DNA of 64,000 nt, from contig JAIMBJ010000013.1 of assembly GCA_023511455.1 (NCBI GenBank), positions 1 through 64,000 on the forward strand. The letters run 5' to 3'. Positions 1 to 64,000 of this stretch are shown one piece after another (the first letter of the stretch is position 1; the number at the start of each line of letters is the position of its first letter). The notes under the pieces were generated by a model that saw only the letters and a list, made by a program, of their open reading frames with translations, had not been told where the DNA came from and searched no databases. Made by a program: the position numbers and the translations under genes. The DNA comes from Bacillota bacterium (GTDB taxonomy: Bacteria > Armatimonadota > HRBIN16).

Positions 1-379
1 TACGGCGGGGGCAACGTGCAGCTGGCGTATGAGTATGGCTACGGATTTGACGGCGGTCGTCGCTGGCGGAAGGACTACCTGAACGGGGTATGGACGCGGT
101 ATCCGTGCGGGGTGGCGTGCGGTGCCGGCGAGTTGGTGGAGCAGCAGAAGCCGCTGGAGGGTGGCAGCTGGACGGTGAGTGCGCTGTATCTGCAGGGCAT
201 CTCGCTGGTGCGCAGAAACAACGAATGGCACCACTTTGACCCGTTGGGCACGGCAGGGGTGATTACGAACGGAAGCGCACAGGTGGTCAGCAACAACCTG
301 TATGACCTGTTCGGGGTGTTGCGCTACCAGCAGGGCAGTGCGCAGACGTCGCTACCTCCCCGCAAGCAGGGAGGAGTTC

Positions 380-406
380 ACGGCTCGGCGCGAGCCTCGC
401 CCTCCA
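380..406. repeat. Interspersed GGAGGGCGAGG-type repeat, copy A
   Basis: The sequence cggctcggcgcgagcctcgc followed by cctcca matches, directly or in reverse complement, elements at 22746-22773, 32771-32792 and 36908-36972. The shared core is tggagggcgag (or ctcgccctcca). It lies inside the end of the RHS remnant. Confidence 0.55.
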
Positions 407-415
407 CAAACGCTG

Positions 416-445
416 TTGCCTTGCATCCTGTCTTTACGCTACAAT
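416..445 (+). promoter_or_regulatory. Promoter for the Asp-box propeller gene
   Basis: TTGCCT (416-421) and TACAAT (440-445) are spaced by 18 bp and lie 38 bp upstream of the start codon at 483. They overlap the end of the RHS remnant. Confidence 0.45.
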
Positions 446-482
446 AGGGTGAGTGTCTGCAAACACCCGGGAGGTTGCGCTC

Positions 483-3400
483 ATGAAGCGTCTTTTGCTG
501 CTACTCGCCCTGTGGACGGCGATTACGTCGTTGGGCGTCGCACAGGAGATCGACCCGTGGGGTATGCCCAAACCCTGGAAGCGACTGGAGTGGTTCTACA
601 GCCGACGTGCCTTCCCGTACAACGATGTGCCAGCAGGGGCATGGCTCAGGGCATACGAACAGGCGCAACAGCTGCCTGTGTATCAGGGTGAGGGGTTACA
701 GGGGCAAGCGCTCACGTGGGAGTTCTTCGGACCGGACAGCACCAACCAGAACTGGCTTGCCCGCGTGAACGCCATCGCCATCCATCCCACCGACCCCAAC
801 ACCATCTACATCGGCGTCTCCAAAGGGGGCGTCTGGAAAAGCACTAACCGCGGCTCCACCTGGACCAACCTGACAGACTTCCTCACGGCGCAGTATGTAG
901 GTTGCCTGACGATAGACCCGCACGACCCCAACACCATCTATCTGGGTACGGGAGAAGAGTACTACGCAGCCTACGCGTTAGGCGGCGTGGGCATCTACAG
1001 GTCAACGGACGGAGGTAACTCGTGGACGCTCATTGGCAACAACGTCTTCTCGGGTCAGCGTATTAACGAGATTGTTATAGACCCAAACAACCGCAATAAA
1101 TGGATAATCAGCACCGATGCTGGCATCTATATCACGACCAACGGCGGCAGCACATTCACCCGCACGCTGAGCGGGGTAGCCTCCGCCCTGCGCGTGCATC
1201 CCGCCAATCCGAACATCCTCTGGGCAGCATTGGGAAACATCTGGGGCAGTTCCACCAACGGCGTGTATGTCTCCACCAACGGCGGCAGCACATGGACGCG
1301 CTACAGTGCCTTGCCTCTGGGAACCAGCGTGGGGCGCATTGAGCTGGACGTGTGCCGCAGTAACCCGAACGTCATCTACGTAGCCTTCGGGCAAACCATC
1401 TCAGCGGGCGCGCGCATCCACAGCGTCTGGAAAACCACCAACGGCGGTAGCAGCTGGACACAGCTGACCGGCGCACCCACCGGCAGCGGGCAGTCGTGGT
1501 ACGATTTGGTCATGCGCGTGGACCCGAGTAATCCGAATATCGCCTACGTCGGAGAGGTGGACTTGTTCCGCACCACCGATGGAGGCAGCTCGTGGACCCG
1601 TATCAATCCACAGGCGACCGTCGGTCACGTGGACCAGCATGCCCTGGAGTTTGACCCCACTGATCCTGCCAAAATCTTCATCGGCAGCGACGGGGGATTG
1701 TTCTACTCTACCAATCGTGGGACGACGCTGACCCCCTTGAACAGCGGCCGTGGCACCATGGAGTTCTACGCTTTCGATGTACATCCCACGAACGCAAACC
1801 GACTGGTGGCAGGTTCTCAGGATAACGGCTCTCAGGTGCGTTCCACTTCCAACAACTATGCCATCACGCTGGGCGGGGATGGCTTCTGGGCGGCATACAA
1901 ACGGAACGACCCTAACACCGTGTTGGGCGAAGTATATTATGCTGTGGTCTATCGCTCCACAAACGGCGGTAGCAGCTGGAGCTTCGTATTTAACGGCAGT
2001 GGCGACCCGCGTTCGCCATGGTCTGCTCCGCTGGTGAACGACCCCAACAACCCATCCACCTTCTACGTGGGCACGATTTATGTGTATCGCTCGACCAGCA
2101 ACGGCGTTTCGGGCAGCTGGACGCGCATCAGCGGTGACCTGACGCGCGGTTCCGGCACGCTGTCCGTCATCGCCATCGCGCCGTCCAACTCGAACGTCAT
2201 CTACACCGGCTCCGACGACGGCGCGGTGTACGTCAGCACCGACGGAGGCAATACCTGGAACGCACGTTACACCGGCCTGCCCACGCGGTCGGTGGGCGGA
2301 ATCGCGGTGGATCCCAGCAATCCGGGCACGGTATACGTGGGGCTGCAAGGGTTTGGCAGCGGGCGCGTCTTCAAAAGCACCAACTATGGCGCATCATGGA
2401 CGAATATCTCAGGCAACCTGCCCGATACGCCGGTGAACTTCCTGATCGTGAACCCCATTGCTCCGAACATGCTCATCGCGGCGACCGATACCGGCGTTTT
2501 CGTGACCACAGACGGCGGCGCGAACTGGGCAAAACTGGGGTTGGGACTGCCCAGCACCCCCTGCCTGCACCTGCGGGCAAACGCCACGACGGGCTACCTA
2601 TATGTTGGCACCTACGGACGAGGTATCTGGCGGATGCCGCTGCCGACAGCTACCTTTGTTACCACGCGCGTGCTGGTGGATAACGTATCGGGCACGCTGG
2701 GTGGCACGGTGAACCTCACGGCGACCCTGCAACGCACCGATACATTGGCAGGCGTTTTGGGCAAGACCCTGCAGTTTGCGGTGGGCGGCGTTCCTGTGGG
2801 CAGCGCGGTAACGAACTCCAGCGGCATTGCCAGCCTTGCCTACACCGTTCCCGAATGGGCGGGCACGGGCAGCCGCACCGTTTCGGTAACATTTGAGGGC
2901 GACACCACTGCCAACCCCTCCAGTGGTTCCGGCACGCTGAGTATCAGCAAGGCGACTCCGGAGATTGTTCTGGATAACCTGACAGCACGACGCGGGCAGA
3001 CCGTGAACCTGCAGGCAACGTTGCGCCGGCAGGACAATGGCGCACCCATCAGCGGCAAGACAATCACCTTCAAAGTGGCAGGTAGCACCGTTGGCACTGC
3101 CAGCACCGATGGTAGCGGCATAGCGACCCTGCCCTACACGGTGCCATTGAGTGCGTCTCTTGGAAGCAGGGTACTCCGCGCCGAGTTCGCAGGAGACACA
3201 GTCTACCTGAGCGCATTCCGAGAGGCTTCGCTCGATGTGCGCAAAGTGCTGATTCAGGGCACGGTGCGCCTCGGCGACTTCGCGGGCGACGTCAACGGTC
3301 TGCCGGTAGCCATCAGCGTCGCACAGGGCAGCAACTCGGAGAGCCTGTCGGCATCGCTGGATAACAGTGGCCGATTCTCGGTGGAAACCGCGCTGGCGGG

Positions 3401-3680
3401 CAGCGGCAGTGTGGCGGTGAAGGTGACGCACTGGCTGCGCCAGCGGGTGAGCGCAAATCTGTCCGGCGAGGCATCACTCTCGTGGAACCTCGTCAATGGA
3501 GACGTGGACGGTGATAACGAAGTGACGCTGCTGGATTTTGGCGCGCTGGTGGCGGCTTTTGGCTCCGCGCCGGGCGACACTCACTGGAACGCGAACGCAG
3601 ACCTTGACGGGGATGAGGAAGTCACCCTGCTCGACTTCGGCATCCTGGTGAGGAACTTCGGCACGCTCGGCGATGATTAG
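483..3680 (+). CDS. Secreted Asp-box beta-propeller protein with Ig-like and dockerin-like domains
   Basis: The product has 1065 residues. ATG 483 is chosen because GGGAGG (469-474) precedes it and the protein then opens with a signal peptide (MKRLLLLLALWTAITSLGVA); a GTG 30 bp upstream would bury it. Residues ~75-700 carry about twelve Asp-box-like blades (STNGGSTWT, STDGGNSWT, TTDGGSSWT and variants), as in sortilin/VPS10-type and BNR propellers. Two Ig-like repeats follow (~725-920). The C-terminus has two Ca-binding dockerin-type loops (DVDGDNEVTLLDFG and DLDGDEEVTLLDFG). It is probably an extracellular carbohydrate- or protein-binding factor. No catalytic residues were recognised, so an enzymatic role is unproven. 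The tail is shared with the gene at 38159. Confidence 0.85.
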   Translation: MKRLLLLLALWTAITSLGVAQEIDPWGMPKPWKRLEWFYSRRAFPYNDVPAGAWLRAYEQAQQLPVYQGEGLQGQALTWEFFGPDSTNQNWLARVNAIAIHPTDPNTIYIGVSKGGVWKSTNRGSTWTNLTDFLTAQYVGCLTIDPHDPNTIYLGTGEEYYAAYALGGVGIYRSTDGGNSWTLIGNNVFSGQRINEIVIDPNNRNKWIISTDAGIYITTNGGSTFTRTLSGVASALRVHPANPNILWAALGNIWGSSTNGVYVSTNGGSTWTRYSALPLGTSVGRIELDVCRSNPNVIYVAFGQTISAGARIHSVWKTTNGGSSWTQLTGAPTGSGQSWYDLVMRVDPSNPNIAYVGEVDLFRTTDGGSSWTRINPQATVGHVDQHALEFDPTDPAKIFIGSDGGLFYSTNRGTTLTPLNSGRGTMEFYAFDVHPTNANRLVAGSQDNGSQVRSTSNNYAITLGGDGFWAAYKRNDPNTVLGEVYYAVVYRSTNGGSSWSFVFNGSGDPRSPWSAPLVNDPNNPSTFYVGTIYVYRSTSNGVSGSWTRISGDLTRGSGTLSVIAIAPSNSNVIYTGSDDGAVYVSTDGGNTWNARYTGLPTRSVGGIAVDPSNPGTVYVGLQGFGSGRVFKSTNYGASWTNISGNLPDTPVNFLIVNPIAPNMLIAATDTGVFVTTDGGANWAKLGLGLPSTPCLHLRANATTGYLYVGTYGRGIWRMPLPTATFVTTRVLVDNVSGTLGGTVNLTATLQRTDTLAGVLGKTLQFAVGGVPVGSAVTNSSGIASLAYTVPEWAGTGSRTVSVTFEGDTTANPSSGSGTLSISKATPEIVLDNLTARRGQTVNLQATLRRQDNGAPISGKTITFKVAGSTVGTASTDGSGIATLPYTVPLSASLGSRVLRAEFAGDTVYLSAFREASLDVRKVLIQGTVRLGDFAGDVNGLPVAISVAQGSNSESLSASLDNSGRFSVETALAGSGSVAVKVTHWLRQRVSANLSGEASLSWNLVNGDVDGDNEVTLLDFGALVAAFGSAPGDTHWNANADLDGDEEVTLLDFGILVRNFGTLGDD

Positions 3681-3684
3681 CGGG

Positions 3685-3690
3685 TATAAT
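3685..3690 (+). promoter_or_regulatory. -10 element for mqnE
   Basis: A perfect TATAAT begins 4 bp after the preceding stop codon and 38 bp before the mqnE start. No convincing -35 box is visible. Confidence 0.35.
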
Positions 3691-3722
3691 AAAGCTAAAC
3701 GAAGCCTCACAAGGAGTGTTGG

Positions 3723-4883
3723 ATGATTGCAGAGCGCGTTCTCGGCAGCGAGTTGATGCCGATATATGAGAAGGTCATGGCAGGCGTTCGCCTCAGTGAA
3801 TCGGACGGGCGCCTGCTTTACCAGACGTCCAATCTCACGGGTGTTGGTTACCTGGCGAACATCGTGCGCGAGCGGCTGCACGGCGATAAGGCGTACTACG
3901 TGCGGAATCAGCACATCAACTACACAAACATCTGTAATAAGCTGTGCCGCTTCTGTTCCTTCTACGCCAAGAAGGGCGGCCCCGCGCCATACACACTGAC
4001 TCCTGAGCAGGTCAAACAGCGGCTCCGCCAGTACCTGCACGTGCCCATCACGGAGGTGCATATCGTGGGGGGCATCCACCCCAAACTGCCCTTCCAGTAC
4101 TACTTAGACCTTCTACATGCGGTGAAGGAAGTGCGTCCGGAGGTGCATATCAAGGCTTTTACCGCAGTCGAGATTGTGCAGATTGCGCAGGTAGCGAGGA
4201 TGAGCTATGAGGACACCCTGCGCACGCTGAAATCGGCGGGGCTGGACAGCCTGCCCGGAGGCGGTCTGGAGATATATTCCGAGCGCATCCACCAGGAGCT
4301 GTTCCCGCGCAAAATCGGTGGGGACGAGTGGAGCGAGGTCGCCCGCGCGGCGGCGCGGGTGGGTCTGAGCCAGTATGCCACCATGCTGTATGGGCACATC
4401 GAAACGATTGAGGAGCGCGTGGAGCATCTCATTCGCCTGCGCGAGCTGCAGGACGAAACAGGGCATTTTCTGGCGCTGACACCGCTCAGCTTCCACCCAG
4501 AGGGGACGGAGCTGGAGCATCTGCCTCATCCGTCTGGCTACGATGACCTGCGCAATATCGCGGTATCCCGCCTGATGCTGGACAACTTCCCGCACATCAA
4601 GTCGTTCTGGATTATGAACACGCCTGCGGTGACCCAGGTAGCGCTGTGGTACGGTGCGGACGACGTGGACGGCACGGTGCACGAGTATGAGATTGTGTAT
4701 CAGGATGAAGCGCCGGGTGAACGCCAGCAATTGCTGACGCGCCGGCAACTGATAGAGATGATTCTGGAGGCAGGGCGTATCCCCATCGAGCGCGACAGCC
4801 ACTACAACGAGGTGCCGCCGCGCCGTGAGGAGGAATTGTCGTTACCTGTGCTTACTTCCGCCGCTGGAGGTGTTTGGCAATGA
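3723..4883 (+). CDS. mqnE: Aminofutalosine synthase MqnE (radical SAM)
   Basis: The product has 386 residues. This radical SAM enzyme of the futalosine route to menaquinone joins the product of MqnA to an adenosyl radical, giving aminofutalosine. The [4Fe-4S]/SAM motif is CNKLCRFC, with C71, C75 and C78 in CX3CX2C spacing. Family landmarks are HIVGGIHPKLPFQYY, PGGGLEIYSERI, LTPLSFHPEGTELEHL and WYGADDVDGTV near the C-terminus, which fit MqnE better than MqnC. AAGGAG sits 8 bp before ATG 3723. It appears monocistronic here; the other mqn genes are not in the window. Confidence 0.9.
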   Translation: MIAERVLGSELMPIYEKVMAGVRLSESDGRLLYQTSNLTGVGYLANIVRERLHGDKAYYVRNQHINYTNICNKLCRFCSFYAKKGGPAPYTLTPEQVKQRLRQYLHVPITEVHIVGGIHPKLPFQYYLDLLHAVKEVRPEVHIKAFTAVEIVQIAQVARMSYEDTLRTLKSAGLDSLPGGGLEIYSERIHQELFPRKIGGDEWSEVARAAARVGLSQYATMLYGHIETIEERVEHLIRLRELQDETGHFLALTPLSFHPEGTELEHLPHPSGYDDLRNIAVSRLMLDNFPHIKSFWIMNTPAVTQVALWYGADDVDGTVHEYEIVYQDEAPGERQQLLTRRQLIEMILEAGRIPIERDSHYNEVPPRREEELSLPVLTSAAGGVWQ

Positions 4884-4928
4884 CATCGTCTCTCAGGAGA
4901 GCAGTTGCCGCACCTCCAAAGGCTCTAT

Positions 4929-5027
4929 CTACGCTCCGGCGATATGCGCCAGACCGAGAACCAGAGCGACGACAACCCCCGCGCAGGCAAGCAGGAAGAC
5001 GAGGCGGTTCGCCACCTGAGCGCTCAT
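4929..5027 (-). CDS. Small single-pass membrane protein (32 aa)
   Basis: Reading the minus strand from ATG 5027 gives 32 codons ending at TAG 4929-4931. The peptide has a short polar N-terminus (MSAQVANR) followed by one hydrophobic segment rich in L, V and A, and ends HIAGA. A good ribosome-binding site (GGAGGG, 4 bp spacer) precedes the start. It lies downstream of the minus-strand secreted-protein operon and may be its last gene. No homologue was recognised. The coding call rests on the RBS plus a coherent transmembrane segment. Confidence 0.45.
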   Translation of the reverse strand: MSAQVANRLVFLLACAGVVVALVLGLAHIAGA

Positions 5028-5134
5028 GATACCCTCCGTAGATGAGTAAGCACACACTCACGGCACGGCAAACCCGTGTCGGCATGAGCACCTGTTCGCT
5101 TTTGTCCGTCTTTTCCCTCTTCAGGGGGCAGCCG

Positions 5135-6442
5135 CTATTTCGGTTGCGCTTTGGGCGATGCCATCACCGAAGTCCGCTTTTCCAGTGTGAAGGGACCCGT
5201 ATCCATCTCCGGTATCAGTTTCAGCGGGTATGCCGCTTTCTGAGGCACTCTCACCGAGAGTGCGCAGGTGAACCCTCAGCCATAGTGGAACTTTTCCACC
5301 TTGACTGTCTTGCCGTTTCGGTCGACGATGCGCAGGGTAGGGGGAGGCGGTAGCTCGCCGTTCATCTCCAGCGAGGTCACCCGGTGCAGCCAGTTTCCCG
5401 TGGACAGTGTCAGGGCGACCTCCAGAGTATCGCCCCGCCGCGTGCCAAAGCCGAGCGACGCCCTCAACTGCTTCGGCAAGGGGAACTTGTTCTCGCCGTC
5501 GGTCACTTTCACGGTAATGGGGTCCATCGGCGTTACTTCTACCCGCCACAGATTTCCCTTGCTATCGCGCGTGCCGACGCGGTAGGTCTGCACGGAGTAT
5601 TCGTCGGCGGGCAGCTGCAGGCGTCCTTCGGTGGTGCTGGCTTCCCAGTAGCCGACCTGTTTGCCAATCGCTATCAGATGCACCTCGGGGTACTCGGTGA
5701 CCAGCGTGCCGGTGCCGATTTCTGTCGGCTGAAACTCGCAGGCAGAGCCGTCGGACGCGAAAGTGAGTCTATAGGTGCGCCCAGCGAGCTGGTAAAAGCG
5801 CGGCACAGGTCGCTGTTGCCGGTCTGGCAGAAAGACGCACCGGTCGCCATCCCAGCGGGTCTTTGCCGGCGTGTCGAACGCCCCATCGGCATTGGCGTCC
5901 AGCAGGGCGATTTTGAGCGTGTTGCCGTTCACCTCCCCTTCAAACAGGCGGTAATCCTCGCTGCGCAGGTATGTCTGCCTCGATCCGACCTCGTCCATCA
6001 CCAGGCTGAAGTAGCGCGACGTCAGCACGCCATTGAGGGACACGGTGAGACGGAACGGACCGTAGCAAACACCGAAGTACCATACCGGGTCGGGAGAGCC
6101 CCGCAGCAGCTCGTCGTCGGTCAGGTCATTGTTGCGGTTGACGTCCACCGCCAGACGATTGCTGTTCGGGTCCATGACCAGATGCCAGTGTTGCGGAGGC
6201 TTGCCCAGCTTCAGCACGCCATACCGGCATGAAGCCTTTGCCCAGTCGGGCAGTTTGACCTCCTTCGGTGGCTGGTTGCGCCATTGCACCGTATGAGTAG
6301 GCGTGATAAATCGAACCGCCTCCTCACCTGTTGACTGCAGGAAGCGTACCTGCCCCTGAGGGCGCACGGTCTCTTCCTGCGCCCACGTCACAGTAAGGGC
6401 GGTAGCACACGCCAGGGCGATGGCACAGAATGTGCGTCGCAT
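5135..6442 (-). CDS. Secreted protein with in-frame TGA (possible selenoprotein or nonsense allele)
   Basis: ATG 6442 opens a signal peptide (MRRTFCAIALACATALTVTWA) and a 388-residue reading frame that stops at TGA 5276-5278. The same frame then continues for 46 plausible residues (GFTCALSVRVPQKAAYPLKL, then a DTGPF motif and a Lys/Pro-rich end) to TAG 5135-5137. This looks like the remainder of the C-terminal beta-strand domain. Twelve bases after the TGA there is a perfect 8-bp hairpin with a GGU loop. The N-terminal part has FDTPAKTRWDGDRCVF and other Ca-loop-like DxNxD motifs (DPNSNRLAVDVNRNNDLTDD region). Function is unknown. It is the second gene of an operon with the gene at 6465-8933 (22-bp gap). 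The TGA may be recoded, a natural stop, or a mutation or assembly error. Confidence 0.6.
5245..5263 (-). promoter_or_regulatory. SECIS-like hairpin downstream of in-frame TGA
   Basis: On the minus strand GCACTCTC and GAGAGTGC form a perfect 8-bp stem with a GGU loop. The loop starts 21 nt after the TGA at 5278-5276. Bacterial SECIS elements are known as short stem-loops just 3' of the UGA with G in a small apical loop. The hairpin also codes LSVRV in the continued frame. No T-run follows, so it is not a standard terminator. Confidence 0.4.
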
Positions 6443-6464
6443 CGCTAATGCACCTCCTTCCCAT

Positions 6465-8933
6465 CTACTGCAGCATTCCGACTACTTTGGGCAACTCTTC
6501 CATCGAGATGCCCTGCCGCGCCGGCTGTCCGTCCGCACCGATGTGAACCACGTAGGGCATCGCAGGCAGGATGAGAGGCAGCGCAGGCGCAGCGGGTTGT
6601 TGCGGGCTGCGCTTCCAGAAGCCGACGGGAACATCCAGCTGTTCCCGGCTGCGGTACCGCTCTGCTTCCTGTCGGCTGGCGGTATCCAGCACAATCGCCA
6701 CCTGCCATCCCTCCCGCATCTGGCTTCTCACCGTCTCCAACAGCCAGTGGTTCTGCGCGAGATAAGGCGCGGTGAAAACGAGCAAAGTGTTTTTGCCTTC
6801 CCACTGCACGGGTTGGAGCCACTCCACTCGCCTCAGCAGCTTCTCCACGTTCGGCTTGGGAGGTGCTTCGCCGCCGCGGTCCCATGGCAGCCGCCTGGCA
6901 CCGAAGGTCAGCACGATGTCCGTCGATGGTTTCACGCGGATGGGTGTCAGCGGCAGGTTCTGCAGACGCGGTGTCAGCAGCAGCGAAGCGGGCATCCCTT
7001 TCAGCGAAAATCTTCCGCTGTCGTCGGTGGTTACACTACCGAGGGGGATAGCCCTTGACGGCACGCGGCGCTGCCGATAATTCTGCGCCGTACGGCTGTT
7101 CGGAAATTCGTATTGCAAAAGCAGATTTGCCTTCGCAATGGGCTCGCCATAATCGTCGACCAGTACGCCGGCATACTCCCCGTTTACCTTTTTCAGCCTT
7201 ATCGTTGCGGTTTGACCTTTGCTCAGGATAGTTGCGGCTGGCTCGTAGCCCTTCGCAGTAACCACCGCCCAGCACCGGCTTTCCGGCACAATCGCGATTA
7301 CGAAACCTCCTGCCCTGTCCGTGCTGCTGGATAGCGGCGTTGGGTATTCCATCCACACCCGCTGTGTGCTTCCGTCGGACAATTGGTACTGCGGCTCCTG
7401 TCCCACTATCAGGCTGACCTTTGCTCCGGCGACGGGCTTGCCCGCCTCGTCCCGGACACGTCCGCGCACTTTGGGTAAAGGCTGCAACCGAACCATTGCG
7501 GGCGGGTTCTTCACGCTGAAGTTGCGGAGGATGATACCCTCCTGCGTGCCGTAGTCCACGATCAGTAACTGCTCCATGCTCTCCCCGCCGACCTGTATGG
7601 TCAGCTTATCGCCCTCGACGCGGTAGGGACGCCAGCTGACCTCGACTTCTTCCTCGGGCACAGGGCTGAGGTTCATCCAGATGTTCTTGGGTACCTCGTT
7701 GCGCGATGTGCGCACCCGTAGTTGAACCTCTTGTGTGCGCTGCACCCGCGTGAGTGCCACTTGCAGCACCACCGGCTGCGGGGCGGTCATCTTACCCTGC
7801 TGTATAGTTACCTTCGGTAGGCTGCGTGGCATGTAGTAACCATCGCCCGAAGCAAAACCAGATGCTTGGAACTGGTATTCGCCATCGGGAAGCGCAATCG
7901 TCAAACTGCCTTTGCTGTCGGTGAAATAGGGAAATCGCACACCGACAGCGCGCCTCCCCTCGGGATTGATAGTTACTCCGCAGAAAGGCACGGGTTTATT
8001 CTTGTCGTCGCGCACCTCTATCGTTATCACCGGCTCTGTGTATACTTTGATCACGCCGAGGTCGGTGGTGGTGCCGGGCTTGAGGTTGGTTACCTCTACC
8101 GGCATAAAGAAACCGGGCGGAACCAGAGTGGGGGAAGACAGCGAGGCGCCGGGCATCAGTGCGAACGAGTCTGTGCCCACGTCCGCAGTGATGCGCCCGT
8201 CCTCGTCGGTCGTGACGTGTGTCCATGGCTCCACCAGCACCGGGTAATGTTTGCATGGTTCGCCGTTGTGGGCGTAAACCAGGCGGGCGGTTATTCGGGC
8301 ACCCGGCTTGAGGGTAATCGCCAAACCTTCTTTGGTCAGCTTTTCCAAATTCGTGCTGCGGATATCCAGCGACGGGGCGTAACCCGAAGCAGAACACAGG
8401 ATACCAACGCCGGACGTTTTCGGGTGCATCGGTAACTGGAAGCTGCCATCCGCGTTGATGGTGGCAACAAAGGGCGGCACAGGCGGCGGGAGCAGTACCT
8501 CGTTGTCACCTTGGAGCACTACGTAATTTAACCGCACCCGTGCTCCCTCGACAGGTCGACCTTCGGCGTTCACCACCTTGCCGTCGAACTGTTTGAGCGG
8601 TTGCAGGCGAAGGGTAAATGAAGGTCTCGACCCCATGCGGATGGTACTGCAACCCAACGTGGGGTGGAATGCCACCACTGCCGAGAGGGTAGAGGGCGGC
8701 ACGACACCCACGAAGCGATAGCGTCCTCTTTCATCGGTAGTGGTGTGCGCAAAGCTTTGCTCTGGCAGACCCAACCATGCCACCACGATGTTCGGGTAAT
8801 AGTATACCTGTGCGCCAGCGACCGGGTTGTTCTCGGCATCCACGACGCGCCCGCTGATGACTGTTGCGCTTTGCGCATGAGCCACACTCCACCAGCACCA
8901 CAACGCCAGCGTCACGGCAAAGACCCTTTTCAT
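6465..8933 (-). CDS. Secreted multi-domain CarboxypepD_reg-like protein with thioredoxin-like C-terminus
   Basis: The product has 822 residues. ATG 8933 follows AAGGAGG, and the protein starts with a signal peptide ending AHAQ. Repeated carboxypeptidase-regulatory-like Ig folds are visible as G-x-V-x-D/N-A-E-x-x-P-V-x-G-A motifs: SGRVVDAENNPVAGAQVYYY, DGKVVNAEGRPVEGARVRLN, RGRVRDEAGKPVAGAKVSLI and a YAGVLVDDYGEPIAKANLLL copy. The last ~110 residues (LLVFTAPYLAQNHWLLETV onward, ending YVVHIGADGQP) read like a thioredoxin/AhpC fold without a CXXC pair. It is probably an exported structural or cell-surface protein. It is the first gene of the operon with the TGA-containing gene. Confidence 0.75.
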   Translation of the reverse strand: MKRVFAVTLALWCWWSVAHAQSATVISGRVVDAENNPVAGAQVYYYPNIVVAWLGLPEQSFAHTTTDERGRYRFVGVVPPSTLSAVVAFHPTLGCSTIRMGSRPSFTLRLQPLKQFDGKVVNAEGRPVEGARVRLNYVVLQGDNEVLLPPPVPPFVATINADGSFQLPMHPKTSGVGILCSASGYAPSLDIRSTNLEKLTKEGLAITLKPGARITARLVYAHNGEPCKHYPVLVEPWTHVTTDEDGRITADVGTDSFALMPGASLSSPTLVPPGFFMPVEVTNLKPGTTTDLGVIKVYTEPVITIEVRDDKNKPVPFCGVTINPEGRRAVGVRFPYFTDSKGSLTIALPDGEYQFQASGFASGDGYYMPRSLPKVTIQQGKMTAPQPVVLQVALTRVQRTQEVQLRVRTSRNEVPKNIWMNLSPVPEEEVEVSWRPYRVEGDKLTIQVGGESMEQLLIVDYGTQEGIILRNFSVKNPPAMVRLQPLPKVRGRVRDEAGKPVAGAKVSLIVGQEPQYQLSDGSTQRVWMEYPTPLSSSTDRAGGFVIAIVPESRCWAVVTAKGYEPAATILSKGQTATIRLKKVNGEYAGVLVDDYGEPIAKANLLLQYEFPNSRTAQNYRQRRVPSRAIPLGSVTTDDSGRFSLKGMPASLLLTPRLQNLPLTPIRVKPSTDIVLTFGARRLPWDRGGEAPPKPNVEKLLRRVEWLQPVQWEGKNTLLVFTAPYLAQNHWLLETVRSQMREGWQVAIVLDTASRQEAERYRSREQLDVPVGFWKRSPQQPAAPALPLILPAMPYVVHIGADGQPARQGISMEELPKVVGMLQ

Positions 8934-9127
8934 GTTGCTACCTCCTTCCCCAAGAGGTGAGGACAGCGAGATGTTGCACTGCGTACTAATTCAATTCTAC
9001 TTGTCGATGCATGTGTCCTGCTTACTTTTTCTATCGAGGTGGACACAAAACGGATGCCCGTGTTTCATGGCTGGGGTGCAACCAGGGTAATTTTCCAAAA
9101 AAGTTTGCAACTGCCCCGTGAAAATGC

Positions 9128-9156
9128 TTGACAAGACGAATTGAGGGGTGTATACT
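9128..9156 (+). promoter_or_regulatory. Sigma70-type promoter for the first CHRD gene
   Basis: TTGACA (9128-9133) and TATACT (9151-9156) are separated by exactly 17 bp, about 75 bp upstream of ATG 9231. An A/T-rich stretch lies just upstream and could act as an UP element. The rest of the 8934-9230 gap holds the divergent minus-strand leader and no gene that I can support. Confidence 0.75.
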
Positions 9157-9230
9157 GGAAGCAAGGTGGGAGCACAGCTCGCACCAGCATGGTTGCTCAA
9201 CCGTCCATGATGATGAAAGGAGGATGGAGT

Positions 9231-9752
9231 ATGCACCGAATCGCAATCCGGTTGGGGCTTTTTGCTGTGTTGCTTGCGGCAATAGCCCTGCCCTCCAGCG
9301 CCACGGTGTGGGTGTTGACAGCGAACCTCACGGGTAGCCAGGTGGTTCCGCCCACCAGTAGCACCGCCTTCGGGCAGGCTATCATGAGCTACGATGATGT
9401 GTCGAAGCTGTTCAGCCTGGCGGTCTATGAGGTCGGACTCACCCAGAGCGAGATTCTCTCTGCAAAGATTTACGTGGGCGCGCCGGGCACGAACGGCCCC
9501 GCCATCTATGACCTCGATGGCGGTGCGTCATGGTCTGGAAGCGGTATTGTTTACTCGCGCTTTATTGTAGGCGGGCTATTCCCAGCCGCGAATGAGACTG
9601 ACCTTCTAGCGGGTAATACCTACATCCAGATCACCACGCCAGGCGGAGTCAAGGACATTCGGGGTCAGTTGATACCGGTGCCTGAACCTGTGACGCTGGT
9701 TGGTCTGTCCACAGGTCTGGGACTGCTATTGCTGCGACGGAAAAGAGCATAG
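9231..9752 (+). CDS. CHRD-domain protein with PEP-CTERM anchor (His-pair lost)
   Basis: The product has 173 residues. ATG 9231 follows AAAGGAGG (9216-9223), and earlier in-frame starts lack the signal peptide (LGLFAVLLAAIALPSSA). The CHRD fold is marked by NLTGSQVVPPTSSTAFGQ and by GTNGPAIYDL, but the usual HIH of the family reads KIY here. The C-terminus is a PEP-CTERM sorting signal: VPEP, a hydrophobic segment, then RRKRA. PEP-CTERM proteins are processed by an exosortase and placed on the surface or in the exopolysaccharide matrix. A paralogue with the His pair intact lies directly downstream. Confidence 0.85.
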   Translation: MHRIAIRLGLFAVLLAAIALPSSATVWVLTANLTGSQVVPPTSSTAFGQAIMSYDDVSKLFSLAVYEVGLTQSEILSAKIYVGAPGTNGPAIYDLDGGASWSGSGIVYSRFIVGGLFPAANETDLLAGNTYIQITTPGGVKDIRGQLIPVPEPVTLVGLSTGLGLLLLRRKRA

Positions 9753-9760
9753 GCAAACAA

Positions 9761-9805
9761 CGCGAGAATAGCCTGGGCGTTCGCTTAGGCTAATTTGTTC
9801 TCGCG
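9761..9805 (+). promoter_or_regulatory. Two-tier hairpin between the CHRD genes
   Basis: CGCGAGAA (9761-9768) pairs with TTCTCGCG (9798-9805), and inside it TAGCCT pairs with AGGCTA. No T-run follows. It may be an attenuator, an RNA-stability element or an RNA-protein site controlling the second CHRD gene. Confidence 0.45.
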
Positions 9806-9880
9806 CAAGCAAGACACCAGTGAACAAGGTAAAACGGAGGACATGGCGCAAGCACCTACGACGAAAGGAGGGATAGCTTT

Positions 9881-10414
9881 TTGAAAGGACTGACAGCACG
9901 TTTGGCTTTGCTGGTAGCGCTGGTGGTGGCGGTAGCGCTGCCTTCACACGCGGGACTTTGGTACCTGCAAGCGACCCTGAGCGGCTCGCAGGAAGTGCCA
10001 CCGGTGTCGACGAACGCCAGTGGGGTGCTTTTTGGCAGCTACGATGACGTTGCCAAAACCATCAGCCTGGCGATAACGGTGAGCGGCATCGCGCAAAGCG
10101 ACCTGACCGCATCGCACATTCACCGCGCTCCTGCGGGAAGCAACGGCCCCGTTATCTTCAGCATCGGCGGCGGGAGCAGCTATGCCGTGTTGGGGGGACA
10201 GCTCATCACGGTGATTAACAACGCGCCGTTCCCCGCGGCAGAAGAGGCGAACTTACTGAGTGGCAACACCTACGTCAACATCCACACCACTTCTTTCCCC
10301 GCGGGCGAGATCCGCGGACAGATTACCGCCTTGCCGGTGGTGCCAGAGCCTGCGACGATTGCCGGGTTGGGCATCGGCGTGGGACTGCTGGCGCTTCGAC
10401 GGCGAAAAAAGTAG
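9881..10414 (+). CDS. CHRD-domain protein with PEP-CTERM anchor
   Basis: The product has 177 residues. The start is TTG 9881, preceded at good spacing by AAAGGAGGG (9864-9872). A signal peptide (LALLVALVVAVALPSHA) is followed by a CHRD domain with TLSGSQEVPPVSTNASG and the canonical HIHRAPAGSNGPV motif, then AGEIRGQI. The PEP-CTERM tail is VPEP, a hydrophobic stretch and LRRRKK. It is a tandem paralogue of the preceding gene, possibly cotranscribed with it, and ends at a strong terminator. Confidence 0.87.
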   Translation: MKGLTARLALLVALVVAVALPSHAGLWYLQATLSGSQEVPPVSTNASGVLFGSYDDVAKTISLAITVSGIAQSDLTASHIHRAPAGSNGPVIFSIGGGSSYAVLGGQLITVINNAPFPAAEEANLLSGNTYVNIHTTSFPAGEIRGQITALPVVPEPATIAGLGIGVGLLALRRRKK

Positions 10415-10428
10415 GGTTCTGTAACCAG

Positions 10429-10460
10429 GTGGGCTGAGGGTTCCCTCAGCCCACTTTTTT
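10429..10460 (+). terminator. Rho-independent terminator after the CHRD pair
   Basis: The arms gtgggctgaggg and ccctcagcccac (10443-10454) form a 12-bp perfect inverted repeat followed by six T. It separates the CHRD pair from the convergent GH116 gene. Confidence 0.9.
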
Positions 10461-10492
10461 GACCCCACCCGGTGTCGTCGCTGGTACGGATA

Positions 10493-13120
10493 CTATCCCT
10501 CTATGGTTATCTCGCGTCCCTTGGTCAGGACAACCGAGGTGACAAAGCGCAGCTGAATACCCGGTCCATTCGGCAGCACCTCCGCGCTCAACGGCTGCTT
10601 ATCCATCGTGAGCGAGACACTGCTGGACCCCTGCCAGCGCGGGAGCTTCAGGCTGCACAACCGCATTTCGCCGTCCACCAGGGTGATACTGACTCGTGGG
10701 CCTGCCGCGCCTGTGTTCTCGGAGTAGATGCCCCAGCCTACTGGTGTGAAGAAGGGATAGCGGCTCTCCAACAGGCGAATGGGCGGGGATAAGGTCAGCT
10801 CGCCTCGCGGGGCATCCCATGCGAAGCCCGTCAGTGCGTTCAGCAGCGTCCATGCAGACATCGCGCGGTAATAGTGGTTGCCGCATTCCACATGGTTCCA
10901 GAAACGCCCCGCTCGCAGATGGCGGTCGTGAATGTCGCGCACAATTGCCATGCCTTCCGCGACCCTTCCGCGAGCAAGCAGCAGGGCGGCTACCGTGTAC
11001 TCGATGCCCGTCCACAGCGCATCTGCCTGCAGGTTACCCGATGCCGCGAGGCGGTGCGGTTGACCGGGCGGGTAAGAGGCGTTGCGTAAGCCTTCGCCCG
11101 GGCGGAAATTGTAACGCATCACGGCATTCAGCGCACGCTCGATGAACTCGTCGGGGATGACGGGCTCCCAACCGCTTACAGCGAAGAACCAGTCTGCACT
11201 AATCTGGTCGCTCATGCAACATCCGTCGACGAGGTCGCCATCGCGCCACAGCACGAAGTATTCACCGTTCCACAGCTTCTGGATGAAGCTCCTGACACCT
11301 TTCTCGTAGAGCTCCTGCCATTTTGCGGCACGCTGCGGGTCGCTCATCTCCTGCGCCAGCCTCGCGGCTATCTTGAGCGCGCCCAGCCACAGGCTGCAGA
11401 TGTAGGAAGGACTGCCCTGAAAGTCCCAAACGTCGTAGGTGTTGCGACGGGTGTCGGTATCGGGCAGGGCGTCTCCGTCCGTGTCCAGCAGCAGTGTGTT
11501 GTCCATGGCGCGCACGATGTGCGGGTACAGCCGCTCGAGGTAGCCTCCATCGCCCGTCCACAGGTAGTCTCGTGCCGCAAGCATCACGAACTGAGGGTTC
11601 ATATCCACGCGGTCGAAGCCGTTGTCCACTGCACTGAAGTCGGGGGTGAAGAAATGGTGTACGCGCCCGTCCTCGCGCTGGAACTTCGCGCCGTGCTCCA
11701 TTTGCATCTTTTGCAGGTCGGGGAAGAGGGCGATAATGGGGAAAGAGCCCTGATAGGTGATGTCCGTCGTATGGAAGCCGCAGCATCCGAGTCCTTCCCA
11801 CACGCCGAAGTGCCCTTCGTATGTCCACCAGGTGCATTTGGTCAGGGTGGACAGATGCCCGCTGATCGCGTCGGCGGCTTCGGGAGGCAGGCTGGAGTCG
11901 TAAATCGCATCTACGAAATCCAGCGTGCGTTCTCGCAGGTTAGTGGCGTTGTCCAGCAGATACCGTGCGACGTCGAGCGAGTTGGTGAACCAGCGGGCAT
12001 ACTGGTGACCGATGTTCGCACCGGTGGGACTGATGTGGTTCGGGAAGAACCAGCTCACGGTGAAAAGTGCCTCCCCTTCGCTCTCTGGCTCGATTTGCTG
12101 GCTGGAGCAAAGCGCAGCGTAGCCCCATTCTATTTGTCGTTCGCGCAGCTCGTTCAGGTTAAGCGCGATTTCCTCCAGAAACTCCGGCGATTGCACGAGT
12201 GTTGCGTCTACGACGTTCAGGCGATGGTATTTGTCGTATACCAACGGATGCCGGAGCAGCTGCTGGAGCAGCCGTTCGCGCTCCTCCTGCGATAGTCGAG
12301 AAGCGTTGAACCCCTCAGGCAGGGCGGGAGCGGATTCGGGTGACAGGTTCGGCAGCTTGCCCTCCTCGCGGAAACGACGTAACACGGAGACGGGCTTCAG
12401 CCCAAAGCGGTTTCGCCAGAACATCAGCGAGCGGTACTCGTCGCGATACCCACCGGTGATGTAGCTGACCTCTCCCCCTCGCAGTGCGAAGGTCATATTG
12501 CCGGTGGATGGGTGTTCGGGCTGCAAGGCGTCTGCCGTGAACTGAACAGCGACCCCTTGCACCATCTCATGAAGCAGGTTGCGCGGCTGTCTTTGCGTTT
12601 GTCCGATGCCTGCCATGTTGCGCAACACGCCTGCGATGGCGACCTGTACCGGTTCTGACGAGATGTTTTGCACCAGGAAACGCACGTAGAAACCGGGCGT
12701 TCCCGATGCACGGCTGTCCAGAGGGATGAACGGTGAGAAAACCTCCGCGGCGACCTGCACGGGCAGGGAAGCGTCCAGATACTGCAAGCGTGCCGCCGGA
12801 AAGGAACCATCAAACTGGATGGACTGTACCGCGCGTGCCCAGCCGGCGGAATAGAGGTCGTGCAGGCTCTCGCGCAGGGCGAGGTAGCGTAACTGTACAT
12901 CCCCGTCTGAAGCGGCGATGCGCAGCACGAAAACCAAATCCTCTGGCTGCACGATGTCTTCGGTACGGAACCCGCCCGGAGTCTGGGGAGACCACCCTCC
13001 CATGTTGAATATCTGCCACTCGTGGAACAGGCCATCCGGACGTATCTCCACCGATCCTGTACCAATCCCACCGAGCGGAATACCAGAAGTGTGCTGTATC
13101 GCGCTGTGAATCAATGGCAT
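10493..13120 (-). CDS. GH116 family glycoside hydrolase (GBA2-like)
   Basis: The product has 875 residues. ATG 13120 is chosen because AAAGGAGG precedes it and the family's N-terminal SGIPLGGIGTGSVEIRPDG motif starts at once. GH116 enzymes hydrolyse beta-glucosides or beta-xylosides (human GBA2 and archaeal/bacterial homologues). The nucleophile region VWEGLGCC places Glu at residue 442, and the acid/base region TYDVWDF places Asp at 563. Both are conserved with GSFP and SLWLGALKIA around them. There is no signal peptide, so action is probably cytoplasmic on imported or lipid-linked glycosides. It is transcribed alone, divergent from the iron-uptake operon. Confidence 0.88.
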   Translation of the reverse strand: MPLIHSAIQHTSGIPLGGIGTGSVEIRPDGLFHEWQIFNMGGWSPQTPGGFRTEDIVQPEDLVFVLRIAASDGDVQLRYLALRESLHDLYSAGWARAVQSIQFDGSFPAARLQYLDASLPVQVAAEVFSPFIPLDSRASGTPGFYVRFLVQNISSEPVQVAIAGVLRNMAGIGQTQRQPRNLLHEMVQGVAVQFTADALQPEHPSTGNMTFALRGGEVSYITGGYRDEYRSLMFWRNRFGLKPVSVLRRFREEGKLPNLSPESAPALPEGFNASRLSQEERERLLQQLLRHPLVYDKYHRLNVVDATLVQSPEFLEEIALNLNELRERQIEWGYAALCSSQQIEPESEGEALFTVSWFFPNHISPTGANIGHQYARWFTNSLDVARYLLDNATNLRERTLDFVDAIYDSSLPPEAADAISGHLSTLTKCTWWTYEGHFGVWEGLGCCGFHTTDITYQGSFPIIALFPDLQKMQMEHGAKFQREDGRVHHFFTPDFSAVDNGFDRVDMNPQFVMLAARDYLWTGDGGYLERLYPHIVRAMDNTLLLDTDGDALPDTDTRRNTYDVWDFQGSPSYICSLWLGALKIAARLAQEMSDPQRAAKWQELYEKGVRSFIQKLWNGEYFVLWRDGDLVDGCCMSDQISADWFFAVSGWEPVIPDEFIERALNAVMRYNFRPGEGLRNASYPPGQPHRLAASGNLQADALWTGIEYTVAALLLARGRVAEGMAIVRDIHDRHLRAGRFWNHVECGNHYYRAMSAWTLLNALTGFAWDAPRGELTLSPPIRLLESRYPFFTPVGWGIYSENTGAAGPRVSITLVDGEMRLCSLKLPRWQGSSSVSLTMDKQPLSAEVLPNGPGIQLRFVTSVVLTKGREITIEG

Positions 13121-13272
13121 GGATAGCGTCCTCCTTTTACTCTGTCCGAGCCGATAAACCTGCTGTAGAATACGTGTACCAACGGACAGTCTCCTGTTAC
13201 AGCCGTGCGCACTGCGACTGTTTTGGTACGGGGGCAGGATATGACGGGGCATTGTCTGGAATTATGTTTTGC

Positions 13273-13322
13273 TTGGATGACCGATGTGCCCCAAGGTATA
13301 ATGGTATTGAGAATCATTCTTA
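13273..13322 (+). promoter_or_regulatory. feo promoter with Fur-type box
   Basis: A -35-like TTGGAT (13273-13278) and a perfect TATAAT (13297-13302) have an 18-bp spacer. Immediately downstream is the 7-1-7 inverted repeat TGAGAATCATTCTTA (13308-13322), a close match to Fur boxes. Binding there would block transcription when iron is plentiful. Confidence 0.7.
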
Positions 13323-13336
13323 TAAGGGTTACGGGC

Positions 13337-14368
13337 ATGATAGAAAGCGCAGTAGTGGTTGTGCTGTTGGTGTTGTTGATGGTGCTGTTTGCACCGCAGA
13401 GGGGTGTGGTCACGCGATGGAGGCAGCAGCGCTGGCTGCGTTCTCGTGAGGCGATAGAGGATGCCCTGCTGCATCTGCATCAGCGCGAGCATGAAGGACG
13501 CCTGGCGTCGGTAGAGTCGCTGGCAGGGGCACTGGGAGTATCCACGCGCCTTGCGCTCATTCTTGCGCAACGCATGGAAGAGCAGGGTTTGTTGCAGGTG
13601 GGTGCAGGAGGGTTGAGCCTCACCCCGGAAGGGCATCGTCTGGCGATTCAGGTGGTACGGGCGCACCGTCTGTTTGAACGTTATCTCGCTTATGAAACCT
13701 CTGTGCCCGCGCATGAGATACACGAACTGGCACACCGTTTGGAACACACCTTAACCCCCCAGCAGCTGGAGCAGCTGGATGCTTACATGGGGCATCCTGT
13801 CGTCGACCCGCACGGAGACCCCATTCCCTCTCCGAGCGGCGAGATGCCGGCATTAGAAGGGCAGTCAGTGGTGGAGTTCCCGCTGGGAAAACCTGCGCAG
13901 ATTGTACACGTCGAGGACGAACCTCCATATGTTTACGCTCAGATTGTGGCGGAGGGGTTGCGCCCCGGCATGACGGTTACGGTTATCGAGCGGTCACCGA
14001 CGCGCGTGGTTCTGGAAAGCGATAGCGACGAACACGTGCTCGCGCCCGTGGTGGCAGCAAACATCACCGTGCGCGAGGTATCTCCCGAGATGCTTGCTCC
14101 AAAAGGGGAGCGGTTGGGGGAGCTGGAGCCCGGTGAAAGAGCGACGGTGCTGCGCATCGATGAGGCCTGTCAGGGGTTGACGCGCCGTCGCTTCCTCGAC
14201 CTCGGCATCACGCCGGGCGCGGAGATCGAGGTGGTCATGCGTTCGGCGTTCGGCGACCCTGTGGCGTATCGTGTGCGCGATAGCCTGATTGCCCTGCGAC
14301 GTGAACAGGCAGACTGGATTTGGGTACAGCGGAACGGCGGCACAGACCGTAAGGAGGGGGCGGCATAA
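13337..14368 (+). CDS. Membrane-anchored DtxR/MntR-like regulator fused to FeoA domains
   Basis: The product has 343 residues. A hydrophobic N-terminal segment (IESAVVVVLLVLLMVLF) is followed by a winged-helix region (~50-110; LAGALGVSTRLALILAQRM) and a DtxR-type metal-sensing dimer helix region with E/H residues (AHRLFERYL, HEIHELAHRLEHTLT, GHPVVDPHGDPIP). An SH3/FeoA-like domain (~180-270) and a clearer FeoA domain (~275-335; RRRFLDLGITPGAEIEVV) complete it. It precedes feoB by 5 bp under a Fur-type box, so a role in ferrous iron uptake is likely. The N-terminal membrane anchor is unusual for a DNA-binding repressor, and the protein may instead act as a FeoB accessory. The start ATG 13337 has only a weak SD. 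Confidence 0.75.
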   Translation: MIESAVVVVLLVLLMVLFAPQRGVVTRWRQQRWLRSREAIEDALLHLHQREHEGRLASVESLAGALGVSTRLALILAQRMEEQGLLQVGAGGLSLTPEGHRLAIQVVRAHRLFERYLAYETSVPAHEIHELAHRLEHTLTPQQLEQLDAYMGHPVVDPHGDPIPSPSGEMPALEGQSVVEFPLGKPAQIVHVEDEPPYVYAQIVAEGLRPGMTVTVIERSPTRVVLESDSDEHVLAPVVAANITVREVSPEMLAPKGERLGELEPGERATVLRIDEACQGLTRRRFLDLGITPGAEIEVVMRSAFGDPVAYRVRDSLIALRREQADWIWVQRNGGTDRKEGAA

Positions 14369-14373
14369 GGCAG

Positions 14374-16557
14374 ATGCGAAGAGTGACAGACGCTCAGGGT
14401 TGTGAGTCGTGTGCTTTGCGCGAGCATCTGGTGCGCATGGGGGTGCGCGTGGATTCCTTTGACTACGTGCTCGCGCTGATGGGCAACCCCAACACGGGAA
14501 AGAGCACCGTCTTCAACGCGCTCACCGGTTTGCGCCAGCATACGGGCAACTGGACGGGCAAGACGGTGACGCGCATGGAGGGCGCGTTTGAGTTCAACGG
14601 CAAGAGGTATAAAATCGTAGACCTGCCGGGTACCTACTCTCTGCTGTCTGCCTCGGTGGACGAAGAGGTTGCCCGTGACTTCGTGCTGTTCGCCAGGCCC
14701 GATGCGGTGATTGTGGTGGTGGACGCCACCATTCTGGAGCGCAACCTGAACCTTGTGCTGCAGGTGCTGGAGATTACCGACCGCGTGGTGGTATGCCTGA
14801 ACCTGATGGACGAAGCGGAGCGCAAAGGTATCGAGGTAGACCATCGTGCCCTGTCGCGGGAACTGGGAGTGCCCGTCGTACCTACCGCTGCGAGGCAGGG
14901 CGTTGGTCTGGGGCTATTGATGCAGACGGTAGCGGAACTGGTGACGGGCAGGATAACCACCTCCCCACGGCGTGTGAAGACGGACGAGGCGGTAGAACGC
15001 GCCCTCGAAGAGCTGATACCGGTTATCCGTGAAGCCTATCACGGCTTGCCGAACGTGCGATGGATAGCCATGCGTCTGCTGGACGGCGACTACAACGTGC
15101 GTCAGTCTCTGGAAAGCGGCGAACTGCTCCGCCTTGCTCATCCCCAGGCAAGCGACGCGGAGATCGAACGCTCACGCCAGTATGCGCAACCCATCCTCAC
15201 CCTTGTGGAGGTGTTACAGCGACGGCTGGAGGGTTCCTTCCGTGACAGGGTCGTGGAAGCTCTGTATGCGGAGGCGGAATCCATCGCCCGAAAGGTGGTG
15301 CGCCGAAAGGGCGAACGAAGATGGGATTGGGACCACAAGCTCGACAGGGTTCTCACCTCGCGGATATGGGGATTGCCACTCATGGGTTTGCTTTTGATGG
15401 GGGTGTTCTGGGTAACCATTCAGGGCGCCAATGTTATCTCGGAGTTGATAGCGAGCGGGTTGTTCTGGGTGGAGTCAAAAGGTAGTGCGCTGTTCAATGC
15501 ACTGGGCGCGCCGTGGTGGCTCACCGGTTTCCTGTGGCATGGCGTGTATCGCGGGCTGGCGTGGGTGGTTTCGGTGATGCTGCCGCCGATGGCGATATTC
15601 TTCCCCATCTTTACCATTCTCGAGGACATGGGCTATCTGCCGCGTGTGGCGTTCAACATGGACAGGTTCTTCAAGAAGGCGGGGGCACACGGGAAGCAGG
15701 CGTTAACGATGGCGATGGGGCTGGGGTGTAACGCTGCGGGGGTGGTTGCCACGCGCATCATTAACTCTCCTCGTGAGCGGCTTATCGCCATCCTGACGAA
15801 TAACTTCATGCCCTGCAACGGGCGGTGGCCGCTGCTTATTACGATGAGCTCGCTCTTTGTGGCGGCGGCGTTCCCACCTGTCTTCGCCGCGGCAGTGGCA
15901 GCAGGCGCACTGGTGGCAGTAGTCCTCGTGGGGGTGTTAATGACGTTCGTTGTCTCTGCGGTGCTGTCGCGCACCATCTTGAAGGGCGAAGCCAGTAGTT
16001 TCACACTGGAGCTTCCGCCGTATCGCAAACCCAACGTGCTGGCGGTGCTGTATACCTCCTTGATTGACCGCACGTTGCTCGTGTTGTGGCGGGCTGTGGT
16101 CATGGCTGCGCCCGCCGGTGGGGTCATCTGGCTGCTGGGCAATATCCACGCCCACGGACGCAGCCTTTCCCAGTGGATAGCGAGCTGGCTGGACCCTGTG
16201 GGGCGAGCCATCGGGCTGGACGGCGTGGTGTTGCTGGCGTACATTATCGCCATCCCCGCCAACGAGATTGTGGTGCCAACCATTATCATGACCTACCTGG
16301 GCGCGGGCATGATGACCGACCTGGAAAACCTCAACGATTTGCGACACTTGCTCGTCGACCAGCACGGCTGGACCACTTGGACGGCGATTTGCCTCATGCT
16401 CTTTTCCCTGCTGCACAATCCCTGTTCCACTACTATCCTGACAATCTGGCGTGAGACAAAAAGTGCGAAATGGGCGTGGATAGGTGCTCTGTTGCCCCTA
16501 AGCATAGCCTTTGCCTTGCTGTTGTTGTTGAACGGCATCGTGCACTGGCTTGATTGA
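14374..16557 (+). CDS. feoB: Ferrous iron transporter FeoB
   Basis: The product has 727 residues. This inner-membrane Fe(II) importer has an N-terminal G domain: G1 is GNPNTGKST (G37-T45), the switch I/G2 region is GNWTGKTV, G3 is DLPGTYSL and G4 is NLMD. The C-terminal two-thirds carries the family's Gate motifs (GCNAAGVVATRII and NNFMPCNGRWPLLI) and about ten membrane segments. A short N-terminal extension carries two Cys (GCESCALREH). AAGGAGGGGG lies upstream in the end of the FeoA gene. It is cotranscribed with the regulator/FeoA fusion. Confidence 0.95.
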   Translation: MRRVTDAQGCESCALREHLVRMGVRVDSFDYVLALMGNPNTGKSTVFNALTGLRQHTGNWTGKTVTRMEGAFEFNGKRYKIVDLPGTYSLLSASVDEEVARDFVLFARPDAVIVVVDATILERNLNLVLQVLEITDRVVVCLNLMDEAERKGIEVDHRALSRELGVPVVPTAARQGVGLGLLMQTVAELVTGRITTSPRRVKTDEAVERALEELIPVIREAYHGLPNVRWIAMRLLDGDYNVRQSLESGELLRLAHPQASDAEIERSRQYAQPILTLVEVLQRRLEGSFRDRVVEALYAEAESIARKVVRRKGERRWDWDHKLDRVLTSRIWGLPLMGLLLMGVFWVTIQGANVISELIASGLFWVESKGSALFNALGAPWWLTGFLWHGVYRGLAWVVSVMLPPMAIFFPIFTILEDMGYLPRVAFNMDRFFKKAGAHGKQALTMAMGLGCNAAGVVATRIINSPRERLIAILTNNFMPCNGRWPLLITMSSLFVAAAFPPVFAAAVAAGALVAVVLVGVLMTFVVSAVLSRTILKGEASSFTLELPPYRKPNVLAVLYTSLIDRTLLVLWRAVVMAAPAGGVIWLLGNIHAHGRSLSQWIASWLDPVGRAIGLDGVVLLAYIIAIPANEIVVPTIIMTYLGAGMMTDLENLNDLRHLLVDQHGWTTWTAICLMLFSLLHNPCSTTILTIWRETKSAKWAWIGALLPLSIAFALLLLLNGIVHWLD

Positions 16558-16562
16558 ACGTT

Positions 16563-16605
16563 GTGACATAAATCACGGCATGGTGTGGACAGCGGCAATT
16601 AGAAT
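16563..16605 (+). promoter_or_regulatory. Crp/Fnr-type operator 1 and promoter of ferredoxin 1
   Basis: GTGACATAAATCAC (16563-16576) is a GTGA-N6-TCAC palindrome. Its centre lies 41.5 bp upstream of a start site predicted from TAGAAT (16600-16605), the classic class II activator geometry. Related sites occur at 16970-16983 and 18072-18085, and the regulator gene is nearby. Confidence 0.65.
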
Positions 16606-16658
16606 AATATGCGGTGGGGTTCATACCCAACTTTCCGATGGAGGTTCAGCGAAAGCAA

Positions 16659-16931
16659 ATGGCATACGTGATTGTGGATACCTGCACGAAAGACGGTGCG
16701 TGCATTGCCGTGTGTCCGGTGGATTGCATCCATGAGGGGCAGTTCACCGATGCCGATGGCACCACCTACGACATGATGTTCATCAACCCTGACGAGTGCA
16801 TCGACTGCGGAGTGTGCGAGCCGGAGTGTCCGGTGACAGCCATCTATCCGGAGACGGACATTCCCGAGCAGTACAAGCATTTCATCCGCATCAACCGCGA
16901 GGCGTATACGAGCGGACAGGTCGGCGCATAG
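16659..16931 (+). CDS. 7Fe/8Fe-type ferredoxin 1
   Basis: The product has 90 residues. ATG 16659 gives the family N-terminus MAYVIVDTC; GGAGG lies 14 bp upstream. The first cluster motif is CTKDGACIAVCPVDC and the second is CIDCGVCEPECPV. The C-terminal extension (EQYKHFIRINREAY) is typical of Thermus/Azotobacter-type dicluster ferredoxins, which shuttle low-potential electrons in the cytoplasm. The spacing of the first motif (C-x5-C-x3-C) differs from that of ferredoxin 2. The gene is preceded by operator 1 and followed by a hairpin terminator that contains operator 2. Confidence 0.88.
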   Translation: MAYVIVDTCTKDGACIAVCPVDCIHEGQFTDADGTTYDMMFINPDECIDCGVCEPECPVTAIYPETDIPEQYKHFIRINREAYTSGQVGA

Positions 16932-16946
16932 CATCAAACAGCGTGT

Positions 16947-17003
16947 CACAGGATGCCGTTCGCTCTGTTGTGACTTCAGTCACGGCATCCTGTGTTTCTT
17001 TTT
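16947..17003 (+). terminator. Terminator of ferredoxin 1 enclosing operator 2
   Basis: The 13-bp perfect inverted repeat cacaggatgccgt (16947-16959) and acggcatcctgtg (16982-16994) is followed by tttcttttt. The 22-nt loop and the first two bases of the 3' arm hold the Crp-type palindrome at 16970-16983. Confidence 0.75.
16970..16983 (+). promoter_or_regulatory. Crp/Fnr-type operator 2 (ferredoxin 2)
   Basis: GTGACTTCAGTCAC is a near-perfect palindrome with the same flanks as operator 1 (GTT upstream, GGCAT downstream). A weak -10 (TAAGCT, 17006-17011) sits at the class II distance. It lies in the terminator hairpin of the upstream gene. Confidence 0.65.
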
Positions 17004-17059
17004 GATAAGCTACATACAGTGTGGAAATCACACCTTGCGTTGAGGAGGAGGTAAGACCA

Positions 17060-17335
17060 TTGGCATACGTCATTGCGGAACCCTGCATCGGCGTTAAGGA
17101 CAAGTCCTGCGTGCAGGTCTGCCCTGTCGACTGCATCAAGGAGGGTGTCTTCACCGACAGCGACGGCACCGTCTACGACATGCTGTTCATCAATCCGGAT
17201 GAGTGCATCGATTGCGGGCTGTGTGAACCGGAGTGCCCGGTAAACGCCATTTTTGCGGAAACGGATGTACCCGACCAGTGGAAGCACTTTGTCCGCATCA
17301 ACCGTGAGGCGTTCGAAAGCGGGCAGGTCTCTTAG
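17060..17335 (+). CDS. 7Fe-type ferredoxin 2
   Basis: The product has 91 residues. The TTG start at 17060 follows GAGGAGGAGG and gives the family N-terminus (L/M)AYVIAEPC. The first motif [17 protein letters not shown] has the C-x7-C-x3-C spacing of [3Fe-4S]/[4Fe-4S] ferredoxins, and the second is [13 protein letters not shown]. The C-terminal [16 protein letters not shown] is a strong match to the Thermus-type 7Fe family. It is a paralogue of ferredoxin 1 with its own Crp-type operator. Its 3' end overlaps the convergent regulator gene by 4 bp. Confidence 0.9.
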
Positions 17336-18003
17336 TCCTGCACGCGGGCGAGCGCCTGCAGGGCGTCGCGGTCCAGCACGGTGATTTTCCCGTCCTGCAT
17401 GGATATCCATCCCGCTTTGCGGAAACGGTTGAGAGTGCGCGTGACCACCTCGCGGACAGTTCCCAGCTGTGCTGCCAGCTCGGCATGAGTATAGTCCAGG
17501 GTGAAGCACGCGCCTCGTTCTTTTGCCTGCGCCAGCAGGTAGCGAGCCACGCGCTCGGGTACCTCGTGGAGGGAGAGCTCTTCCACCAGATGCAAGAGCC
17601 TCCGTATCCGAATAGCCAGCGCACGCAGAGCAGCTTGCATCAGCTCGGGATGAGCGTGTATCACCGTCAGAAAATGTTCGCGGGGGATAAACAGCAGACG
17701 ACTGGGCGACATGGCTTCCGCCGAACAGGGTTGGTTACCTCCGTCAAACAGCGGTAGCTCTCCGATGACCGAGCCACTGCGTTCTACCCCGATGACCTGT
17801 TCCCTACCGCTGGAGCTGCTGTTATACAGTCGAATCGCGCCGTCCAGCACCACATGCAGCCCATGACAGGGTTCACCTCGCAGGAACAGGACTTCCCCCC
17901 GTTGCACCTTCACGATGCGGGCGCGGGCGAGCAGAGTTCGCAATACCTCTTCGTTCGCGTCGCGCAGAAAAAGGACGCGGCGCAGGGCTTCCCGTGCTTC
18001 CAT
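17332..18003 (-). CDS. Crp/Fnr-family transcriptional regulator
   Basis: The product has 223 residues. The N-terminal cyclic-nucleotide-like beta roll (~20-125) includes [17 protein letters not shown] and [17 protein letters not shown]. The position that holds the cAMP-phosphate-binding Arg in E. coli CRP (R-S-A) reads C-S-A, so cAMP may not be the effector. No N-terminal Fnr Cys cluster is present. The C-terminal winged helix has the recognition helix [13 protein letters not shown], in which R-E-x3-R matches the CRP residues that read GTGA. That agrees with the GTGAC-N4-(G/A)TCAC sites beside both ferredoxin genes and upstream of this gene. AAGGGG precedes ATG 18003. Confidence 0.85.
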
Positions 18004-18035
18004 ACAATCCCCTTGCGTTCAACGTCTCGGTGATT

Positions 18036-18041
18036 ATTGTA
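18036..18041 (-). promoter_or_regulatory. Extended -10 element of the crp-like gene
   Basis: On the minus strand the sequence is TGGTACAAT, an extended -10, about 33 bp before the start codon at 18003 and ~50 bp from the centre of operator 3. Confidence 0.45.
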
Positions 18042-18071
18042 CCACTGTCTGGCGTCCAATTGGGGTTGCTG

Positions 18072-18085
18072 GTGACTCAAGTCAC
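18072..18085. promoter_or_regulatory. Crp/Fnr-type operator 3 between regulator and mscS
   Basis: GTGACTCAAGTCAC, extended by one G/C on each side, is the most symmetrical of the three sites. It lies between the divergent regulator and MscS genes and suggests autoregulation and possibly control of mscS. Confidence 0.6.
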
Positions 18086-18148
18086 CGATGGCAGAAGTAC
18101 TTTCTCATCCTCCAGACGAATAATGAAACACAGTGGAGGCATGCACAA

Positions 18149-18940
18149 ATGCAAGGGTGGTGGAGTGCGCTTCGTCTGGAGGAGCGTTTACAGCACAGCG
18201 TTGACGCCGGCGCGCAGCTGTTAAAGATTGTCCTGTTGTATCTGCTGGTGCGTTTTCTCATCGCGCGGATGGGGCGTGCGGTGGTAAACCGTCTGGAAGG
18301 CATGGAACGCATCGCCGCGCACAAGCCACGCATCCGCACGCTGGGCAACCTGGTGCGCAGTATCGTGGAATACACGGTGCTGATTGTTGCCATCCTCATG
18401 GCCTTGCGCGCGATCGGAATGGACATCACTCCCCTGCTGGCAACGGCGGGTGTGGCAGGATTGGCCATCGGTTTCGGCGCGCAGCGGCTGGTGCGCGATA
18501 TGATTTCAGGCTTTTTCCTGCTGGCGGAGAACCAGTTTACGGTGGGTGAGGTGGTAACCATCGGCGCGATTACGGGTGTAGTGGAAGAGGTGGGGATGCG
18601 TACCACCCACCTGCGCGACGAGCAGGGGCGCATGGTGGTCATTGCGAATGGAGATGTCAACCTGGTCATTAACCATTCACGAAAGGGTGGCGTGAGGTTC
18701 AATGTGGACGTGCGAGTAGCAGCCAACGCCGACCTTCAGGCAGCAAAGCACATCTTGCTGGCAGTGGCAGACGAGGTGGGAATCGCGCAAACGCTGGTGG
18801 GGGTGAGTGCGTTTGACGCGGCTTCGGTAACCCTGCGGTTGACTGGTGAGGTAGTGGCATCGGAGCGTGAAGCGCGGGAGCTACACCTGAAGGAGCGTCT
18901 GCTGGAACGATTCCATGAGGAGGGGATTACGCTGGTGTAA
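18149..18940 (+). CDS. MscS-family mechanosensitive channel
   Basis: The product has 263 residues. ATG 18149 follows GTGGAGG (18133-18139); the open frame further upstream is antisense to the regulator. Three membrane segments lie in residues ~22-110. The pore-lining TM3 helix is Gly/Ala-rich (LLATAGVAGLAIGFGAQRLV), followed by the MscS beta domain (NQFTVGEVVTIGAITGVVEE, TTHLRDEQGRMVVIANGDV). It would release solutes on hypo-osmotic shock. The length matches small MscS channels. A Crp-type site lies 64 bp upstream. Confidence 0.88.
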   Translation: MQGWWSALRLEERLQHSVDAGAQLLKIVLLYLLVRFLIARMGRAVVNRLEGMERIAAHKPRIRTLGNLVRSIVEYTVLIVAILMALRAIGMDITPLLATAGVAGLAIGFGAQRLVRDMISGFFLLAENQFTVGEVVTIGAITGVVEEVGMRTTHLRDEQGRMVVIANGDVNLVINHSRKGGVRFNVDVRVAANADLQAAKHILLAVADEVGIAQTLVGVSAFDAASVTLRLTGEVVASEREARELHLKERLLERFHEEGITLV

Positions 18941-18951
18941 GGAGGTTCAGG

Positions 18952-19230
18952 ATGGCACTGCTCAGTGAGGAACAGGTCCATGAGATGTTACAGAAAGCAC
19001 CGCAGTGGACGCGGACAGGCAAGGAAATCACGAGGAGCTTTCAGTTCAAAAACTTCCGTGAGGCGCTGGCGTTTGTCGTGCATGTCGGTCTGCTAGCGGA
19101 GCGACTGAATCACCACCCCCATATTGCCATCGACTACAAAAAGGTAGTTTTGACGTTGACCACGCACTCGGAAGGCGGTCTAACCGAAAAGGATTTTGAA
19201 ATGGCGCGACAGATAGACGCCATCGCCTGA
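18952..19230 (+). CDS. Pterin-4a-carbinolamine dehydratase
   Basis: The product has 92 residues, the full length of the family. The enzyme dehydrates 4a-hydroxytetrahydrobiopterin during pterin recycling; in many bacteria the role is moonlighting or linked to molybdopterin or folate metabolism. Landmarks are AERLNHHPHIAIDYKKV (the catalytic HHPH region) and TLTTHSEGGLTEKDFEMA. GGAGG precedes ATG 18952. It lies 11 bp after mscS and 39 bp before a UroD-like gene, so the three may be cotranscribed. No aromatic amino acid hydroxylase is nearby. Confidence 0.9.
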   Translation: MALLSEEQVHEMLQKAPQWTRTGKEITRSFQFKNFREALAFVVHVGLLAERLNHHPHIAIDYKKVVLTLTTHSEGGLTEKDFEMARQIDAIA

Positions 19231-19269
19231 CTGTTTTCGCAACAAGAAGTTCGCATACAGGAGGAGAAA

Positions 19270-20343
19270 ATGCAGCGCGAGTTTTATCTCGACCTGGCGC
19301 GACGAGGATTACGCGTGCCCATTGGTACCGACCTGGTGCTGCACGAAAAAGACGATGTAGACGGCATCCTGGTGGACGGGTACCGGCTGGGGCAGGTCGT
19401 GGAGGAGGCGGCGCGACGTTACCGCACGCCGCTGGCGGTCCCCCACATGGACCTGATGATCGAGAAAACGGCGATACTGGAGCTGCTGGAGGTGCCCGCC
19501 CCACAAATACCCACCTACCACTTCTCCGCCCCGCCTTCTGCCGAGATGGTGGAGACAGTGCGTCGCCGACTGTATGAGGCACCGCTGAACAGGCGGATAC
19601 AGGCACAGGCGGGTTCGGTGGCGTACATCGCCCAATATACCGACCTCCTGCCGATAGGCATGACCATTGGTCCCTTCTCCCTGATGACCAAGCTCATCGC
19701 TGACCCCATCGCGCCCATCTATCTGGCTGGCATGGGCATTACCGCGGAGGAGGAACCCGAAGTGCGGATGGTGGAGGTCACCTTAGACCTTTCGACAATG
19801 GTCATCCTGCGCTCGATGGAGGCGCAAATCGCAGCAGGGGCACGAGCCATCTTCATCGCCGAACCCGCAGCAAATAAGGTATACATCTCACCCAAGCAGA
19901 TAGAGCAGGGTTCGGACATCTTTGACCGCATGGTCATGCGCTATCTGCGGCGCATCAAGGCGTTTCTGGACGAGCGCGGGGTAGACCTCATCTTTCACTG
20001 CTGTGGCGAGCTGACGGATGAGATGGTGCAGGCGTATGCGTCATTGGAGCCGGTGATTCTCAGCCTTGGCAGCTCGCGGGTGCTATGGGAGGACGCACGG
20101 CTGGTTCCCAAACACGTGGTGCTGTACGGTAACCTGCCGTCAAAGCGGTTCTACTCCGACGAACTCGTCACGCGGGAGCAGGTGGTGCAGCTGGCGTGTG
20201 AGTTGCTACAGCGAATGCGCGAGGTGGGACATCCGTTCATCCTGGGCAGCGAGTGCGACGTGCTGAGCGTGCAGGGCTGCGAGCAGACCATCAAGGAGAA
20301 GGTTCAGGCGTTCGTCACGTGTGATTGCGGGCAGCACGGGTAG
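19270..20343 (+). CDS. Uroporphyrinogen decarboxylase-family protein (methyltransferase-like)
   Basis: The product has 357 residues. The UroD/MtaA/CmuA fold is indicated by IGPFSLMTKLIADP, the barrel strand FIAEPAANKVYISP and a C-terminal FHCCGEL with GSECDVLSVQGCE. These His/Cys residues are typical of the zinc-dependent corrinoid methyltransferase branch rather than of haem-pathway UroD. The substrate is unknown. AGGAGG precedes ATG 19270. It follows the pterin dehydratase gene in the same direction and ends at a hairpin shared with katG. Confidence 0.75.
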   Translation: MQREFYLDLARRGLRVPIGTDLVLHEKDDVDGILVDGYRLGQVVEEAARRYRTPLAVPHMDLMIEKTAILELLEVPAPQIPTYHFSAPPSAEMVETVRRRLYEAPLNRRIQAQAGSVAYIAQYTDLLPIGMTIGPFSLMTKLIADPIAPIYLAGMGITAEEEPEVRMVEVTLDLSTMVILRSMEAQIAAGARAIFIAEPAANKVYISPKQIEQGSDIFDRMVMRYLRRIKAFLDERGVDLIFHCCGELTDEMVQAYASLEPVILSLGSSRVLWEDARLVPKHVVLYGNLPSKRFYSDELVTREQVVQLACELLQRMREVGHPFILGSECDVLSVQGCEQTIKEKVQAFVTCDCGQHG

Positions 20344-20391
20344 CTGCTGACGTTTTGCCGCTTTGCGACCAGTAAGGGTATAGCGGGGGGC

Positions 20392-20416
20392 ACGACAGAG
20401 GGTAGACCTCTGTCGT
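20392..20416. terminator. Hairpin between convergent uroD-like and katG genes
   Basis: ACGACAGAGG and CCTCTGTCGT form a perfect 10-bp stem with a 5-nt loop. There is no long T-run, but the position between two convergent stops suggests bidirectional termination. Confidence 0.5.
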
Positions 20417-20427
20417 ACCCGTGACTT

Positions 20428-22659
<2,232 letters not shown>

Positions 22660-22678
22660 CTACCAGAATTGTACCAAT

Positions 22679-22708
22679 AATGATACTCATTCTTAATTGG
22701 TTTGTCAA
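22679..22708 (-). promoter_or_regulatory. katG promoter with Fur/PerR-type operator
   Basis: On the minus strand TTGACA (22708-22703) and TATCAT (22685-22680) are 17 bp apart. The inverted repeat AATGA-GTA-TCATT (22691-22679) overlaps the -10. The TAAGAATGA half is shared with the feo box, consistent with a peroxide- or iron-responsive Fur-family repressor. Confidence 0.7.
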
Positions 22709-22745
22709 GGGTATTAGGGGAGCGGTAAGTCCATCAGACGCCTCA

Positions 22746-22773
22746 TGGAGGGCGAGACCCCCGCCGAGCCGTG
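22746..22773. repeat. Interspersed GGAGGGCGAGG-type repeat, copy B
   Basis: The sequence tggagggcgagacccccgcc followed by gagccgtg is close to the reverse complement of copy A (380-406). The surrounding 22709-22908 gap has no gene that I can support. Confidence 0.55.
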
Positions 22774-22908
22774 CAATGCCTTCATGCTCATGGCAGGCCT
22801 GCTGTGGGGCGTTTCGCCCAAAGGTTCTGGCTCTACATCAGCGCACTTTGCACCTGAAGGCGTGCTGGGAGGTGTCTTGCAGGGATTCAGAACGTGGCGT
22901 CACGCAAT

Positions 22909-22984
22909 TGGGTGCGGGGGAGGGATTTGAACCCTCGACCTCCGGGTTATGAGCCCGGCGAGCTGACCGCTGCTCCACCCCGCG
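22909..22984 (-). tRNA. Initiator tRNA-fMet (CAU)
   Basis: A 76-nt cloverleaf is read from 22984 down, with acceptor CGCGGGG, anticodon loop CTCATAA and T-arm GAGGG-TTCAAAT-CCCTC. CCA is encoded. C1 faces A72 (no pair), and three consecutive G-C pairs flank the anticodon stem. Both are hallmarks of initiator tRNA. Confidence 0.93.
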
Positions 22985-22996
22985 ATGCCGTTCATA

Positions 22997-23025
22997 ATTA
23001 TATCATAAAATCGGCAACAGTGCAA
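22997..23025 (-). promoter_or_regulatory. tRNA-fMet promoter
   Basis: On the minus strand TTGCAC (23025-23020) and TATAAT (23002-22997) have a 17-bp spacer and end 13 bp before the mature tRNA. Confidence 0.7.
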
Positions 23026-23032
23026 ACCGTTC

Positions 23033-23785
23033 TCAGCGGAAGCGCCACAGCAGGTTTGCCCCTTTCTCCTGTGCCAGGATAGAAGCGGCAGAGAACGTTT
23101 TGGCGTGGCCGTCGGCGAGGATAAGGGTGGCCCGTCCGCGATTGTCTCCCGTGGCAAAGTGGCGTGCGAACAGCGGTTTCAGCTGTGCGGGTGGCAGGTG
23201 ATTGAGTTCCAGCACCAGGTCGCGGTCTGCCACCAGCGGCGTGCCGAGGCGAGGGTCTACAGGGTTGGGTTTGCCAACGTAAGGGTCAAAGACATAGCCC
23301 CGGTATTTTTGAGCCGTTGGGCCGCTGGGGGTATCGCCGAACAGCGGCGTGCGGGCGGGTTCCTCCATCTGCGGGAGAAGGGCGGGAGTGGTGAAGCCTT
23401 CACGCTCCTGCGGGTCGTAGGCGGTCGCCGCAGTATAACCGATGGAACCGATGCCCCGCTGCGACCAGTCGGCAGGGAAGCCGCTGCCGCTTGCGCTGGG
23501 GCACGTGAAGATGCCTGTGTCGCGCACGTAGGGTTGTATCAGCCGTGTCCAGATGCGCTCCGGCACGCTAATGGGCACGGCGTAATTGGTGGAAGGTGGC
23601 AGGGCTTCGTCGAAATCCTGAGTATAGCTCTGGACCGCCATCGCCAGCTGGCGCGCATTGGACAGGCAACCGACCATCCGCGCCCGCTCCCGTGCCTGTG
23701 CGAACACCGGAAAGAGAATAGACGCCAGGGCAGCGACAATCGCAATCACCACCAGCAACTCGATGAGCGTAAAACCTGCTCTCAT
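23033..23785 (-). CDS. Pseudopilin-like (DUF1559-type) protein
   Basis: The product has 250 residues. ATG 23785 gives the exact class III prepilin leader ([20 protein letters not shown]), whose G/F site is cut by a prepilin peptidase. Next comes [20 protein letters not shown], the Armatimonadota/Planctomycetota-style helix. The C-terminus has the DGH tail (TLILADGHAKTF). It would be assembled by a type II/IV-like export or pilus machine. The start codon sits 6 nt after an extended -10, so the mRNA is probably leaderless. No SD is present. Confidence 0.85.
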   Translation of the reverse strand: MRAGFTLIELLVVIAIVAALASILFPVFAQARERARMVGCLSNARQLAMAVQSYTQDFDEALPPSTNYAVPISVPERIWTRLIQPYVRDTGIFTCPSASGSGFPADWSQRGIGSIGYTAATAYDPQEREGFTTPALLPQMEEPARTPLFGDTPSGPTAQKYRGYVFDPYVGKPNPVDPRLGTPLVADRDLVLELNHLPPAQLKPLFARHFATGDNRGRATLILADGHAKTFSAASILAQEKGANLLWRFR

Positions 23786-23791
23786 GACCCC

Positions 23792-23800
23792 ATTATACCA
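23792..23800 (-). promoter_or_regulatory. Extended -10 for a leaderless transcript
   Basis: The minus-strand sequence TGGTATAAT (23800-23792), then GGGGTC, leads directly into ATG 23785. The expected transcription start is the A of the start codon. Confidence 0.6.
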
Positions 23801-23925
23801 TCTGAAACGGTACCTGAACGCGCTTCCGCCCCGCATTTTTAACATGTTCATAACACCCGCTTAATCTCTGCTAAATCCTTTTAGGACATACTGTCTCTGC
23901 AAAAACGTTTTGGGAGGATAAGGGT

Positions 23926-24774
23926 ATGCGCAAGCACGGTTTCACGCTGATTGAACTGCTCGTCGTCATCGCGATTATCGCGATACTGGCGGCGATCCTG
24001 TTCCCCGTTTTCTCGCAGGCGCGGCTGTCGGCGCGCAACACGCAGGATCTGTCCAACATCAAGCAGCTGGGGCTTGCCGCGGCGATGTACGCCCAGGATT
24101 ACGACGAGACCTGGGTGCCGACCGGTTCCGAGTGGCGCCCGGAGTGTACGCCGCAGATTTCCCCGCTGCGCTGCGACGGCACGCCGCACCGGGGCTGGGG
24201 ACTGCTGTTGATGCCATACGTCAAAAACGCCGAGATGTTCCGCTCCCCCATGCTGGAGCGCGTGGGTAACTTCACGGGCGAGTGCGCGCCTGCCAACGGT
24301 ACGCAGATGACGAACACCTATTCCATGAACTATCTACTCTCCCGCGATGGAACCTACCCATTTGGCGATTATGCGCGGACACCATCGGGGTTCGAGTTGG
24401 TGACCCCCGCTCGCCTGTCCGAGATTTCGCAACCAGCGAACACGGTAGCCATCTTGCTATCGAACAGTGTTCCGCCTCGTGGGGCAACATGGGGTTGTAA
24501 CTACGTCACCCTCGAGGGTTCCGACTTTATCAACAAGATTCGCTACCGCGCGCTGTACAAGGACGGCAGCAACATCGCCTTTGCCGACGGGCACGCCAAG
24601 TTCTTCGTATCGAAGGAGCTGGACTCGGCGGGCAAGGGCTATCCACGCTGCAACAACGGTCCGAGCCACACCTGCTACATCTGGCCAGAGCGCAACATCT
24701 GGATGGTGCCCAACTACCCGGAGAGCACTCTGGGCTATCCGGTGGGGCTGATTCCAAATTCGTGCGCCCGGTAA
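23926..24774 (+). CDS. Pseudopilin-like (DUF1559-type) protein
   Basis: The product has 282 residues. It starts with the prepilin signal [20 protein letters not shown], followed by [21 protein letters not shown] variable beta-rich region contains several Cys, and the DGH element is [11 protein letters not shown] (~220). A C-terminal extension with four Cys follows it. GGGAGG precedes ATG 23926. It is divergent from the pseudopilin at 23033-23785. Confidence 0.87.
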
Positions 24775-24790
24775 TGGTGGTATACTGAAA

Positions 24791-24815
24791 GGGCAGGGGG
24801 GTCTTCCCCCTGCCC
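24791..24815 (+). terminator. Strong GC hairpin after pseudopilin
   Basis: GGGCAGGGGG and CCCCCTGCCC form a 10-bp stem with a 5-nt loop just after the pseudopilin stop. No T-run follows, so it may be a 3' stability element or a weak terminator. Confidence 0.5.
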
Positions 24816-24820
24816 ATCTC

Positions 24821-27418
24821 ATGATGAGGTCTTGCGACATGACCGTTATTCAGCGGCTGTTGATGGTGCTGGTGGGACTATTCGTTTGGTTTTCCTCATC
24901 TGTCCCGCAGCAAGTCGGTCCCCGCCCGGAGGGTTCCCACTTCGTGGCGACCGGTCAGCTCCTTCGACCAGCAGGAGAGAGCCTGCAGTTCGGGGGCAGA
25001 CCGGTGGACATGGCTTTGTCCCCCGACAAACGCACACTCTACGTGAAAGATAATCGCGGCATCGTTGTGGTGGACGTGGAGACGTGGAAAATGAGGCAGG
25101 AGCTGCTGGTGGGGCGTGGAGGTAGTTCCATGCACGGCATCGCGGTGTCTCCCGATGGCTCGCGGGTGTATTTCAGCGACGCCGGTAGCCTGTTGCGCGA
25201 AGTCGTGGTACAACCCGACGGCTCCCTGCAATGGGGCAAAAGCATTGAGATGCCCAGGCCCGACATCGGCGGAGAGAGCTATCCCTGCGGCATTGCACTG
25301 AGCACCGACGGCAACACGGCGTATGTGCTTCTGTCGCGCAGCAACAGTCTGGCGGTGGTTGACCTGCGTGAGGGCAAGGTTGTCGCACAGATTCCGGTGG
25401 GGGTCGCGCCGTTCGCGGTGCAGGTGTCAGCGGACGGACGTCGCGCCTACGTGTCCAACTGGGGCGGAAGGCATCCGAGGTCGGGCGAGAAGACCGCCAC
25501 CACTTCGGGCACGCCAGCAGTGGTAGACGCGCGTGGGGTGGCGGCAAGCGGAACCGTGTCAGTGATAGACCTGCAGGCAAAAACGGTGATTGCCGAGATA
25601 GAAGTCGGATTGCAATCGAGCGGGATAGCTCTGGATGAGGCGCACAGCAGGCTGTACGTGGCTAATGCCAATTCGGATACAGTGGGCGTGATAGATACCA
25701 GCACGTTGCGGGTGGTGGAGACTATCTCTGTGCGACCGGATGCCTCGCTGCCCTTTGGCAGTATGCCCAACGCGCTGGCCTTAACTCCCGATGGAAACAC
25801 GTTGTTCGTGGCTAACGGAGGCAACAACGCCGTCGCGGTCGTTCGCATCGATCGCCGTCGCAACCGCAGTCGGGTGGAAGGTTTTATTCCCGCGGGCTGG
25901 TATCCGGGCGCAGTGGTTACAGACGGTAAGAGGCTGTTCGTGGCAAATATCAAGGGTGTGGGCTCGCGTAATCCGCAGCCGGAGCAGAAGGGTTGGAACG
26001 TTTACCGCTTTCTGGGAACGGTTCAGCGCGTCGCCATGCCGAACCGTCAGCAGCTGGCTCAGTATTCGCGGCGGGTGAGGCAAGATGCGCGTGTGCTCCA
26101 GATCTTGCGCGCGTGGGAGCGTACGCAGTCCGGCAAAAAACCCGTGCCAGTGCCTGAGAAGGTAGGAGAGCCTTCGGTCTTTGAGCACGTCGTATACATC
26201 ATCAAAGAGAACCGCACCTACGACCAGGTGTTCGGAGCCATTGGCAAAGGCGACAGTGAGCCGTCACTCTGCATCTTCGGGCGAGAGGTTACTCCTAACC
26301 ACCACGCGCTGGCGGACCAGTTTGTGCTGCTGGACAACTACTACTGTAATGGCGTCAACTCGGCGGACGGACATGCATGGAGTACCGAGGGCAACGTGAC
26401 CGCCTACATCGAGCGTTCCTTCGGCGGCTGGACGCGCAGCTATCCCTTTGGCGACGACCCTCTGGCTTATTCGTCCACTGGCTTCATCTGGGACCATGTG
26501 CTGGCGGCGGGGCTTTCCTTCCGCAACTACGGCGAGATGGACTACGCGGAGCCGATTCCGCCGGATGCCTCTTTCACCGATATCTATCAGGACTTTGTGA
26601 AGGGAACGCGGCGTATCCGCTTTACCCAGAACATCGGTATCGAGAACCTGCGCCGCTATAGCTGCCGCGAATACCCCGGCTGGAACATGCGCATTCCTGA
26701 TGTGCTGCGAGCAGAGGTGTTCTTGAAAGAACTCAAAGAGTTTGAGCGCAAGGGGTATTTTCCGAACTTGGTCATCATCTACCTCCCACAGGATCACACC
26801 TCCGGCACGCAGCCCGGAATGCCAACCCCGCGCGCCCATGTGGCGGATAACGACCTGGCTTTGGGGCGCATTGTGGAAGGCATCAGTAAAAGCAAGTTCT
26901 GGGCGAAGACCTGCATCTTTGTCATTGAAGACGACCCGCAGGACGGGTTCGACCATGTGGATGGGCACCGTTCGCTGTGTCTGGTCATCAGTCCTTACAC
27001 GAAGCGTGGTGCGGTCGTTAGCGAGTTCTATAACCAGAGCTCGGTGCTGCACACCATCTGCCGCATTCTGGGCGTTCCTCCGATGAACCAGATGGTAGCT
27101 CTCGCGCCAGTGATGAGCACTTGCTTTACCGAAAAGCCCGATTTCACCCCCTACACGGCTTTACCCAATCGGGTGCCTTTAGATGAACTGAACCCCCCGC
27201 TCAGTAGCCTGACCCCCCAACAGCGTCACTGGGCAGAAGCCAGCCTGCGTCTGCCACTGGAGAAGCCCGACCGTGCCGAGGAGGACCTGCTCAACCGGAT
27301 TCTGTGGCACGCCGTGCGCGGTGTGGATGCGCCATACCCCTCGGAGTTTGCCGGCGCGCACGGGAAGGGGCTCGCCGCGAGAGGACTGGTGCTGACGCCG
27401 GAAGAAGAGGACGACTGA
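24821..27418 (+). CDS. YVTN beta-propeller fused to phosphoesterase domain
   Basis: The product has 865 residues from ATG 24821, or 859 from ATG 24839, which has a better SD position; both keep the signal segment LLMVLVGLFVWFSSSVPQ. Residues ~60-400 are a seven-bladed YVTN/NHL-type propeller (GIALSTDGNTAYVLLSRSN, ANANSDTVGVIDTSTLRVV). From ~440 there is a phosphoesterase of the alkaline-phosphatase superfamily (PF04185-like): HVVYIIKENRTYDQVFG, YYCNGVNSADGHAWSTEGN, IIYLPQDHTSG and FVIEDDPQDGFDHVDGHRS. The metal-binding D/H residues appear intact. It is probably exported and acts on phospho-esters. The gene lies between a pseudopilin and a sugar-type regulator. Confidence 0.85.
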   Translation: MMRSCDMTVIQRLLMVLVGLFVWFSSSVPQQVGPRPEGSHFVATGQLLRPAGESLQFGGRPVDMALSPDKRTLYVKDNRGIVVVDVETWKMRQELLVGRGGSSMHGIAVSPDGSRVYFSDAGSLLREVVVQPDGSLQWGKSIEMPRPDIGGESYPCGIALSTDGNTAYVLLSRSNSLAVVDLREGKVVAQIPVGVAPFAVQVSADGRRAYVSNWGGRHPRSGEKTATTSGTPAVVDARGVAASGTVSVIDLQAKTVIAEIEVGLQSSGIALDEAHSRLYVANANSDTVGVIDTSTLRVVETISVRPDASLPFGSMPNALALTPDGNTLFVANGGNNAVAVVRIDRRRNRSRVEGFIPAGWYPGAVVTDGKRLFVANIKGVGSRNPQPEQKGWNVYRFLGTVQRVAMPNRQQLAQYSRRVRQDARVLQILRAWERTQSGKKPVPVPEKVGEPSVFEHVVYIIKENRTYDQVFGAIGKGDSEPSLCIFGREVTPNHHALADQFVLLDNYYCNGVNSADGHAWSTEGNVTAYIERSFGGWTRSYPFGDDPLAYSSTGFIWDHVLAAGLSFRNYGEMDYAEPIPPDASFTDIYQDFVKGTRRIRFTQNIGIENLRRYSCREYPGWNMRIPDVLRAEVFLKELKEFERKGYFPNLVIIYLPQDHTSGTQPGMPTPRAHVADNDLALGRIVEGISKSKFWAKTCIFVIEDDPQDGFDHVDGHRSLCLVISPYTKRGAVVSEFYNQSSVLHTICRILGVPPMNQMVALAPVMSTCFTEKPDFTPYTALPNRVPLDELNPPLSSLTPQQRHWAEASLRLPLEKPDRAEEDLLNRILWHAVRGVDAPYPSEFAGAHGKGLAARGLVLTPEEEDD

Positions 27419-27553
27419 GGTGGTGTGCCGGATGTCTCCCCGCTGACCCGGAGCGGAGGAGACGAGACCTCCCTGACGTATAGACTCCCTCGGTCTGGCA
27501 AGTCGTGTGGCAGATTTTTCCTGAAAAATTCCAGAAAAACCATCTCAAACCGC

Positions 27554-27590
27554 TTGACAACCAGAGGCATTTTTGGTATATTTGGATGCA
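27554..27590 (+). promoter_or_regulatory. Promoter of the GntR/LacI-type regulator operon
   Basis: TTGACA (27554-27559) and TATATT (27577-27582) have a 17-bp spacer. A/T tracts upstream could be an UP element. A GCAT...ATGC inverted repeat (about 27568-27590) spans the -10 and is a candidate autoregulatory operator. Confidence 0.65.
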
Positions 27591-27603
27591 AGGAGCTGGG
27601 AGC

Positions 27604-28788
27604 ATGAGCAGACGTGCAAGCCACAAACTGGTCTCGCCCTCCGTCGTGGTGATTGCCAACACGCTGCGCGAGCGCGTGCTGGCAGGCGAATACAGGGACA
27701 ACGGCTGGCTCCCGACCGAGCGCGAGCTTTCGGAAGAGTTCGGTGTCAGCCGTACCATTGTCCGCCGCGCAATTGAGGAGCTGGAGCGCCAGGGGCTGGT
27801 GGTACGCTCTCCCCGGTGCCGCCCTGTCGTTCGGCGCAATTGTGTCGGCTCCACATCCACCGATTCACGACGGGTGACCTTCGGTCTCTGGTTGTGGCCC
27901 AGCGCCACGTTTCCCGGCGCATCTGCCATCCTGCGGGGAATCTACAAAACCCTCGATGCCAATCGCTACCGGCTCATCGTGGAAAGCCCGCTGGATACCG
28001 ATTGGCGTGCAGTGGTGCATAGCGAGGCGCAGTTTCTGGAGCGCGTTACTCGCGACAGGGACGTGGCAGGCGTCATCCTCTGGTATCTTGGCGGCGAGGC
28101 GAACCTGCCAGCGCTGCAAAGTGTGCGGGCGGCAGGCATACCTCTGGTATTTTTGGACCGCCGTCCGCCGGAAGGGTTTCCTGCCGACTACGTGGGCGTG
28201 GACAACCGGCACGCTGCGATGCAGCTGGTACAGCACCTGATCAGCAAGGGACACCGTCACATTGCCCACATTACTAACGTGGATAACGCCTCCACGGTGT
28301 ACGAGAGATTGCAGGGTTATCGGGATGCGCTTGTGGAAGCGGGTATTCCGTTCCGCCCGGAACTGGTGCTGACCGACACCGGCAAGTCAGAGGCAGGGTT
28401 TCAGGATGTGCATGAGGAACTGGCAGTCCGCTTGCTGGAACTACCCGGGCCGCCTACCGCCGTTTTCTGCGTGCACGACGTGCTGGCACTGCGCTTGATT
28501 GACGCACTCCGAGCAAAAGGAGTGCGCGTGCCAGAGGATATGGCTGTCGCCGGGTTTGACGGGCTGGAGCGATGGTTGCCCGGCTCACCGTTCCTCACTA
28601 CGGCTAACCAGCCGTTTGAGCGCATCGGTGAGTGGGCAGCACAGCTCCTGCTGCAACGGGTGGAGCAGGGTGACCGGGGAGCGTACCAGCACGTTCTGCT
28701 TGAGGCTCTTGTCCACGTTCATGCCTCCACGCGCTACACGCGCCGTGAGGCAGAATCTCATCTTCATTCAAGGAGGGAAACACCATGA
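27604..28788 (+). CDS. GntR-HTH/LacI-type sugar-binding transcriptional regulator
   Basis: The product has 394 residues. The N-terminal GntR winged helix (~10-75) contains [20 protein letters not shown]. It is fused to a periplasmic-binding-protein-like effector domain (~90-385; [48 protein letters not shown]), the AraR-type architecture. It probably represses genes for sugar uptake or use and responds to a sugar. The start ATG 27604 has GGAG at good distance. Its stop overlaps the start of a pseudopilin gene (ATGA), so the two are translationally coupled. Confidence 0.85.
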
Positions 28789-29564
28789 AACGACACGCTT
28801 TTACTCTGATCGAGCTGCTGGTGGTCATCGCGATTATCGCGATTCTGGCAGCCATCCTGTTCCCCGTCTTCGCTCAAGCACGGGAAAAGGCTCGTCAGGC
28901 AAGCTGCACCAGCAACCTGAAGCAGATTGGTCTCGCCATGCGCATGTACATGGACGACTATGACCAGACGGTCGTGCCGGGTTACCGTTACCTGGACGAT
29001 GGGCTGACCCAGATCCTGTGGTACATCGACCTGCTTGACCCCTATGTGAAGAACGCAGGCATCTGGAAATGCCCCAGCCGGGTGAATTACACCGAGTGGA
29101 ACCGTGCTCACCTGCCCCCGGGAGAGGGACCGAACCGCCAGAGACTGTACTGGTCATACTCCTTCAATAATACGTGGAACTGCTGTGGCATTCCGGGCGA
29201 CCGTCCTGAGGCGCAGAACTTCACGGGCGACCCGCTGGGACGGTACATTCCCTATCCGCAGGAAGCCGCCTTTGCCGAGCCCGCTAAGCTGCTGACCATC
29301 ATGGACGGCTGCACGATGCAGATATGGGCAGCGGCGTATCCCGCGCCGTTCCTCGGTGCGGATACCTGGCACGGCTTTGACTATCTCGCAGGTGGCGAGC
29401 GGCAGAGCTCGGCATGGGGCACCTGCAAGGCGTCGGTGCGCATCGCGCACAACGGCATGTTCAACGTGCTGTTCATGGACGGGCACGTGAAGTCGCTCAG
29501 GGAGACGACGTTTGACATGTGGAACGCTCGTCCGGGGAATACCTACACCTGGGTCATGCGTTAA
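28785..29564 (+). CDS. Pseudopilin-like (DUF1559-type) protein coupled to regulator
   Basis: The product has 259 residues. The prepilin leader [20 protein letters not shown] is followed by [20 protein letters not shown] and [10 protein letters not shown], the classic Armatimonadota pattern. The C-terminal tail is [13 protein letters not shown]. The start overlaps the regulator stop by 4 bp and has GGAGGG upstream. Cotranscription with a sugar-type repressor suggests this pseudopilin is made under particular nutrient conditions. Confidence 0.87.
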
Positions 29565-29576
29565 TCGAAACCGCAC

Positions 29577-29602
29577 GCGGGTGCATCCGCGGATGCACCC
29601 GC
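29577..29602 (+). promoter_or_regulatory. Perfect 12-bp palindrome in the 28785-29837 intergenic gap
   Basis: GCGGGTGCATCC and GGATGCACCCGC flank a 2-nt centre. It lies 12 bp after the pseudopilin stop and 22 bp before the next start and has no T-run. It may modulate relative expression or be an operator. Confidence 0.45.
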
Positions 29603-29624
29603 ACTCAACAGGAGGTAAACTGCT

Positions 29625-29837
29625 GTGAAAAAAGAGGTCGGATGGCCCGTAGTCATTGCGGTGGTGGTGATTGTGCTGGCAGTGGTGGCGTACTTCTATT
29701 ACAGCAAGACCGCCACGCCACCGCCGACAGAAGCAAGCGTTTTTGGGGCAGACGCACCTGGTGGGGGCGCGGGTCCAGGTATGACACCCGACGTGATGCC
29801 GCAGGCGCCCCAACAAGCCCCGACGGCTCCCCGATAG
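29625..29837 (+). CDS. Small membrane-anchored Pro/Gly-rich protein (70 aa)
   Basis: The start is GTG 29625 with AGGAGG nine bases upstream. One N-terminal membrane segment (VIAVVVIVLAVVAYFYY) is followed by a low-complexity Pro/Gly/Ala tail ending APQQAPTAPR. It is the third gene after the regulator and pseudopilin and is followed by a terminator. It has no recognised family. It may be a periplasmic tether or pilus-associated accessory; that is only a guess from position. Confidence 0.6.
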   Translation: MKKEVGWPVVIAVVVIVLAVVAYFYYSKTATPPPTEASVFGADAPGGGAGPGMTPDVMPQAPQQAPTAPR

Positions 29838-29884
29838 ACGGTTTTTTTCTCGGCTTCGCCATCAGGGTAAAGCCGCGGCAAGAT

Positions 29885-29930
29885 CCCGGTGGACATCAGG
29901 CTCCTTTCCGCAAGTCCACCGGGCTTTTTA
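29885..29930 (+). terminator. Terminator after the small membrane protein gene
   Basis: CCCGGTGGAC (29885-29894) pairs with GTCCACCGGG (29914-29923), followed by CTTTTTA. It closes the regulator/pseudopilin operon ahead of the convergent vapC. Confidence 0.75.
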
Positions 29931-29958
29931 CCAGCTGACTTAAAGAGTTCGCCTGAGT

Positions 29959-30426
29959 TTAAGTTATTGTTTCCAGTACCTCTTCTGTCTCTAATGGAGT
30001 CCAAGCGAAGATCGATGGGTAGCGCAGGAAGTCGCCCTTGTTAAAAGTGAGCAGGTGACGAATGCCAAGCAATTCCATCACTGCAACTAAGCGCGCATCC
30101 CAGACCTGCTTTCCACGCACCTGGTGACGATGGACAAGCGACAGCCACTGCTGCAAAATGCCCGGTGGTTCCTCTAAGAACTCGTGGATGTTCAGGAAGT
30201 GCTCGATGTCACCAATAGCTGTTTGAGGGGATAAACCCAGGCCGCCGCGCGCTTCGGCAGGGCGTGTTGCCACCGACCAGTATTCTATGAGTGATTGGGT
30301 CGTTATACACACACTACATTGCGACTGCCACAGCCGCCGGACGCAGGAAATCGTTAACGAATGATAGGGGTCACCGGTGTCGCGCTCGCGAACGAGGACA
30401 CTGGTGTCCAAAAGGATGACTGGCAT
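29959..30426 (-). CDS. PIN-domain ribonuclease toxin (VapC-like)
   Basis: The product has 155 residues. The PIN fold acidic residues appear as ILLDTSVLV (D7), TTQSLIEYWSV, KQVWDARLVAV and LLTFNKGDF near the C-terminus. It would cut RNA in the cytoplasm unless bound by the antitoxin. It starts 5 bp after the antitoxin stop, as usual for a toxin-antitoxin operon. Confidence 0.8.
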   Translation of the reverse strand: MPVILLDTSVLVRERDTGDPYHSLTISCVRRLWQSQCSVCITTQSLIEYWSVATRPAEARGGLGLSPQTAIGDIEHFLNIHEFLEEPPGILQQWLSLVHRHQVRGKQVWDARLVAVMELLGIRHLLTFNKGDFLRYPSIFAWTPLETEEVLETIT

Positions 30427-30431
30427 GGAAG

Positions 30432-30656
30432 TTAATCCTCATAAATGACTTCTCGCCGCAACTCTTCGTCGGTTAGCGAGCGGCGGGTGGGGTGTGCCCG
30501 GAAGTACTCGATCGCTGCTTCCAGCTGCCGTATCCTAGGTTCGGGGGGGATTTCAGTGATAATCAGGCGTACCTGCTGCCCCGCTCGTAGATTCAGCGGG
30601 TGGCGCGGTACCAGTACGCGACCGTCGTATTCTGCTTCGACCGAAATCACCGACAT
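30432..30656 (-). CDS. Antitoxin-like protein (DUF104/AF2212 type)
   Basis: The product has 74 residues. The N-terminal beta strands (VEAEYDGRVLVPRHPLNLRA, then GQQVRLII) match the small VapB-like antitoxins of the AF2212/DUF104 group, and the helical C-terminus (LTDEELRREVIYED) probably wraps the toxin. It lies directly upstream of vapC. An extended -10 lies 18 bp upstream of ATG 30656. Confidence 0.7.
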   Translation of the reverse strand: MSVISVEAEYDGRVLVPRHPLNLRAGQQVRLIITEIPPEPRIRQLEAAIEYFRAHPTRRSLTDEELRREVIYED

Positions 30657-30673
30657 CAGAGATCACCCTCTCC

Positions 30674-30682
30674 ATTATACCA
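30674..30682 (-). promoter_or_regulatory. Extended -10 of the vapBC-like operon
   Basis: The minus-strand sequence TGGTATAATGG, with TATAAT at 30679-30674, stands 17 bp before ATG 30656, with GAGAGGG as the SD in between. Confidence 0.5.
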
Positions 30683-30694
30683 CGTTTCCTCGCG

Positions 30695-32692
<1,998 letters not shown>

Positions 32693-32714
32693 GTGCCTCG
32701 CCTCCTCGATAGGC

Positions 32715-32744
32715 AGTATACCTGAGGGAGACAACAGGGGGCAA
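32715..32744 (-). promoter_or_regulatory. uvrB promoter
   Basis: On the minus strand TTGCCC (32744-32739) and TATACT (32720-32715) have an 18-bp spacer. No LexA-like site was recognised. Confidence 0.45.
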
Positions 32745-32770
32745 GGGAGGGGTGATGAATCTTCAACTCA

Positions 32771-32792
32771 TAGAGGGCGAGTCCTCATGGAG
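32771..32792. repeat. Interspersed GGAGGGCGAGG-type repeat, partial copy C
   Basis: The sequence tagagggcgagtcctcatgg, then ag, is a short, diverged match to the family core, in the gap between uvrB and the next operon. Confidence 0.4.
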
Positions 32793-32946
32793 ACGTTAGA
32801 TATGCGTCCGTAGAGGGGAGCAGGCAGAGACGGTTTTTTCTCAAAAAATGTAGTGCATATTCTTGCTTTTTTTTTCGACGTGGTAGAATATACATGAGTG
32901 GTAGATTATTGTGGGAGCATTCGCAATACCCTGAAGGAGACATGAC

Positions 32947-33573
32947 ATGCCTCCACAATCGTCATCCCAATCCATAAGGGGCAGCGCGACGAAGCCCCAT
33001 CCCTGGCGACTGCACGCCCTCTTGATTATACTGCTTTGGCTGATTACGCTCTGGCTATGGCTCTTACCCAGAGACCCTGACACTATCCGCTTGGTGCGCA
33101 GGTACTACCAGCAACGTATTCGGCAGGAACGCGTGCACGCTTTGCGAGCACGGTTACCGCGTGATCCACCTCTGGGCAGCAAGATGGTGTCAGTTCCATT
33201 AAGCAACAGTACGGTTCTACTGATTATCACAAGTAAGCTGGATAAGTGTCAGCTAAACGCGCTGGATTCATGGCATGATTTTTCTAAAAGCACTGGCATA
33301 CGTGTAGCACTGGTTTACATAGGGAGCAAGGCAGTGGTAGAACACTACGCTAAAGGGAACCCCTCGTTGCGAAGCCGTCTGTTGAGCGCGCAGGATGTAG
33401 GGGTTACCGGCAAATGGAACGTGGTGTTCACCCCTCGTGCATATCTCCTGCGTCGGGATGGTACGTTAGCGTGGTTACAAAAAGAGACAGGTGTATTATA
33501 CCCGGCTCGCCTAGAGCGTATTCTGCAGGAAGGAGGTATCATCCATGAGACGTATGGCGTTCACTCTAATTGA
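32947..33573 (+). CDS. Membrane-anchored redoxin-like protein (MauD-like?)
   Basis: The product has 208 residues. A cytoplasmic N-terminus is followed by one strong membrane helix ([16 protein letters not shown], ~25-40) and a linker. The C-terminal domain has a thioredoxin-fold rhythm ([29 protein letters not shown], then [17 protein letters not shown]). Only one Cys (C101) is present, at the site where redoxins carry their catalytic Cys; there is no CXXC. GAAGGAG precedes ATG 32947. Its 3' end overlaps the next gene by 29 bp. The region is more A+T-rich than its surroundings. Confidence in the fold is moderate. Confidence 0.5.
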
Positions 33574-34102
33574 GATCCTGGTGGTCATCGCCATTATTGT
33601 CGTGCTTGTAGGTATCATCTGGACGGCGATGGCACCCGCGCGTGAGCGAGCACGGCAAACCCGGTGCATGAGCAACCTGCATCAGATTGGGCGCGCCCTG
33701 CAGATGTACCGGCAGGACTGGGGCGGACAGGAAGCACAGGAAGGGGAGCGGATACCATACTGGAAGTTAGGCTTGCCTCCGACGCCAATCCCTGTTGACT
33801 CTTCTGGGCCGAGATACCTGTTGGGCACGCGGGATATCTGGTGGTGTCCGAACGCTCCAGCCATGCGAGCGACAACCGATTACTCGCACATGCATTTTGT
33901 TGCGCCAGAGGATTCCGTAGATTTCTATACAGCCTTGCTTCATCGCGGCGAGGAAGCAGTGTATGTAATGTGCGAACGACATTCACCTTCGCGACAATAC
34001 GCCAGCAGTTTAACTCGATTGCTGGTCTTACGCTTGAACGGACAGGTACAATTACTGAAGATGACCACGAGGGAGTGGCTAGATAGCGGGTGGAACTTGT
34101 AA
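33545..34102 (+). CDS. Minor pseudopilin-like protein
   Basis: The product has 185 residues. The prepilin leader [20 protein letters not shown] is followed by [20 protein letters not shown] and a shorter globular domain than the other window pseudopilins. The DGH tail is absent; the C-terminus reads [18 protein letters not shown]. It overlaps the redoxin-like gene by 29 bp and has AGGAGG in the end of that gene. It belongs to the four-gene A+T-rich islet. Confidence 0.8.
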
Positions 34103-34128
34103 GCACTGAGAGAGGGGAGGTTTTCGCC

Positions 34129-34458
34129 ATGAGACCACGCCAAATCATGTTGGCGATTGCGTACGCTCTAAGCGTCATACCACTCTTGGCGGTTGGCGGG
34201 AGCGTAGCTTCCAACCTTCGCCCAACGGGCATATGCAGCGATACTTTCGAGGAAAATTGCACCTGCGGATTGCTCCAATGGTGCTGCAACCCGGGGAGTT
34301 GGCGTGACTGCTGCGGGCAAATTGTAGACAACGGACCCTGTTGTCAATGCCGATGCCGCACGTGGCAATGCTGCCCCTCTGGCGGCAGTGACCGAGAGGT
34401 AACTGCGTGTTCGGAAGACTCTGCAACATGTGAGCCTCGTCTCGGGCGCTGTAAGTAG
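34129..34458 (+). CDS. Secreted miniature Cys-rich protein, methylamine dehydrogenase light chain-like
   Basis: The product has 109 residues. ATG 34129 follows GGGGAGG. A signal segment (MLAIAYALSVIPLLAVGGSV) is followed by a ~75-residue domain with 16 Cys (36, 44, 46, 52, 53, 61, 62, 71, 72, 74, 76, 81, 82, 94, 101, 108). The order C-S-x-D...C-x-C-G, W-C-C-N-P, R-D-C-C-G, G-P-C-C-Q-C, W-x-C-C...A-C recalls MauA, the TTQ-carrying light chain of methylamine dehydrogenase, including Trp at two comparable places (W51, W79). It is much shorter than MauA. The redoxin-like gene two genes upstream fits a need for disulfide formation. This is a resemblance judged from remembered family features, not a search. 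Confidence 0.5.
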   Translation: MRPRQIMLAIAYALSVIPLLAVGGSVASNLRPTGICSDTFEENCTCGLLQWCCNPGSWRDCCGQIVDNGPCCQCRCRTWQCCPSGGSDREVTACSEDSATCEPRLGRCK

Positions 34459-34481
34459 AACACAAGCTAACAGGCGGTGTC

Positions 34482-35099
34482 GTGGTGACGAATCGGTCAC
34501 GTAGTAAAGCCAAACGCTGGCGCCTCTTCTCGTACGCTGCTGTTGCTATCGCGCTGGCAACAATGGGGTGGTGGTTCATCGTGCGGCTGCGCACTGGCGA
34601 AGCTCATCAGGTTGCTCATACCTTCTTGAACGCCATTCGCCAGGAAGACGCCGCCGCTATGCTGCAGATATGCCACCCAGAGGAAGTGGAAGCGCTTTCT
34701 CTTCGTAGAGAGGAGATATTGCCGACACTGCACACTCTCCGACTATGGTTCTTCGGAAATAGCACTCGCACTTCCATCGCCAGAGTCTCTAAGGGCAAGC
34801 GCGATTGGCTGGTGGTGCTGGTGCGCGAAGAGGTGAACGGCAAACGAACGCATTACGATTTCATCATCTATAACACCCCATCTGGCTACAAAGTTCGGTG
34901 GACAAATACCGTGCTGGGATTTGCCGTTAGGGCAGTCAGAGAGGAACTGCGCCCTAAGTATCCAGCGCTTGCCTCTGCCCCCCTTACTCGGGGCACTCTA
35001 TTGCGTCAGATGGTGGAAGAAAGAGCCATACAGTGGGGTATTCGTCGGGTGTGGAAACTAACCGGTGAGATTGATACTCTCCCTTCGCCTCCTTATTAA
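34482..35099 (+). CDS. Hypothetical membrane-anchored protein (NTF2/DUF4878-like?)
   Basis: The product has 205 residues. A basic N-terminus (NRSRSKAKRWR) precedes one membrane helix (~17-35). The extracytoplasmic domain begins AHQVAHTFLNAIRQEDAAAM, which resembles the first helix of NTF2-like/DUF4878 lipoproteins, and continues with beta strands (DWLVVLVREEVNGKRTHYDF). It is the last gene of the islet starting at 32947 and ends 16 bp before the convergent HEPN gene. GTG 34482 is the likely start. Function is unknown. Confidence 0.55.
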   Translation: MVTNRSRSKAKRWRLFSYAAVAIALATMGWWFIVRLRTGEAHQVAHTFLNAIRQEDAAAMLQICHPEEVEALSLRREEILPTLHTLRLWFFGNSTRTSIARVSKGKRDWLVVLVREEVNGKRTHYDFIIYNTPSGYKVRWTNTVLGFAVRAVREELRPKYPALASAPLTRGTLLRQMVEERAIQWGIRRVWKLTGEIDTLPSPPY

Positions 35100-35114
35100 A
35101 AGAGCTTATCTGGT

Positions 35115-35522
35115 TTAGTCACTCTCTTGCAAGTAGTTTTCTACCAGAGGACGAAGAGCCTCCAGAAACCGCTCGGCTTGTTGGGTCGCTTCTTCGGCGT
35201 CCTCACTGCTGAGGAAACTGATGTCCGAGTAGTCTGCACTCATGCGGTCGTCCAGCCTGCGAGTAAACAATTTGCCCATCTCTTGTGGAAGTCGCCCTGT
35301 TCGGATGAAGTATAGCCCCAGCATGGTACGCACACCTTCATGGGTTCGGGGTTCTGATCCCTCGGTGAGCAGCAGGGCGCGAGCCGCCCAGAGAGTAGCG
35401 TCATACGCCACCGACACGGCTTCCTCGTAGAATCCCTGCTGGTGCAGCAAGCGTGCTGCTTCTAGTCGCTCTTCTCCTTTGTCCCAGAAAGTTCGAACGC
35501 GCTGCCGTAAGATTGGCTCCAC
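35115..35522 (-). CDS. HEPN-domain protein
   Basis: The product has 135 residues. It is a helical HEPN fold with EAARLLHQQGFYEEAVSVAY and the conserved RTHEGVRTML, close to the motif of MNT-associated HEPN proteins. It pairs with the nucleotidyltransferase directly upstream (overlap 61 bp). Such pairs act as toxin-antitoxin systems in which MNT adenylylates or otherwise neutralises HEPN. Confidence 0.75.
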   Translation of the reverse strand: MEPILRQRVRTFWDKGEERLEAARLLHQQGFYEEAVSVAYDATLWAARALLLTEGSEPRTHEGVRTMLGLYFIRTGRLPQEMGKLFTRRLDDRMSADYSDISFLSSEDAEEATQQAERFLEALRPLVENYLQESD

Positions 35523-35860
35523 AAGAGATAACCCTCCTGCTCTGCATCCCGCAACACCCGCTCACCGCGACTGCGAGCCACTTCGTACTGCTCTCGGGTG
35601 CGTATTAGCAACGAGATGGCGCGGATGGTCTCCAGCTCCACCTCCTGCACCGCTCGGTACAGCTCGTCTATGGTCTGCCCATCCTTTTCTGTCAACACCA
35701 CTAGCAGGTCGTAGTCCGAGTCAGGTCGGTGGTCTCCACGCGCCCGCGAGCCGTAGAGCACGATCATTTCCGGCGGGCGGGGCAATCGTCGCACCTTCTC
35801 GATAAACAACCTCAGGGCGCGGTCTCGTTGCAATCCGGGCGGAAGTGAGCGGGTGTTCAT
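35462..35860 (-). CDS. MNT-type nucleotidyltransferase (HEPN partner)
   Basis: The product has 132 residues. The minimal nucleotidyltransferase signature is IVLYGSRARGDHRPDSDYDL (GS...DxD). ATG 35860 is preferred to an upstream start at 36004, because it sits 6 nt after an extended -10 (TGGTACAAT), a leaderless arrangement like that of the pseudopilin at 23785. The gene overlaps its HEPN partner. Confidence 0.75.
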   Translation of the reverse strand: MNTRSLPPGLQRDRALRLFIEKVRRLPRPPEMIVLYGSRARGDHRPDSDYDLLVVLTEKDGQTIDELYRAVQEVELETIRAISLLIRTREQYEVARSRGERVLRDAEQEGYLLWSQSYGSAFELSGTKEKSD

Positions 35861-35866
35861 GATTCC

Positions 35867-35875
35867 ATTGTACCA
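35867..35875 (-). promoter_or_regulatory. Extended -10 for leaderless MNT transcript
   Basis: The minus strand reads TGGTACAAT, then GGAATC, then ATG (35860). The spacing places the start site on the A of the start codon. Confidence 0.5.
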
Positions 35876-35993
35876 CGCGTCTGCTTTGTATGCTATCCGC
35901 GGTCCCGCAGGATTCGATAGCGACGACAGGTAATTTGATGATGGAGAAGTGCAATCCTCTAGACGCGAGACAACGTGTGGCAGGAGCAGCAGC

Positions 35994-36887
35994 GTGAAAT
36001 CCATCGAGGGAACCTTTTTGCAGTTTCAGGTTGGGATGCGTGAGGTAAGCCCGGCGCAGTGGGCGCGGGAGCTGGACGCCATGCGCGCCGCGAAGATGCA
36101 TACGATTATCCTGCAGTGGACGCAGGCAGACAGCAAAAACCTGTTCGAACCGCCCGACCCATTCCCAACGCTGATGGACCTTGCCCATCAGCGTGGCATG
36201 AAGGTTATTTTCGGCTTGAGGCATGATAACCGCTGGTGGCGTGAATGGGGCAATGCTGAGTACCTGCGCGAAGAGGCGAAAGAGAGCGTTACGCTGGCGC
36301 GGGAAGTGCACCGTCGCTACGGCAAACATTCTGCGTTTGCAGGCTTTTACATTCCCTACGAGCTGTGGGACGGCTCGTTTACGGAGGCGCAGGTGGAGAA
36401 TTTGCGCGAATTACTCCGCCGTATCGGCAGTGCATGTCGGCAGATTGCGCCGGGCAAGCCGGTGCTTCTTGCGCCCTTCTTTGCAGGGTTGCTCTCGCCA
36501 GAGCGATTCGAGCAGATGTGGCTGAAGTTGTTAGAGGGCAGACCGGTAGACGTAATTGCTCTGCAGGACGGTGTGGGAGCGCGCGGCTGGGATGACCAGA
36601 TGGAGGAGCGCGTCACACCGTACTTCGCAGCGATGCAGAGAGCGTGTCGTCAGCGGGGCGTGAAACTGTGGTGTGACCTCGAATGCTTTCGTCTGACAAA
36701 TGCGAACCCCTCTCGCCCCCAATTTGCTCCCGCCTCGGCAGAGCGTGTGATACGGCAGCTCCGGGTGGTTTCTCCTTACGTGGAGCGGGTGGTCATCTTT
36801 GATTTCTACCATTATATGAGCCCCTACCGCGGCGAGGCACACAAGGCGCTGTATGAAGGGTATCTGGAGGCGATGGGCAAGGGGTAG
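35994..36887 (+). CDS. DUF4434-like TIM-barrel glycosidase-type protein
   Basis: The product has 297 residues. GTG 35994 is chosen, with AGGAG upstream; earlier in-frame codons look non-coding. The domain opens GTFLQFQVGMREVSPAQW and proceeds with the barrel pattern of the DUF4434 glycosyl hydrolase-like family: HTIILQWTQ, FGLRHDNRWW, GFYIPYELWDGSF, VIALQDGVGARGW and LWCDLECF. Glu in YELWDG and in DLECF are candidate catalytic residues. There is no signal peptide. The neighbour at 36978-37982 is also sugar-related. The substrate is unknown. Confidence 0.65.
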   Translation: MKSIEGTFLQFQVGMREVSPAQWARELDAMRAAKMHTIILQWTQADSKNLFEPPDPFPTLMDLAHQRGMKVIFGLRHDNRWWREWGNAEYLREEAKESVTLAREVHRRYGKHSAFAGFYIPYELWDGSFTEAQVENLRELLRRIGSACRQIAPGKPVLLAPFFAGLLSPERFEQMWLKLLEGRPVDVIALQDGVGARGWDDQMEERVTPYFAAMQRACRQRGVKLWCDLECFRLTNANPSRPQFAPASAERVIRQLRVVSPYVERVVIFDFYHYMSPYRGEAHKALYEGYLEAMGKG

Positions 36888-36907
36888 CCTGCGTTTCCAT
36901 GTGCGCC

Positions 36908-36972
36908 TGGAGGGCGAGCCTCCTGGTTATCGAAAAACCTTGCAAACGGCTCAGCGAGAGCCTCGCCCTCCA
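36908..36972. repeat. Inverted pair of interspersed repeats (copies D and E) between convergent genes
   Basis: tggagggcgag (36908-36918) and ctcgccctcca (36962-36972) are facing copies of the repeat core and can form an 11-bp stem. The position between two convergent stops suggests use as a bidirectional terminator. Confidence 0.6.
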
Positions 36973-36977
36973 AGCGG

Positions 36978-37982
36978 TTACCTCACTTTCACCATCTGTT
37001 CCGTCTGCTGAACGAGCGGCAGGAGTTTGGCGTCGATATCCGACTCGTCCGTTCCCACATCCGCTTTAAAGAGGAACCAGTGTTCCACATGCTCAACGGA
37101 GCCTCCAGCGGGTATCTTGCCCAGAGGTCCCAGCGTCTCCATCTCCAGCATATCTGCGTTGGTAAAGGTCTCTGTATTGCAGCCATAGTCAGGATAAGTG
37201 GCGCTAGGGTCATAGCCATAGCGTTTCAGAAACACTTCGCCGTTCAGCACGTAAGCCGCCCAGCCCTGCTTGTTGAGCATTCCCACTTTCTGTTTGCCTT
37301 TATCGTCTTTGGGAACGGTTGGGTCCTGCTTGAGCTGGATGTAGCGGGTGCCCCATATCCAGCGCGGGTCACGCATGTCCGTGTAGTGCCACAATACCAG
37401 CGCGCGGGCGGGCAGTAGATACTCTGAGTGGGGGATGTACGGCTCCTGAGGAAAGATGGCTCGTCCGCCCGGAGCCATTACGGTCAGGCACCAGGGGGCA
37501 GCTTCGATATCCCACAGGTTCTTGTTGATGAGTCGGTGTACCAATTTCAGGTGGTTGCTGTCTGGCGACAGGGTAATCTCCATCTGCTTCTGGATGCCTG
37601 TCGAGGGTTCGACCGGTTGAGTCAGAGTCAGGGTTTTGCCGTCCCAGGTATACTGCACCGGGTCGTTGTCCGGGGCGTAGGTCCGGGGCATCTGCTCGGG
37701 AGCGTGCCACAGCCTGTGTCCGCCGTACGGACGCCACTCGCTGCCGCCCGTTTTGCCGAGTTCTTCTTTCACTTCGTGGAACAGGTTCTGCCCACCGACG
37801 AAACCACACCGGATGACGCGAGGTCCCACATCGGTCGTGACGATAATTTCGATCTGTCCGTTGCTCAGGCGTATGCAGTTTTGCCAGCCTCCGTAGCGGA
37901 CTTTCTCCTGAAATTGCAGTTGCCCTGCGGACGCTGCAGAGAGCAGAGCAGGGATAAACAGCCCCGCCGTTCGCCATGACAT
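36978..37982 (-). CDS. Secreted DUF4380-like (aldose-epimerase-fold) protein
   Basis: The product has 334 residues. ATG 37982 follows GAAGGAGG and opens a signal peptide (LFIPALLSAASAGQ). The beta-sandwich pattern (RLSNGQIEIIVTTDVGPRVI, GGHRLWHAPEQMPRTYAPD, VHRLINKNLWDIEAAPWCLT) matches DUF4380, related to galactose mutarotase folds. It may bind or epimerise sugars outside the cytoplasm; catalytic residues were not assigned. The promoter region of the divergent glycosidase lies upstream. Confidence 0.65.
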   Translation of the reverse strand: MSWRTAGLFIPALLSAASAGQLQFQEKVRYGGWQNCIRLSNGQIEIIVTTDVGPRVIRCGFVGGQNLFHEVKEELGKTGGSEWRPYGGHRLWHAPEQMPRTYAPDNDPVQYTWDGKTLTLTQPVEPSTGIQKQMEITLSPDSNHLKLVHRLINKNLWDIEAAPWCLTVMAPGGRAIFPQEPYIPHSEYLLPARALVLWHYTDMRDPRWIWGTRYIQLKQDPTVPKDDKGKQKVGMLNKQGWAAYVLNGEVFLKRYGYDPSATYPDYGCNTETFTNADMLEMETLGPLGKIPAGGSVEHVEHWFLFKADVGTDESDIDAKLLPLVQQTEQMVKVR

Positions 37983-38095
37983 GGCGATGACACCTCCTTC
38001 TGTCCAGCTTTCTCTTCGCAGGCACATTCGCGTTGGGGAGAAGGGGTTCCTGCCCGGGAAGGGTCTGGTTCGGGTCTGCATGTGCATCACACCGG

Positions 38096-38125
38096 TTGCT
38101 TTGATCCTTTGCATCTGCTACAATA
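38096..38125 (+). promoter_or_regulatory. Promoter of the GHL10-type gene
   Basis: TTGCTT (38096-38101) and TACAAT (38120-38125) have an 18-bp spacer, 34 bp before ATG 38159. Confidence 0.5.
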
Positions 38126-38158
38126 ACACGGCTGCTACTTGTTGGCTGGAGGCTGGTC

Positions 38159-40339
38159 ATGCGGCGGTATACCGGTTGGGTCGTGGGAATATGTCTGGTG
38201 CTGGCAGTGGGACGGGCGTATGCAGCGCCGGAGCTGCGTGCTTTCTGGGTGGATACCTGGCACGCGGCACTGCGCACGCCAGCGGAGGCCGACGCCCTGA
38301 TACAGGCAGCGCGCACTGCGAAGGCAAACGCCCTGTTTGTGGAGGTGCGTAAACGCGGGGATGCTTACTACCTCTCGCACTACGAGCCTACCGCCAGCGA
38401 TGTGTCGGGCGGTTTTGACCCTCTGGCGTATTTGATACAGCGGGCACACCACGAGACGCCGCGCCTTGAGGTGCACGCCTGGCTCGTGATGCTGCCGGTG
38501 TGGAACTCCACAACGCCTCCATCCAATCCGACTCACCCTTATAACCGTTTCCCGCAGTGGCTCACGCTGAATGATAGCGGCGCAAGCTATGACGGCAGTA
38601 ACTACAGCTTGGACCCCGGCAATCCGGAAGCGGCAGACTTCCTGTACCGCGTCGCGCTGGACGTGTTGAGGCACTACGACGTGGACGGTATTCACTTCGA
38701 CTATATCCGCTTCGCGGGCAACCGCTGGGGATACAACCCGGTGAGCGTCAGCCGATTCAACGCTGTTTACGGACGCACAGGGCAACCTGCATACAACGAC
38801 AGTAACTGGTCGCAGTGGAGACGGGACCAGGTCACACAGCTGGTGCGCCGAATCTACGCCTCGGCGGTCGCCATCAAGCCCTGGTGTAAGGTGACCGCTG
38901 CAACGATTACGTGGGGCAACGGTCCCACCAGCGAATCAGCGTGGTTCTCTACCTCGGCATACAGTTCGGTGTTTCAAGACTGGCGGGCGTGGACGGAAGA
39001 GGGTATTCTGGACATCGCTATTCCCATGTGCTATTACAACCACTCCAACTCCACCTACCGCACCTACTTCAATAACTGGATCACGTGGGCGAGGAATCAC
39101 CGTTATAACCGCTCGGTGGCGATTGGGCTGGGGGCATACCTCAATACTCTCTCGAACACCCTCACTCAGATCAATCTGGTGCGCACGCCCACAACGCAGG
39201 GGGGATATTCGGATGGAATTGTCTTCTACTCGTACGCAGCGCCAAACGTGGACAGCTCCGGTAACATCCAGTGGTATAACCCGGCTGCCTATACCACCTT
39301 TGGCAACTACTTCGGGCAGTGGGAGCCCGTTCCCGACCTGCCGTGGAAGACCAATCCGACAACGGGTATCGTCATGGGGGTTGCTCTGAGGGGTTCGAAC
39401 CTGCAGCCTCTGGACCGCGCCACGGTGACCCTTTTCCGCAGCGGCTTCTCGCGCTCGCTATTCACCGATGGCAACGGTGCATTTGCTTTTGTGGATGTGC
39501 CTCCGGGCACCTACACGCTGCGCGTCAGTGCATCGGGTTTGACGCCTGTCAACAGGACGGTCACCGTGTCCGCAGGCAGCGTATGGCGCGAGACGGTGCT
39601 GGCGGGCAGTTCAGGGGGTAATGTGTGGCCCATGGCTGACCTGCTTCGGCAGAGCGATGGGCAGATGGTGCTATTACAGGATGTGCGTGTCGCCGCTGGC
39701 AACGACAGGCTGGGGGGAGCAATCTATGTGGAAGACGGTCAGTCGCCTGTCGCCATTCGAGTGAATACGAACCCGGCAGTGCCGTGGATCGAGGGTGACC
39801 GTCTGGTGATTCTGGGCACGCTGTCCACGCAGGGCAGCGAGCGCGTGATTGTACCCTCAGTGATACGGCTGGTGGGGGTAGAACTGCCCTCACAGCGTTC
39901 GCTACAACTGCAGGTGGACTGGCAGCAATGGCTGGGTAACAGCGTGCCGATACAGATAGACGTGTTACGTGCTAACGGTACACTGGTCAGGCAATATACT
40001 CTCACACCCGACGGCTCAGGTGTTGTGACTTTGCCCAGAGATAGCGCAATCGCACCGGGGTGGTATGATGTGCGTGTGAAAAGCTCGCACTGGTTGTCCA
40101 GAAGGCTCAGAGGCGTTTTTCTCCCCTCCACGGGAAGCGCGGAAGTTTCGCTCATCAACGGCGACGTGGACGGCGATAACGAGATAACCCTGCATGACTT
40201 TGGGCGGATAGTGCAGGCTTTTGGTACGGTTCGGGGCGACGCCCTGTGGAACGCCGACGCCGATCTGGACGGCGATGGCGAGGTGACCCTTTTCGACTTC
40301 GGTATTCTGGTGAGCAATTTCGGCTTGAGCGGGGAGTGA
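38159..40339 (+). CDS. Secreted GHL10/DUF187 family glycosyl hydrolase-like protein with dockerin-like tail
   Basis: The product has 726 residues. A signal peptide ends AYAAPE. The glycosyl hydrolase-like 10 barrel (~25-400) starts ELRAFWVDTWHAALRTP and contains NALFVEVRKRGDAYY, YSLDPGNPEAADFL, DGIHFDYIRFAGN and ILDIAIPMCYYNHSN. Then come a carboxypeptidase-regulatory-like domain (~425-480), a beta-rich OB/Ig segment and two C-terminal dockerin-type loops (DVDGDNEITLHDFG, DLDGDGEVTLFDFG). The related enzymes act on peptidoglycan or glycans; the exact activity is unknown. The C-terminal module is nearly the same as in the gene at 483-3680. Confidence 0.85.
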   Translation: MRRYTGWVVGICLVLAVGRAYAAPELRAFWVDTWHAALRTPAEADALIQAARTAKANALFVEVRKRGDAYYLSHYEPTASDVSGGFDPLAYLIQRAHHETPRLEVHAWLVMLPVWNSTTPPSNPTHPYNRFPQWLTLNDSGASYDGSNYSLDPGNPEAADFLYRVALDVLRHYDVDGIHFDYIRFAGNRWGYNPVSVSRFNAVYGRTGQPAYNDSNWSQWRRDQVTQLVRRIYASAVAIKPWCKVTAATITWGNGPTSESAWFSTSAYSSVFQDWRAWTEEGILDIAIPMCYYNHSNSTYRTYFNNWITWARNHRYNRSVAIGLGAYLNTLSNTLTQINLVRTPTTQGGYSDGIVFYSYAAPNVDSSGNIQWYNPAAYTTFGNYFGQWEPVPDLPWKTNPTTGIVMGVALRGSNLQPLDRATVTLFRSGFSRSLFTDGNGAFAFVDVPPGTYTLRVSASGLTPVNRTVTVSAGSVWRETVLAGSSGGNVWPMADLLRQSDGQMVLLQDVRVAAGNDRLGGAIYVEDGQSPVAIRVNTNPAVPWIEGDRLVILGTLSTQGSERVIVPSVIRLVGVELPSQRSLQLQVDWQQWLGNSVPIQIDVLRANGTLVRQYTLTPDGSGVVTLPRDSAIAPGWYDVRVKSSHWLSRRLRGVFLPSTGSAEVSLINGDVDGDNEITLHDFGRIVQAFGTVRGDALWNADADLDGDGEVTLFDFGILVSNFGLSGE

Positions 40340-40340
40340 A

Positions 40341-41156
40341 ATGCGCCAGAGGCTGTATCTGTGGCTGCGCAAGGCGTGGGCGGTCTTCAGCATCTATTTT
40401 CAGGACTCGCTGGCATATCGCGCGCAGGCGGTGATCTGGATCCTCACCGATGTCGTGCCTGCGATGGTGATGCCGCTGGTTTGGCTGTCCGCGTATGGAG
40501 GGCGGTCACACATCGGCGGGTACGCTCCGGGCGAGATGGTGCTGTATTACCTCTGCATGGTCACGTTTACCAACTTCGTGGTCACGCACCAGATGTGGGA
40601 TGTGGCGACGGAGATTAAGGAGGGACAGTTCTCGGTTTACCTGGTACGCCCCTTCAGCTACTTCCAGACCAACCTTATCCGCAATCTGGCGTGGCGGGTG
40701 TTCCGCCTCGTGGTGTTTGTGCCAATGCTTGCACTGGCTGTCTGGATTTACGCCCCGCACCTCACGCAGGCGCGGTTTGAATGGGGCCCGACCTTCTGGC
40801 TATCGCTGGTGATGGGGCATCTGGTATCGTTCATGCTGGCATACGCCCTGGGGTTGCTGGCGCTGTTCTTTCAGGAAGTGTTCAGCGTGTACAACGTCTA
40901 CTATATCCCGATGCTGTTCCTGTCGGGACAGTTAGTGCCTATCGGGGTCTTTCCGGAATGGTTGCAGGCTTTGAGCCGTTATTTGCCCTTCCAGTACACC
41001 GTTGCCCTGCCCACGGAGGTCTTCATGGGAAGGGTGCCGGAGTCTATAGCGTGGCAGGCGATTGGGATACAGGTGGCATGGACGGTGTCGCTGTATCTGC
41101 TGGCGAAGGTGTTCTGGCGGAAGGGTCTGCTATACTATACAGGGGTGGGGATGTGA
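40341..41156 (+). CDS. ABC-2 type permease (COG4587-like)
   Basis: The product has 271 residues, with six membrane segments and the family signature WLSAYGGRSHIGGYAPGEMV, then VYLVRPFSY. It is one half of a heterodimeric ABC-2 exporter with the next gene. It begins 1 bp after the glycosidase stop and is probably cotranscribed with it. No ATPase gene is adjacent. Confidence 0.85.
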   Translation: MRQRLYLWLRKAWAVFSIYFQDSLAYRAQAVIWILTDVVPAMVMPLVWLSAYGGRSHIGGYAPGEMVLYYLCMVTFTNFVVTHQMWDVATEIKEGQFSVYLVRPFSYFQTNLIRNLAWRVFRLVVFVPMLALAVWIYAPHLTQARFEWGPTFWLSLVMGHLVSFMLAYALGLLALFFQEVFSVYNVYYIPMLFLSGQLVPIGVFPEWLQALSRYLPFQYTVALPTEVFMGRVPESIAWQAIGIQVAWTVSLYLLAKVFWRKGLLYYTGVGM

Positions 41157-41157
41157 G

Positions 41158-41946
41158 GTGCGTCGCTACTGGCGGCTGTACAAAGTGTTCTGGCGCAACG
41201 GCTTCCGGCGCGAGCTGGAGTTCCGGGCGAACTTCTGGGCGAAGGTCATCACCAACTTTGCATGGTTGTTCTTCTTCATCGCGCTGGTGGAGGTTATCTA
41301 CGCGCGCACCGATGCCGTTGCCGGCTGGAACCGCAACGACGCCTTCCTGCTGGTAGCGACCTGTTACTGGATGAGCTCCATCGCCAGCATCACCTTCTTC
41401 CGCAACCTGTGGATGCTGCCCAGCCTGATACGACTGGGCACGTTTGACTTCGTGCTCGTGAAGCCCGTTTCCAGCCTGTTCTGGACATCCTTTCGCTTCG
41501 TGAACATGGATGAGATAGGCACCCTCATCGGTTCCTTCGCCATGCTGGGTTACGCGGTATCACGGATGCGTCCGCTGCCCGACCTGACACAGGTAGTGGA
41601 GTATTTTGTGCTCTGTTTCAGCGGGTTAACCATGTACTACTCGTTCTACCTGCTGGCGATGACGCTCTCCTTCTGGCTCGTGCGGGTGGACAACCTCTCC
41701 GCGCTGGTGGACACCATCCTGTATATGGCGCGTTTCCCAACGGACATCTTTCGTGGTGTGTTGCAACGCATATTGACCTTCATCATCCCGCTGGCGTTCA
41801 TCGCTACAATACCCTCCAAAGCGATGCTGGGCAGGATGGAGTGGTGGTTATTGCCGGTGGGAGTAGGGCTGGCGATGTTTTTCCTCGCCTGCGCGATAGC
41901 TTTCTGGCGATTTGCCACGCGGCACTACACCAGCGCGAGCAGCTGA
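41158..41946 (+). CDS. ABC-2 type permease (COG3694-like)
   Basis: The product has 262 residues. GTG 41158 lies 1 bp after the previous stop; a frame opening further upstream overlaps the first permease and is rejected. The start region RRYWRLYKVFWRNGFRRELE and FDFVLVKPVSSLF, RFPTDIFRG and PSKAMLG are hallmarks of this permease family. Six membrane segments are present. It partners with the preceding permease. The ATP-binding subunit (COG4586 type in known systems) must be elsewhere. Confidence 0.85.
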   Translation: MRRYWRLYKVFWRNGFRRELEFRANFWAKVITNFAWLFFFIALVEVIYARTDAVAGWNRNDAFLLVATCYWMSSIASITFFRNLWMLPSLIRLGTFDFVLVKPVSSLFWTSFRFVNMDEIGTLIGSFAMLGYAVSRMRPLPDLTQVVEYFVLCFSGLTMYYSFYLLAMTLSFWLVRVDNLSALVDTILYMARFPTDIFRGVLQRILTFIIPLAFIATIPSKAMLGRMEWWLLPVGVGLAMFFLACAIAFWRFATRHYTSASS

Positions 41947-41955
41947 GGGAATCCC

Positions 41956-43539
41956 ATGCGTGCCTCACAGTTACCATTTGCCACTCTACGGGAAGTGCCT
42001 GCAGATGCCAGCAGTGTGCATGAGCGATTGTTGCGTCGGGCGGGGTTTGTGCGCAAGGCGGAAGCGGGAGTATATGTTTTCCTGCCACTGGGGGCTTATG
42101 TGCTTCGTCGCGCTGTCACGCTTTTGGAAGAGCAGTGCGCAGCCGCAGGGTTCCATCCGGTGATAACGCCCCTTACGGAGGCAGTGCAGGCAGTGCTCGA
42201 ATCTGCCCGCCCTCAGGTCCGTTCGTGGCGCTCTCTGCCGCTGCAATGGTATACGATGAATCAGGTGCGCCTCGAGGATGTGGAACCGCGCGGCGGCTTG
42301 CTGGAGGCTCGGGAGAGACTACTTTTCAGGATGTGGCGTTTCGACGCGGATGCGTCGTCAACAACGTACACTCTGAGACGGATAACACACACTCTGGCAT
42401 GGTCTTGCAGACAGATGGGAGCGGAAGTGCTTGCGGGCGAGAGCGATGGATGGTGCTTGCTGGTTGTGGCAGAGGGCGGCGAAGATGCGCTTCTACAGTG
42501 TTCCTCGTGCAAAGCCGCTGGTGTCCCAGACTGTTTCCCTTTGTCTCCTTTGGGAGAGAAACCACCGCCATACGATGCTGTGCCCCCTGCTGAAATCGTC
42601 CGCACGCCCGGCTTGCGTACGGTGGAGGAGGTTGCCCGGTTCCTCCAAGTGCCACCATCCAAACTGGTAAAGACATTGCTACTGGACGTGGATGGAAAGG
42701 CGGTAGCCGCGCTGGTGCGGGGTGACCACGAACTGAGCCTGCGTAAGGTGCAAAGGGCGTTGGGTGCGAAAGAGGTGCAGATGATGTCGCCGGAGCGGGT
42801 GGAGGAGGTGAGCCATGCTCCTGTCGGCTTCGCGGGACCGGTTGGGCTCGAGAGGGTAAGACTGATCGCCGACCACGCGGTGCGCCAGATGCAGGATTTT
42901 GTGGTGGGAGCGAATCTGGCGGACGCGCATCGCATCCACATCTGCTGGGGGCGCGACTTCGCAACGCCATCGTGGCTGGACCTGCGAACCGCTTCCGCTG
43001 GCGACCAGTGCGCCCACTGTGGTGGCGAGCTGGTTCTGAGGCGGGGTATTTTTGTAGGGGAGGTACGTTTGTGGCGCGATGAGCATGGGCTGGTGTATGA
43101 TGATGCTCAGGGGGTGCAGCAACCGGTGCAGGTCATCCTGGGCGAACTGAACCTCACGCGCCTGATAGCGGCTCTGGTGGAGGCAAACCACGATAGCGAT
43201 GGCATGGTGTGGCATCCGCGCATCGCGCCTTTGGACGCCATCATCCTGCTGTTGAATCCTTCCGAAGAGTCGCATCGCGAGTTAGCGGAGAGGATATCGC
43301 TGTCTCTTGAGGAACGCGGCATCGATGTCCTGCTGGATGACCGCGATGAACGCGCCGGAGTGAAGTTCAAAGACGCCGACCTGGTCGGCATACCCCTTCA
43401 GGTGGTGGTGGGGCGTTCGGCGTCGGAGGGGTTGGTGGAGGTGCGCCTGCGCCGCGATAGACAGCCCCATCAGGTCGCCGTAGAGGATGTAGCCATTGTG
43501 GTGGAAGAGCTGCTGTACCGCGAGATGGAGGTGGCATGA
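41956..43539 (+). CDS. Degenerate prolyl-tRNA synthetase-like protein with YbaK editing domain
   Basis: The product has 527 residues, against ~570 for bacterial ProRS. The start (LPFATLREVPADASSVHERL) and GVYVFLPLGAYVLRRA match ProRS. The segment that should carry the ATP-site motif (GPTHEE) is deleted between ITPLTEAVQ and RSWRSLPLQWY. Motif 2 is altered (VRLEDVEPRGGLLEARERL), and the motif 3 glycines are lost (GELNLTRLIAALVEANHD). The inserted YbaK editing domain (~215-390; FLQVPPSKLVKTLLLDVDGK) looks intact, and the anticodon-binding domain is present. It may be an editing-only or tRNA-binding paralogue rather than an aminoacylating enzyme. It lies 9 bp after the permease and overlaps the next gene by 4 bp. 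Confidence 0.75.
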   Translation: MRASQLPFATLREVPADASSVHERLLRRAGFVRKAEAGVYVFLPLGAYVLRRAVTLLEEQCAAAGFHPVITPLTEAVQAVLESARPQVRSWRSLPLQWYTMNQVRLEDVEPRGGLLEARERLLFRMWRFDADASSTTYTLRRITHTLAWSCRQMGAEVLAGESDGWCLLVVAEGGEDALLQCSSCKAAGVPDCFPLSPLGEKPPPYDAVPPAEIVRTPGLRTVEEVARFLQVPPSKLVKTLLLDVDGKAVAALVRGDHELSLRKVQRALGAKEVQMMSPERVEEVSHAPVGFAGPVGLERVRLIADHAVRQMQDFVVGANLADAHRIHICWGRDFATPSWLDLRTASAGDQCAHCGGELVLRRGIFVGEVRLWRDEHGLVYDDAQGVQQPVQVILGELNLTRLIAALVEANHDSDGMVWHPRIAPLDAIILLLNPSEESHRELAERISLSLEERGIDVLLDDRDERAGVKFKDADLVGIPLQVVVGRSASEGLVEVRLRRDRQPHQVAVEDVAIVVEELLYREMEVA

Positions 43540-44498
43540 GCAGACAGCCTGCAGTATTGACGGTCACTCTCAACGCAGCGGTAGACAAGACTTATCGCGT
43601 CGAGGGTTTTTGTCTGGACCGGGTGTTCCGCGTCGAGTCGGGCAGAGTGGTCGCCGGTGGGAAGGGCATCAACGTGGCGCGGGTGTTGCACACGCTGGGC
43701 GTGCCGGTCATGGCGACTGGCTTCCTCGGCGGACACAACGGCGCGTTCATTCTGGACAGCCTGAAGCAGGAGGGCATCCCTGGCGACTTCGTGTGGACGC
43801 AAGGGGAGAGCCGCGTGTGTTTGGCAGTCATTGACCCTATCCACGGAACGCAGACCGAGCTGAACGAGATTGGACCCGAAATCCATCCCGAGGAGGTCAC
43901 GGCACTGGAAGAAAAGCTGAGGCAGCTGTTGCGCCAGTTCGACTACGTCACCCTGTCTGGCAGCGCACCTCCTGGAGTGCCCGACGACTTTCACGCACGG
44001 GTCATCCGCATGGGACGCGGAGCGGGGGTCAGAGTGGTGCTGGACAGCAGCGGCTCGTTGCTCCGACACGGAGTGGAAGCTATCCCGTGGATGGTGAAGC
44101 CCAATCGCGCGGAACTCGCTGCTGTGTTCGGGTCTGAGCCGACAGGGTGGGATGATGCGCTGGAGATGGCTCGTCGGCTCCGCCAGAAAGGCATTGAGAT
44201 TGTGGTGGTAACTCTGGGCAAGCAAGGGGCAATCTGGGTCAGCCCACAGGGAGAGTGGTTCGCGCAACCGCCCGAGGTAGAGTTCGTGAGCGCGGTCGGC
44301 TCTGGTGACTCGATGCTCGGGGCGATGTTGTATGCGGTCATTCAGGGCATGTCGGCTCCCGATGTGCTTCGCTGGGGGGTGGCGGCCGGCGCGGCTAACG
44401 CCGCCGTATTCGGAGCGGGTTTCTGTACGCGGGAGCAGATTGAGGCGTTAGTGCCCAAAGTGCGGTGTGAACGCCCCTCCGGCAGGCTTTCCGCTTAA
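43536..44498 (+). CDS. PfkB-family sugar kinase (1-phosphofructokinase/tagatose-6-P kinase type)
   Basis: The product has 320 residues. The N-terminal VLTVTLNAAVDKTYRVEGF and the GGKGINVARVLHTLG motif are typical of the FruK/LacC branch of PfkB kinases. The C-terminal catalytic motif is SAVGSGDSMLGAML, with the general-base Asp in GSGDS. It would phosphorylate a sugar phosphate with ATP. The start overlaps the ProRS-like stop (ATGA). The neighbours suggest amino-sugar or polyol catabolism. Confidence 0.88.
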   Translation: MSRQPAVLTVTLNAAVDKTYRVEGFCLDRVFRVESGRVVAGGKGINVARVLHTLGVPVMATGFLGGHNGAFILDSLKQEGIPGDFVWTQGESRVCLAVIDPIHGTQTELNEIGPEIHPEEVTALEEKLRQLLRQFDYVTLSGSAPPGVPDDFHARVIRMGRGAGVRVVLDSSGSLLRHGVEAIPWMVKPNRAELAAVFGSEPTGWDDALEMARRLRQKGIEIVVVTLGKQGAIWVSPQGEWFAQPPEVEFVSAVGSGDSMLGAMLYAVIQGMSAPDVLRWGVAAGAANAAVFGAGFCTREQIEALVPKVRCERPSGRLSA

Positions 44499-44500
44499 CG

Positions 44501-45715
44501 ATGGCGAAACAGCCACCGGATATGAGCAAGGAAATGACCACAACCCTCCCCAAGTGGCAGTTGCAGGTGGTGCAGGTCGGGCAATCGATTGCTACCACCA
44601 TGATCCTGTACGGTCAACCCTTCTACGCCCGGCGAGCGCTGGAATGGAGCCCTGCTACCATCGCTATGGCGCAGATCGGGATCGGTCTTCTCACGGCAAT
44701 CGGGTCGGTGCTGGGGGGCAGGCTCATCGAACGGCGCGGCTGTCGCACCTCGATGAATCTGGGGCTGGTCGGACTGATTGCTGGTTCTCTGGCAGGCTGT
44801 GTCCTCCCGGAGGGCTGGAACATGGTAACAGCGATCGTGCTGGTCGCGGCATTTCAGGGGTTTGTCTGGCCTGCCATTGAAGCTGCCATCACACGCGGCG
44901 AGCCACAACACCGTGTTCAGCACCTGGTCGGAATGTATAACCTCGGTTGGTCGGGAGGGAGCGGCTTTGCGTTCTTCATCACCACCCCGCTCATGAGCGC
45001 CTTCGGGTTGCGGGCGATGTTTGCTCTGCCGCTCATGCTCTACCTGTTTAATCTCTTCCTGTTATGGAAAGTGCTGCCCGATTACGACAGCGTGCCCGAC
45101 GAACACCATACCGTCGTAGACTCCGAAGGCGTGGAGCTGACGCCGCAGCAACGCCATGCCTTCCGCCTGCTGGGCTGGCTGGCGAACCCCATGGCATACG
45201 TCGCCATCAACGTCATCGTCACCTACAATCCGATGGTGGCACAGCGTATCGGTGTCAGTTTCGCCACCGCCAGCAGCTGGTTCAGCCTGTGGTTCTATGT
45301 GCGCATGTTTGCCTTCGAGCTGCTGCGTCGCTGGAGCGGCTGGCACTATCGCCCCAACCTGCTGTTTGCGGCGTTCGGCATGGCGATGCTGGGCTTTGCG
45401 GGCATGATGTTTGCCCCTTCGCTGGCGGTGCATCTGCTGTCGCAAATCGTCTTCGGGCTGAGCATCGGGTTGCTATACCAGTCTTCGCTGTTCTACTCGA
45501 TGGCGGGCAGCGAGGAGAAAGGCACGCACGGCGGTTTCCATGAATCGTTCATCGGGCTGGGACTGGCGACAGGGGCGAGTTTAGCGTTTGTTGGCGACCG
45601 TATCGCGCCGCAGCATCCTGCGCTGTCGGTGTTGCTGGTGTGGGGGCTGATGGGGGTGTGTCTTGCGGTGATGTGGCGTATCGCGCGTGGGATGTCTTCT
45701 TCAAAGCCTTCTTGA
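44501..45715 (+). CDS. MFS transporter
   Basis: The product has 404 residues with about eleven or twelve membrane segments. The loop 2-3 motif is GGRLIERRGCRTSMNLGLVG, a fair match to the MFS G-x3-D-R-x-G-R/K-R. It begins 2 bp after the kinase gene. The substrate is unknown; position suggests a sugar or sugar derivative feeding the downstream enzymes. Confidence 0.8.
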   Translation: MAKQPPDMSKEMTTTLPKWQLQVVQVGQSIATTMILYGQPFYARRALEWSPATIAMAQIGIGLLTAIGSVLGGRLIERRGCRTSMNLGLVGLIAGSLAGCVLPEGWNMVTAIVLVAAFQGFVWPAIEAAITRGEPQHRVQHLVGMYNLGWSGGSGFAFFITTPLMSAFGLRAMFALPLMLYLFNLFLLWKVLPDYDSVPDEHHTVVDSEGVELTPQQRHAFRLLGWLANPMAYVAINVIVTYNPMVAQRIGVSFATASSWFSLWFYVRMFAFELLRRWSGWHYRPNLLFAAFGMAMLGFAGMMFAPSLAVHLLSQIVFGLSIGLLYQSSLFYSMAGSEEKGTHGGFHESFIGLGLATGASLAFVGDRIAPQHPALSVLLVWGLMGVCLAVMWRIARGMSSSKPS

Positions 45716-45798
45716 GCTAGTTGCCGCGCAAGCAGGAATCTTGTGCATCACCGCGAATCCCTCAACATCCATCGAACACCCGAAGGGAGGCTAGAATC

Positions 45799-46716
45799 AT
45801 GGCGTTCAAGTATGACCTGGCACGCTTCATCCCGTTTCGCGATGTGGAGGTGTGTGCCCGTGTGCGCGCTATCCCGCGTGAACGAATCACTGAACACCCG
45901 AATCCCGACTTCAAGATTCGCGTCATCGACGACCACGCCGAGTTTTACGCGGCGTTCGCCACCGACATCGTGACCCGCATCAAGCAGGCGCTGGACGAGG
46001 GCAGGCAGTTTGTGGGCATCTTTCCCGTGGGACCCATGCCGCAGTACCCCATCGCTGCCGAGATGATTAACCGCCTGCGCATCCCGATGCACCACGTGCA
46101 TACTTTCAACATGGACGAGTACGCCGACCAGGACGGCAACACCGCCCCGCGCGATTGGGGAGGTTCCTTCCAGCGGGCGATGTGGGAGAGCTTCTTCCTG
46201 CGCATCGATCCCGAGCTGCGCCCACCGGAGAAACAAATCCATTTCCCCACCACCGACGTCATCAAGGACTACAGCAAGATGATTGCCGACATGGGTGGGG
46301 CGGACGTGTGCTACGGCGGCATCGGCTGGTGCGGACATATCGCCTTCTGGGAGGCGCATCTCGGCGATGAGTTCGGCGATGACCTGGAGGCGTATAAACA
46401 GGCGGGCGCGCGGCTGGTGGAACTGCACCCGATGACCATCATGCAGAACGCCCTGCACTCCTTTGGCGGTGACTGGTCGTGGGTACCGCCCAAAGCCAAC
46501 ACTATCGGTCCGGCAGATATTCTGGGCGCGAAGCACCGCAGCTTCTGGCTGGACGGCGACCTGGGCGGAGGGGTCTCGTGGCAGAGGTTTATCGCGCGGC
46601 TGGTGGCGCATGGTCCCGTGAACACGTACGTACCCGGCAGCATCCTGCAGACCGCCCGCACCGACTACACCCTGCTGGGGGGCGTGGCGGACAACGTGGA
46701 AATCCACATGAGCTGA
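45799..46716 (+). CDS. Glucosamine-6-phosphate deaminase/isomerase-like protein
   Basis: The product has 305 residues, longer than typical NagB (~260). ATG 45799 follows GGGAGG. The NagB/RpiA fold motifs are VGIFPVGPMPQYP (phosphate loop region), HTFNMDEYADQDGN (with the catalytic Asp) and GGIGWCGHIAFWE, equivalent to NagB GIGxDGHIAFNE but with Trp-Cys in place of the usual acidic residue. It probably converts an amino-sugar phosphate. It is followed by an oxidoreductase and a PIG-L deacetylase in the same direction. Confidence 0.78.
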   Translation: MAFKYDLARFIPFRDVEVCARVRAIPRERITEHPNPDFKIRVIDDHAEFYAAFATDIVTRIKQALDEGRQFVGIFPVGPMPQYPIAAEMINRLRIPMHHVHTFNMDEYADQDGNTAPRDWGGSFQRAMWESFFLRIDPELRPPEKQIHFPTTDVIKDYSKMIADMGGADVCYGGIGWCGHIAFWEAHLGDEFGDDLEAYKQAGARLVELHPMTIMQNALHSFGGDWSWVPPKANTIGPADILGAKHRSFWLDGDLGGGVSWQRFIARLVAHGPVNTYVPGSILQTARTDYTLLGGVADNVEIHMS

Positions 46717-46728
46717 AGGAGGCAACCG

Positions 46729-47760
46729 ATGGCGGAATACGGTGTGCTGGTTCACGGCGCAGGGTGGGTCTCCACCGAACACGTGCGCGCCTATCAACGC
46801 AATCCCTACACGGAGGTTGTCGCTATCTGCAGCCGCACCCGCGAGAGCGCGGAAAGGTTGAAAGAGACTACCGGCGCGGTCAACGCAAAGATTTACACTG
46901 ACTACGAGCAGGCGCTGGCAGACGCGAACGTGCATCTGGTCTCCATCTGCACCCCGCCAAACCTTCACCCGCGCGAGACCATTCTGGCGGCGCAGGCAGG
47001 AAAGCATATCCTGATAGAAAAAGCGGTCGCCAACAGCCGCGAGGAGCTGATCGAGATGGTCAAAGCAGTGCGGCAGGCGGGTGTGAAGACAGTGGTGAGC
47101 TTCGTGTTGCACTGGAACCCGCAGTTCATGACCATCAAGCGGCTGCTGGAGCAAAACGCCATCGGACGCATCTTCTACGCGGAGGTGGACTACTGGCATC
47201 ACATTGGCCCGCACTACCGCCAGTACGAGTGGAACGTCAAGAAGAGCGTGGCACGCAGTTCCTTCCTGAGCGCGGGTTGCCACGCGGTGGACGCCATCCG
47301 CTACTTCGTGCAGGATGAGATCGACGAGGTGATGGCGTACTCCAACAACACCGACCCTAACTACGAGTACGATACGAACGTGGTGGCGGCGGTGCGGTTC
47401 CGCGGCGGCGCGATTGGCAAACTGTCGTCCATTCTGGATTGCCGGTGCCCGTATGCGTTCAACATCGACCTGCTGGGCGAGCGGGGAACCCTGCGCGACA
47501 ACCGCATCTGGGCGAAGGACCTGTTCCCCGGACAGACGGACTGGATTACGGTTCCCACCATCCGTCCCGACAGCGGCGATGTGACGCACCACCCCTTCCA
47601 CGGCGAGATCGACCACTTCGTGGACTGCGTGCGCAACAACGTGGAGAGCCACGTCAGCCTGTTTGACGCCGCGAAGACGCATGAGGTCATCTACGCCATC
47701 GACGAATCGGCGGCGACGGGTAAGCCGGTGAAGGTGCGTTACGAGGCGTCGGCGGTGTGA
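46729..47760 (+). CDS. Gfo/Idh/MocA-family oxidoreductase
   Basis: The product has 343 residues. The N-terminal Rossmann fold starts GVLVHGAGWVSTEHVRAYQR, with VSICTPPNLHPRETILAAQA and the conserved GKHILIEKAVA (the EKP motif reads EKA). The substrate domain includes GCHAVDAIRYFV and HPFHGEIDHFVDCV. It uses NAD(P) to oxidise or reduce a sugar or derivative. AAGGAGG precedes ATG 46729, 12 bp after the NagB-like gene. Confidence 0.88.
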   Translation: MAEYGVLVHGAGWVSTEHVRAYQRNPYTEVVAICSRTRESAERLKETTGAVNAKIYTDYEQALADANVHLVSICTPPNLHPRETILAAQAGKHILIEKAVANSREELIEMVKAVRQAGVKTVVSFVLHWNPQFMTIKRLLEQNAIGRIFYAEVDYWHHIGPHYRQYEWNVKKSVARSSFLSAGCHAVDAIRYFVQDEIDEVMAYSNNTDPNYEYDTNVVAAVRFRGGAIGKLSSILDCRCPYAFNIDLLGERGTLRDNRIWAKDLFPGQTDWITVPTIRPDSGDVTHHPFHGEIDHFVDCVRNNVESHVSLFDAAKTHEVIYAIDESAATGKPVKVRYEASAV

Positions 47761-47823
47761 TGCGGCATAAGGGGTAAAGATGCATCGGTTCTGGGTTTTC
47801 TGCTACAAGGGAGGATGGTTTAG

Positions 47824-48525
47824 ATGCGCGTTTTAGCGGTGGGCGCACATCCCGACGATATCGAAATCCTGTGCGCGGGCACCCTCCTGCGCTATCGGCA
47901 GCAGGGGCAAGAGGTGGTCATCTGCGTCGCCACCAACGGCGAGCAGGGGCACTTCGTGCTGAAGCCCGACGAACTGCGCCAAATCCGTCATCAGGAGGCA
48001 AAGGCTTCCGCCGACCTGTGCGGGGCGGAGCTTATCTGGATGGACATCCCTGATGAGTTCATCTACCACGACCACGCTACACGCATGGCGTTCATCGAGA
48101 TGGTGCGCAAGGCAAGACCCGATGTGGTCATCACCCACAACCCGACGGACTATCACATGGACCATCGCGTGGTGTCGGAGTTGGTGTTCGTCAGCACCTT
48201 CATCGCCACGCTGCCGCATGTGGAGACCGAAAGCCCGCCCACGCCGCGCCTGCCAGTCATCTACTACATGGACAGCCTGGCGGGGGCGGAGTTTATCCCC
48301 ACCGAATACGTGGACATCACGCCCGTCATCGAGCAGAAGATACAGATGATGGAGTGCCACCAGAGCCAGGTGAAGTGGCTGCGGGAGCATGACAACATCG
48401 ACATCACCGATTTCATCCGCGTGATGGGACGGTTTCGCGGGCTGAGCGCAGGCGTGATGTATGCCGAGGGCTTCCGTCGGCTCGAGGCGTGGGGGCGGGG
48501 TACCGTCACGCGCCTGTTGCCGTGA
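47824..48525 (+). CDS. PIG-L/LmbE-family deacetylase
   Basis: The product has 233 residues. The zinc motif AHPDDIEI is at residues 8-15, and the second metal-binding motif is HNPTDYHMDHR. These enzymes remove N-acetyl groups from GlcNAc-type sugars. With the NagB-like and Gfo/Idh genes upstream it completes a plausible amino-sugar degradation set. AAGGGAGG precedes ATG 47824. Confidence 0.88.
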   Translation: MRVLAVGAHPDDIEILCAGTLLRYRQQGQEVVICVATNGEQGHFVLKPDELRQIRHQEAKASADLCGAELIWMDIPDEFIYHDHATRMAFIEMVRKARPDVVITHNPTDYHMDHRVVSELVFVSTFIATLPHVETESPPTPRLPVIYYMDSLAGAEFIPTEYVDITPVIEQKIQMMECHQSQVKWLREHDNIDITDFIRVMGRFRGLSAGVMYAEGFRRLEAWGRGTVTRLLP

Positions 48526-48537
48526 GCCGGGGGGGCG

Positions 48538-48735
48538 ATGATAAAGCGATTTGCGAAGGTCCTCGCCGAGATAGCGATTGTGCTGGCGGCTGGGGGGATG
48601 ATGCTGGCTATGGGGCAGGAGCTGCTTGCCAAACGCCACGTGGGCGGCGCGGTTATCTCCTTGGCAGACGGGCACGTGAGATGGATACGACTGCCGGAAG
48701 AGGAGCGGTGGGAAGTGGCGAACGAGCGCAAATAG
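48538..48735 (+). CDS. Mini membrane protein carrying only the pseudopilin DGH tail
   Basis: The product has 65 residues. An N-terminal membrane helix (IAIVLAAGGMMLAMGQELL) leads straight into RHVGGAVISLADGHVRWIRL, the same H...ADGH(V/A)KW element that ends DUF1559-type pseudopilins (compare [11 protein letters not shown] at 23926 and [13 protein letters not shown] at 28785). The prepilin cleavage motif and the whole globular middle are missing. A purine-rich GGGGGGGCG precedes ATG 48538. It is probably cotranscribed with the deacetylase. It is either a relic or a dedicated tail-only partner. Confidence 0.55.
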   Translation: MIKRFAKVLAEIAIVLAAGGMMLAMGQELLAKRHVGGAVISLADGHVRWIRLPEEERWEVANERK

Positions 48736-48747
48736 ACGGCGCGGCGG

Positions 48748-49083
48748 CTATCTCTCTTCCCAGACCACCTTCCCCGTGCGGAGCACTTCTGAAAGGAAGT
48801 CCGCAGGTTCCACCTGCTGCAGGTCTTCGGGAGAGGCGGCGATGGCTTCTATCGGTTCCCAAACGCGGGCGGCGGCAATCCCTAATGTCTCCAAACGGGC
48901 GCGAAGCCCCATCCCCTTGAAGTCGGAGGAGACCACCAGCAGGTCGATGTCACTGTAGTTGTCACCCTCCCCCCGAGCACGGGAGCCGAAAAGGATGACC
49001 TTCTGCGGATGCACGCCCAGTATCCTCAACTGCTCGCAGTAGCGCTGCACAATGGATTCTATGGAAGCTGCTCTTTGATCCAT
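48748..49083 (-). CDS. MNT-type nucleotidyltransferase
   Basis: The product has 111 residues. The signature VILFGSRARGEGDNYSDIDL (GS...DxD) marks the minimal nucleotidyltransferases. It overlaps the upstream HEPN gene by 25 bp. It is the second MNT/HEPN pair of the window, with HEPN first, unlike the pair at 35115-35860. Confidence 0.8.
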   Translation of the reverse strand: MDQRAASIESIVQRYCEQLRILGVHPQKVILFGSRARGEGDNYSDIDLLVVSSDFKGMGLRARLETLGIAAARVWEPIEAIAASPEDLQQVEPADFLSEVLRTGKVVWEER

Positions 49084-49442
49084 CGTAGAACCTCCTTGCT
49101 GTGCTGCAGGTACAGGCGAGCTATCGGCTCCGTGTATTCAGTGAGTGCCTGGGACAAATCCTGCGGGTATCTCGTGACAATGCTGGCGTCGCCTATCTTG
49201 CCGATAAACTCTGTGTGTTCCTGAGGTACCGGCAGCTGGGCAAGCTGAGCCAGAAGAATAAGATTATGCGTACGAGGTGGGGGTTGCGCAGTGCGCTCGG
49301 TAACAGCCGCCTTCAGCATCTTCTCAATGGCGAGGTGACAGAAAAATACGACGTACAAATACCTGCCCGCGACCAACATCTGCTCAGCAGTGTCTATATC
49401 ATACTCTGCTTGTTTTACCCATTCCTGAGTCGCTTTGAACAT
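49059..49442 (-). CDS. HEPN-domain protein
   Basis: The product has 127 residues from ATG 49442. It has the HEPN helical pattern WVKQAEYDIDTAEQMLVAGR, YVVFFCHLAIEKMLKAAV and RTHNLILLAQLA, with the conserved R-T-H-N. It is cotranscribed with the downstream MNT gene. A TATGAT -10-like element is upstream and no clear SD was found, so the start is uncertain. Confidence 0.75.
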   Translation of the reverse strand: MFKATQEWVKQAEYDIDTAEQMLVAGRYLYVVFFCHLAIEKMLKAAVTERTAQPPPRTHNLILLAQLAQLPVPQEHTEFIGKIGDASIVTRYPQDLSQALTEYTEPIARLYLQHSKEVLRWIKEQLP

Positions 49443-49704
49443 TATGCTCACCACGCTAATCATATCAAAGGGGGCAAGGAAGCGCAAGATACTGCCCCAG
49501 TTCAGCCAGCGTCGGCAGCCGGAGGCTCTGGTCTGTGTTTCAAGGAAGCCACCTGCAAGAGTACATCTATATTGTGTGAAAGAGACGCGCGCGCAACCCA
49601 CTACGTCGATGGTGGGAGCATTGTTTCTTCAAAACCCTTGCGCATCCCTGCAGGAAACCGGTGACTCTTTGCCTAAACACACCTTTAAGGAAGAGGTACC
49701 CCTC
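49443..49704. other. Intergenic region without supportable gene
   Basis: About 260 bp between the HEPN start and the promoter of the M28/FtsX gene. Short frames exist on both strands but lack start signals and recognisable domains. Confidence 0.5.
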
Positions 49705-49733
49705 TTCACAGGCACGCGTGGTTATGTTATCAT
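49705..49733 (+). promoter_or_regulatory. Promoter of the pseudo-M28/FtsX gene
   Basis: TTCACA (49705-49710) and TATCAT (49728-49733) are spaced by 17 bp, 35 bp before ATG 49768. Confidence 0.6.
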
Positions 49734-49767
49734 AAGGTAAAGCCAAACGCCGAAGAAGGTGGTAAAC

Positions 49768-52700
49768 ATGAAGGTGCGTTTCCTGTGGGCATGTTTCGCC
49801 CTGATCTGGCTGGAGGTTTTCGGGACGGCGGCGTGGAGCCAGCCGAAGGTGGATCCGGAGGTTGCGGAAGCGTACAAACGACTGGCTGGAGCCGTGTCCT
49901 CACAGCGCATCCGCCAGACGGTATATCAGCTCTCCTCGTATCCATCCCGTGTGGCAGGATACCCGGGCTCGGAAGCGGCGGCGAATTGGATTGAGGAGCA
50001 GTTCCGCCAGATTGGACTGCAGCGGGTGACCACGGAGGAGTTCGCAGTTACCGTTCCCGTAGACAAGGGCGCGAAACTGCGCGTGGGCAACCGTGAGTTT
50101 CCGCTGTACGCAATGTGGCCCAATTTGGTGCGAACCTCGCAGCTGCCACCAGAAGGCATCACGGGTCCCGTCATCTACGCGCGCGACGGCAAACTGCCCA
50201 ACTTCAGCGGAAAGAACGTGGAAGGCAGCATCGTGCTGGTCGACTTCAACTGCGGTACCGACTGGCTGAACGCGCCGCGCCTTGGAGCGAAGGCAGTCAT
50301 CTTCATCGAACCGAACGCCACCATGCGCGGCGAGGCGGAGTCCAAGTTCATCGGCATTCCGGTCACCGTGCCGCGCTTTTACATCCGCAAGAGCGACGCC
50401 GCGCCTCTGCTTGCGCTCACTGCCGAGCAGCGCGAGGTGAAAGGCACGCTCTTCTGCAACATGCCCTGGGAGCGACGCACCACCCGCAACATCATCGGCT
50501 GGATAGAGGGCTCCGACCCGAAGTTTAAGAACCAGATTATCGTCATCTCCGCCTACTATGATGCGATGTCCGCCGTGCCCGCACTCGCTCCGGGTGCGGA
50601 GAGCGCGTGTGGACTTGCCGGACTGCTGGAGGTCGCGCGCGCCTACAAAGCCAATCCGCCCAAGCGCACCATCATGTTCCTCGCCACCAGCGCGCACTTC
50701 CTCTCCCTGCAGGGCGTGCGGGAGTGGATGGACCGGCACATGTTCGAGCTGGAACGCCCCAACGTCGGGCAGCGGCTGGTCAACTCGCTCATCAGCACCA
50801 TCGGTATCAAGCCAAAGCAGAAGAAGCTGCTGGACATCTACCTGTTCCTGTCGCTGGACCTCTCCAGCAAGTCGCGGCAGGTGGGTCTGTTCTATAAAGG
50901 CTACTTCTACGATATGCGCGAGGACGTGCAGAACCGCTTTTCGGATACCGCGCGCATCTGCCGCGAAAACGCCGAGAAGGTGGGCTACGTGCTGGGCTTC
51001 GACCATAGAAAGGCGTTTGCCGACGGGGTCAACCCGGTGGAGGGCAAGAACTGGCGCAACTACCTGCCCGGCAAGTTCGCCTTCGACGCGGAGGTGGTGA
51101 CGCTATCCGGCGCGAACGGCATGACCTTCTGTACTACCGACGACTCGCGCGCGCTGGTGGATACACCGTTTGATACGCCGGAAAAGGTCAACATAGCTAA
51201 CGTCACTCGCCAGACGAAGCTGATTGCCTGTCTGCTGTATCATATCCTGAACGACACCAACGCGCCCGGCGAGCTGAACGTGCCGCGCTTCCCCATCTCC
51301 GAACCCGGCAACTTCCAGACGATGGGTTTGCAGGGTGGATTCGGCACGCTGGACGGACAGGTGGTGCTGTTTGACCCGCGCAAGAGCTTCATCCCCAACC
51401 AGCCAGTGCCTGGGTCGCTGGCGGTAGTGCGTCATGCCACCAAGACCTTCATGGGCGTGCGCGGCAACATGATCCAGAAGGTGGGCGACGATGCTTACTT
51501 CCGCTTCCCCGGCATCCCGCCCATCACTGCCTATGGCTGGAACCGGATGACCAGCATCGCCGCCTACCGCCTGAACGAGCAAACCGGCGAGATTGAGTTC
51601 GCGCCGGACCTGGGCGTTACGGGTGCCTCGGAGTATGCCATAGATTTCACCATGTCCACCGGGCGCAAGACCACCCGCATCGTCGTCTTCCGCTGTGTGC
51701 CGACGTCTATCTATGACCTGGTAGACCAGCAGGCACTGCGTGCGCTGACCACGATGGAGGTGCTGGACGGCGAGACGAACGGACAGCCGCGCATGTACGG
51801 CTACACACTGGCGACCGTGCAGGACTACTCGTTGACCTCCTATGTGGAGGATGTGGCAGTGGTGTTCGCACAGCCCGGTTCGCGCATCAAGATTATGATG
51901 GGCGTGGGCCCTGGAGCCACGCGCTTCCTGCTGATTAACTCCACGCCTCAGAAGCCGGAGGGTGAGGGGTATCTGGTGGCAGGCAGCGCAGAGGAGGCGC
52001 AGGGATTTGTGGTGCGCACCTTCTCGGAGCGGGAGCTGACCGAACGCGACCTGATTGCGCGCGGCGGCACCATCGCCAACACCGCCCTGCGGGTGGCGGA
52101 AGACATGTGGAACCTGGATGAGTGGCGGATGAGCCGCCTGCGCCAGTTCCGCATCATTAACGAAGGACTGGAGCAGCTGCACGGGCTGGCGAAAGAGCAT
52201 CTGGACAAAGCCCGCGCCGCGCTGGAGCGCAGAGATTACGCCACCTTCGACTCTTACGCCCGTGCGGCATGGGGCTACGAAGCGCGTGCCTATCCCGACG
52301 TGCAGGCAACCGCCAACGACGTGGTGCGCGGTGTCATCTTCTATATGTTCCTGCTGATGCCCTTCGCCTACTTTATGGAGCGGTTGCTGTTCGGCTTCAG
52401 CGACCTGAAACGCCAGCTGTTGGCTGCATTCATCATCTTCCTGCTGGTGTTCTTCGCTTTCAGCCAGATACACCCGGCGTTCCAGCTGGTGAGCAACCTG
52501 TTTGTGGTGCTGCTGGCGTTCATCATGCTGGCGCTGTCGCTGCTGGTTACCTTCATGGTCGCGGGCAAGTTCGAGGAGCAGCTCAAGCAGCTCAACCGGC
52601 AGATTAGCGGCATCCACCGTGCGGACATCGGACGGGTGAGTGTGGCCTTTGCCGCGTTCAATCTGGGTGTGTCCAACATGCGCCGGCGCAAGGCGCGCAC

Positions 52701-54393
52701 CCTGCTCACCAGCATCACACTGGTTTTGCTCACGTTCATTGTGCTGTCGTTCACCTCTATCGTGAACGTGTTGCGCTTCAACAAGGTTCCTGCACCAGGC
52801 ACGCCCCTGTATAACGGTATCATGATTCGCACCGCGCTGTGGGAGCCTCTGCAGGAGCCTGCGTACCGACTGCTGCAGGATGAGTTCCGTGACAGGGCGG
52901 TGGCTCCCCGCTCGTGGTTCTTTGGCGCGGCGTTCGGCGAACAGTCGTTCCTTACCCTGCGACGAGGCGACCGCCAGTACGACGCCAAGGCGGCGGTGGG
53001 TTTATCGCCTGCCGAGGCAGAGGTCACGCAACCTCAGAAAGCCCTGGTGGCGGGACGCTGGTTCCGGGAGGGCGACCGCTACGTGGCTATCGTGCCCACG
53101 GCGATTGCCCAGCAACTGCGCATCGAGCCGGCGGACGTGGGTAAAGCGAAGGTCAACTTCAGCGGCGTGGACTATACGGTCATTGGCATTCTGGATAGCC
53201 AGAAGTTCAAGCAGATTACCGACCTCGACCGCGAGCCGCTGACACCGGTAGACTTCATCCTGATGCAGAAGATGCAGCGACAGGGAGCGGGCGCAGGCGA
53301 GGCAGGATTCCGCGAGTACGTCCACCTCGAACCCGACGCCTGTTTCTACATCCCGTACAAGACGCTGATGAACATCGGTGGCGAAATCCGCAGCATCGCT
53401 ATCTCCTTCGCAACGCCTGACGAGGTGCGAGTGGTTCTGGATAAGCTGATGCCGCGCCTGGGCTTGAATATCTACGCGGGTCAGGGCGACAGGACGTGGC
53501 GATACTCCACGCTCGCGGCGACGTCAGGACGGGGTATCGAGTTCGTCGTTATCCCGGTACTGATTGCTGCGCTTATCGTGTTGCAGACCATGCTGAGCAG
53601 CGTATACGAGCGCGTGAAGGAGATACATATTTTCTCATCGCTGGGGTTATCGCCCACGCACATCGGTTTGCTGTTCCTTGCGGAGGCGATGGTGTACGCC
53701 ATCCTCGGCTCGGTGACGGGTTACTTCCTGGGTCAGCTCAGCGCGAAGATTATCGTATGGCTGAACGTGCCGGGGCTGTACCTGAACTTCTCGTCGATGG
53801 CGGCGGTGGTCTCCACGCTGATTGTGGTGGCAACGGTACTGGGGTCTACCATCTACCCCGCCCGCAAAGCGTCGGAGGTGGCGACGCCTGCCCTGGAGCG
53901 CACCTGGCGCGTGCCCGAGCCGGAAGGCGACGTGTGGCGCATCCCGATGCCCTTCTCGGTGACTCGCGTGCAGGCGGCTGGCTTGAACTCGTTCCTGAGC
54001 GAGTGGCTGCAGGCTTATGAGGAGTACTCCATCGGCGACTTCGTGACGCAGGGCGTGAAAGCGGAAGAGTACGAGTACGACGGCGGCACCGCCTATCGCA
54101 TCACCTGTACGGCATGGGTCGCGCCCTTTGACCTCGGTGTGAGTCAGAACGTGGAGATCGAAGCCACCCCCACCGACATGCCCGATGTGTACGACCTGCA
54201 CCTGACGCTGACACGCCTGAGCGGCGACATCGCCAACTGGAAGCGCGTGAACCGTCGCTTCCTGAACACCCTGCGCAAACAGTTCCTCATCTGGCGGACG
54301 CTGCGCCAGGAGGAGCGCGAACGCTACCTGCAGAAGACCGATGGGCGACAGGCGGCGGGCGTGCCCAGCACACAACCGGCAACAGGTGCTTAG
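49768..54393 (+). CDS. Fusion of zinc-ligand-less M28 peptidase domain to FtsX-type permease
   Basis: The product has 1541 residues. The ATG 49768 start has GAAGGTGG upstream; a signal-like segment follows. Residues ~55-420 match M28 aminopeptidases with a PA-type insert (SSYPSRVAGYPGSEAAANWI, IVLVDFNCGTDWL, NIIGWIEGSDPKFKNQIIVI). The zinc ligands are replaced: H-x-D is YYD, the DDN-A-SG motif is ESACG and the E-E pair is AH. From ~855 there are three membrane helices, then MacB/FtsX-like halves (NMRRRKARTLLTSITLVLLT; VYERVKEIHIFSSLGLSPTH; IYPARKASEVATPALERTW), ending in a ~150-residue cytoplasmic domain. It is probably an inner-membrane ABC permease with a large extracytoplasmic binding domain. 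An FtsX permease and ATPase occur downstream at 59192-60589. Confidence 0.8.
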   Translation: MKVRFLWACFALIWLEVFGTAAWSQPKVDPEVAEAYKRLAGAVSSQRIRQTVYQLSSYPSRVAGYPGSEAAANWIEEQFRQIGLQRVTTEEFAVTVPVDKGAKLRVGNREFPLYAMWPNLVRTSQLPPEGITGPVIYARDGKLPNFSGKNVEGSIVLVDFNCGTDWLNAPRLGAKAVIFIEPNATMRGEAESKFIGIPVTVPRFYIRKSDAAPLLALTAEQREVKGTLFCNMPWERRTTRNIIGWIEGSDPKFKNQIIVISAYYDAMSAVPALAPGAESACGLAGLLEVARAYKANPPKRTIMFLATSAHFLSLQGVREWMDRHMFELERPNVGQRLVNSLISTIGIKPKQKKLLDIYLFLSLDLSSKSRQVGLFYKGYFYDMREDVQNRFSDTARICRENAEKVGYVLGFDHRKAFADGVNPVEGKNWRNYLPGKFAFDAEVVTLSGANGMTFCTTDDSRALVDTPFDTPEKVNIANVTRQTKLIACLLYHILNDTNAPGELNVPRFPISEPGNFQTMGLQGGFGTLDGQVVLFDPRKSFIPNQPVPGSLAVVRHATKTFMGVRGNMIQKVGDDAYFRFPGIPPITAYGWNRMTSIAAYRLNEQTGEIEFAPDLGVTGASEYAIDFTMSTGRKTTRIVVFRCVPTSIYDLVDQQALRALTTMEVLDGETNGQPRMYGYTLATVQDYSLTSYVEDVAVVFAQPGSRIKIMMGVGPGATRFLLINSTPQKPEGEGYLVAGSAEEAQGFVVRTFSERELTERDLIARGGTIANTALRVAEDMWNLDEWRMSRLRQFRIINEGLEQLHGLAKEHLDKARAALERRDYATFDSYARAAWGYEARAYPDVQATANDVVRGVIFYMFLLMPFAYFMERLLFGFSDLKRQLLAAFIIFLLVFFAFSQIHPAFQLVSNLFVVLLAFIMLALSLLVTFMVAGKFEEQLKQLNRQISGIHRADIGRVSVAFAAFNLGVSNMRRRKARTLLTSITLVLLTFIVLSFTSIVNVLRFNKVPAPGTPLYNGIMIRTALWEPLQEPAYRLLQDEFRDRAVAPRSWFFGAAFGEQSFLTLRRGDRQYDAKAAVGLSPAEAEVTQPQKALVAGRWFREGDRYVAIVPTAIAQQLRIEPADVGKAKVNFSGVDYTVIGILDSQKFKQITDLDREPLTPVDFILMQKMQRQGAGAGEAGFREYVHLEPDACFYIPYKTLMNIGGEIRSIAISFATPDEVRVVLDKLMPRLGLNIYAGQGDRTWRYSTLAATSGRGIEFVVIPVLIAALIVLQTMLSSVYERVKEIHIFSSLGLSPTHIGLLFLAEAMVYAILGSVTGYFLGQLSAKIIVWLNVPGLYLNFSSMAAVVSTLIVVATVLGSTIYPARKASEVATPALERTWRVPEPEGDVWRIPMPFSVTRVQAAGLNSFLSEWLQAYEEYSIGDFVTQGVKAEEYEYDGGTAYRITCTAWVAPFDLGVSQNVEIEATPTDMPDVYDLHLTLTRLSGDIANWKRVNRRFLNTLRKQFLIWRTLRQEERERYLQKTDGRQAAGVPSTQPATGA

Positions 54394-54430
54394 GCTGTAA
54401 GGAGGACATGCGCTCGCGGAGGGAACCGAG

Positions 54431-54913
54431 TTGGGATACTACGTGATTGCACAGGACGGCAATCGCTACGGTCCGGCGGACATACCCACCCTGCAGCAGT
54501 GGGTGAGGGAGGGGCGTATCGCGCCCAATACCACGCTGGAAGACGAATTCACGGGCACGCAAATACGGGCGAGCCTGCTACCGGAGCTGAGCCATCTGTT
54601 CCCGAGCCAGACCGTCCCACCCGGCGATAGTTACCGGCAACCTCCACCAATGGCCGGCGGGGGACCGAGCAGCAGGGCGACGACCGCGCTGGTGCTGGGG
54701 ATACTCGGCTTGCTGTGCTGTGGGTTGCTGGGTATCCCGGCGATGATTATCGGCAAGCAGGAGATGAACAGCATCGATCAGGGGTTGGCTCCTGTGGAAG
54801 GGCGCGGTTTAGCACAGGCAGGATATATCCTGGGCATTGTATCGCTGGCGATTTGGGTGTTGGGCATGCTGGCATGGCTGGCAGCTTTCAGTTCGATGAC
54901 GGCACTGCGGTGA
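54431..54913 (+). CDS. GYF_2/DUF4190 membrane protein
   Basis: The product has 160 residues. The TTG start at 54431 has GGAGGG upstream. The N-terminal GYF_2-like domain is YYVIAQDGNRYGPADIPTLQ (~2-50), followed by a Pro-rich linker and a DUF4190-type pair of membrane helices (ALVLGILGLLCCGLLGIPAM, GYILGIVSLAIWVLGML). Such proteins are common but uncharacterised. It follows the pseudo-M28 gene by 37 bp. Confidence 0.75.
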   Translation: MGYYVIAQDGNRYGPADIPTLQQWVREGRIAPNTTLEDEFTGTQIRASLLPELSHLFPSQTVPPGDSYRQPPPMAGGGPSSRATTALVLGILGLLCCGLLGIPAMIIGKQEMNSIDQGLAPVEGRGLAQAGYILGIVSLAIWVLGMLAWLAAFSSMTALR

Positions 54914-54931
54914 CTGTTGAAGGATTTAAAG

Positions 54932-55297
54932 ATGCGGCAAGCGTGGCTCCTGGCGACGGTGCTGGGGATCATCTGGACGGCGGCTTATTTTCTGAAGCCG
55001 TATGTGGAGCACACGCCCGTGCTGTGTACCTTTCGGATGGTGACGGGTAAGCCCTGTCCGACCTGCGGAATGACGCGCGCTACCTGTGCGCTCGCACACG
55101 GGGAATGGGCAAAAGCGATGGCGTATCACCCGCTGGTGATACCTTTCTGGCTAACGCTGGTGACGTTGTTGTGGACGCATCTGGTGATGCCGTTAGCCCT
55201 GCAGACGCAGCGGTGGCGTATGGTGAGTGCGTGGGCGTTTATCGGCGTGGTCGGAGTGGGATTCATGTTGCGGATAGTGGAGTGGATCTCGGGATGA
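54932..55297 (+). CDS. DUF2752 membrane protein
   Basis: The product has 121 residues. ATG 54932 has AAGGA seven bases upstream; a TTG 15 bp earlier is possible. The family signature KPCPTCGMTRA is followed by a small membrane protein with three helices. Function is unknown. It is in the same direction as, and 18 bp after, the GYF gene. Confidence 0.8.
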   Translation: MRQAWLLATVLGIIWTAAYFLKPYVEHTPVLCTFRMVTGKPCPTCGMTRATCALAHGEWAKAMAYHPLVIPFWLTLVTLLWTHLVMPLALQTQRWRMVSAWAFIGVVGVGFMLRIVEWISG

Positions 55298-55310
55298 GTC
55301 CTTGAGGTTG

Positions 55311-55358
55311 CCCTCACCCCCAGCTCCTCTCCCGTAGCTTCGCGAGAGGGGAAAGGGC
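55311..55358. repeat. Short hairpin repeat (CCCTCACCCCCAGCTCCTCTCCC type)
   Basis: ccctcacccccagctcctct, then cccg, is followed by cgcgagagggga. The arms pair (CCTCTC with GAGAGG). Elements of this wording are widespread intergenic repeats in bacterial genomes. It lies in the gap before the OPT-like gene. Confidence 0.45.
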
Positions 55359-55449
55359 AGTCTTTGGGATGGGCATTGTTTGAAAAACATGAGGCTGTGC
55401 TGTAACGAGTGGATGTCGTTCAAAATCGGTCGAAGGAGGGTTCAAACCG

Positions 55450-57450
55450 TTGGCAATTCGGGATGAAATCGCCTTAGCGCGTGAAACGGCGGAGACACAA
55501 TCTGTAGAGGCGGGGCAACGTTTCGAAGAGGGGTTTACTGTCCGCACGGCGATTGGTACCCTGTTTATCGCCTTCATCATGTTGCCCGGCGCGTTGTATC
55601 TTGGGCTGGTTGCCGGGCAGGGGCTGGGTCCCGCGGCGCAATGGGTGACCATCGTGTTATTCGCTGAGGTGGCTCGCCGTTCGTTCGCGCCACTGAAGAA
55701 GCAGGAGATTTACATCCTGTTTTACGTGGCATCTTCACTGACAGTGTTGATGTCCGGTGGTATTGGCCTCTCCGGCGGACCGTTTGGCTGGCTGATATGG
55801 AACCAGTATTTCATCCAGTCGCCTCCCGCGACGCCGATAGCCGACCAGATTCCCACATGGGCGGTGCCTCGTCCGGATAGTCTGGCGATTTTGCACCGTA
55901 GCTTCTTCCACCGCGACTGGCTCATTCCGATTGTGCTGCTGATTACCAACGAAATCTTCGGGCGCATGATGTGGATGGGACTGGGTTACGCCTTGTTCCG
56001 CATCACCAACGACGTGGAGCGCTTGCCCTTCCCAATGGCGCCGGTCGCTGCCTCGGGTGCAACCGCTCTGGCGGAAGCAGGGCGCAAAGAGGAGTCATGG
56101 CGATGGCGCGTGTTCTCCACCGGCGCGGTCATCGGGCTGGTGTACGGCTTCTTCTATCTGGCGATACCCATCTTCACCAGCGTGCTATTCGGTAGAGCCT
56201 TCATGCTCATCCCGATACCCTTCTTTGACCTGGTGCCCAACACCGAGCATATCCTGCCCGCGGCTTTGACCGGTTTGTCTGGCGACCTGGGTCTGGTGCT
56301 GGTCGGTTTCGTCATCCCAGCCCCCATCGTTATCGGCAGCGCGACCGCCAGCATCTTGTGTCAGATTTTCGCCAACCCCATCCTGCAGCGGATGGGACTG
56401 TTGCCGGACTGGTACCCGGGCATGAGTACCATCCAGACCTCGCTCACGGTGAACATGAACTTCTGGCTCAGCGTGGGCATCGGCGTGCAGCTAGCGGTGG
56501 CGTTCATCGGTATTGTCGCCGTGGTGCGCGTGCTGATTTTGCGCAAGCAGTTAATTGCCAATCGGGGCAGTTTCTCACAGATACCCGCTGGGCGCGGCGA
56601 CAAAGCCAACACAGTGTACCTCGCCATCGGAGCGTGGCTGCTCGCCACGATTGGCGTGATTGTCATCGCCCACCAGCTGGTGCCGGGCTTCCCGCTGTGG
56701 ATATTCATCTTCTTCGGGCTGGTGTGGACGCCAATTAACTCCTACATCTCGGCGCGAATGATCGCGTTGACGGGGCAGGGCGTAAGCTTCCCCTACCTGC
56801 GCGAAGCTACCATCCTGAAGACCGGGTACGACAGGGTGGACATCTGGTATGCACCGATGCCGCTGGCAGACCATGGCTGGGCGGCGCAGCGGTTCCGCGA
56901 GGTGGAACTGACAGGAACGCGCTTCACCAGCATCCTGTATGCGGAGGCGTTCATGCTGCCGGTGGTGCTTCTGGCAAGCTTCCTGTTCTGGGCGTTCTTC
57001 TGGCATACCAGCCAGATACCCTCCGCGCAGTATCCGTATGCGCAGAAGTTCTGGCCGCTCCATGCGCAGATGAACGCACTCTGGCAGCAGATTAACCTGA
57101 AGGGAAGCGATACAGGACAGTGGCTGCTGCGAGCGTTGCGCACAGACTACATTGTCGGCGGTTTCGCGGGTGGTCTCGCGCTGTTCGGTCTGTTTTCGGC
57201 GCTCAAGCTACCGTTACTGTTCTACTACGGCTTTGTCGGTGGCATTGGTGCGCTGCCGCACAACACTATACCCATGCTGTTAGGCACGATTTTAGGGCAT
57301 CGCTATTTCGCCCGCCGCTTCGGCAAGGATCAGTGGCGCATGTGGGCGCCGGTACTGCTGGCGGGTTTCTCGTGCGGCATGGGGCTTATCGGTATGGCAG
57401 CGATCGCGCTGGCTATCATCGGAAGGTCGGTATCGTATTTGCCCTACTGA
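55450..57450 (+). CDS. OPT-like/DUF6785 membrane transporter
   Basis: The product has 666 residues with about 14 membrane segments. TTG 55450 follows GAAGGAGGG. The N-terminal FTVRTAIGTLFIAFIMLPGA and segments FGRMMWMGLGYALFRITNDV, PFPMAPVAASGATALAE and DWYPGMSTIQTSLTVNMNFW are in the style of the oligopeptide-transporter superfamily (DUF6785/6784 branch). It may import peptides or metal-peptide complexes. It is in the same direction as the genes around it, but a promoter in the 150-bp gap is possible. Confidence 0.75.
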   Translation: MAIRDEIALARETAETQSVEAGQRFEEGFTVRTAIGTLFIAFIMLPGALYLGLVAGQGLGPAAQWVTIVLFAEVARRSFAPLKKQEIYILFYVASSLTVLMSGGIGLSGGPFGWLIWNQYFIQSPPATPIADQIPTWAVPRPDSLAILHRSFFHRDWLIPIVLLITNEIFGRMMWMGLGYALFRITNDVERLPFPMAPVAASGATALAEAGRKEESWRWRVFSTGAVIGLVYGFFYLAIPIFTSVLFGRAFMLIPIPFFDLVPNTEHILPAALTGLSGDLGLVLVGFVIPAPIVIGSATASILCQIFANPILQRMGLLPDWYPGMSTIQTSLTVNMNFWLSVGIGVQLAVAFIGIVAVVRVLILRKQLIANRGSFSQIPAGRGDKANTVYLAIGAWLLATIGVIVIAHQLVPGFPLWIFIFFGLVWTPINSYISARMIALTGQGVSFPYLREATILKTGYDRVDIWYAPMPLADHGWAAQRFREVELTGTRFTSILYAEAFMLPVVLLASFLFWAFFWHTSQIPSAQYPYAQKFWPLHAQMNALWQQINLKGSDTGQWLLRALRTDYIVGGFAGGLALFGLFSALKLPLLFYYGFVGGIGALPHNTIPMLLGTILGHRYFARRFGKDQWRMWAPVLLAGFSCGMGLIGMAAIALAIIGRSVSYLPY

Positions 57451-57498
57451 TTATGATAGAATAAAGGTAGGGCACAGAAGTGCTGTGGAGGAGTTTCG

Positions 57499-57717
57499 AT
57501 GCGTGAGGTAATTCAGATGTATTTCGGCTGGCAGGAAGCGTTACCGATTATCGTCATCATCGTCGTGCTGTTCGGAGCGCGCCGACTGCCGGAGCTGGCA
57601 CGCTCGGTAGGCGAGAGCCTGCGCGAGTTCAAGAAAGCCACCTCCGAAGTGCTGGACGACGAACCGGCGCATTCCGCACCGGTGAAGACCGAGAAAAGTA
57701 CCGAACAGCAGTCGTAA
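57499..57717 (+). CDS. tatA: Twin-arginine translocase subunit TatA/TatE
   Basis: The product has 72 residues. It has an N-terminal membrane helix (ALPIIVIIVVLFGARRLPEL) with the FGARRLPELARSVGES hinge and an amphipathic helix, then a charged tail. It forms the pore of the Tat pathway, which exports folded proteins. GGAGG precedes ATG 57499. No tatC is in the window. Confidence 0.9.
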   Translation: MREVIQMYFGWQEALPIIVIIVVLFGARRLPELARSVGESLREFKKATSEVLDDEPAHSAPVKTEKSTEQQS

Positions 57718-57737
57718 GGGCGAGGACTGAGCATAGC

Positions 57738-58640
57738 GTGAAACACGGGCTGGCACCGGAGCAGATAGTGGGGTGGCAAGGGGTCAGCCTGCGGGTACCT
57801 CCCGATTGGAGCGTAACCGGATTTCAGGGCGATGCAAAGGAGGGATATTTGCGCATCGATTCGCCGGGCACTCTGGTTGCAGAGGTGCGCTGGGCGCAGG
57901 CGAAAAAGGCAGTAAACGTGCGCAAACGGCTGGACGACTACCTGAATCTGGTAGAGCGTCAGGCGAAGAAGCGCAAAGTTCCCTTTACCGGACGCATCAA
58001 GCCATCGGAAGAGTGGGAAGGCGCGCTGGAGTTTAACTATCGCGCCGACCGAAAAGTGCGAGGTTTCATCCGGCAGTGTCCCTACTGCCGTCGAGTGGTG
58101 ATCGCGCAGGTGAGCGGCGACAAGGACGATGCGGTGGTCAACGTCGCAAACCAGTTGCTGGACACCTTGCAGGACCACTCCGAAGACGGCTGGTGGACAT
58201 GGGCACTGCTGGGACTGGTGGTGCGGTTGCCTGAGCGATTTGCGCTGGTGAAGTCGCAGGTGATGTCAGGCTACCTGATGTTGCAGTTCCGTAACCGCTA
58301 CACAGAAGTCAGCGTGGAACGGTGGGGACTGGCGGATGTGACCTTGAAACGCTGGACGCTGGATGAGTGGGCACTGCAGGCGACGGAGTGGAGGCGCATC
58401 CGGGCGCAGCCCACGCAGGGCGAAGTGGAGGGACACCCTGCAGTGCATCTGACAGGGCTTCGCCGCTCGCCGACGATTTGGTTGCGCCGCAAGGTCGAGC
58501 GGTTCATCCTGCGCCGACCGCAGGAGATTCACGGTGCAGTGTGGCACTGCGAGCCGAGCAACCGTATTTACTCGGTGCGTGTGGAACGGGGCACGCAGGA
58601 GCTGCTGGAACAGATTGTCGCGAGTGTGCAGTGCCATTGA
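57738..58640 (+). CDS. Hypothetical protein with two beta-rich halves
   Basis: The product has 300 residues from GTG 57738. Two similar halves can be seen, each starting with a GVSLRVPPDW/LVVRLPERFALVK-type strand set. The first half carries CPYCRR (C-x2-C). There is no signal peptide or membrane helix. The domain was not recognised. It follows tatA by 20 bp and precedes a PqqD-like protein, which places it in a possible envelope-protein or maturation cluster. Confidence 0.6.
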   Translation: MKHGLAPEQIVGWQGVSLRVPPDWSVTGFQGDAKEGYLRIDSPGTLVAEVRWAQAKKAVNVRKRLDDYLNLVERQAKKRKVPFTGRIKPSEEWEGALEFNYRADRKVRGFIRQCPYCRRVVIAQVSGDKDDAVVNVANQLLDTLQDHSEDGWWTWALLGLVVRLPERFALVKSQVMSGYLMLQFRNRYTEVSVERWGLADVTLKRWTLDEWALQATEWRRIRAQPTQGEVEGHPAVHLTGLRRSPTIWLRRKVERFILRRPQEIHGAVWHCEPSNRIYSVRVERGTQELLEQIVASVQCH

Positions 58641-58650
58641 GCGTTCACGG

Positions 58651-58687
58651 GAGATTCTTTGTCATTCTGAGCGGAGCGAAGAATCTC
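58651..58687. repeat. Inverted-repeat element (TCATTCTGAGCGGAGCGAAG type)
   Basis: gagattctt (58651-58659) and aagaatctc (58679-58687) flank tgtcattctgagcggagcg. This wording recurs in intergenic DNA of many bacteria and looks like a small mobile or regulatory repeat. The rest of 58641-58778 shows no gene. Confidence 0.55.
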
Positions 58688-58778
58688 GGAGATGCCTCAC
58701 TGCGTTCGGCATAACAAAGGGCGCATGTTTCTGTGCTCAGCATGACGACGGGCAGATACTGAGCGAATAGCAGGTCAA

Positions 58779-59195
58779 ATGGGACTGCGCGATTTTGTCG
58801 GCAAATTCATCCCGGCGGTGAAGCCGAAACCGGTTTTATCCCGGCAGGAGGCACTAACTGCCATTCCGGTGCGCAATCCGCTACTGGAATGGGAGCGTAC
58901 GGAGGAAGGGGAGTTATTGCTGAAGGTGCCGGTCGAACAGCGTAGCCTGCTGATACGGTGGGCGATACTGGCGTTTCGGCTGCCACCGGTGCGTCATATT
59001 CAGCTGGACGAGGTAGGAGCTGCCGTGTGGGATCTGTGTGACGGCGAGCATACAGTGGAGTCCATTGTGCAACAGATGTGCAAACGCACACGCATGAGCC
59101 GTCGCGAGGTGGAAGCTTCGGTGAGCATGTTTTTGAAGATGTTAGCAGACCGCAGACTGGTGGCTTTCAAACGGGGAGGAAAGAAGAAGGTATGA
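58779..59195 (+). CDS. PqqD-family protein
   Basis: The product has 138 residues. A basic N-terminal extension precedes a PqqD-like winged fold (HIQLDEVGAAVWDLCDGEHT, then VESIVQQMC and a final helix ending KMLADRRLVAFKRGGKKK). PqqD-like proteins bind peptide substrates of radical SAM enzymes, but none is adjacent. Its stop overlaps the next start (ATGA), coupling it to the FtsX permease. Confidence 0.78.
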   Translation: MGLRDFVGKFIPAVKPKPVLSRQEALTAIPVRNPLLEWERTEEGELLLKVPVEQRSLLIRWAILAFRLPPVRHIQLDEVGAAVWDLCDGEHTVESIVQQMCKRTRMSRREVEASVSMFLKMLADRRLVAFKRGGKKKV

Positions 59196-59800
59196 GGAAA
59201 GACGGACGTGAGGTAGAACGCCTGCAGCTGCCGCTTCGGGTGGCGTTCCACATCAGTATGCAAAGCGTGCGTATCCGCTTCTGGCGCTCGGTGATTACCG
59301 CCGCTGGCACTGTGTTAGGCATCGCATTCTTGGTCTCCGTGTTGACAGCGATGATGATTCAGCGCAACTCGGGGGCGGTTACCGACCCTACCGAAAAGTA
59401 CCGCATGACGTGGCTGGTCATTATGAGCCTGCTGGTCTGTCTGGTGGGTATCACCAACGCCATGTTGATGTCCGTCACCGAGCGATATAAGGAAATCGGC
59501 ACGATGAAGTGTCTGGGAGCTTATGATATCTTCATCGTGGAGCTGTTCTTTATCGAGTCGGCGCTGGTGGGCTTCATCGCCTCGATTATTGGATGGTTCC
59601 TTGGGGTTTTTGCGGTGGTGCTCGTCAAGCTGTTCGGCGAGGGCTTTAAGGTTTTCGGCTGGATTTCTCCGGGGGAGGTGTTTCTGTATCTTCTCCTATC
59701 CATAGTCATCGGCACACTGTTGTCAGTGATTGCCACTATTATTCCTGCGCAGGTGGCGGCGCGGATGCCTGCGGCTGCTGCACTGCGCGTGGAAGTCTAA
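59192..59800 (+). CDS. FtsX-like ABC permease (short)
   Basis: The product has 202 residues. It has one N-terminal membrane helix (VITAAGTVLGIAFLVSVLTA), then the FtsX/MacB core (TNAMLMSVTERYKEIGTMKC, FIESALVGFIASIIGWFLG, IIPAQVAARMPAAAALR). The usual large extracytoplasmic domain is absent, so it may pair with the pseudo-M28/FtsX fusion. It is coupled to the PqqD-like gene and lies 15 bp before the ATPase gene. Confidence 0.83.
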   Translation: MRKDGREVERLQLPLRVAFHISMQSVRIRFWRSVITAAGTVLGIAFLVSVLTAMMIQRNSGAVTDPTEKYRMTWLVIMSLLVCLVGITNAMLMSVTERYKEIGTMKCLGAYDIFIVELFFIESALVGFIASIIGWFLGVFAVVLVKLFGEGFKVFGWISPGEVFLYLLLSIVIGTLLSVIATIIPAQVAARMPAAAALRVEV

Positions 59801-59815
59801 CAAGGGGGTGCATCT

Positions 59816-60589
59816 ATGGCGGTTCAGCCACAGACGAATCAGACCACTGCCACCAGCACCGAGTATATCGTGCGGTGCAAAGATGTGGTGAAAGAGTATC
59901 TGATGGGCACGCAGGTGGTGCGTGCGCTGAACGGTGTCACGCTGGACATCGTTCGGGGGGAGTATCTCTCTATCATGGGTCCCTCTGGCTCCGGCAAGTC
60001 CACGCTGTTCAACATGATTGGTGGACTGGACAAGCCCACCAGCGGTTCGGTGTTCATCAACGACGTGGACATGGCGCAGCTGGATGCTCAGGAACTGGCG
60101 TTCCTGCGCTGTCGCACCATCGGCTACATCTTCCAGACGTTTAACCTCATTCCGGTGATGACCGCGCTGGAGAACGTGATGCTGCCGATGATTTTCGGTG
60201 GTCTGTCCACCGATGAAGCGATTGATCGGGGTATCGAACTGCTGAAGCTGGTGGGACTGGGCGAGCGTCTGCACCACAAACCCAGCGAGCTTTCCGGCGG
60301 TCAGCAGCAACGTGTGGCAATTGCCCGTGCGCTGGCAAACAACCCGCAAATCATTCTGGCGGACGAACCAACAGGTAACCTGGACCTGCGCACAGGTAAA
60401 GAGATTATCGAGCTGCTGCGCCAGTTGAACAAAGAGCAGGGAGTGACCATCATCTCCGCGACGCATGACCTCAAGATGGTGGACGTTTCTGACCGCATCG
60501 TGTGGATTCGCGACGGGCGCATCGACCGTGTGGAGGAGCGCGCTGCCGTCGAGGTGCATGTTGGCGACGTGGAAGGCACCCCCGGGTAG
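59816..60589 (+). CDS. ABC transporter ATP-binding protein (MacB/LolD type)
   Basis: The product has 257 residues. Walker A is GPSGSGKSTL, the signature is LSGGQQQRVAIARAL, Walker B is IILADEPTGNLD and the H-loop is SATHD. The sequence pattern (VRALNGVTLDIVRGEYLSIM) is that of the LolD/MacB/FtsE group, which energise FtsX-type permeases rather than classical importers. It is directly downstream of the short FtsX permease. No obvious gene lies in the 175 bp after its stop. Confidence 0.93.
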   Translation: MAVQPQTNQTTATSTEYIVRCKDVVKEYLMGTQVVRALNGVTLDIVRGEYLSIMGPSGSGKSTLFNMIGGLDKPTSGSVFINDVDMAQLDAQELAFLRCRTIGYIFQTFNLIPVMTALENVMLPMIFGGLSTDEAIDRGIELLKLVGLGERLHHKPSELSGGQQQRVAIARALANNPQIILADEPTGNLDLRTGKEIIELLRQLNKEQGVTIISATHDLKMVDVSDRIVWIRDGRIDRVEERAAVEVHVGDVEGTPG

Positions 60590-60764
60590 ACGCAGGCTTG
60601 GGTATCGCGCAAAATCGGGCAGGGCGCTACCGCATGTGGTGTCCTGCCTGTGTTCGCCTTTGTATGTTACTGTTGGAACCGGAGGGGGTGCATCCCGATA
60701 ACCTGCAGTCAAGCGAGCGTTCCAGACTGAAGGACACAAACGCTGTTAGAAGAGGAACCGTGCG

Positions 60765-61859
60765 ATGAATATGCCCTTGATACGCCCGAATGTGTTGCAG
60801 CTGGAGCCTTATAGCCCCGGCAAGCCCATTGATGAGGTCAAGCGCGAGCTAGGGTTGACGGATGTAGTCAAACTGGCGTCCAACGAAAACCCGCTGGGTC
60901 CCTCGCCGCGCGCGATTGAGGCAGCGATGCAGGCGATGCAGTCGGTCAACCTGTATCCCGATGGCAGCTGCTTCGAACTGCGGCAGGCGGTAGCGAAGCA
61001 TGTGAAAGTGCCAGCGGAGTGCCTGCTGTTCGGCAACGGCTCGGACGAACTGATACACTTTATCGGCTTGACCTTTCTGATGCCCGGCGATGAGGTGATT
61101 ACGGGCCACCCTTCGTTTGTGCGGTATGAGGCGGCGGCGCAGCTCAACAACGCGCCTTTGCACCTTGTGCCCTTGCGAGAGCATCGTTTCGACCTGCCTG
61201 CTATTCTGGAGCGCGTGAACGACCGTACCAAGCTCATCTTTATCGCCAACCCCAACAATCCGACGGGTACCATCGTGACCGCCGAGGAGGTGGAGGCGTT
61301 CATGAACGCCCTGCCGGAGCATGTCGTGGTAGTGTGGGATCAGGCATATCAGGAGTACGTTTCGCGTGCCGACTACCCGGACACCCTGCGCTATGTTCGC
61401 GAAGGTCGCAACGTCATTGTGCTACGTACCTTCTCGAAGGCGTACGCGCTGGCAGGATTGCGTGTGGGCTATGCGATTGCCCGACCGGAGATTATCGACG
61501 CCATGAACCGCGTGCGCGAGCCGTTTAACGTCAATAGTGTGGCGCAAGCCGCCGCGCTGGCAGCGTTGCAGGACCACGAACATCTTCGCAGGGCGGTGGA
61601 GTTAAACAGGCACGGGCTGGAGTACTTTTACCGCCACTTCGAACGCTTGGGCTTGCGCTATGTGCGCAGTGAGGCGAACTGCGTGATGGTGGACCTTGCC
61701 AGGGATAGCAAACCGGTCTTTGACCAGCTGCTGCGCAAAGGGGTCATCGTCCGCACGGGACACATTTTCGGCTTGCCCACGTACCTGCGCATCACCACGG
61801 GCAAGCCCGAAGACAATGAACGCTTTATCAGTGCACTGGAGGAGGTTCTGCAAGCATGA
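60765..61859 (+). CDS. hisC: HisC-type aminotransferase
   Basis: The product has 364 residues. It is a class I/II PLP aminotransferase with [32 protein letters not shown], the PLP lysine in [16 protein letters not shown] and [15 protein letters not shown]. By sequence it is a histidinol-phosphate aminotransferase homologue. The 4-bp overlap with aroF suggests use in phenylalanine/tyrosine synthesis, as known for some HisC paralogues; the gene symbol is therefore tentative. Confidence 0.87.
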
Positions 61860-62881
61860 TTATCGTTCTGGACAAAAGCGCTACCCCAGAACAGATTGCC
61901 ATCATTACCTCCAAGCTGGAGGAAGGGGGTTATCAGGCACATCCCATCTACGGCGTGGCGAAGACGGTGATCGGGGCTGTCGGTGTGCCTGAAGAGGAAA
62001 AGCCAGGCTATGTGGAGCAGTTTGAGGCGCTACCGTTTGTCGAGCGCGTCATCACGATTCTCGCGCCTTATAAGCTGGCGGCGAGACCTTACCGCCCGGA
62101 AGGTTCAGTGGTGACGGTAGCCGATACGGTTCCCATCGGGGGGGACCAGGTGTGTATCATGGCAGGCCCCTGCACGGTGGAGACGCCTGAGCAAACGCTT
62201 TCCACCGCTCGCGCGGTGAAGGAGGCAGGGGCGCACATGCTGCGCGGCGGTGCTTATAAACCCAGTACATCGCCCTACTCGTTCCAGGGGCTGGGTGTGG
62301 AAGGGCTGAAGATACTCGCGGAGGCGCGCAAGGAGACCGGCTTGCCGGTGGTTACCGAGGTGATGGACCCGCGCAATGTGGAGCTGGTGTGCCGGTATGC
62401 GGACATGCTGCAAATCGGCACGCGCAACATGCAGAACTACGACTTGCTGCGCGAGGTGGGCAAGACGCGCCATCCCGTGTTGCTGAAGCGAGGCATGTGG
62501 GCGCGGATTGACGAGTGGCTGATGGCGGCAGAATACATCATGAAGGGCGGAAACGAGAACGTGGTGCTGTGTGAGCGAGGTATCCGCACCTTCGAGACCG
62601 CCACCAGAAACACACTTGACCTGTCGGCGGTGGCAGTGGCTAAGCAAGAATCGCACCTGCCGGTGATAGTTGACCCCAGCCAGGGCACGGGCAAGTGGCA
62701 ACTGGTGACGGCTATGAGCCGTGCGGCGATTGCGGCTGGGGCGGACGGGCTGATTATCGAGGTGCATCCCCATCCTGAACAGGCATTGAAAGACGGCGCA
62801 CAATCGTTGACCTTCGACAACTTCCGGCAGCTGATGGTGGAGGTGCGCGCCATCGCACAGGCTATGGGCAAGAGCATATAA
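61856..62881 (+). CDS. aroF: 3-deoxy-7-phosphoheptulonate (DAHP) synthase
   Basis: The product has 341 residues. It makes DAHP from PEP and erythrose-4-phosphate, the first step to aromatic amino acids. The N-terminal ferredoxin-like regulatory domain (~1-70) is followed by the AroF/AroA(I-beta)/KDOPS-type barrel: [76 protein letters not shown]. It overlaps the aminotransferase gene by 4 bp. Confidence 0.95.
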
Positions 62882-62890
62882 GCCCCCGCT

Positions 62891-62920
62891 TTGACATTCG
62901 CGCCTTCTTTCCGTTATAAT
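62891..62920 (+). promoter_or_regulatory. Near-consensus promoter of carB (C-terminal half)
   Basis: TTGACA (62891-62896) and TATAAT (62915-62920) have an 18-bp spacer, 27 bp before ATG 62947. Both hexamers are perfect. Confidence 0.8.
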
Positions 62921-62946
62921 ACAGTGAACATGCACGGAGGAAGCGC

Positions 62947-64000
62947 ATGAACCATACCACCAAGGGCACGGTTGCCGTCATCGGGTCAGGACCGATTCGG
63001 ATAGGACAGGGTATCGAGTTCGATTACTGCACGGTGCACTGCGTATGGGCGTTACAGGAAGCAGGATACCGTGCAGTTGTTATCAATAACAATCCCGAAA
63101 CCGTCTCCACCGACTTCGACACCTCAGACAGCCTGTATTTCGAACCGCTGACGCTGGAAGACGTGCTGAACGTGCTCGAGCGCGAGCAGGCGGACGGCGT
63201 CATCGTGCAGTTTGGTGGGCAGACGGCAATCAATCTGGCGTTGCCTCTGCACCGCGCAGGTGTCAAGATATTTGGCACTTCGGCAGAGTCCATCGACATC
63301 GCCGAGGACCGCGATAAGTTCGAGCGCATTCTGCGCCAGCTGGGCATTCCCAAGCCGCCCGGACGCGCCGTGGTGTCGGTGGAACAGGCGATACAGGTGG
63401 CAGACGAGATAGGTTATCCCGTTCTGGTGCGTCCCTCCTTTGTGCTGGGCGGGCGCGCGATGGAGATTGTATACAATGAACCAGAGCTGCGCGACTACAT
63501 GCGCTACGCGGTGGACGTCTCCCCTAAAGCGCCCATTCTGGTGGACAAGTATATCGTGGGCAAAGAGGCAGAGGTAGACGTCATCGCGGACGGCGTGGAC
63601 TGCCTTGTGCCCGGAATCATGGAGCATATCGAGCGGGCGGGCGTGCACTCTGGAGATAGCATGGCGGTATATCCTCCGCAAACCCTGTCGCGCCACGTGC
63701 AGCAACAGATTGTGGACACGGCGATTGCTCTGGCGCGTGCGCTGAACGTGCGGGGTATCATGAACATCCAGTTCGTCGTTGCAGATGAGACCGCGTATGT
63801 GCTGGAGGCGAACCCGCGAGCGAGCCGCACCGTGCCTTATCTGTCGAAGATAACCAATATCCCGATGGTGAGCCTTGCAACACGCATGGCGATGGGACAG
63901 AGCCTGCGCGAACTGGGATACCAGTCGGGTCTGGCAGAGCCGACGCCACTCATCGCCGTCAAGGCGCCCGTGTTCTCCTTCCTGAAACTGACGCAGGTGG
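62947..64000 (+). CDS. carB: Carbamoyl-phosphate synthase large subunit, separate C-terminal half (partial)
   Basis: The first 351 residues are visible and the gene runs off the window. ATG 62947 follows GGAGG. The protein starts [20 protein letters not shown], the beginning of the second synthetase (carbamate kinase-like) half of CarB, with [25 protein letters not shown]-type ATP-grasp residues ([20 protein letters not shown]) and [17 protein letters not shown]. The N-terminal half and the first ATP-grasp unit are not encoded upstream, so CarB is split into two genes, as known for some archaea and thermophilic bacteria. Aspartate transcarbamoylase or carA are not in view. Confidence 0.9.

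What the first reader, a model, noticed from the sequence alone, without database searches (positions are those of the whole stretch)
5135..5300. In-frame TGA followed by a SECIS-like hairpin: a possible new selenoprotein family
The reading frame of the secreted protein (6442 to 5276) stops at TGA, but 46 plausible residues continue in the same frame (FHYG-TGA-GFTC...RVP...DTGPF...). A perfect 8-bp stem with a GGU loop starts 12 nt after the TGA, and its loop begins at nt 21. Bacterial SECIS elements are known to place a short stem with G in a small loop about 16-37 nt after the UGA. Recoding would give U-G-F-T-C in an exported, Ca-loop-containing protein. The alternatives are a nonsense mutation or an assembly error.
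Basis: partly seen in the sequence, partly recalled or inferred. Interest (0 to 1): 0.72.

Follow-up and report, generated by a model that had tools for sequence, protein, structure and literature searches.

The report
New secreted bacterial selenoprotein family
A gene that looked cut short by a stop codon is read through with the rare amino acid selenocysteine, and it belongs to a previously uncatalogued family of exported selenium proteins spread across the bacterial phylum Armatimonadota.

Summary
The TGA at window 5276-5278 (minus strand) is a selenocysteine codon, not a stop. Five same-genus orthologues (48-92% identity over the read-through product), a paralogue and homologues in other families carry TGA at the same residue, with conserved protein after it (FHYG-U-GFTC..LS.R.P...GPF). 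An iterated profile found about 46 distinct loci in 27 Armatimonadota genomes with TGA in that column and never TAA or TAG. Two homologues have Cys there, and both of their genomes lack SelA. The window's genome has tRNA-Sec(UCA), SelA, SelB and a SelD that is itself a selenoprotein. The hairpin fits the published bacterial SECIS model. Across 34 sequences 99-100% of stem cells pair, with 42 two-sided compensatory changes. No matching family was found in NCBIfam 20, Pfam, or the 119-family review of 2026. The Sec residue sits in an Ig-like beta-sandwich at the end of an exported protein. Elsewhere in the phylum the same N-terminal domain carries a WCGPC thioredoxin domain in that place, so an extracytoplasmic thiol/selenol redox role is the best guess. 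That role is inferred; selenium incorporation itself could not be tested here.

The parts
5138..6442 (-). Complete coding sequence, 435 aa, with TGA read as Sec at residue 389; real stop TAG at 5135-5137
   Evidence: homologues collinear over the whole length
5276..5278 (-). Sec codon UGA (motif Y-G-U-G-F-T-C)
   Evidence: TGA in the same column at 45 of 52 distinct loci plus G001:C36, never TAA or TAG; Cys in two homologues
5245..5263 (-). bSECIS hairpin: 8-bp stem (5263-5256 with 5252-5245), GGU loop 5255-5253
   Evidence: covariation in 34 sequences
5138..5275 (-). 46-residue part after Sec; forms the last strands of the C-terminal beta-sandwich
   Evidence: AF2 pLDDT mostly 85-97 there; dN/dS 0.07-0.37 among six congeners
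5138..5728 (-). C-terminal tandem Ig-like (beta-sandwich) region carrying Sec, residues 239-435; the shared family domain
   Evidence: (pLDDT 94.7)
5693..6370 (-). N-terminal all-beta domain with two Ca-loop-like motifs; homologous to the N-terminal domain of TlpA-like thioredoxin proteins in the same phylum
   Evidence: hhalign 99.2%, E 3.6e-19
6380..6442 (-). Probable Sec-pathway signal peptide (MRRTFCAIALACATALTVTWA)
   Evidence: read from the sequence; the same type of N-terminus in L003-L006 and L015; no predictor run
6110..6145 (-). Ca-loop-like motif DVNRNNDLTDDE
   Evidence: sequence; D, N, D, L columns invariant in the N-domain alignment
5870..5899 (-). Ca-loop-like motif DANADGAFDT
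   Evidence: sequence; invariant columns
6465..8933 (-). Upstream gene, 822 aa, exported protein with CarboxypepD_reg repeats; conserved immediately upstream, probable operon partner
   Evidence: 38-81% identity next to the orthologue in G002, G009, G006 and G001, and next to the start of the G007 orthologue on L014

Best explanation
This is a selenoprotein gene. SelB with Sec-tRNA(Sec) reads the UGA at 5276-5278 as selenocysteine, directed by the stem-loop 13-31 nt downstream, giving a 435-aa exported protein. The protein has an N-terminal beta domain with Ca-loop motifs and a C-terminal Ig-like beta-sandwich. Sec (residue 389) and Cys393 form a UxxxC pair at the start of one of its last strands. 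It is one branch of a family of Sec-bearing Ig-like domains across Armatimonadota. The most likely job is extracytoplasmic redox chemistry, thiol/disulfide exchange or reduction of an oxidised substrate, in which the Sec domain takes the place held by a TlpA/ResA-like WCGPC thioredoxin domain in sister proteins. Shown: conserved TGA, SECIS covariation, complete Sec machinery, Cys counterparts, purifying selection after the TGA, domain swap. Inferred: actual Se insertion, export, and the redox reaction. The confidence given is for Sec decoding and the new family; for the redox role alone it is about 0.6.
For: (1) TGA in the same column in all five same-genus orthologues found, in a paralogue at about 30% identity and in the G045 protein, with F[HE]YG*GFTC conserved. 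(2) Iterated profile: 45 of 52 distinct loci have TGA, none TAA or TAG; the other seven have Cys x2, Ser, Arg, Leu, Asp, Gly. (3) G045 continues for 185 residues after the TGA. (4) SECIS covariation: 14 sequences, 99% of cells paired, 6 of 7 pairs changed on both sides, 24 compensatory cells against 6.7 in shuffles; 20 sequences, 100% paired, 18 against 3.9; 0 of 500 shuffles reach either. TGA members have stems of 6 or more pairs counting G-U; non-TGA homologues have 5 or fewer. (5) Own genome: tRNA-Sec with anticodon TCA, SelB 413.7 bits, SelA 597 bits, SelD 385 bits with its own in-frame TGA (CAG-U-ASK) and a hairpin with a GUG loop. (6) Of 27 TGA genomes, 26 have a SelA hit; the other (G009) has SelB, tRNA-Sec and SelD. 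Both Cys genomes (G283, G257) have none. In the first 101 genomes, 12/13 against 37/88, Fisher p 0.0006. (7) Related members lie 52-183 nt from selA in G273, G249, G097 and G243. (8) dN/dS 0.07-0.37 after the TGA. (9) Same N-domain fused to AhpC-TSA/Redoxin WCGPC domains elsewhere.
Against: No protein or selenium data. The resolving Cys is absent in 11 of 45 TGA loci, so UxxxC is not the universal active site. The window's copy is not linked to the sel genes (C13 against C2, C8, C9, C10). G009 shows no SelA hit. Four same-genus genomes with SelA lack the gene. The redox role rests on domain architecture and on general knowledge of Sec.
Confidence: 0.92

Rival explanations
1. Ordinary stop: the 388-aa protein ends at FHYG and what follows is untranslated.
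For: A 388-aa ORF is a legal gene; TGA is a normal stop elsewhere in this genome; an open frame after TGA is common here (602/1684).
Against: Never TAA or TAG at the column in 46 loci; residues after it conserved to families with about 20-30% identity; purifying selection; the extension completes the predicted domain; Cys homologues read through.
Confidence: 0.02
2. Nonsense mutation or assembly error in a gene that normally has a sense codon.
For: Draft genome of 73 contigs.
Against: The same TGA in many independent assemblies and in species down to about 20% identity; the SECIS covaries.
Confidence: 0.005
3. UGA is decoded as another amino acid (code change or suppressor tRNA).
For: Read-through is clear; residue identity was not measured.
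Against: tRNA-Sec, SelA and SelB present; co-occurrence with SelA; Cys in genomes without SelA; SECIS-like hairpin only with TGA. TGA is used as a stop elsewhere.
Confidence: 0.02
4. Sec is inserted but the domain is not an oxidoreductase: it binds metal, stores or carries selenium, or serves a regulatory or structural role.
For: The partner Cys is missing in 11 of 45 TGA loci; the scaffold is Ig-like, not thioredoxin; some members sit inside sel gene clusters.
Against: Domain swap with WCGPC thioredoxin modules; Cys counterparts; U plus Cys in 34 of 45 loci; NapH-like Fe-S protein genes near some relatives.
Confidence: 0.3
5. UGA is a selenium switch: both the 388-aa and the 435-aa forms are made and the ratio reports selenium supply.
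For: Competition between termination and Sec insertion is general for bacterial UGA/Sec codons (established knowledge).
Against: The predicted C-terminal domain is incomplete without the extension; nothing here points to a role for the short form.
Confidence: 0.08

Closest known systems
bacterial SECIS (bSECIS) model and SelB-dependent UGA decoding
   Same: 3-nt loop beginning GG, 8-bp stem, loop start 21 nt after UGA, hairpin MFE -12.4 kcal/mol
   Different: Nothing essential; decoding looks standard
DUF1573 selenoproteins (PF07610, UGC motif; Table 1 of PMC13188914)
   Same: Selenoprotein row whose domain is Ig-like (fold from memory)
   Different: No Pfam match of the new family to PF07610; motif is YGUG(F/G)xC, not UGC
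Hypothetical protein DG (NF049953, GUxG motif, deep-Sep 2025, PMC12013277)
   Same: A GUxG-type motif
   Different: No NCBIfam match at E <= 0.01 for eight family proteins; described from Desulfosediminicola
TlpA/ResA-like thioredoxin proteins of Armatimonadota (L008-L012, L016-L018)
   Same: Same N-terminal Ca-loop domain (hhalign 99.2%), exported, redox motif in the C-terminal domain
   Different: C-terminal module is an AhpC-TSA/Redoxin fold with WCGPC instead of the Ig-like Sec domain
Glutathione peroxidase and thioredoxin selenoproteins
   Same: U-G-x-T (GPx) looks like UGFT; Sec paired with Cys
   Different: Fold is Ig-like beta-sandwich, no thioredoxin fold in the model; the motif likeness is recalled and not homology

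Membership tests
Bacterial selenoprotein (kind) | In-frame UGA conserved at one column across divergent homologues | tested here: met
Bacterial selenoprotein (kind) | Cys-containing homologues at the Sec position | tested here: met
   L098/L122 (TGC, FGCGGVC) and L133 (TGT); only two, remote, none close to the window's branch
Bacterial selenoprotein (kind) | Sec machinery in the genome (selA, selB, selC, selD) | tested here: met
Bacterial selenoprotein (kind) | Coding constraint downstream of the UGA | tested here: met
   G045 has 185 residues after UGA
Bacterial selenoprotein (kind) | Selenium found in the protein | not testable with these tools
   needs 75Se labelling or mass spectrometry
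bSECIS (published model) | 3-9 nt loop, 4-16 bp stem, G in first two loop positions, 16-37 nt spacing, MFE <= -7.5 | tested here: met
bSECIS (published model) | Base-pair conservation by compensatory change | tested here: met
bSECIS (published model) | Recognition by SelB | not testable with these tools
   needs binding or reporter assay
Known selenoprotein families (NCBIfam, Pfam, 2026 review) | Match to an existing family model or catalogue row | tested here: not met
Thioredoxin-fold selenoproteins | Thioredoxin fold | tested here: not met
   all-beta model, pLDDT 94.7, Ig-like/DUF3823 neighbours
DUF1573 selenoproteins | PF07610 profile match | tested here: not met

The most novel reading that the evidence does not exclude
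Armatimonadota evolved a diversified superfamily of exported selenoproteins whose active site is a Sec on an Ig-like beta-sandwich (core motif [YF]G-U-G). It stands in for thioredoxin modules outside the cytoplasm and, in some lineages, is encoded with the Sec machinery itself and near NapH-like Fe-S proteins, i.e. a new class of extracytoplasmic selenium oxidoreductase.
Probability: 0.45. Interest if true: 0.85.

Novelty: new variant of a known kind. Interest (0 to 1): 0.72.

Why it matters
Bacterial selenoproteins are easily missed because UGA is annotated as stop. Here a family with about 46 members in 27 genomes of one phylum (in a survey of 291) matches no NCBIfam model or row of the 2026 catalogue of 119 families; the searched open-access library held no paper naming both Armatimonadota and selenocysteine. 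All its members would be truncated by routine annotation. It puts Sec on an Ig-like scaffold rather than the usual thioredoxin-type fold, shows several motif classes with and without a partner Cys, and offers a domain swap with thioredoxin that makes its function directly testable.

Tried and rejected
Whole genome as file: not available. A first own-genome search used RF00028 (group I intron) by mistake and is irrelevant. So the survey outside the phylum is weak, and class A was not scanned there. Plasmids: no match. PDB sequence search gave only chance hits; PDB fold search of the full protein had nothing under E 1e-3 and of the domain only low-TM Ig-like hits. Papers: none on Armatimonadota and selenocysteine; Haft and Tolstoy 2025 is not held. 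Thermodynamic z-score of the hairpin alone was rejected as evidence (-1.37). The idea that the upstream protein ends in a Cys-less thioredoxin domain found no Pfam support. No coordinates were available to measure the Sec-Cys distance.

Full report
OBSERVATION. The minus-strand ORF 6442..5279 stops at TGA 5278-5276 after FHYG, 46 codons remain open to TAG 5137-5135, and an 8-bp stem with a GGU loop lies 13-31 nt after the TGA. All stated details are right. Taken alone this is only suggestive: an open frame after TGA is common here (602 of 1684) and the folding z-score is modest (-1.37). The exact hairpin geometry is rare: 2 of 1689 TGAs have 7 or more Watson-Crick pairs at that spacing, and the best of the two, 8 bp, matches this hairpin.

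CONSERVATION OF THE TGA. A search of 101 genomes with the 388 residues before the TGA found five same-genus orthologues (49-93% over the part aligned) and remoter hits. Read-through alignment shows TGA at the identical residue in all five, in a paralogue in G001 and in G045, followed by GFTC[AST]LS[VW]R[VA]P. In G045 the frame runs 185 residues further, so there the Sec domain is internal. A profile of the C-terminal domain and an iterated profile over the phylum (291 genomes) gave 34 genomes with hits. Read out per locus: 45 TGA and seven other codons in 52 distinct loci, plus the G001:C36 copy. No locus has TAA or TAG. Non-TGA homologues have Cys (G283, G257), Ser, Arg, Leu, Asp or Gly. The residues after the TGA are under purifying selection among six congeners (dN/dS 0.07-0.37).

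SECIS. With codon-register alignments, not fitted to structure, 14 sequences of the YGUGFTC and YGUGGGG classes keep 7 pairs at 99% with six pairs changed on both sides, and 20 sequences of the YGUGGxC type keep 6 pairs at 100% with five changed on both sides. No shuffle of 500 reaches the pairing, the number of compensatory cells or the covariation score, and sliding the arms destroys the signal. Loops are mainly GGU, GUG or GGG. Homologues without TGA have stems of at most 5 bp. The element meets all four constraints of the published bacterial model (PMC13188914 section 5).

MACHINERY. The window's genome carries tRNA-Sec with anticodon TCA, SelB (413.7 bits), SelA (597.4 bits) and SelD (385.1 bits) with its own in-frame TGA in CAG-U-ASK and a strong GUG-loop hairpin, an internal control that UGA means Sec in this organism. 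Of 27 genomes with TGA members 26 have a SelA hit (in G062 fragmentary and below the cut-off). The exception, G009, has SelB, tRNA-Sec and SelD and may be missing sequence. Both Cys-homologue genomes lack SelA. In the first 101 genomes the association has Fisher p 0.0006; this does not correct for relatedness.

WHAT THE PROTEIN IS. It has a signal-peptide-like N-terminus, an N-terminal beta domain with two Ca-loop-like motifs, and a C-terminal tandem Ig-like region. AlphaFold gives pLDDT 83.6 for the whole protein and 94.7 for the C-terminal 197 residues, with the part after Sec among the best modelled. PDB neighbours are low-TM beta-sandwiches (DUF3823, butyrophilin); a few members touch the Pfam MG2 and FlgD Ig-like models below cut-off strength. 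Sec lies in a short turn just before a strand that begins at Cys393. In 34 of 45 TGA loci a Cys lies a few residues after Sec; the rest lack it.

HOW IT MOST LIKELY WORKS. Other Armatimonadota proteins with the same N-terminal domain (profile comparison 99.2%, E 3.6e-19) end in an AhpC-TSA/Redoxin domain with WCGPC. The Sec Ig-like domain therefore occupies the place of a TlpA/ResA-type thioredoxin. Together with the Sec/Cys pair this argues for an extracytoplasmic thiol/selenol oxidoreductase or reductase of an oxidised substrate. This step is inference. The missing Cys in a quarter of loci means either that Sec works alone with an external thiol or that some branches do something else. Relatives of classes B and C sit 52-183 nt from selA in G273, G249, G097 and G243 and inside a selD / tRNA-Sec / selA / selB region in G016, and NapH-like Fer4_5 proteins are encoded near them in G273 and G016. 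This is a hint of electron supply, not shown for the window's branch, whose own neighbour is a conserved exported CarboxypepD_reg protein.

NOVELTY. No match in NCBIfam 20, no Pfam family above its cut-off, no fitting row in the 119-family review of May 2026, no paper on Armatimonadota and selenocysteine in the open-access library. GenBank nr and preprints could not be searched, so an unpublished or GenBank-only annotation cannot be excluded. Decoding is standard; the protein family is new as far as these sources show.

Noticed in passing
L154 (G016:C21:1-10000), about 1984-8300: A class-C selenoprotein gene (GFG-U-GGAPCYSVRV) lies between selD and tRNA-Sec, upstream of selA and selB, with a B12-binding protein, a URO-D-like methyltransferase and a Fer4_5 polyferredoxin in the same stretch.
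   Followed up: partly
L143 (G273:C122:11500-18000), 263-5261: Three selenoprotein genes of the family in tandem directly before selA, preceded by a NapH-like Fer4_5 protein: a selenoprotein operon.
   Followed up: partly
L092, L093, L096, L097, L099: A short branch with YG-U-GGGG and mostly no partner Cys, no obvious signal peptide, about 200 aa; possibly a different function.
   Followed up: no
L007:2632-3189: In G045 the Sec domain is followed by a prepilin-like tail with an H-x9-DG type end (DGHASWRPK, named from memory), so Sec is internal.
   Followed up: no
G079:C31:2536-3663: SelB hit with one in-frame TGA inside its reading frame; pseudogene or error not examined.
   Followed up: no
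window 9141-9752 and 9881-10414: Two adjacent exported proteins that look like CHRD-domain proteins with PEP-CTERM-type tails (PEPVTLVGL / PEPATIAGL); named from memory.
   Followed up: no
window 6465-8933: The conserved upstream partner ends in about 150 residues outside its recognised repeats that resemble a Cys-less thioredoxin fold by eye; Pfam gave no support.
   Followed up: partly
G003, G004, G005, G008: Four same-genus genomes have SelA but no copy of this gene: recent losses, transfer or assembly gaps.
   Followed up: no
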